Below the pieces are notes generated by a model. The model searched no databases, was not told where the DNA came from, and saw only the letters and a program-made list of their open reading frames with translations. 20,129 bases of DNA from a virus: IMG/VR virus record IMGVR_UViG_3300042905_005097, positions 1 through 20,129 of that record, one strand, 5' to 3'. Shown piece by piece: positions 1 through 20,129 of the stretch. A program made the translations under genes and the position numbers. The number at the start of each line of letters is the position of its first letter. Within the stretch, counting starts at the first letter, position 1.

Positions 1-336
1 ATCATCATGCTCTCAAAGAGCAAAGATAGAACAGATGAAGGCATCATAGGAAACTTCATTAAGTGTACGAATTACAAAAACAGATTTACCAAAGAAAATA
101 TGTTCGTTGAAACGCGGCTAAACTATAGCTCAGGATTGAGCCGCTACTATGGTTTGACTGATTTGGCGATTAAATATAATGTCTTCAAGAAAGTATCTAC
201 TAGAATAGAACTTCCTGATGGCACAAAAGTATTTGAGAAAAATATTGACGAAGACCCTGAAAAATATTTTACCAAAGAGGTTTTGAAAAAGATCGATGAA
301 GAAGTTCAAAAGGATTTCAAATATGGCCAACCATGA
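1..336 (+). CDS. uvsX: UvsX-like RecA-family recombinase, C-terminal part (5' end outside window)
   Basis: The reading frame is open at base 1, so only the C-terminal ~111 residues are present. The segment KDRTDEGIIGN, followed by a basic stretch (KNRFTKEN), an ET-RLNY strand and SGLSRYYGLTDLAIKY, resembles the region of T4 UvsX after the ATPase core (KSRFVKEK ... GIDKYSGLLDLAL). UvsX-family proteins form filaments on single-stranded DNA and carry out strand exchange in recombination-dependent replication. The Walker motifs lie upstream of the window and cannot be checked. The gene overlaps the next one by 14 bases and is followed by helicase and primase genes, the expected neighbourhood for a T4-like recombinase. 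Identification rests on remembered family features and context. Confidence 0.8.
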   Translation: MIMLSKSKDRTDEGIIGNFIKCTNYKNRFTKENMFVETRLNYSSGLSRYYGLTDLAIKYNVFKKVSTRIELPDGTKVFEKNIDEDPEKYFTKEVLKKIDEEVQKDFKYGQP

Positions 337-700
337 TTTAAGCGATTCTTATGTATTTCTTGATGAAGTTGAAGAATACAAAGACACAGATACTCTACCC
401 ATAAGAATTTTAATAAATCCGTATAAGAATGTTGAATTTAGATTTCAACGAGTTAGTTTTGACGTTGTAAATGAAAATCTTAGTATTAATTTTGATCTTG
501 AAGTCATGAAATCTCCAGAAAATATTAAAGTAGATATTAATGACCAAGAGTTTGTTGACTTCGTTGGAGAGATACTGTATGATATAATAGTCAACAGACA
601 GGACATCAATATGACATCTTCCATCGATCCATCGTTGGGCGAAGAGGAAGATCTAGAGGCAGATGTCCACGAAGAGCCATATGGAAAAAATCATTCTTAA
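323..700 (+). CDS. Conserved-type phage protein of unknown function between uvsX and the helicase gene
   Basis: A 125-residue acidic protein starting MANHDLSDSY. I chose the ATG at 323 over an in-frame ATG at 296 because an AAAGGA ribosome binding site lies about 8 bases upstream and the overlap with uvsX then falls to 14 bases. The middle alternates hydrophobic and charged residues (LPIRILINPY, FRFQRVSFDVV, LSINFDLEVM) and looks like a beta-rich domain. The C-terminal third is Asp/Glu-rich (GEEEDLEADVHEEP). No catalytic motif is visible and I do not recognise the family. Its place between uvsX and gene 41 suggests an accessory replication or recombination role, but that is inference only. 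It overlaps the helicase gene by 20 bases. Confidence 0.75.
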   Translation: MANHDLSDSYVFLDEVEEYKDTDTLPIRILINPYKNVEFRFQRVSFDVVNENLSINFDLEVMKSPENIKVDINDQEFVDFVGEILYDIIVNRQDINMTSSIDPSLGEEEDLEADVHEEPYGKNHS

Positions 701-2084
701 GAATCTCGCTAAGAACGAAGAGTTTTGCCGCAAAGTACTCCCTTTCATGAAGAGGGAGTATTTTCAATCTCTACCTGAACAAATAATTTTTACTCACATC
801 AATAATTTTGTCACCAATTATTCATCGCTTCCTACTAAAGATGCTTTGGATATGCTTATTGAGTCTGAAAATGGAGTGAGTGAAGATACTTTTAAAAACT
901 CCAAGAAGCTCATCAGTGAACTTTACAACAATACTGACAGAGAAGATTATAAATGGCTTCTTGAGAAGACAGAAAAGTTTTGTAAGGATAGAGCTTTGCA
1001 CCTCGCCATCATGGAATCTATTTCCATTATCGGGGACAAGGAAAAGAACATTACTGAAAACGCGATTCCAGAGATTCTTTCCGACGCCTTGGCAGTAAGC
1101 TTTGACACTCGCGTTGGTCACGATTTTATTGAAGATTCTGAACTTCGTTTTGACTTTTACAGCAAGACCGAGCGTAGAATTCCATTTGATCTTGAGTATT
1201 TCAATACGATCACAGGAGGCGGTACTCCTTCCAAGACCTTGAACATCATCATGGCTGGTACTGGATGTGGTAAGAGTCTCTTTCTTTGCCACCACGCCTC
1301 TGCTTGTTTGATGCAAAATCTTAATGTTCTTTATATAACTCTTGAGATGGCCGAGGAAAGAATTGCAGAGAGAATTGATGCAAATCTTCTTGACATTCCT
1401 GTTCAGGATCTGAAGAACATGCCTCGTTCTGTCTACAAAAAGAAAATGGATAACCTTAAGTCCTCCTGCAACGGAAGACTTATTATTAAAGAGTATCCCA
1501 CTGGTGGAGCCAGCGTTAGTCATTTTAGAATTCTACTTAAGGAATTGAAGACGAAGAAGAAGTTTGTTCCCGATATTATCTTCATCGATTACTTGAATAT
1601 TTGTTCTTCGTCTAGAATTAAGAATACGGGAAATACCAATAGTTACCATTATATCAAGGCTATCGCAGAAGAACTAAGAGGTCTTGCTGTTGAGTTTGAT
1701 GTGCCTCTTTTTAGTGCAACTCAGGTTAATCGAACTGGGTTCAGCAGCACTGATATCGGCCTTGAGGACACCTCGGAGTCTTTCGGTCTTCCTGCCACTG
1801 CAGACTTCTTTGCTGCTTTGATCCGCACAGATGAGCTTGATGATGTTAATCAATTGATGGTCAAGCAGTTGAAGAATCGTTACAATACTACCTCAGTCAA
1901 CAAGAAGTTTGTAGTTGGTGTTTCTTTCAGCAAGATGAAGCTTTCCGACGTTGAGGAGGAAGGTCAGCCTGTGATGGTCAGTGCAAACCAGAGCAGCAAT
2001 AAGGAAAAGTTGTCCGAAGAAGAGAATTATTATAGAGCTGTTTCCAAGGCTGCTGAAAAAGCAGGTCTTGATTGGCAGATGTGA
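681..2084 (+). CDS. 41: Replicative DNA helicase, DnaB-like, T4 gp41 type
   Basis: A hexameric 5'-3' helicase that unwinds the fork and partners with the downstream primase. Counting from the ATG at 681 the protein has 467 residues. The Walker A motif is GTGCGKS at about 193-199 and Walker B is IIFIDYLNIC with Asp at about 303. LYITLEMAEERIAERIDANLL and KAIAEELRGLAVE match conserved RecA-core segments of T4 gp41, and ESFGLPATADF is also shared. The start at 681 gives MEKIILKNL, which lines up with the T4 gp41 N-terminus (MVEIILSHL). An in-frame ATG at 663 has a GAGG four bases upstream and cannot be excluded. The stop codon shares a base with the primase start (TGATG), so the two are probably translationally coupled. 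Confidence 0.95.
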   Translation: MEKIILKNLAKNEEFCRKVLPFMKREYFQSLPEQIIFTHINNFVTNYSSLPTKDALDMLIESENGVSEDTFKNSKKLISELYNNTDREDYKWLLEKTEKFCKDRALHLAIMESISIIGDKEKNITENAIPEILSDALAVSFDTRVGHDFIEDSELRFDFYSKTERRIPFDLEYFNTITGGGTPSKTLNIIMAGTGCGKSLFLCHHASACLMQNLNVLYITLEMAEERIAERIDANLLDIPVQDLKNMPRSVYKKKMDNLKSSCNGRLIIKEYPTGGASVSHFRILLKELKTKKKFVPDIIFIDYLNICSSSRIKNTGNTNSYHYIKAIAEELRGLAVEFDVPLFSATQVNRTGFSSTDIGLEDTSESFGLPATADFFAALIRTDELDDVNQLMVKQLKNRYNTTSVNKKFVVGVSFSKMKLSDVEEEGQPVMVSANQSSNKEKLSEEENYYRAVSKAAEKAGLDWQM

Positions 2085-3064
2085 TGAATACGGCCATAGA
2101 GAAAAAGTTCATTAATATGGTATCCTCTTCACTTGTTAAATTCAAGTGGAAGAAGGATGGGCTTGCTACTTGTCGTTGTTTTAAGTGTGGTGATTCACAA
2201 CGCAACAAATCCAAGACTCGTGGTTACTTCTACGTAAATAAAGATCACTATTATTACAAGTGCCATAACTGCGGGTTTTCTTGCACGGTAAAAACTGTTC
2301 TTGAGAATCTTTCTCCACATCTTGCCAAAGAGTATGCCTTTGAATGTTATAGTTCAAGAATTCATGGTGTGACTCTTCAAGAAGCATTTATTCAACCTAC
2401 GGAAAGAGTAATTCCATCTTATATCGGAACCAGTATAATTGATCTTCCCAAGAATCATTACGCTAGAAAGTACGTGATTGATCGTGGCATACCTGAAGAG
2501 AAACATAATTTACTCTATTACATAGATGATTTTTCCAAGATTGCTGTTAAGTTTTTCAAAACATCCATTCAGGAACCTCGTTTGGTCATTCCATTTTTTG
2601 ATGATTCAGGAAAGATCATAGGTGTTCAGGGAAGATCATTTGACAAAAATGCAAAGATAAGGTATATTACATATAAGTCTCCGCATGTAGAAAGACTGTG
2701 GTATGGACTTGACAAGATAAACGCTTTGAACAAAGTATATGTCGTTGAAGGTCCTCTTGATTCTTTGTTTTTGCCAAATGCAATAGCCATGGTTGGGTCC
2801 AGTTTTGATATACCATCAAAGATTAGAGGAAAGAATGTTGTATTTGCATTCGATAATGAGCCAAGAAATATTGCATTGCATGGAATGATGCAGCAGGCAA
2901 TAGATGAAGGTTATAAGATTGTAATATGGCCAAAAATAGATGAAAAGGACATAAATGAAATGTGTTTAAAATATGGAAGAGAAAAGACAATACAGATGCT
3001 AGATACTAATACGTATTCAGATAATGCAGCTAGACTAAAATTTTTAGCATGGAGAAAGTCATGA
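2084..3064 (+). CDS. 61: DNA primase, T4 gp61 type (zinc ribbon plus TOPRIM)
   Basis: Makes RNA primers for lagging-strand synthesis with the gp41 helicase. Using the ATG at 2084 the protein has 326 residues. The N-terminal zinc-binding domain has CFKC (Cys 32 and 35) and CHNC (Cys 60 and 63). The catalytic core has QEPRLVIPFF near 164 and GVQGRSF near 180. The TOPRIM motif is VVEGPLDSLF, with Glu near 222, and the second acidic motif is AFDNEPRN near 255-262. All match T4 gp61 block by block. The reading frame extends upstream to a TTG at 2072, but the ATG overlapping the helicase stop is the natural start. The gene ends ATGA with the next ORF. Confidence 0.93.
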   Translation: MNTAIEKKFINMVSSSLVKFKWKKDGLATCRCFKCGDSQRNKSKTRGYFYVNKDHYYYKCHNCGFSCTVKTVLENLSPHLAKEYAFECYSSRIHGVTLQEAFIQPTERVIPSYIGTSIIDLPKNHYARKYVIDRGIPEEKHNLLYYIDDFSKIAVKFFKTSIQEPRLVIPFFDDSGKIIGVQGRSFDKNAKIRYITYKSPHVERLWYGLDKINALNKVYVVEGPLDSLFLPNAIAMVGSSFDIPSKIRGKNVVFAFDNEPRNIALHGMMQQAIDEGYKIVIWPKIDEKDINEMCLKYGREKTIQMLDTNTYSDNAARLKFLAWRKS

Positions 3065-3288
3065 TAGATGAAAATTTTGGAGATGATTTTGAAGGATTGA
3101 ATGAGGAAGCTCAAATGAAAGTCTGTCAGGCTTTTCTTCAGTTTAACTCTTATTTCAGCCAGTATATCAAAGAGATGGATAAAGATCTTTGGCAGAAGGC
3201 AGTTGATTATGCCAAGGATAGCGTTGATATTCCGGGTGTAGAATTAAAGTTTATAGATGAAGATGATGATAAAGATTTAGAGGTTTAA
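3061..3288 (+). CDS. Small acidic protein of unknown function
   Basis: A 75-residue protein starting MIDENFGDDFEGL and ending in an Asp/Glu cluster (FIDEDDDKDLEV). The ATG at 3061 overlaps the primase stop as ATGA and has GGAGA six bases upstream inside the primase gene. That is a better start than the in-frame ATG at 3049. The middle (MKVCQAFLQFNSYFSQYIKE, then LWQKAVDYAKD) is probably helical and amphipathic. I recognise no domain. It sits tightly between the primase and thyX genes, one base before the thyX start, so it is co-expressed with replication genes. Confidence 0.75.
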   Translation: MIDENFGDDFEGLNEEAQMKVCQAFLQFNSYFSQYIKEMDKDLWQKAVDYAKDSVDIPGVELKFIDEDDDKDLEV

Positions 3289-3289
3289 T

Positions 3290-3985
3290 ATGTTAAAGCG
3301 TGTGAGTGTTTTGAATATGGGCCATGTGGATCTTATGGCCTGCATGGGTGATGATCTAATGGTTGCAAACGCAGCTCGTGTTTCTTTCAACAAAGAAAGC
3401 AACTGGGAAAGTGATAATAAGTTATCAGAGAGAGATGTCAAATTAATTCGATATCTTTCTAAGCATAAACACTGGACACCGTTCGCTCATCCTCAGATTT
3501 CTTTGAGAATCAAGGCTCCAATTTTTATTCGTACACAATTGTTTAAGCATAAGGTAGGTTTAGTAGAAAATGAAGTTAGCCGAAGATATGTTACTGATAC
3601 CCCAGAGTTTTATACGCCCATATGGAGAAATGCTCCAACTGATGGTGCAAAACAAGGAAGCTCTGATTTTGTGGATGACTTTGAACTTGCAGCCAAAGCT
3701 ACTTTTGAGTATAATGTAGTATTAAAGAAAGCATTGGAAACTTATGAAAATCTTTTGGAACAAGGTATCGCCCCAGAACAGGCAAGAGCCGTTCTCCCAC
3801 AAGGAACATTCACTGAGTGGTGGTGGACAGGTTCGCTCTCAGCTTTTGCGAGAATTTATGCTCAGAGAATTGATGCCCATGCACAATGGGAAGTTCGCGA
3901 ATACGCAAAGGCTATCGGGGATTGTATATCGCCGCTCTTTCCAGTTTCTTGGGAAGAATTAACAAAAAATTGTAATAATAAATAA
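3290..3985 (+). CDS. thyX: Flavin-dependent thymidylate synthase ThyX
   Basis: Converts dUMP to dTMP using FAD, NADPH and methylene-tetrahydrofolate. The 231-residue length is normal for ThyX. The signature region is at 81-100 (R-TQ-LFKH-KVG, then ENEVSRRY), in which the NExSxRY half of the ThyX motif is intact. The usual RHR triad is replaced by a diverged FKHK segment, as I recall from T4-like marine phages. Further family features are NAARVSF near 27, LSKHKHWTPFAHPQ near 56 and QARAVLPQGTFTEWWWTGSLSAFARIYAQR near 160-190, with the substrate-binding Arg after LP or in the final helix. An AGAGG site precedes the ATG. The gene leads directly into nrdJ, forming a nucleotide-synthesis pair. Confidence 0.93.
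   Translation: MLKRVSVLNMGHVDLMACMGDDLMVANAARVSFNKESNWESDNKLSERDVKLIRYLSKHKHWTPFAHPQISLRIKAPIFIRTQLFKHKVGLVENEVSRRYVTDTPEFYTPIWRNAPTDGAKQGSSDFVDDFELAAKATFEYNVVLKKALETYENLLEQGIAPEQARAVLPQGTFTEWWWTGSLSAFARIYAQRIDAHAQWEVREYAKAIGDCISPLFPVSWEELTKNCNNK
3978..3984 (+). promoter_or_regulatory. Possible T4-late-type promoter box (ATAAATA) before nrdJ
   Basis: ATAAATA overlaps the thyX stop codon and lies 21 bases before the nrdJ ATG, with an AAAGGA ribosome binding site between them. This spacing suits a T4 late-type promoter giving a short leader. In AT-rich DNA a chance match is quite possible. Confidence 0.3.
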
Positions 3986-4005
3986 AGACACCAAAGGAAA
4001 ACCAT

Positions 4006-5892
4006 ATGCAAAATTTATCAGCTTTTCAAGAATTCATTTTTATCTCTCGCTACTCTCGTTGGTTGAATGCAGAAAACCGAAGAGAAACTTGGAGCGAATG
4101 TGTTGACCGTTGGTGGAATTATTTTACAAACAAAGTTCCTCAACTTCTAGAGCGTCCTGATGTTAAGCAGGCCATTCTAAATCTTGAGGTTCTTCCCTCT
4201 ATGAGAAGCCTCATGACTGCAGGGCCAGCATTGGATCATGACAATACATGCATCTATAATTGCTCTTATCTTCCAATTGACTCTATTCAGTCATTTGCTG
4301 AATTGTTTGTTATTCTGATGAACGGAACTGGTGTTGGTTACAGTGTCGAACATCAGTATACAGACAAGCTTCCCATCGTTGCAAATAAAATCGAAAAAGA
4401 TTTTAATACAGTTGTGAAAATAGAAGACTCCAAAGAGGGATGGGGAAATGGTCTAAAAACTATTCTTTATCATCTCTACGAAGGTCGCCATGTAAAGTGG
4501 GATCTCTCTGCCATTCGTCCAGCAGGAGCAAGACTGAAGACCTTTGGTGGTCGGGCAAGTGGTCCTGCTCCGCTTGATAATCTGTTGAAATTCATTGTAA
4601 AGGTTTTTTATGGATCAGTTGGAAGAAGACTTAGCGCTCTTGAGTGTCACGATATTTGTTGTGCTATTGCTAATGCTGTTATCGTCGGTGGTGTGCGCCG
4701 TTCTGCGATGATTTCACTCAGCGATCTTTCTGACCGAGAGATGGCAATGTGCAAGAGCGGAGCTTGGTGGGACGGAGCAGGATTCCGTTCTTATGCAAAT
4801 AACTCCGCAGTATATCGTGGTCGCCCACCAATGGGACAGTTCCTTGAAGAGTGGACTTCGCTTTACAACAGCCATAGCGGTGAGCGTGGAATGATTAACC
4901 GCAAGGCGCTCCAAGAGCAGGCGGGAAGACAAGGAAGAGACGAGACTGCAGAGTACGGAACCAATCCTTGCTCTGAGATTATTCTCAAGCCATTTGAGTT
5001 CTGCAATCTTTCTACCGTCGTTGTTCGTCCAACCGACACACAGGCTTCTCTCAAGAAGAAGATAGAGATTGCAACAATCATTGGTACAGTTCAGTCTACA
5101 TTTACTAAATTCCCTTATCTCCGTCCTGAGTGGAAGCAGAACTGCGAAGACGAAAGATTGCTTGGTGTGTCTATGACAGGAATCTTTGATAACAAGCTCA
5201 CAAGCGGTCTTGATGGAAAGCCAAAGCTCATCAAGCTTCTTGAGACTTTAAGAGATCATGCCACAGCAACCAATCTTACTTGGGCAGAAAAGCTTGGAAT
5301 CAATCCCAGCAAGTCTATTACTTGCGTGAAGCCAGAGGGGACCACCTCTTGCTTGGTTGATTCTGCATCTGGATTGCATCCTCGTTATGCTGATTTCTAC
5401 TACCGTAGAGTTCGCATTGACAAGAAGGATCCAATCTATAATCTCATGAAAGATCAGGGTGTCCCATGCGAGGACGATGTAATCAATCCCGGCTCTACCG
5501 CTGTCTTTACCTTTGCCATGAAAGCGCCAAAGGGTACAATGACTACAGAAGATCTTCGTGCGATTGCTCACTTGGACATCTGGAAAATTTATCAAGAGCA
5601 CTATTGCCACCACAAGCCTTCGATCACCGTGAACTACACGGATGCAGAATTCCTTGAGGTTGGCCAGTGGCTCTGGGAAAACTTTGATTGTGCTACAGGA
5701 ATTTCTTTCCTCCCCGGTGGAGATTCCCACAGCTATGCTCAAGCACCATTTGAAAGAATTGACCAAGCGGTCTATAATGAGCATCCAAAGATCAAAGTTG
5801 ATTTCAGAAAACTTTCTCAATATGAAAAAGAAGACAACACGGAATCGGCCAAAGAGTACGCCTGCCAAGGTGGGGCGTGCCAGATCATGTAA
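4006..5892 (+). CDS. nrdJ: Class II (adenosylcobalamin-dependent) ribonucleotide reductase, monomeric type
   Basis: Reduces ribonucleotides to deoxyribonucleotides with a thiyl radical generated from coenzyme B12, so it needs no second subunit and no oxygen. It has 628 residues and no N-terminal ATP cone. Key residues visible are Cys82 and Cys86 (CIYNC, one of them the N-terminal member of the active-site disulfide pair), NPCSEI with Cys322 and Glu324, and Cys333 eleven residues after Cys322. The same Cys-x-Glu...Cys spacing is known from the Lactobacillus leichmannii enzyme. The C-terminal redox pair is Cys620 and Cys625 (CQGGAC). GGVRRSAMISLSD and KPEGTTSCLVDSASG are further family blocks. 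An AAAGGA site precedes the ATG. It follows thyX and appears complete. Activity would depend on cobalamin in the host. Confidence 0.94.
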   Translation: MQNLSAFQEFIFISRYSRWLNAENRRETWSECVDRWWNYFTNKVPQLLERPDVKQAILNLEVLPSMRSLMTAGPALDHDNTCIYNCSYLPIDSIQSFAELFVILMNGTGVGYSVEHQYTDKLPIVANKIEKDFNTVVKIEDSKEGWGNGLKTILYHLYEGRHVKWDLSAIRPAGARLKTFGGRASGPAPLDNLLKFIVKVFYGSVGRRLSALECHDICCAIANAVIVGGVRRSAMISLSDLSDREMAMCKSGAWWDGAGFRSYANNSAVYRGRPPMGQFLEEWTSLYNSHSGERGMINRKALQEQAGRQGRDETAEYGTNPCSEIILKPFEFCNLSTVVVRPTDTQASLKKKIEIATIIGTVQSTFTKFPYLRPEWKQNCEDERLLGVSMTGIFDNKLTSGLDGKPKLIKLLETLRDHATATNLTWAEKLGINPSKSITCVKPEGTTSCLVDSASGLHPRYADFYYRRVRIDKKDPIYNLMKDQGVPCEDDVINPGSTAVFTFAMKAPKGTMTTEDLRAIAHLDIWKIYQEHYCHHKPSITVNYTDAEFLEVGQWLWENFDCATGISFLPGGDSHSYAQAPFERIDQAVYNEHPKIKVDFRKLSQYEKEDNTESAKEYACQGGACQIM

Positions 5893-5902
5893 GAAGAATA
5901 TC

Positions 5903-6193
5903 GTGAGCGACATGCTCAAGTATGCCAAGTACAGGGCAAAGTTGAAGAAACTTGACTTTAACCTAACTGCTAAAGACATAGTAATTCCAAAAACTTGTCC
6001 TGTACTTGGTATACCGATATATCCTTATAGCTTATCAAATTCGCCTTCGTTGGATAGAATAGACAACACAAAAGGTTATACCAAAGACAATGTTGTTATT
6101 GTGTCTTTCAAAGCAAATAGAATGAAGGGTGCGGCAACTCTTGATGAACTTTCTAAGCTGGTAAATTTTTATAAAAACTTGATGCCCAGATGA
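5903..6193 (+). CDS. Phage HNH-type endonuclease, short form
   Basis: The recognisable domain is FNLTAKDIVIPKTCPVLGIP, then SPSLDRIDNTKGYTKDNVVI, then SFKANRMKGAATLDEL. It belongs to a common phage family in which CPVLGIPL and SLDRID mark the nuclease fold. The classical HNH catalytic histidine is not obvious, and the DRID aspartate sits where the family usually has its metal site. The start is uncertain. I chose the GTG at 5903 with AAGAAG seven bases upstream, giving 96 residues. The ATG at 5912 is an alternative. An in-frame ATG at 5822 would overlap nrdJ by 71 bases and add a Lys/Arg-rich tail. Such genes are often mobile, and this one lies immediately after nrdJ. Confidence 0.75.
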   Translation: MSDMLKYAKYRAKLKKLDFNLTAKDIVIPKTCPVLGIPIYPYSLSNSPSLDRIDNTKGYTKDNVVIVSFKANRMKGAATLDELSKLVNFYKNLMPR

Positions 6194-6199
6194 AACTCC

Positions 6200-6207
6200 T
6201 ATAAATA
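6200..6207 (+). promoter_or_regulatory. T4-late-type promoter box TATAAATA before the resolvase gene
   Basis: An exact match to the T4 late promoter consensus TATAAATA, ending five bases before the resolvase ATG. Transcription from such a box would start at or next to the start codon, so the mRNA would be nearly leaderless. Similar boxes precede several other genes in this window. Confidence 0.45.
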
Positions 6208-6212
6208 ATAGG

Positions 6213-6773
6213 ATGTTTCATACTGTTATTGGTATAGATTATTCTATGACTTCTCCTTGTCTGTGTCTCTTCGATCTCAGACAAAAGTTTTGTTTTGAAA
6301 ACTGTCATTTTTATTTTTTGACAGATACAAAAAAGTACGCAAACAAGTTTATGAACAACATAACTGGAGAGTTGTTTCCAGATTATGATTGTGATACAGA
6401 AAGATTCGACACGATATCTTCTTGGGCACTCAATCTATGCATTGGTGCTTCGGAAGTTTCATTGGAAGGATACGCATATAATTCAACTGGAAGAATATTT
6501 CATCTTGCCGAAAATGTTGGAATATTAAAACATAAGTTATATAAAAATGCAATTCCTTTAAGTGTGATTGAACCGAGCAGAGTCAAGAAGATAGCGACGG
6601 GAAAAGGAAATGCAGACAAACAAGCAATGTATGATTGCTTTGAGAAAGAATCATTTGTAGATTTGAAAAGTGTATTGGGCCAAAAGACACTGTCGAATCC
6701 TGTTACGGATATTATCGACAGTTTTTATATTACTAAAATTTTAGCAGATGCTAAACTCAATCAAGAGATCTGA
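6213..6773 (+). CDS. RuvC-like Holliday junction resolvase
   Basis: A 186-residue protein with the RNase H-like fold motifs of RuvC. Asp9 is in VIGIDYSMTSP, Glu85 in VSLEGYAY, and Asp166 and Asp169 in PVTDIIDSFYI. GKGNADKQAM at about 130-139 matches the RuvC GKGxADK element, and EPSRVKKIAT precedes it. RuvC-type enzymes cut four-way DNA junctions. In T4 this job belongs to the unrelated endonuclease VII (gp49), so here the RuvC-like enzyme may take its place in resolving recombination intermediates and debranching DNA for packaging. The ATG is preceded by AGG next to a TATAAATA box. The gene is convergent with the next one and their ends overlap by 17 bases. Confidence 0.85.
   Translation: MFHTVIGIDYSMTSPCLCLFDLRQKFCFENCHFYFLTDTKKYANKFMNNITGELFPDYDCDTERFDTISSWALNLCIGASEVSLEGYAYNSTGRIFHLAENVGILKHKLYKNAIPLSVIEPSRVKKIATGKGNADKQAMYDCFEKESFVDLKSVLGQKTLSNPVTDIIDSFYITKILADAKLNQEI
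6740..6755. terminator. Small AT-rich inverted repeat at a convergent gene junction
   Basis: TTTAGCA and TGCTAAA form a perfect seven-base inverted repeat around GA, just beyond the end of the minus-strand block and inside the resolvase C-terminal codons. On the minus strand it is followed by ATTTTAG, a weak U run. It may slow or end leftward transcription, but it is not a convincing terminator. Confidence 0.25.
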
Positions 6774-7140
6774 CTGAGTATTCTTCTACGATTGGTGCTG
6801 GTGTGGTTTTGAGAATTTCGTAGTTTTCCCAATTTTCCTTTAATACTCCATCTTTTACCAGTCTGGCAAGAGTATCGTTTAGCTTTTCATTTTTATTGCT
6901 AAATTTGATATATTTTTTGCCATTTTCTACAGCAAGTTTGATGGCCATTGCAACGCCATCCCCGTAGGGATAATCATCCAAACTTTTCTTTTTCACATCT
7001 GGTAAGATGTAATAAAGGAAACCAGCAAGATCTTGTTTGGGAACAATAGTACAGTGTTTCTCAGAAGAATTTTTTGGACCCATTCGATATGCGTCCTGTT
7101 CTTCCGAAAAATACTTTTCTAGTATAAAATTTGTTCCCAT
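6757..7140 (-). CDS. Unknown phage protein, last gene of the minus-strand block
   Basis: A 127-residue protein starting MGTNFILEKYFSEEQDAYRMG. I chose the ATG at 7140, which lies 19 bases after the upstream stop and behind a CATAAATA box. An in-frame GTG at 7173 would overlap the zinc-ribbon gene by 14 bases and has only a weak GGA upstream. The sequence contains KDLAGFLYYILPD-like hydrophobic and YGDGVAMAIKLAVENGKKYIKF segments, then NEKLNDTLARLVKDGVLKENWENYEI, which looks like a small mixed alpha/beta domain with a helical C-terminus. No catalytic motif is evident and I do not recognise the family. Confidence 0.65.
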   Translation of the reverse strand: MGTNFILEKYFSEEQDAYRMGPKNSSEKHCTIVPKQDLAGFLYYILPDVKKKSLDDYPYGDGVAMAIKLAVENGKKYIKFSNKNEKLNDTLARLVKDGVLKENWENYEILKTTPAPIVEEYSVRSLD

Positions 7141-7148
7141 GTTATGAA

Positions 7149-7156
7149 TATTTATG
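7149..7156 (-). promoter_or_regulatory. Possible late-type promoter box CATAAATA
   Basis: CATAAATA on the minus strand ends eight bases before the ATG at 7140. It differs from the T4 late consensus at the first base only. No Shine-Dalgarno sequence lies between it and the start codon. Confidence 0.3.
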
Positions 7157-7159
7157 TTC

Positions 7160-7450
7160 TTAGCCACCGCCACGAAGTTCCGAAGCAGCGTCTAATTTTC
7201 GTCTATGTCTGGGGGGCAGAGTGGTCTTCATCTTGTTCATAAGCTCGTTCCAAGCGCCCCCAGTTGCCTTATTAGGGCTTAGAGTAGTGTCCATGGCCAT
7301 TCCCACCCCTTCGCTCATATAATCGCGTATAACGGCTTTCTTGCCACACTGAGGGCAAGGAGATTTGATGGGCTTATCGTTATCTTTCATTGACAAATTT
7401 TCATCAAATTTGTGTTTGCAATTTTCACATAAGAACGAATAAGTTGGCAT
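7160..7450 (-). CDS. FmdB-family zinc ribbon protein
   Basis: A 96-residue protein with an N-terminal zinc ribbon: MPTYSFLCENCKHKFD with Cys8 and Cys11, and SPCPQCGK with Cys32 and Cys35. MPTYxFxCxxC...F is the signature of the FmdB/CxxC_CxxC_SSSS putative regulatory family. Such proteins are frequent in tailed phages and their role is not well established. The rest is basic (PPRHRRKLDAASELRGGG). The ATG overlaps the stop of the upstream HNH gene by one base (TAATG), with GAGGA eight bases upstream, so the genes are coupled. Confidence 0.8.
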   Translation of the reverse strand: MPTYSFLCENCKHKFDENLSMKDNDKPIKSPCPQCGKKAVIRDYMSEGVGMAMDTTLSPNKATGGAWNELMNKMKTTLPPRHRRKLDAASELRGGG

Positions 7451-7941
7451 TATTTTTTCCTCAAAAAGAATTTTAAGATATCATCAAAAATTAAATTGTA
7501 ACATGGTTCTTTTGGTTTACTCAAAAGTTCCATTTTTGCTTCTTTGGGTGTTCGGTTGCCTTTGTAAAGATTACAATCTCTGCAGGCAGCAACCATGTTA
7601 ACCCAACTATTACTTCCACCTCTATGTCTGGGAACTATATGGTCAACTGTAGCGTTATGTTCCATCAATTCCACATTACAATATTGACAGATATATTTAT
7701 CGCGCCTTAGAATGTTTTTCTTACTCGGATATGTCTTCTTAAGTGGAACTTTGACATAATATTTCAAAATCATGACTTTGGGAATTTTTACTTCCCTGTC
7801 TATGCACTTTATGTTTATATGATCCGAAGTTTCTTCGTAATAAACCTTATTCTTTGTCATTAGATCCAATGCTCTTCGCATTGTAATGACATTCAAGGGA
7901 CTTTGATCAAAATTCAGAAGAAGTACTGAATTCTCAAGCAT
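7450..7941 (-). CDS. HNH endonuclease
   Basis: A 163-residue protein starting MLENSVLLLNFDQSPLNVIT, the typical beginning of this HNH family. It has a zinc-binding CQYC (Cys85 and Cys88), the HNH core VDHIVPRHRGGSNSW with His101, Asn115 in VNM, and AACRDCNLYKGNRTPKEA with Cys120, Cys123 and Asn124. These proteins cut double-stranded DNA. Free-standing copies in phages are often homing endonucleases, and a related family helps terminase cut packaging sites. The frame is open further upstream to 8055, but that segment lies over the 62-aa gene and only the part from 7941 shows family similarity. The start overlaps the upstream stop by eight bases. Confidence 0.87.
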   Translation of the reverse strand: MLENSVLLLNFDQSPLNVITMRRALDLMTKNKVYYEETSDHINIKCIDREVKIPKVMILKYYVKVPLKKTYPSKKNILRRDKYICQYCNVELMEHNATVDHIVPRHRGGSNSWVNMVAACRDCNLYKGNRTPKEAKMELLSKPKEPCYNLIFDDILKFFLRKK

Positions 7942-8122
7942 TTTCTTTGATAAACGTGGAGAATGACATGATTCGGGATTCGTCTTGCTGTTCCCGTTTT
8001 TTCTTCGAAATTTCGATTGCCTGCAACTGTTTAATTGCTTGTTCTTTGGACTCATGCGTACCTAAAATTTTTTCACCTGTAGAGTCTGTGACGATAAATT
8101 TTCCGTCAGATTGCTTTATCAT
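7934..8122 (-). CDS. 62-aa phage protein with a GK-x-V-x-S-x-G-x-x-LG domain
   Basis: A small protein whose first half (DGKFIVTDSTGEKILGTHESKEQAIKQLQAIE) resembles a short domain common in phage proteins. In it a beta hairpin carrying a Gly-Lys...Leu-Gly pattern is followed by a helix with EEAxxRLxxIE. The second half is strongly charged (SKKKREQQDESR) and ends MSFSTFIKENA. I do not know its function. It is the first gene of the minus-strand block, and a TATAAATA box lies seven bases before its ATG. Confidence 0.65.
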   Translation of the reverse strand: MIKQSDGKFIVTDSTGEKILGTHESKEQAIKQLQAIEISKKKREQQDESRIMSFSTFIKENA

Positions 8123-8129
8123 TCAATAT

Positions 8130-8137
8130 TATTTATA
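8130..8137 (-). promoter_or_regulatory. T4-late-type promoter box TATAAATA for the minus-strand block
   Basis: An exact TATAAATA on the minus strand, ending seven bases before the ATG at 8122, with no Shine-Dalgarno sequence between. It sits in the 34-base gap between divergent genes and could drive the block 8122 to 6757. Confidence 0.5.
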
Positions 8138-8141
8138 GATC

Positions 8142-8150
8142 CTAAATAAT
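8142..8150 (+). promoter_or_regulatory. CTAAATAAT box for the rightward gene
   Basis: CTAAATAAT lies six bases before the ATG at 8157, back to back with the minus-strand TATAAATA. It is a weaker version of the late box (TAAATA core). CTAAATA also occurs before the gene at 12592. Confidence 0.3.
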
Positions 8151-8156
8151 TTCAGT

Positions 8157-8351
8157 ATGAATAAAGCAATTTTAGCCCATTTAAATAACCTTTGCGAAAA
8201 GGCTGAAAAGTTACATACCCATAAAATTTCAACCTATAAGCCTCTTTCTCCATTTGCAACCAACAAGGTTAAGAAAATAGAGGAAAAAGTATTGGGGTTC
8301 AAACTCAATAATTTGAATGAAAGTAAATACATTGATGAAACACTTCAATGA
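8157..8351 (+). CDS. 64-aa protein of unknown function
   Basis: Starts MNKAILAHLNNLCEKAEKL, an amphipathic helix with an LCE tripeptide at residues 12-14, and continues with polar, Lys-rich sequence (KVKKIEEKVLGFKLNNLNESK). I do not recognise a family. Its N-terminus resembles that of the next, much larger protein (HFNDLTNKALETKL), and both are similar in style to capsid-targeting sequences. The end overlaps the next gene. Confidence 0.55.
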   Translation: MNKAILAHLNNLCEKAEKLHTHKISTYKPLSPFATNKVKKIEEKVLGFKLNNLNESKYIDETLQ

Positions 8352-11250
8352 CCTGACAAATAAAGCTTTGGAAACAAAGCTTATATCAGATTATACCAGA
8401 TTGTCTGAAGGACGACAACTTTTTATATTTGAAAAAACTTGTGAAATTTTAAATGAAGATGGCGCGGAGATGAGAGCCCGTCAAAGAGAAATGAGGGCTA
8501 AACCAAGAGAACCAGAACAATTTTCACAACCAGTTCGTCCAGAACCAGAACAGGAAAGTTTGTTTGGAAAAGCTGTTGGCACTCTTTCAGATTTGATAAG
8601 AGAAATTCCAAGAGCTGCTGCCCGAGGAGCAGTAGCCACTGCTCCTGACTTTGAATGGGTTGAAAAACAAATGCGTTCATTTGGAATGTTTGGTCCCGGT
8701 CAAGAAAAAATGGGCCAAACTACAAGAGAGCGTGAAGAAAAAGTTACTCAGACTACTGCTGACATAGAAAAGTATCAAAAAGAATTAGAATCAAAGGGCA
8801 TTAAAGGTTGGGAAGGCATTGAAGTTCCTTCTGCAGAAATAGAAGCCTTACAACAATATCAAGCAGCAGAAGGACCAACCCGCCCGGGCGTTCCCAATAT
8901 TCCGACACTACAACGAAAAGCACAATTAAAAGCTTACCAAGAATTCAAAGAAAGAACAACTGGCAAAACAGAAGCAGAGCTTAAAAAGATGTACGGGGAT
9001 GATCCCTCTAAATTTGCTTCAGACGAACAGTTCATGACAAATAAAATGGCAGTTGAGATGATGCCATTAACTACAATTGAAACTAGAGGATCTGGTATTC
9101 CAAGAGGAATTGCTAGTGGTTCTGCAGAAACTTTGAAAAATGTCGGTGAGAATTTACCAACCATTGCAGCAATAGGTGCTGCAGCTGCTGCTGCCCCTGC
9201 TGCTGCAGCTGGTGTTGCTAGACTCACTACTCCACTGCTTCCTGCAGCAGCCAGAGTAGCACCATCTACCGCCAGTGAATTGACACGTCAAGCATTGACT
9301 ACAACTTTTGCTGGAATGGGATTGAAAGATATGGCAACTGCTACAGATCCAGTACAATTGGGTCTTGGTGCAGCAATGGCCGCTCCCGGTGCTAAAACTG
9401 TAGCAAGAGGCGTAGAAGCAGTTAGTGGCGCTCCAGCAACTTATCCTGTTGGTAGAATTCGTCAATTTAATAGAGAACTTGCCAGAGTCACAAGAGGACA
9501 GGAAGAATTTATAGCACGTGCCAAGTCGCAAGAATCGATGGCACAAAGAGAATTAAAAGGTGGTTCTGTTGAAGGAAAGAAAGCTGCAGAACAACCTGAA
9601 TGGTCTACAGATAGCGGAGAAAAGGGAAGACTGGGACAACAAGAGTGGAAGGCAATGAACAGCGAGTTGCTTCGTAGAATTTGGGGAAAAGGTGAAATAT
9701 TTTCTCCTGAAGTTTTAAGACAAGCTGCCAGACAAGCAACCAAAGAAAGAATTGAAGCAGAAACCCCAGAAGTACCTTCAGAAAGAATTAGTCCAAGACC
9801 AGATTTTGCAACAGCAGCACCAACTTTTGATCTTGCTCGTGTTCCTAGGCCAAGAATTGCTACAACAGAAAGAGATAGATTCCAGAGTCAACCTGCTGCT
9901 CCTGTAAAAATTTCTGGAAAAGAAGCTATTGCCAAGGGTGTTGGTGTAATTAAAGGATACGGAGATATTGCTGCTCGGCTTGCAAAAAATATTGAGGCAA
10001 GACTTAAGGCAGCAGTAGAAGGTGGGAGTCCATCTATTGGTTATGAAGTTGCACCAAGAATAAGCCCATCAGTTCCAAAACATTTAAGAACACCAGCAGA
10101 AAAGCCTGCAGTTGGTCCAGTTCAAAGAGGCGTATGGAACGCACAAGACTTTGTAAAGAATATGGTAAAAAATATTCAAAGAGCAAAGGCCGAGCTAGAC
10201 CCAAAGGTATTGGCTGTAAATGCTGCTGCTAATCTTGCAACATTAAATACAATGGTTTTACCAGAGCCAATTGGTCCAAGAATTACTGCCAGAGCCGTAG
10301 AGCCATCTGTTCCAAGTGTACGACAAGAAGTTGCAAAGATTGACACGACTGTTCGTCCCACAGCAGCTTCACAGCCAAAAGCTCCAGAAAAACCTGTTTC
10401 TGGTGTAAGTGTTGAAGCACCAAAACAAGTAAAAACACCATCTAATATGGGTGGCATGAATACTCCGGTTTCTCTGCCCGAATATGAACCTTCCGAAGGT
10501 GGAATGAATGTAGCAGTTACATTGCCAGAATATGATAAGGAAGAACCAAAAGTAGAAAAAGCAACTGGAGGTACACCACCAACAGAGACACTACCAGAAC
10601 CTTCTGAAAGAATTCCTCTTACACTAAAAACTGTAAAGGGATTAGAGATAAAAGCACCAGAAACAACATCTGGAGCTAGAGTCGCTGCTCCTAGTGCTCA
10701 ACCATCATTACCGGAACTACCAAAACAAGTTGCTGTAGCTCCCGGTAGTATTCCTGCTGCAGAAGTTTTACCACAAACAGATGGCCCAGAAAAGATAGCA
10801 ACAAAAACATTTACTAAACTAACAGCAGAACTTCCTTCAGAAATTGGACAATCAAGAGTTGTTGCAAAGGCAGAGCAGCCATCAGTTACAACAGATAAAG
10901 TTGCGCAAGTTGGCAAAGAACAAGTTCCATCTGCCGAGAAAGCACCTGTTGCAGATCTTAAACCATCTACAGCAGCCACAACAGCAGCTGTTGCTGCAAC
11001 AGTATTGAATACTTTAACAAATACTTCTACTGCTGCTGGAGCAACAAAATTTGAAACAATAAAAGATACTAGTGGTCCCGTAAATCCTCTTCCTAAGCCA
11101 AAGAAAGGCGGTGGAGCTGGAGCTGGTGGGCCCGGAATAGAAGTTCCAGAAGAAGAAACCGAAACTACTCGCACAGGAGTTGGAACTGAAGATTGGAATT
11201 TGATTTTGAAAGATATTTACGGGAAATACGCTGCAACTCTCTCTAAATAA
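8335..11250 (+). CDS. Large Ala/Pro/Glu/Lys-rich protein, probably virion-associated
   Basis: 971 residues from the ATG at 8335. An in-frame ATG at 8317 adds six residues, and neither start has a clear ribosome binding site. The N-terminal ~60 residues are helical (MKHFNDLTNKALETKL), followed by an Arg/Glu-rich stretch. A strongly hydrophobic Ala-rich segment lies at about 275-315 (TIAAIGAAAAAAPAAAAGV) and could insert in a membrane. From about 450 to the end the sequence is low in complexity and rich in Pro, Glu, Lys, Ala and Thr, with short repeated phrases such as MGGMNTPVSLPEYEPSE and GGMNVAVTLPEYDKEE. It is likely disordered. The last 25 residues (DWNLILKDIYGKYAATLSK) look ordered. No enzyme motif is seen. 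A packaged or injected protein is my guess. Confidence 0.75.
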   Translation: MKHFNDLTNKALETKLISDYTRLSEGRQLFIFEKTCEILNEDGAEMRARQREMRAKPREPEQFSQPVRPEPEQESLFGKAVGTLSDLIREIPRAAARGAVATAPDFEWVEKQMRSFGMFGPGQEKMGQTTREREEKVTQTTADIEKYQKELESKGIKGWEGIEVPSAEIEALQQYQAAEGPTRPGVPNIPTLQRKAQLKAYQEFKERTTGKTEAELKKMYGDDPSKFASDEQFMTNKMAVEMMPLTTIETRGSGIPRGIASGSAETLKNVGENLPTIAAIGAAAAAAPAAAAGVARLTTPLLPAAARVAPSTASELTRQALTTTFAGMGLKDMATATDPVQLGLGAAMAAPGAKTVARGVEAVSGAPATYPVGRIRQFNRELARVTRGQEEFIARAKSQESMAQRELKGGSVEGKKAAEQPEWSTDSGEKGRLGQQEWKAMNSELLRRIWGKGEIFSPEVLRQAARQATKERIEAETPEVPSERISPRPDFATAAPTFDLARVPRPRIATTERDRFQSQPAAPVKISGKEAIAKGVGVIKGYGDIAARLAKNIEARLKAAVEGGSPSIGYEVAPRISPSVPKHLRTPAEKPAVGPVQRGVWNAQDFVKNMVKNIQRAKAELDPKVLAVNAAANLATLNTMVLPEPIGPRITARAVEPSVPSVRQEVAKIDTTVRPTAASQPKAPEKPVSGVSVEAPKQVKTPSNMGGMNTPVSLPEYEPSEGGMNVAVTLPEYDKEEPKVEKATGGTPPTETLPEPSERIPLTLKTVKGLEIKAPETTSGARVAAPSAQPSLPELPKQVAVAPGSIPAAEVLPQTDGPEKIATKTFTKLTAELPSEIGQSRVVAKAEQPSVTTDKVAQVGKEQVPSAEKAPVADLKPSTAATTAAVAATVLNTLTNTSTAAGATKFETIKDTSGPVNPLPKPKKGGGAGAGGPGIEVPEEETETTRTGVGTEDWNLILKDIYGKYAATLSK

Positions 11251-11251
11251 T

Positions 11252-11280
11252 TTGCGTTAATCTATAATTTTTGGTATAAT
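11252..11280 (+). promoter_or_regulatory. Possible sigma-70-type promoter before the exonuclease gene
   Basis: A perfect -10 box TATAAT (11275-11280) is preceded 17 bases upstream by TTGCGT, which matches TTGACA at three of six positions. The ATG follows nine bases after the -10 box with no Shine-Dalgarno sequence, so the transcript would be almost leaderless. Confidence 0.4.
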
Positions 11281-11288
11281 ATATTTGT

Positions 11289-11969
11289 ATGACTTTGTTA
11301 CCTATTAAAAAATATAATCATAATAAAATTTCTATTGTTGGTTCTTTACAAGAGGAAACAACCGATACAGGTCGTTCATATTCTACGCCAGAAGGAACAT
11401 TTCCTTCTGTAACAACAGTAGTTGGCTTCGAAAAGCAAAAGTTTTTTGCTGAGTGGAGAAAAAAGAATCCAAAAGAAAGTGTACGGGTCACAACCCGGGG
11501 CAATGATTTTCATTCATTGATTGAATCATATTTAAATAATGAGGATATTGATTTTGAATCTTTGATGCCAAACATGTTGGATATCTTTATTAGAATTCAA
11601 CCTTTGTTGCATAAGATTGACAATATTCGAATGATCGAAGCTCCTCTTTGGTCTTCTTTATTGGAACTTGCTGGAAGAACAGATTGCATTGCTGATTATG
11701 ATGGTGAATTGTCGATCATAGATTTTAAGGCAAGCACCAAGGAAAAGAGAAAAGAAGATATTGAAAATTATTTCATGCAAGCAACTGCTTATGCAATGAT
11801 GTTGCAGGAAAGAACCGGAATAAAGGTTAATCAGTTTGTTATCTTGATTTCTTGCGAAGACGGAACCAGTCAAGTATTCATCGACAAACCGATTAATTAT
11901 GTTAAAAAATTAAGTAACATAATCGAAAAATATAAGGAATATAAAAATGCACAGAGAAAGAATAGTTGA
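11289..11969 (+). CDS. PD-(D/E)XK exonuclease, MGME1/RecB-like
   Basis: 226 residues. The family pattern is complete: GTFPSVTTVVG near 36-46, RGNDFHSLIESYL with His75, Glu117 in IEAPLWS, Asp132 in AGRTDCIADY, the IDFKAS motif with Asp145 and Lys147, and Gln164 in YFMQATAYAMM. This order (H, E, D, DxK, QxxxY) is typical of MGME1/Cas4-like single-strand DNA exonucleases in the PD-(D/E)XK superfamily, found in many T4-like marine phages. It probably processes DNA ends in recombination, repair or host DNA breakdown. The gene overlaps its downstream neighbour by 23 bases. Confidence 0.87.
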   Translation: MTLLPIKKYNHNKISIVGSLQEETTDTGRSYSTPEGTFPSVTTVVGFEKQKFFAEWRKKNPKESVRVTTRGNDFHSLIESYLNNEDIDFESLMPNMLDIFIRIQPLLHKIDNIRMIEAPLWSSLLELAGRTDCIADYDGELSIIDFKASTKEKRKEDIENYFMQATAYAMMLQERTGIKVNQFVILISCEDGTSQVFIDKPINYVKKLSNIIEKYKEYKNAQRKNS

Positions 11970-12573
11970 CATCGAAGAACGAGTAAATCGTCGGAACACA
12001 AAATTATGGTTCATGATGAATGAAAATTCAAGATCACATCTTCATCGTGAAAAATTTGTTCAAGACAATGGTGGAATGTTTTATCAAAATGATAAAGGCG
12101 AGTGGCTTTGGAGAAATGATTATATTGTCAAAAACGGTTATTGGTTGAAAAGAAAGGATACTGGCGAGAAAGTGTTCTTTGAGAGCATGAGTGAGTTTTG
12201 CAAGAAAAATGATCTTTCAATCGTAAAAATTTGTGAGATCATGAATGGTAAACGTAAGAGCTATAAGGGGTGGGAGCCTGTTGAAATTAGACCTGTAAAG
12301 GAAACTCCGGGAGCAAGTAGATCTATTGGGGAAAATCCAGCTAATAAGAAGAAGTATGAGATCGTAACCCAAACGGCAATTTTTAAAAATTGGGAAACAA
12401 ATGAGATAGTTTTGGTCACTAATATCCCAGAATTTGCTAAAAAAATTAATGGCCAGAAGAAAGAGCTTTATATGGTAGCCAAGGGGCAGAAAAAATCATA
12501 CAAAGAATGGACTTTGGCAACTTGCAGCACTCCTCCTGCAACCATGAACAAAAAAAATCCTCCCAAGAAGTAA
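11947..12573 (+). CDS. Protein with two NUMOD1-like DNA-binding repeats
   Basis: A 208-residue, Lys-rich protein with a good AAGGA site nine bases before the ATG. Repeat 1 (about 66-110) reads WLKRKDTGEKVFFESMSEF, then NGKRKSYKGWEPVE. Repeat 2 (about 150-193) reads IFKNWETNEIVLVTNIPEF, then GQKKSYKEWTLA. The order 'strand, F/V-x-S/N-M/I-x-E-F, helix, G-K/Q-K/R-KSYKxW' matches the NUMOD1-type module usually found as the DNA-binding tail of HNH or GIY-YIG homing endonucleases. No nuclease domain is visible. The N-terminal third has aromatic, charged sequence (NDKGEWLWRND). It may be a stand-alone DNA-binding protein or a homing endonuclease remnant. Confidence 0.7.
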   Translation: MHRERIVDIEERVNRRNTKLWFMMNENSRSHLHREKFVQDNGGMFYQNDKGEWLWRNDYIVKNGYWLKRKDTGEKVFFESMSEFCKKNDLSIVKICEIMNGKRKSYKGWEPVEIRPVKETPGASRSIGENPANKKKYEIVTQTAIFKNWETNEIVLVTNIPEFAKKINGQKKELYMVAKGQKKSYKEWTLATCSTPPATMNKKNPPKK

Positions 12574-12575
12574 AG

Positions 12576-12582
12576 CTAAATA
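12576..12582 (+). promoter_or_regulatory. CTAAATA box before the 792-aa gene
   Basis: CTAAATA lies nine bases before the ATG at 12592. It has the TAAATA core of the late-type boxes seen elsewhere in this window. No Shine-Dalgarno sequence is present between it and the start codon. Confidence 0.3.
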
Positions 12583-12591
12583 TTATGACAA

Positions 12592-14970
12592 ATGGAATAT
12601 TCACTAAATTTTTTAAAATATCTAGCTGAAGCCGAATCCAAGGACGCAGGGAAGGTCGGTGAATCTGTTCGTAAAGAAACGAGCATGAGCACGGCAACCA
12701 CGGAAAAGTCCAGAGATGCTGCCCGTAAACGAGCCGAACGGGCAAGTAAACCCAAAAAATCTCAACTCCCAAAATCTGAACTTTTAAAGCAAATTTTGCC
12801 AGTAAAAACAAATACTGGTCAGGTGGAATTGATTTATAAAGATTCATATAATTCCAAATATCATCAGATAATAGATCCTCAGTCCGAAACAACTTTAGAA
12901 AAAGCTCAGTCAATTACCAAAGAAGAAAATTTCGTACAAACACAGGCTTCTCAGCAGCTGTTTGGATCTTTGGAAAAGAAAGCTGCGGCTAAACAAAAGA
13001 AAAGAGAAAAAGAAGCAGTGACTGACAATAGATCCTCAGACATGGAAGGGCCAGAACCCGTTCCACAACAATTTACCAAACCAAAGAAAATGAGCATAGA
13101 CGATTTGATTGCCAGCTTTGGTAAAACCGATCCTGTGCAAATGGGGTCAATGCCTTTTGATCTACGTCAAGAATTCTTTTTACAAAATAGAGATCCCATG
13201 TCGGATAAAGAATTCGACAGTCTCTCTTATGAAACAGTTGCAAATCAATTTGGTATTGCTGATATAGATCTTTCTTTCAATGAACAAATAACCAATGCCA
13301 TCGTAACCCTTGCTAGAATCAAGGCTGGTGCTGGCGATCAAGAACTTTCATTCTTGGCAAACATCAAAAATGGTGCTTATACAAAGTTCGGTAAAGAAGC
13401 CTTTGATACCGCCAAGAAAATGTTATCACAGTTTGGCGATCGTTGCATTCAATTGATGGTAACAGCATCTGAAGCTGGTCTGGGAAGCAGCACCCCAGAA
13501 GGAAATGTAGAATTTGCTTGTGACCAAAATAGATTTACTGTAAATGCTCAGGGTGAAATTTCTTTGTCTACTAAAGATTTTACTCAGCACGGTAAGCATT
13601 CTAGATCAACCCTTCAAAGAAGTTTAGCACAAACACTACAAGATCCATCATTGATGCAACAAGATGCAGGTTTTGGGGAAACTTTGTCTGCACTTGGACA
13701 AATGACTGCAAATCTTCCAATGGGCCTTATAGATGATAATTACTTCAGCAAAGCATCAAAAGATCCAGCCATGGCTGCTTTCTTGCAGGCAGAACCTGTT
13801 ATCAGTGCTTCTGGGCAAAATCTAGGACCCATGATGATGCCATCTGGTGAGATGAATCCTGCTATATCATACAAAGTTTTTGAAAAAATGACAAAGAAAA
13901 CTTTGGAAAGATTCATAACCTCGCAGCGTGGAGCCAAAGGAGTATTTACCAAGACATTTATGCAGAATGCTGTCACTAATAAGTTGAGAGGCGATGGCTC
14001 TGTTGTACCAGAAGCAGGACCAACCCATTTGGTCACAGTAGAAGGTTTATTTCCTCTGAGCAATGAATACTTTGCTGCAGTCGCTGCAAATAGCGACATT
14101 TCAATCAAGAGTAATGAAAAAGAATTTGGCCTACAAAAGAGCAAAATAAACAAATTCAAGGTTGTAGTTGAACAAACAGAACAGCCAATGGATCCTGCGA
14201 TGCAAATGGATCCTTATATGCAAATGCGTGAAATGCTTAATATGAACATGATTCCTGTTAATCCTTCGCCAATTGATTTGTTTTCTTCTTTCTTGATGCA
14301 AAACTTCGTAATAGACATGAACTTCAGTTTATTGCCCGGAATGAAACCAAAAGACATTCATGGCGTAGAATACAACAAGATTAAAGTTCATGGAAAGACT
14401 TTCAAGATTCCTGTAGCCAGAGATCAAGAATTGGTTGCAGCATCTTTTGAAGAGAGTTATTTGGTTGCAAACAATCTACTTCTTGAGAGCTTGGAAAATG
14501 ATGACGTATTGCGTGCCTTGTATGAAACAAATCTTTTATCATTTGAAGATGCTCAGATTATAGTAGAAACACGATACGATGGTATAGAAAACTGCAAAGA
14601 TTTAATAGTACCAGTCTTAAATAAAATGTCTTCATTGTTGACTGAATCACCTAACTTGGTCATGAAGTGCGCTGAAAATCTTCAAGAAGCCAAGAAGCGA
14701 AAAAGAAATTATAAAAGAGAATATAAACTTTTTCATGGAAAACCATCTCAGATAAAAAAGAGAGCAGCTAGAGTCAAAGCAAGACGCAAGATGGAGAAAA
14801 AGGGATTAGTTCGCAAAGGTGATGGAAAAGATGTAGATCATAAACGTCCATTGAGAAATGGTGGAACTAGTTCAGACAGCAATATCAGAGTGCGAAGCAA
14901 AAGTGCAAACCGTGCGGACAATGGTAAATATAAAGGTCAGCCAGCAGATAAGCCAAGGACAGACAAATGA
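12592..14970 (+). CDS. Probable capsid-internal protein with C-terminal HNH-like DNA-binding domain
   Basis: 792 residues. The N-terminus MEYSLNFLKYLAEAES closely resembles the capsid-targeting sequence of T4 internal proteins (MKTYQEFIAEA), with a possible prohead-protease site LAE at 11-13. It is followed by a Lys/Ser/Ala-rich stretch to about 165, then a large domain of unknown fold with Met-rich sections (MDPAMQMDPYMQMREMLNM near 532-550). From about 700 the sequence becomes very basic and ends in the domain RAARVKARRKMEKKGLVRKG, then GDGKDVDHKRPLRNGG with Asp749-His750, then NIRVRSKSANRADN. This HNH-like module occurs widely in phages, alone or fused to virion proteins. It may bind or cut DNA inside the capsid. 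It ends ATGA with the next gene. Confidence 0.72.
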   Translation: MEYSLNFLKYLAEAESKDAGKVGESVRKETSMSTATTEKSRDAARKRAERASKPKKSQLPKSELLKQILPVKTNTGQVELIYKDSYNSKYHQIIDPQSETTLEKAQSITKEENFVQTQASQQLFGSLEKKAAAKQKKREKEAVTDNRSSDMEGPEPVPQQFTKPKKMSIDDLIASFGKTDPVQMGSMPFDLRQEFFLQNRDPMSDKEFDSLSYETVANQFGIADIDLSFNEQITNAIVTLARIKAGAGDQELSFLANIKNGAYTKFGKEAFDTAKKMLSQFGDRCIQLMVTASEAGLGSSTPEGNVEFACDQNRFTVNAQGEISLSTKDFTQHGKHSRSTLQRSLAQTLQDPSLMQQDAGFGETLSALGQMTANLPMGLIDDNYFSKASKDPAMAAFLQAEPVISASGQNLGPMMMPSGEMNPAISYKVFEKMTKKTLERFITSQRGAKGVFTKTFMQNAVTNKLRGDGSVVPEAGPTHLVTVEGLFPLSNEYFAAVAANSDISIKSNEKEFGLQKSKINKFKVVVEQTEQPMDPAMQMDPYMQMREMLNMNMIPVNPSPIDLFSSFLMQNFVIDMNFSLLPGMKPKDIHGVEYNKIKVHGKTFKIPVARDQELVAASFEESYLVANNLLLESLENDDVLRALYETNLLSFEDAQIIVETRYDGIENCKDLIVPVLNKMSSLLTESPNLVMKCAENLQEAKKRKRNYKREYKLFHGKPSQIKKRAARVKARRKMEKKGLVRKGDGKDVDHKRPLRNGGTSSDSNIRVRSKSANRADNGKYKGQPADKPRTDK

Positions 14971-16190
14971 CAATGCGTGATAGATTATATAAACAGTTGA
15001 ATGAAAAGGTTTATAGTGATTCGGGACTTGGGAAGTGGTTTAACCGAGAATCTGCTGGCGGTGGTCCGGGTTGGGATAGATATGACAGCACAGGAAAAAG
15101 AGTAGGCAAATGTGGCGATGCCAAAGAAGGCTCTGCTTATGCTGCCTGCTTGAGCAAACAAAAAGCACAGAAGCTTGGTAAAAAAGGAATTGCAAAGTTT
15201 GTCAAAAGAAAAAGAGCAGCACAGGCTGAAAGAGGTCGCGGCAAAAAGGGTGCAGGCGGCAAGGGAATGAAACCCATTTTCGTTGAAACTGGAGCTGCAA
15301 AAAAGGTAGAGGAAAATTTTATGCCAGAAAAATTTATAGTAGAGTCAACTGAAGGACTAAAAAGTTTTTATCCATTAGTAGAAGCAAATGAATTAGAAGC
15401 CTATGACATTTTCATTGATAAAAGAGGAAACTTGTTTGAGGTAAATGATGTTGAAGATGTCGATGGCATTTTAAACATTGATGTTAGATGCCATAATGGA
15501 GTAAACGAAGGTTGCGAAACTATTCTAAAATTAAAAATAAATGAACCTTTTGGTTTGTTTGGCGAAGGTCTCTCCAACATTATCAATGAATGGGGAGAAC
15601 TGGAAGAAAGCGCAGAATCTGGTGGCAAAAAGGTAAAGCTAAACAAGATAATGCGAGGGGATGTAAAGAAGTACAAAGTTTATGTAAAGAATGATAAAGG
15701 TAATGTTGTTAAGGTAAACTTTGGCGATCCTAACATGGAAATTAAGCGCGATGATCCCGCACGAAGGAAAAATTTTAGAGCCAGACATAATTGTGATACT
15801 CCGGGACCACGCTGGAAAGCAAGATATTGGGCTTGCAAGACTTGGAGCAAACAGTCTGTAACTTCAATGCTTAAGGAAGAATCAGAACTGCTAGATGAAG
15901 CTTCAGAAAACAAAGCAAAGAATCCTAAAAAGTGGAGTTCTTGCATTGCTCAGGCAAAAGCAAAGTTTGATGTATATCCTAGCGCCTACGCCAATGCTTG
16001 GGCTGCAAAGTGCTACAAGAAAAAGAAGGGCAAATGGAAGAAAGTTGCAGAAAACTTTGCCAATGAAATTCTAAACAAGAGCATTTTAAAAGAAGAGTCT
16101 AATTTGAAACAATTGGAATCTGCCATGGACAGCAATAAAAATGGTGTTCAGCAGGCAGTTTCTTATCTTAAGCAATTTTTTAACAAATAA
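14967..16190 (+). CDS. Basic multi-module protein (DUF5872-like and related Cys/Trp modules)
   Basis: 407 residues, starting MTMRDRLYKQLNEKVYSD with AAGGA eight bases upstream. Module A (about 20-100) has GLGKWFNRESAGGGPGWDRY, two Cys (GKCGDA, YAACLSKQ) and a Lys/Arg-rich tail (KKGAGGKGMKPIFVETGA). Module B (about 130-205) is acidic and unrecognised. Module C (about 250-290) is FRARHNCDTPGPRWKARYWA, then CKTWS. Module D (about 315-350) is KKWSSCIAQAKAKFDVYPSA, then YANAWAAKCYK, resembling DUF5872. Modules A, C and D recur in large phages and some giant viruses. Their biochemical role is unknown, and high positive charge suggests contact with nucleic acid. An LNE site at 11-13 may be a prohead-protease cleavage point. 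Confidence 0.72.
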   Translation: MTMRDRLYKQLNEKVYSDSGLGKWFNRESAGGGPGWDRYDSTGKRVGKCGDAKEGSAYAACLSKQKAQKLGKKGIAKFVKRKRAAQAERGRGKKGAGGKGMKPIFVETGAAKKVEENFMPEKFIVESTEGLKSFYPLVEANELEAYDIFIDKRGNLFEVNDVEDVDGILNIDVRCHNGVNEGCETILKLKINEPFGLFGEGLSNIINEWGELEESAESGGKKVKLNKIMRGDVKKYKVYVKNDKGNVVKVNFGDPNMEIKRDDPARRKNFRARHNCDTPGPRWKARYWACKTWSKQSVTSMLKEESELLDEASENKAKNPKKWSSCIAQAKAKFDVYPSAYANAWAAKCYKKKKGKWKKVAENFANEILNKSILKEESNLKQLESAMDSNKNGVQQAVSYLKQFFNK

Positions 16191-16193
16191 ATA
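16187..16193 (+). promoter_or_regulatory. Possible late-type promoter box (ATAAATA)
   Basis: ATAAATA overlaps the previous stop codon and lies 17 bases before the ATG at 16211. A TAGGAAA ribosome binding site sits between them, so this box would give a normal short leader. Confidence 0.35.
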
Positions 16194-16210
16194 GATATAG
16201 GAAAAAATTC

Positions 16211-16738
16211 ATGAAATTTAAAGAACTGAACAAAAAATTACAATCCTTGATGGAAATGGGTGGTGGAGAACACACTGAAGGCGGAAGCTTACAAGGTGGT
16301 GATCCAACAGGAAGCCGCAATAGCGCTCTATCTGACTATGGAACCCATCGTCTTGGCAACAATGCAATGCTTGATCGCATTAATGCTTTCCTACATGCTT
16401 ACAGTGGGAAAGAATTCCTAGATCCAGATGGCGCATTGGCTGTCATCAAGAACAAACTCAATATCATTGGATTGGATTTCCGTCCAGTGAAAATGGATCT
16501 CGGCACAAATATAATCAAGCTTTATCAGTACGGCGCTCCCGGACTTGGTGTATTTGGTGTAGCTAAGGATCTAAAGACTGATCTTACTAAGGAACCATTC
16601 TCAAAAACCCCCGGCCTTGATGACAGCTTTGATTATGATCTGATGATTCAAGTAGAGAAGACTCCAAGTCATTTAATTCGTTTTAACATGCAAGTGGTTC
16701 GTAATGGTGAAGAGACAGACTGTGGTTGTGAACACTGA
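16211..16738 (+). CDS. Phage protein of unknown function, probable structural or capsid-associated
   Basis: 175 residues with an AGGA site eight to ten bases before the ATG. The start MKFKELNKKLQSLMEMGGGE is an amphipathic helix with an LME tripeptide at 13-15, followed by a Gly-rich linker (EGGSLQGGDPTGSRNSAL). The remainder is a compact domain with INAFLHAYSGKEFLDPDGAL, IIGLDFRPVKMD, YQYGAPGLGVFGVAK and IQVEKTPSHLIRFNMQVV, and ends DCGCEH. It lies just before a DUF7207-like gene. I do not know the function. Confidence 0.7.
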   Translation: MKFKELNKKLQSLMEMGGGEHTEGGSLQGGDPTGSRNSALSDYGTHRLGNNAMLDRINAFLHAYSGKEFLDPDGALAVIKNKLNIIGLDFRPVKMDLGTNIIKLYQYGAPGLGVFGVAKDLKTDLTKEPFSKTPGLDDSFDYDLMIQVEKTPSHLIRFNMQVVRNGEETDCGCEH

Positions 16739-16742
16739 ACTA

Positions 16743-17141
16743 ATGAAAGAGACAGAGGAGAACGAAGATTATTTTTTATCGTTCGCCAAAAAGCATTATT
16801 TTAATGCTAGCTGTGCCTCAAGTTCAGAATTTTTGGAAGACTTAAAGCGTATCAAATATGTTAAGCGATTGATCTTTAGATTTCATAAAGCAAGAACTTT
16901 GAAGTCTATAAAAGAAAGATTAATCGTTAATCACTTGATTGTTCTTAGGAATGTCTTTGGTGATCAGGCAGCTGCTGAACTTCTTTTCATGAAACATGAA
17001 GTAAAATTTCACAGCTATTTGAAAAGTTTTTTGATTTTTCTTCAGTTCAACATCAAAAACATACCAGACATAGATTATTCTAAACTGGCAACCGATCCTA
17101 GGATAGATAGAAAACTCTTACCATTAACAGATCAAAAATGA
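16743..17141 (+). CDS. Conserved T4-like phage protein, DUF7207-like
   Basis: 132 residues from the ATG at 16743, four bases after the previous stop. The frame is open back to an ATG at 16704 and GTGs at 16722-16728, none with a clear ribosome binding site. The core (YVKRLIFRFHKARTLKSIKE, then RLIVNHLIVLRNVFGDQAAA, then FHSYLKSFLIFLQF) matches a small helical protein I recall as conserved in marine T4-like phages, labelled DUF7207. The function is not known to me. Its stop overlaps the next start as ATGA. Confidence 0.72.
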   Translation: MKETEENEDYFLSFAKKHYFNASCASSSEFLEDLKRIKYVKRLIFRFHKARTLKSIKERLIVNHLIVLRNVFGDQAAAELLFMKHEVKFHSYLKSFLIFLQFNIKNIPDIDYSKLATDPRIDRKLLPLTDQK

Positions 17142-17953
17142 ACCCGCTAAACCTGATAATCAAACCTGCCTCCGTCTACCGCTTTGCTGAACTTTTAACT
17201 ATGCCATATACCCAGTATGAGTCATATAATGCAAAGATCATAAACGATAAGGGAAAGATTATCAGCGAACAAGGTTCGATGGACGGTCTTGAGTACGTTG
17301 CCATTAGACTTCGATCAATGTTCAAGGAGTTGATGCCCGGATCTACACAATATTTTCTTCGTTCCTTGTCTGGTACTTTAAAACTTTTTAATGAAGAGTT
17401 TTCTAGAATGGGAATGACGATAGATGATATCAATGTTGCAATAGAGCATTATCTTTTGTCAGAAACCCAAGGACAAGTCAGTTATCTTGATTATTTACTT
17501 GAAGAAGCAACCCAAAGATACATAACAGAAGAAATGACATCTGGTGGAGAAGGCGGATTGGCTACTCCCGCCAATACAACTAAGCAAGGCGGTATTGCTG
17601 GTGTTGACTCTTTCCTGATAACTGATGGGAAAAAGAAGAAGAAAAAATTTAAGGAAATTGTTTCAGAAGCAGCTAAGTCTGGAATGCCACCAGCACCAAA
17701 ACCACCAAAGACAATTGGCCTAGAAGTAGATCCAGTAACTATGGATGAATTGGGAAGATCAATGACTCCTACAGGTCATTTTGATCCAAGTCAACTTACA
17801 AATAGAGATGCCCAAAGATACTTTGGGCGTTTCATAGAAACACTTTCTGATCAAGATAGAGTCTACGCTGTGGGTGGAGATATGGCTCCGCTACAACTTA
17901 GAATACGACCCAAGAAAAAGAAGGGTCAGTCAGATAGGAATACCTTGCCGTGA
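17138..17953 (+). CDS. Phage protein of unknown function, last gene of the rightward block
   Basis: 271 residues, coupled to the previous gene by an ATGA overlap. The N-terminal ~125 residues form an ordered domain (MPYTQYESYNAKIINDKGKI, then LEYVAIRLRSMFKELMPGST, then DINVAIEHYLLSE). Next comes a Gly/Thr-rich linker, a poly-Lys patch (GKKKKKKFKEIVSEAA), a Pro-rich section (MPPAPKPPKTIG) and a basic C-terminus (LRIRPKKKKGQSDRN). The build suits a virion or assembly protein, but I recognise no family. Its end overlaps the convergent RMF-like gene by 28 bases. Confidence 0.7.
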   Translation: MNPLNLIIKPASVYRFAELLTMPYTQYESYNAKIINDKGKIISEQGSMDGLEYVAIRLRSMFKELMPGSTQYFLRSLSGTLKLFNEEFSRMGMTIDDINVAIEHYLLSETQGQVSYLDYLLEEATQRYITEEMTSGGEGGLATPANTTKQGGIAGVDSFLITDGKKKKKKFKEIVSEAAKSGMPPAPKPPKTIGLEVDPVTMDELGRSMTPTGHFDPSQLTNRDAQRYFGRFIETLSDQDRVYAVGGDMAPLQLRIRPKKKKGQSDRNTLP

Positions 17954-18174
17954 TTTCCTTCGTGAGCTTCCCGATAAAATGGGTGGCCGCGAAGAGGAGA
18001 ATCAGCTAGTTTGGAATTCTTTCCGTCTTCTAGAATCTTGTTGTGACAATCACTATAGCCAGAATCGTACTCGTCCTTGAGAACATGTGGGCAGGTTCCG
18101 GGATTCTTTGGTCTTCCGTCTAATCTATCTTTCCAACCTCTGTCATACATTTGTCCGGGTTTATAATCAATCAT
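17926..18174 (-). CDS. RMF-like small protein (ribosome modulation factor family resemblance)
   Basis: 82 residues, last gene of a four-gene minus-strand operon, coupled to its upstream neighbour by an ATGA overlap. Residues 9-41 contain MYDRGWKDRLDGRPK, then CPH, then YDSGYSD. This follows the Escherichia coli RMF pattern HQRGYQAGIAGRSK, then CPY, then a segment ending in GGWREA. Matching positions are Arg-Gly-aromatic, Gly-Arg-x-Lys, Cys-Pro and a final Gly-aromatic. RMF binds the 30S subunit and drives 70S dimers in ribosome hibernation. The C-terminal 40 residues (ADSPLRGHPFYREAHEGNHG) are not part of RMF. The resemblance is short and was judged by eye, so a different small protein remains possible. 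Confidence 0.6.
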   Translation of the reverse strand: MIDYKPGQMYDRGWKDRLDGRPKNPGTCPHVLKDEYDSGYSDCHNKILEDGKNSKLADSPLRGHPFYREAHEGNHGKVFLSD

Positions 18175-18548
18175 GGCATGTCCTTTGGTACTAGAGTGCT
18201 TATAATCTTGTTAATAGTTTCAACATATTGATTCATGTTGGACATCTTGAAATAACCTCTCATCTCAAGAAGATTCTCATAATCTTCCTCAAACAATACT
18301 ACCATTCCAGAAGAAGCTGAGTGGCCATTCTTTTCCATTCTTTGACGGAATTCTTTCATGAGACGCATGAATTCTTCCTTTGATAAATTTGGCTTCTTGT
18401 TGTTTTGGTGAAAGTAATCATCAAAGTTTTCTGCGTAACTCATTTGGTTTTCCTCAAAATATTTCGATAGTCTATGCTTTGGGGCATTAGATTTGTTAAA
18501 TTTATGCTGCATCCATCTTTTAAACAATTCTTTGTCTTTTTCGTCCAT
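18171..18548 (-). CDS. Unknown 125-aa protein
   Basis: Starts MDEKDKELFKRWMQHKFNK and is rich in charged residues, Met and Phe (FMRLMKEFRQRMEKNG, FEEDYENLLEMRGYFKMSN). It is probably all-helical, with coiled-coil potential near 75-110. No catalytic motif or membrane segment is visible. It lies in the operon behind the consensus promoter at 19045-19073, so it is probably expressed early. Confidence 0.65.
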   Translation of the reverse strand: MDEKDKELFKRWMQHKFNKSNAPKHRLSKYFEENQMSYAENFDDYFHQNNKKPNLSKEEFMRLMKEFRQRMEKNGHSASSGMVVLFEEDYENLLEMRGYFKMSNMNQYVETINKIISTLVPKDMP

Positions 18549-18549
18549 A

Positions 18550-18858
18550 TTATTGTTTCTGTACTATATCAAAAAAGTTTTCGTAGATAACCGATCCATC
18601 TGATGCGGTTGCCGACAAATACTTTATGTGTTGTTTCAAAGCCTCTTCCAAGGAAAGAGGATGGTTGCTTCCAAATGAGAATCCCTTGATCCAATTTGCA
18701 CAACCACCGATGGTTATGCGAATTTCAGTGCCATCAAGGCCATTTCCATAAAAATCAAAACTATAATTATCACCGTCAAAGTAGGTGAAGAAGCATTCAA
18801 TATGACCATACTTTGCTCTCAATGTGGAGAGATCAATTTGTTTAGCAGCTTTTTTCAT
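18550..18858 (-). CDS. Unknown 102-aa protein
   Basis: Starts MKKAAKQIDLSTLRAKYGHI and continues with alternating strands (ECFFTYFDGDNYSFDFYGNG, EIRITIGGCANWIKGFSFGS). The C-terminal part is helical (SLEEALKQHIKYLSA). It is likely a small alpha/beta domain of unknown function. The start overlaps the stop of the upstream gene as ATGA and the next gene begins two bases after its stop. Confidence 0.65.
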   Translation of the reverse strand: MKKAAKQIDLSTLRAKYGHIECFFTYFDGDNYSFDFYGNGLDGTEIRITIGGCANWIKGFSFGSNHPLSLEEALKQHIKYLSATASDGSVIYENFFDIVQKQ

Positions 18859-19019
18859 AAACGAACTTCCTTAACAGATTTTGGTACTTGACCAATAGAA
18901 TCAAGCTTTACGAGAGTAGACTTCTTTGCATTCATCAAAGAAGCAGCTCTCTTTCTCTTGAGTCTTTCTTTACGCCTCTTATGGCGACGACTAGTAATTT
19001 TTTGCTTCGAATTAGGCAT
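18855..19019 (-). CDS. Small, very basic protein, first gene of the early minus-strand operon
   Basis: 54 residues from the ATG at 19019, starting MPNSKQKITSRRHKRRKERLKRKRAA and thereafter less charged (TLVKLDSIGQVPKSVKEVRL). I chose this start because a GTGAG ribosome binding site lies four bases upstream and a perfect sigma-70 promoter ends 25 bases upstream. The longer frame to 19073 would begin inside the promoter. The Arg/Lys density suggests nucleic-acid binding, as in many small early phage proteins that act on host machinery. No family is recognised. Confidence 0.65.
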   Translation of the reverse strand: MPNSKQKITSRRHKRRKERLKRKRAASLMNAKKSTLVKLDSIGQVPKSVKEVRL

Positions 19020-19044
19020 AAACTCACTTTCTGTAACTAGGTAC

Positions 19045-19073
19045 ATTATACAACAAACAACGATCTCTGTCAA
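19045..19073 (-). promoter_or_regulatory. Perfect sigma-70 consensus promoter for the 18855-19019 operon
   Basis: On the minus strand TTGACA (19068-19073) and TATAAT (19045-19050) are separated by exactly 17 bases. Transcription should start near 19038, giving a ~19-base leader with a GTGAG ribosome binding site before the ATG at 19019. It is directed at the four-gene block ending at 17926. Confidence 0.9.
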
Positions 19074-19214
19074 TTATTTATGAGACTTAGACTTCTTGAT
19101 CTTTGCTTTGAGATCTTGATTTTCCAAAGCCAATTTTCCAGCAGCTTTGGTCAATTCCATTATCTGAGTCCGCAAATCACTTATAATTTTGTCTTTATCT
19201 TCTTTTTTAGCCAT
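19074..19214 (-). CDS. 46-aa coiled-coil-like protein
   Basis: Reads MAKKEDKDKIISDLRTQIME, then KAAGKLALENQDLKAKIKK. Leu and Ile occur at roughly heptad spacing, consistent with a short coiled coil, with basic ends. The start codon follows directly after the U tract of the RNA gene's terminator and there is no Shine-Dalgarno sequence, so translation would need read-through and an unusual initiation. The frame is open to 19307, but that extension lies inside the RNA gene. The stop codon directly abuts the -35 box of the next promoter. Whether it is a real gene is uncertain. Confidence 0.45.
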   Translation of the reverse strand: MAKKEDKDKIISDLRTQIMELTKAAGKLALENQDLKAKIKKSKSHK

Positions 19215-19252
19215 AAAAAAAATTACTGGTTTTTCAGTCGCGGGAAAACCAG
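19215..19252 (-). terminator. Rho-independent terminator of the tmRNA-like gene
   Basis: On the minus strand CTGGTTTT (19245-19252) pairs perfectly with AAAACCAG (19226-19233). After TAA-TT the sequence continues in a run of U (19215-19222). The 5' arm also lies in the loop of another stem (GTGGG 19258-19262 with CCCGC 19240-19244), so the element could fold as an H-type pseudoknot like tmRNA PK2. Confidence 0.85.
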
Positions 19253-19266
19253 CAAACCCCACTGCT

Positions 19267-19305
19267 TTAAGCAGCCATCCGCATTGGTGCGGCTTTTGTT
19301 GTTGC
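19267..19305 (-). other. tmRNA tag reading frame, ATTKAAPMRMAA
   Basis: The resume codon GCA at 19303-19305 is followed by eleven codons and TAA. The C-terminal Met-Ala-Ala resembles the Leu-Ala-Ala end of bacterial tags recognised by ClpXP. The TAA lies in the loop of CTGCT-TAA-AGCAG-type pairing (19262-19274), as in Escherichia coli tmRNA. The resume codon lies about 14 bases after PK1, a spacing similar to that in E. coli. Confidence 0.75.
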
Positions 19306-19458
19306 AACTGTTTATTTACGACACTTGTTACCCGTGTCGGGTATCTCCTTCTTCAATACTCTGCACTGATCGATGCCTGTCGGACCCGTAAAGTGGATCC
19401 GGGGAGATTCGAACTCCCGTGTCATATGCATTTCTATCCAATATCAACAATACCGAAA

Positions 19459-19554
19459 GCGTAGTGGAGGACTTGCACCTCTATTGCTTATCAGATCTCT
19501 GTTCTAGATCAAAGACCCTATCAGCCGGACGATTATTTCGCTGCTGGACTACGC
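19459..19554 (-). other. Leader of the tmRNA transcript: four-way, cloverleaf-like structure
   Basis: A perfect seven-base stem GCGTAGT/ACTACGC encloses three hairpins: CAGC/GCTG, GATCT/AGATC with loop AGAACAG, and GAGG/CCTC with loop TGCAAGT. Its place in the transcript corresponds to the PK3-PK4 region of one-piece tmRNAs. It mimics a tRNA cloverleaf in outline but lacks U33, normal spacing and a CCA end. Confidence 0.5.
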
Positions 19555-19563
19555 ATATTATAT

Positions 19564-19592
19564 ATTATATAATGTTTTTTTCAAAATGTCAA
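19564..19592 (-). promoter_or_regulatory. Perfect sigma-70 consensus promoter for the tmRNA-like gene
   Basis: On the minus strand TTGACA (19587-19592) and TATAAT (19564-19569) are separated by exactly 17 bases. The predicted start, near 19556-19558, coincides with the 5' edge of the structured RNA. The -35 box contains the TGA stop codon of the upstream gene. Confidence 0.9.
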
Positions 19593-20129
19593 ATTAATTT
19601 TGTAAGAGTTAAAGTTTTAGTGCCAGAATCATAAGATGTTTGTTCAAAAGATTCAGAATTGGTTCCACTTGTAAACCAAATTCCGGGAGTTGTGGAAACT
19701 GTATAAGGAACAGAATTTATAACAAGAGTATTTACTGTATCGTAATTAGTTGTTACTCTCCATAAACGAATTCCTGTATTTAATTTGCAACCAGATGCCA
19801 AAAAATGAGTATTAAAATTAATTCTATTTTTGTTTTGAGGAAGACTCATTGCTCTTCTATTATTTTTTAAATTGTTTATTTCTTCTAACAAAGGAGAAAG
19901 TATTTGATCTCCTCCAAATTGATTAAAGAAAAATAAAGCTTCAGGATTAAACATGCAAATATGATATATATTTTCAGCCCAATATTCAGCTCTTTTAGTT
20001 GAGCTAAAGCCACCCATTGCTCCATTAATTCCATCTGATCTGCTTTTTATCCAAGGATGAAGCTTTTCTGTGGGGTCCATATTTCTTTTAAGTGCTCTTA
20101 ATTTTTGTTGATCTAATAAAAATGCTTTC
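19589..20129 (-). CDS. Unknown protein, C-terminal ~179 residues (5' end outside window)
   Basis: The frame is open through the window end. An internal Met at 20080 is preceded in frame by KAFLLDQQKLRALKRN, so 20080 is probably not the start. The visible part has a helical section (NGAMGGFSSTKRAEYWAENI, PLLEEINNLKNNRRAMSL) and then a beta-rich, Thr/Ser/Asn-rich C-terminus (LWRVTTNYDTVNTLVINSVP, YDSGTKTLTLTKLI). The style of the tail suits a phage structural or fibre-associated protein, but no domain is recognised. It ends inside the promoter of the RNA gene. Confidence 0.7.
   Translation of the reverse strand, partial: KAFLLDQQKLRALKRNMDPTEKLHPWIKSRSDGINGAMGGFSSTKRAEYWAENIYHICMFNPEALFFFNQFGGDQILSPLLEEINNLKNNRRAMSLPQNKNRINFNTHFLASGCKLNTGIRLWRVTTNYDTVNTLVINSVPYTVSTTPGIWFTSGTNSESFEQTSYDSGTKTLTLTKLI

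Follow-up and report, generated by a model that had tools for sequence, protein, structure and literature searches.

N-Terminal (L/I)xE Motif in the Proteins of the Window

Do several proteins encoded in one fragment of a T4-like phage genome carry a common N-terminal signal that would send them into the phage head? The window, that is, the whole stretch of 20,129 nucleotides that was analyzed, is a complete virus record in IMG/VR (20.1 kb). Its gene content, including genes of a gp41-like helicase, a primase, ThyX, a B12-type ribonucleotide reductase, and an exonuclease, places this 20 kb window in the T4 superfamily, near the Kyanoviridae. The level of identity of its helicase with the helicases of cyanophages, Melnitz, and HTVC008M is 55–57%; no DNA-level match of the window to any phage record was found, and its close relatives are four IMG/VR contigs. 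The genes starting at positions 16211, 16704, and 17138 have the same order in the Pelagibacter phage HTVC008M and the Methylophilales phage Melnitz, where they are located between gp41 and gp61. The fragment contains no head genes, so its own prohead protease is not seen.

According to the original prediction, four proteins of 64, 792, 407, and 175 aa begin with an amphipathic helix followed by an (L/I)xE site, which reads LCE, LAE, LNE, and LME, respectively. All four motifs are indeed present (Table 1). The amphipathicity of the four leaders, judged by their hydrophobic moments, is ordinary to moderate (78th–89th percentile of internal 13-mers), and that of T4 ipIII, taken for comparison, is in the 65th percentile. 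The [LI]xE motif with E at residues 13–15, a range picked after the data were seen, occurs in 6 of 26 window genes, with an expectation of 0.84 based on internal positions (P = 1.5e-4). The genes starting at positions 323 and 3061, absent from the predicted set, match as well; given this and the post hoc range, the bare motif is not specific. Counting N-terminal LxE sites as the sole criterion was therefore rejected as too weak, since these two unrelated genes match too.

Because the motif by itself exceeds chance only slightly and is non-specific, its conservation in relatives was examined, first in three related phages and then in about 80 IMG/VR loci reached via alignments of the 407 aa and 792 aa proteins. 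The mean frequency of [LI]xE in shuffled leaders was 0.25 for the 792 aa family, 0.25 for the 175 aa family, and 0.15 (15%) for the 407 aa family; comparisons with these values are not formal probabilities, since the related sequences are not independent.

Table 1. Coordinates of the leaders, proteins, and promoters considered in the window.
Feature	Position	Strand	Comment
64 aa protein, N-terminus MNKAILAHLNNLCE	8157..8351	+	In the original prediction; E14; LCE not conserved
T4-type leader of the 971 aa protein, MKHFNDLTNK	8335..8364	+	Absent from the original prediction; F4 and L7 retained; E10, the cut residue, lost
971 aa protein, proposed packaged head protein	8335..11250	+	ORF finder lists start 8317
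T4-type late promoter CTAAATA	12576..12582	+	Upstream of the 792 aa protein gene
Leader of the 792 aa protein, MEYSLNFLKYLAE	12592..12630	+	E13; predicted cut between LAE and A, after codon 13
792 aa late protein, proposed packaged head protein	12592..14970	+	C-terminal HNH-like nuclease domain
HNH-like endonuclease domain of the 792 aa protein	14692..14946	+	Approximately residues 701–785
Leader of the 407 aa protein, MTMRDRLYKQLNE	14967..15005	+	E13; possible cut between LNE and K
407 aa basic protein	14967..16190	+	Start overlaps the end of the 792 aa protein gene
T4-type late promoter AATAAATA	16186..16193	+	Upstream of the 175 aa protein gene
Leader of the 175 aa protein, MKFKELNKKLQSLME	16211..16255	+	Predicted cut after E15
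175 aa late protein	16211..16738	+	Homologues Melnitz_27 and HTVC008M gp139

Conservation of the Leaders in Protein Families

The alignment of N-termini across relatives, which had been suggested as a check, indicated that (L/I)xE persists within an otherwise variable leader in three of the four families; in the fourth, that of the 64 aa protein, it does not. The family of the 792 aa protein comprises about 84 homologues (phrog_4590 match, 1e-21). The motif is kept in all 54 unique leaders, residue 3 is F or Y in 52 of them, and A directly follows E in 39. These leaders mostly read M-N-F-K-x-L-L-x-[KL]-L-x-E-A; their length varies, with E at residues 12–13. Internal LxE sites are depleted between residues 23 and 620, with 2.8 observed versus 6.4 expected in the family and 0 versus 4.5 in the window's protein, as expected for a protein exposed to the protease.

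In the family of the 175 aa protein, with the leader consensus MKFK.LL.K[I]..[LI].E, the motif is kept in 39 of 40 unique leaders, and the lone exception has it one residue further. Only M1, F3, K4, L6, and E15 are invariant in the leader in the alignment of 46 homologues. The residue following E is mostly N (M in the window), not A. The homologues Melnitz_27 (3.9e-10) and HTVC008M gp139 (2.3e-7) are alignable only beyond the leader; despite this, both begin with capsid-targeting-like sequences, MKNFKNHIAEE and MKSFKDFQNVNE, respectively. In the predicted model, which has low confidence, the leader is a lone helix (residues 3–16) followed by a disordered linker. In both families, the targeting-type residues F3, L6, and L7 are shifted by one relative to T4 positions 4 and 7, and the pattern M-x-F-K-x-L-L...(L/I)xE is common to them. 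The proteins themselves are unrelated, and the two families thus have one N-terminal code in common.

The 64 aa protein was rejected as a member of the group, because Glu is absent in its relatives, which read LSK, LGR, or LCL at the site. The conserved core of this protein, MN..ILAHLNNL..KA and YKP.SPF.TNKVQKI, does not include the E. Despite a late-promoter-like CTAAATA just upstream of its gene, its LCE is very probably a chance match in a protein that has no relation to capsid targeting.

Leaders of the 407 aa protein family are 7–13 residues long and variable; their sole constant is the final [LI]xE (50 of 50 unique leaders), which adjoins the invariant KV[YF]..SGLGKWF domain. The aromatic residue is usually absent, K follows E, and there are nine further [LI]xE sites elsewhere in the protein. 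The Lys after the site and the nine other sites make it the least certain of the three supported proteins. The motif could instead be the first turn of the domain and not a cleavage site, given that E adjoins the almost invariant domain start and that K is unusual at this place. However, the stretch before it differs freely among relatives in both length and sequence, with [LI]xE always at its end, and the gene overlaps the end of the 792 aa protein gene and shares its late promoter. We regard the domain-turn explanation as possible, though somewhat doubtful. The pI of the 407 aa protein after the leader is 9.5. Its central domain is common to HTVC008M gp131 (7e-25) and the Melnitz cytidyltransferase (1e-13), and its short C-terminal YPSAYA module is also found in S-CREM2 gp160, which was detected in virions.

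The exact ten-residue T4 leader pattern is matched by none of the window proteins. In the family of the 971 aa protein, F4 and L7 are present in all five unique leaders. The relatives MKIFNQLLNE/A, MKNFNDLINE/S, and MKNFNQLVNE/S (the slash marks the site) have exact T4 spacing, while contig G002 has MKNFHELTDQ. Hydrophobic residue 8, E10, and a small residue after E are exact in these relatives only; the window's own protein reads TNK, so the cut residue is missing, and targeting of this protein may involve no cleavage at residue 10. Judged by the sequences of its family, a T4-like capsid-targeting leader is supported for this protein as well.

Late Promoters and Cyanophage Virion Proteomes

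The sequence [ACT]TAAATA, the T4-type late promoter, was found within 60 nt upstream of 84 of 84 copies of the 792 aa protein family and 81 of 81 copies of the 175 aa protein family in the relatives retrieved, compared with 3.5% of background windows. It lies 13–24 nt before the start in both families.

Targeting by the T4 leader depends on residues 4 and 7 and processing on residues 8 and 10; cleavage by gp21 takes place after L/I-X-E (PMC9026906). In the S-CREM2 proteome (PMC10665884, Table 3), four of four proteins with the strict T4-type pattern are virion-detected (Fisher p = 0.003), namely the SAM hydrolase (MKDFDSFLEE), the kinase (MKRFDAFLTE), ORF136 (MQTFSMFFSE), and the cytidylyltransferase (MKNFSSFLTE). 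Taken by themselves, the targeting residues (an aromatic one at 4 and a hydrophobic one at 7) were no predictor of detection in S-CREM2 virions (p = 0.27). For S-SZBM1 (PMC9146016), only one of the three proteins that fit a slightly relaxed pattern was virion-detected, and the pooled test is weaker (p = 0.008). The non-structural virion proteins of S-CREM2 with T4-type leaders, i.e., the SAM hydrolase, APH-like kinase, ORF12, ORF13, and ORF136, resemble the window proteins in this respect and differ from them as proteins; in the part of the text searched, their authors drew no link to a targeting leader. The N-terminus of S-CREM2 gp154 is MKNFSSFLTEADEK, and ADEKQQQAPK follows its predicted site.

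The cytidylyltransferase (T4-GC190, NMNAT-like) of cyanophages is encoded in the same gp41–gp61 interval in Kyanoviridae, starts with a leader of exact T4 type (e.g., MKKFSAFLTEA), and is found in virions. Virion-detected copies begin with MKNFSSFLTEA in S-CREM2, MKSFLQFLKEA in S-SCSM1, and MRFRQFIIEA in S-SZBM1, compared with MKTYQEFIAEA in T4. The NMNAT-like protein was found in S-SCSM1 virions (PMC9602691), and the cytidylyltransferase was also found in S-SM1 virions (Sullivan et al., PMC3037559). Similar starts are present in the homologues of S-ShM2, S-TIM4, S-RIM2, ACG-2014f, DSL-LC02, and P-RSM3; a clear leader is missing in three of ten further cyanophage cytidylyltransferases (none in P-HM2 and S-CAM3, ambiguous in S-PRM1). 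The enzyme is absent from the window, and what the 407 aa protein has in common with the Melnitz member is limited to a small domain. No homologue of the 792 aa protein was found among cyanophage virion proteins. Contamination as the source of virion-detected enzymes could not be excluded by the authors of two of these studies (PMC10665884, PMC9602691). In the open-access full texts searched, no earlier statement linking a capsid-targeting leader to cyanophage virion proteins was found.

These data bear on another explanation, in which the leaders are uncut docking helices that attach the proteins to one another or to a different virion component, LxE being simply part of the helix. The residue after E in the 407 aa and 175 aa proteins is not the small one favored in T4, and the leader of the latter is strongly conserved, which would suit docking. 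On the other hand, leaders of the 792 aa and 407 aa proteins vary in length and sequence yet (L/I)xE stays, and the frequent A after E and the depletion of LxE elsewhere in the 792 aa family are against docking, as is the T4-type leader on virion-detected cytidylyltransferases of three other cyanophages. We therefore consider uncut docking helices unlikely.

Prohead Protease and Further Tagged Genes

Contig G007 carries genes of the 792 aa and 175 aa protein families together with a gene of the gp21-type protease (Peptidase_S77, 2.1e-40) adjoining gp22- and gp23-like genes. Similar gp21-type genes were found on G005 and G006 with a hand-typed gp21-like query; the identity of one match was confirmed later by Pfam. 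In the first four contigs, no match to the S77 protease family turned up, which is uninformative, as the controls gave no signal either.

Compared with an internal-methionine control, extra genes with capsid-targeting-like starts are in excess on G006 (p = 1e-3) and G007 (p = 3e-5); the loose-pattern excess on G005 is not significant (p = 0.25). The strict pattern was found at 11 real starts versus 3 of 1879 internal methionines in these three contigs. Near-perfect T4 leaders are present on further G006 and G007 genes, e.g., MKSFKEFLEESG, MKKFKEFLAESS, and MKSFKQFLIEQS. A generic helix-plus-ExE pattern in the gp41–gp61 interval showed only a modest excess (Melnitz, p = 0.03; HTVC008M, p = 0.004). 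That the shared features merely reflect the Lys/Phe-rich starts of AT-rich phage genes, many of which begin with MK or MN, is very improbable despite the G005 result, given the strict-pattern counts and the position-specific invariance of F3, L6, and E15 in the 175 aa family.

Proposed Mechanism and Comparison with Known Systems

Taken together, it is likely that the 792 aa, 175 aa, 407 aa, and, by its family, 971 aa proteins are late proteins with a capsid-targeting leader and a gp21-type cut that are kept in the head. The original prediction of such T4-like leaders is thus strongly supported for the 792 aa and 175 aa proteins, reasonably supported for the 407 aa protein, and not supported for the 64 aa protein. 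The first 10–15 residues would form a short helix that has leucines after an aromatic residue at position 3 or 4 and would bind the prohead scaffold core. A gp21-type prohead protease would then cut at (L/I)xE during head maturation, and the cut protein would stay inside the head with the DNA and probably be ejected. By strong analogy with T4, the window's own proteins would be targeted and cleaved in this way. Since the conserved tag resembles that of T4 internal proteins, the tagged proteins are probably packaged together with the DNA in the virion; their ejection or injection we infer only weakly.

This class of tag is known from T4 (IPI, IPII, IPIII, and Alt, cut by gp21), where it also comprises an N-terminal helix of 10–15 residues, aromatic and hydrophobic targeting residues, and (L/I)xE, and where one tag is also carried by unrelated proteins of late genes. 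The lengthened form and the families described here are new. In the window families, the aromatic residue is usually at position 3 and the site at 13–15 rather than 10, and the residue after E is A in the 792 aa, M/N in the 175 aa, and K in the 407 aa family. The cargo also differs: T4 internal proteins are small and basic, whereas the window proteins are larger, one having an HNH domain, and no internal-protein match was found in Pfam or PHROGs. The 792 aa (pI 9.1 after the leader) and 407 aa proteins are basic but large, and the 175 aa protein is acidic, so they are not homologues of T4 internal proteins. The ejection proteins of SPN3US and phiKZ, cut by gp245 and gp175, are likewise packaged and cleaved after Glu in a short motif; their motif is A/S-x-E, and their propeptides are mostly much longer.

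A broader reading, which we put forward tentatively, is that the partly lengthened T4 tag is a general import code with which aquatic T4-superfamily phages fill the head with many different enzymes for delivery at infection, and that its cargo here may include the 84-member family ending in an HNH nuclease domain. If so, the first 10–15 residues would predict head-carried proteins among the uncharacterized proteins of abundant aquatic T4-like phages, these proteins would likely enter the host alongside the DNA, and the recurrence of cytidylyltransferase, SAM hydrolase, and kinase in cyanophage virion proteomes would be explained.

In the HNH-like domain of the 792 aa protein family, D747, D749, H750, N764, and N773 are conserved. 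HNH fold matches with 45–51% identity were found in BFVD; in the PDB, Foldseek found nothing significant. As a guess, the packaged proteins might guard or process DNA in the head or in early infection. A 276 aa protein of cyanophage S-RIM50 was also matched in the BFVD structure search (4e-6).

Capsid-Targeting-Like Sequences in Related Phages

The product of ORF12 of the cyanophage S-CREM2 is named Cas9 both by annotation and in the publication (PMC10665884), and it was found in virions. In the protein as annotated, residues 19-26 form the stretch FASFMAEA, similar to a T4-type capsid-targeting sequence, and a Pfam search with this protein gave no match at E 0.05. Judged from these two features, the annotated start may be misplaced and the name Cas9 is doubtful. 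Near-perfect T4-type leaders were also found on further genes of the related contigs G005, G006, and G007 (loci L131-L150), among them genes for DUF6321 proteins, DUF5872 proteins, and a lysozyme-like protein.

Other Genomic Features

Coordinates of the features described

Feature	Source	Position	Strand
ORF12 (L026)	S-CREM2	7704-10313	
Late-promoter-like pair	window	8128-8148	both
NUMOD/HNH homing-endonuclease-like gene	window	11947-12573	
Permuted tmRNA gene (51-bit match to Rfam RF04321)	window	19267-19454	minus
Right part of contig	G002	about 44-64 kb	mixed

The homing-endonuclease-like gene, located between the exonuclease gene and that of the 792-aa leader-bearing protein, is kept in three relatives. 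Of the two late-promoter-like sites, which lie back-to-back, the minus-strand one reads TATAAATA and the plus-strand one CTAAATA; they serve divergent genes with very short leaders. A tmRNA is annotated in the Methylophilales phage Melnitz too. The right part of G002 (IMGVR_UViG_3300025872_000056) differs in look from the phage part, with numerous short ORFs on mixed strands; this contig may be chimeric.

Follow-up and report, generated by a model that had tools for sequence, protein, structure and literature searches.

The DNA analysed here (the window) is a 20,129-nucleotide stretch of a viral record in IMG/VR. Its genes include those for a DnaB-type helicase, a primase, ThyX and ribonucleotide reductase. 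The helicase shares 55–57% identity with the helicases of T4-like phages (recorded as Kyanoviridae) that infect Synechococcus, OM43 and SAR11, so this gene gives no indication of the host. A cyanophage assignment was considered and set aside: 15 related contigs lack the psbA/psbD family, and the Synechococcus phages DSL-LC02, DSL-LC03 and S-CREM1 are without a permuted tmRNA. The minus strand at 7450–8055 encodes an HNH endonuclease (Pfam HNH_5) that may be a homing enzyme.

Organization and detection of the permuted tmRNA

The minus strand from 19592 to 19215 appears to form a single phage transcription unit, in which a consensus early-type promoter is followed by a tRNA-like RNA, a permuted tmRNA and a terminator. 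The parts are as follows.

19564–19592, minus: promoter TTGACA-17-TATAAT (12/12 match)
19459–19554, minus: separate tRNA-like cloverleaf RNA, outside the tmRNA (fold, covariation, copies elsewhere)
19394–19454, minus: tmRNA acceptor piece, CCA not encoded
19450–19454, minus: P2 3' strand, GGTAT
19402–19418, minus: T arm
19395–19401, minus: acceptor 3' strand, CGGATCC
19394, minus: A73
19388–19393, minus: spacer (intervening segment) CTTTAC, 6 nt, presumably removed in maturation
19262–19387, minus: tmRNA coding piece, conserved core
19381–19387, minus: acceptor 5' strand, GGGTCCG, with G1 at 19387
19369–19380, minus: TCGA region
19340–19344, minus: P2 5' strand, ATACC
19319–19339, minus: PK1 hairpin, CGACAC-GGGTAACAA-GTGTCG
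19305, minus: resume codon GCA
19267–19305, minus: tag frame GCA ACA ACA AAA GCC GCA CCA ATG CGG ATG GCT GCT TAA, encoding ATTKAAPMRMAA*
19279–19292, minus: hairpin CCGCA-CCAA-TGCGG inside the tag frame
19262–19274, minus: P5 hairpin CTGCTTAAAGCAG, enclosing the stop codon
19215–19253, minus: terminator hairpin and T8

All of the minus-strand features listed in a preliminary description of this DNA (T arm, acceptor strands, TCGA, P2, PK1, resume codon, tag, promoter and terminator) are therefore present. That description had treated 19215–19556 as one tmRNA; this part of it was revised, since the tmRNA occupies about 19220–19454 but 19459–19554 is a separate cloverleaf RNA that is absent beside many homologous tmRNAs. 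Along the minus strand, CGGATCC and A73 come first, then CTTTAC and then GGGTCCG. The acceptor 3' strand is thus upstream of the 5' strand, which confirms the circular permutation. The acceptor stem has seven pairs, among them the alanine identity pair G3-U70, which is accompanied by A73. Directly before the resume codon GCA stands ACAGTT, which places an A at −4; this corresponds to A86 of E. coli tmRNA, which sets the resume frame (PMC2481249). Downstream of the tag one conserved pseudoknot-like element, and no other, was identified, in which GTGGGG is matched with the terminator loop CCCGC. Both are kept in the relatives displayed and the stem shows compensatory changes, so that the arrangement looks like a conserved pseudoknot.

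Two further elements lie beyond the terminator. A 46-codon Lys-rich ORF occupies 19074–19214 on the minus strand, its ATG touching the T-run of the terminator, and a second perfect TTGACA-17-TATAAT promoter-like site is found at 19045–19073 on the same strand, upstream of minus-strand ORFs below 19045.

ARAGORN returned a single gene from the window, a permuted tmRNA (tmRNA*) with the tag ATTKAAPMRMAA*, and made no tmRNA call in 200 dinucleotide-preserving shuffles. Weak tRNAs reported by ARAGORN at a 50% threshold in the AT-rich tmRNA stretch were taken as noise. At curated thresholds the sole Rfam match was RF04321 (tmRNA_permuted), full length at 19454–19267 on the minus strand, with 51.1 bits and an E value of 1.4e-7; the cut-off for this family is 47 bits, which leaves the window a margin of only 4 bits. 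Both searches had been proposed beforehand as checks, and the outcome named as fatal, zero covariance-model hits, did not occur. Among the older Rfam lineage models, which had been proposed as well, the betaproteobacterial one came closest: beta_tmRNA was second at a permissive threshold, but its 31.9 bits fell below its own cut-off of 84.

Variation among related phage sequences

Relatives were collected from IMG/VR with DNA patterns and one protein search. After parsing, 67 distinct tmRNAs from uncultured phages were available, the window's included, a sample that is biased because each search pattern demands a conserved stretch. Whole-record Rfam searches placed RF04321 above its cut-off in 15/17 and 9/14 related records, many of which had been selected for carrying a matching motif. 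G3-U70 and A73 are each found in 67/67 tmRNAs and a complete 7-bp acceptor stem in 66/67. Compensatory changes are seen in the T stem and at acceptor pairs 4 to 7, the fourth pair occurring as all four Watson-Crick types (GC 42, TA 14, CG 9, AT 2). The P2 strands covary as GGTAT/ATACC, GGCAT/ATGTC and GACAT/ATGTC, the PK1 stem as CGACAC/GTGTCG versus CGTTTC/GAAACG, and every tag has 12 codons and ends in Ala-Ala-stop. Acceptor stem, PK1 and tag frame are thus kept among covarying homologues, where their loss had been named beforehand as the contrary result. With two programs, covariation in 67 sequences and tag-frame conservation in agreement, the earlier proposal of a permuted tmRNA of the two-piece type in a T4-like phage is borne out, and we regard the identification of the locus as very likely correct.

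Searches of other collections did not yield relatives. A blastn search of 50,697 phage records (INPHARED) matched the RNA region only in stretches the size of a T loop or in tRNAs, and gave no tmRNA relative. A scan of GTDB genome contigs with one single exact motif from the resume region gave six matches, none with an Ala-Ala-stop tag frame. As far as the collections searched show, the family would belong to a phage lineage.

The position of the tag frame defines two classes. The window belongs to the canonical (0-frame) class. In 29/67 tmRNAs the tag frame begins at CAA, 1 nt past the expected resume codon GCA; members of this +1 class have one extra nucleotide after the resume site and the same upstream sequence as the canonical class, and their expected GCA frame gives a five-residue peptide or no early stop. 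Pairs with identical upstream sequence and different tag frames include L158 and L160, and L125 and L126. Slippage of the tRNA on A-runs was considered as an explanation for the +1 class and rejected, as it does not fit members such as GCAAACCATG. Because the frame is off by 1 nt in so many members, the resume rules of the lineage are not fully understood; the two classes constitute a natural experiment on how the ribosome chooses a resume codon, a long-standing question.

In the window's clade, which has 14 sequences, the spacer measures 5–6 nt; three further sequences have 39 nt, 44 have 71–99 nt (type I) and 6 have 165–173 nt (type II). The spacers of 39–173 nt fall into at least three types. 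These hold differing conserved structured RNAs (type I in L086, L091, L120 and L146; type II in L125, L137 and L166; type III in L116). Type I spacers contain conserved stems with compensatory changes and the loops CTGCAA and TTGCAG; in L146 both are altered, to CTGTAA and TTACAG, and the two loops could kiss. The type II spacer resembles a free RNA upstream of the L131 tmRNA (around 1440–1550) that has a T arm and an anticodon-like loop. For types I and II, Rfam returned the tmRNA itself and sub-threshold hits, and nothing else. L092 and L095 share their tag with the window but have a spacer of type I, so the two features are not linked. With its near-absent spacer, the window offers a way to test what the minimal substrate for two-piece processing is.

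Proposed operation of the unit and the upstream cloverleaf RNA

How the RNA is processed, charged and used for tagging, when it acts and what the phage gains from it are inferred as follows. Host RNase P would make two cuts, one at the tRNA-like RNA and the other at the coding piece's G1; trimming past A73 and the addition of CCA would also fall to enzymes of the host, and the acceptor stem and P2 would hold the two pieces together. Once charged by host AlaRS, the RNA would be carried by host SmpB and EF-Tu to ribosomes that have stalled on broken mRNA, where translation would resume at GCA, append Ala-ATTKAAPMRMAA and end in release. During infection, amid mRNA degradation and a failing host RNA supply, the phage would in this way have a ribosome rescue system and a tag of its own. 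A search for SmpB found no gene for it in the window or among 20 related contigs, any of which may be incomplete, so that the host's SmpB would have to serve. Expression timing may differ among relatives, as L101 has a T4-late-like element, TATAAATA, at about 1785–1800 on the minus strand, just upstream of the tmRNA and in place of the window's early-type promoter. Counting against the model are the narrow Rfam margin, the +1 tag frame of 29/67 relatives and the short spacer: with 6 nt between the pieces, the acceptor stem closes on a loop of 7 nt, on which the 3' processing enzymes may act poorly. Taken as a whole, a working phage tmRNA that relies on host SmpB, AlaRS and RNase P is nevertheless the reading we consider probable.

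The phage RNA might instead bind SmpB and titrate host trans-translation rather than perform it. The tRNA-like domain alone strongly inhibits tmRNA, and mycobacteriophage DS6A has such a form (PMC4131195); that SmpB was not seen in these phages also fits. A decoy of this kind, however, would need neither a complete tag frame, stop and Ala-Ala end, which are kept in 67/67, nor the canonical resume determinants of the window, and we judge it improbable.

Another alternative concerns the extent of the RNA, and it depends on the cloverleaf. This element has a 7-bp stem (GCGTAGT/ACTACGC), a long "anticodon" stem with the loop ATCTAGAA, and a T-like arm (GAGG-TGCAAGT-CCTC). Its fold has a z of −2.5. 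It recurs in 22 distinct copies, covariation supports its stems with two-sided changes in 9/19 consensus pairs, and a model (R1) built from 16 versions gave 35 matches in 76 sources, the training sequences partly among them. If 19215–19556 were in its entirety one tmRNA, with the cloverleaf as an extra 5' domain, the 4 nt that separate the cloverleaf from the acceptor piece and the promoter common to both would be accounted for, as would the weak match of the standard tmRNA model across the cloverleaf of L098 (24.2 bits). Directly upstream of the 67 tmRNAs, however, the scan found 19 copies, typed A or B, and inspection added four more divergent ones (L119, L124, L149 and L167); by inspection, 44/67 tmRNAs have no cloverleaf in this position. 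Copies also lie beside tRNAs, at kilobase distances from the nearest tmRNA, or in contigs where no tmRNA match exceeds the cut-off. Other phages have the element in their tRNA clusters, one of them on a contig of 177 kb with a sole tmRNA match, which is below the Rfam cut-off. This distribution makes a single continuous tmRNA decidedly unlikely, and the tmRNA of the preferred model would have its 5' end at about 19454. Further examples of the cloverleaf are found in L088 (570–657) and L062 (11466–11546).

The cloverleaf resembles a tRNA (RF00005) in having acceptor, D, anticodon and T arms in order and in its place in tRNA clusters, but differs in its T loop (TGCAAGT for TTCRANN), its over-long anticodon stem and its unconserved anticodon loop, which reads CTTGCAA (UGC) or TCTAGAA (CUA) or is lost. 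ARAGORN made no tRNA call for it at default settings, and Rfam found nothing in the window's copy, the best RF00005 score being 14.3 bits in L088 (cut-off 29); blastn in INPHARED gave zero matches. By tRNA models, anticodon loop and T arm alike, the element thus fails as a standard tRNA. An amber-suppressor tRNA, suggested by the loop TCTAGAA, was rejected in view of the remaining copies, which have UGC, a different loop or no loop at all. The cloverleaf RNA appears to be an undescribed family; as guesses at its role we offer a processing signal or a decoy against tRNA-cutting defences.

A non-functional or captured fragment of host ssrA, left at an integration site or recently transferred, has a precedent in the prophage ssrA fragments known at attachment sites (PMC9004378) but deserves very little credence here, given that the gene is complete, from its promoter to its terminator, that 67 phage sequences show compensatory changes, that the six GTDB motif hits all lack the Ala-Ala-stop frame, and that the gene context is T4-like with no integrase among the genes examined.

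More tentatively, the permuted tmRNA could be a modular RNA unit. The spacer would be a slot for exchangeable structured RNAs (5–6, 39, 71–99 or 165–173 nt), some of them possibly active in processing; almost half of the lineage would follow a +1-tolerant resume rule; and the unit would travel with a new family of non-decoding tRNA-like RNAs, serving for example in processing or against tRNA-targeting defences. We put this forward as a possibility that is itself rather doubtful.

Comparison with known tmRNAs

The phage two-piece tmRNA is a known kind, published earlier for Melnitz and others. The tmRNAs of Bacillus phage G and mycobacteriophages Bxz1 and Wildcat have the standard gene order and are not permuted. 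These one-piece forms share with the window the location of ssrA on a phage (PMC4131195). Buchholz et al. (2022) described the two-piece tmRNA of methylophage Melnitz, and Pelagibacter phage Mosig has one too (PMC9004378). With ARAGORN, 18,146 phage genomes yielded 53 two-piece cases, almost all of aquatic origin; the roles proposed were maintenance of host machinery or degradation of host proteins (PMC9004378). The tmRNA database holds 79 bacteriophage sequences, and RF04321 is a merged alpha/beta/cyano model (PMC11915505). We found no description of the present lineage, its minimal spacer, missing CCA, tag or companion RNA, and with them the range of phage two-piece tmRNAs would reach past the published examples, taking in a lineage whose search here gave neither a related phage record nor a bacterial source.

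The window matches RF04321 over its full length and above the gathering score, but the alignment has gaps at about 20 of the model's spacer positions. Pelagibacter phage HTVC008M and Melnitz score 90.6 and 113.4 bits with the same model. Melnitz, Mosig and HTVC008M are like the window in carrying a permuted tmRNA in a T4-like phage, with the same order of parts and an Ala-Ala tag end. HTVC008M and Melnitz, however, encode CCA, their spacers measure about 49 and 142 nt and their tags are ANFNEYALAA and ANDNYVPVDYALAA, whereas the window has no CCA, a 6-nt spacer, the tag ATTKAAPMRMAA and a tRNA-like RNA in front.
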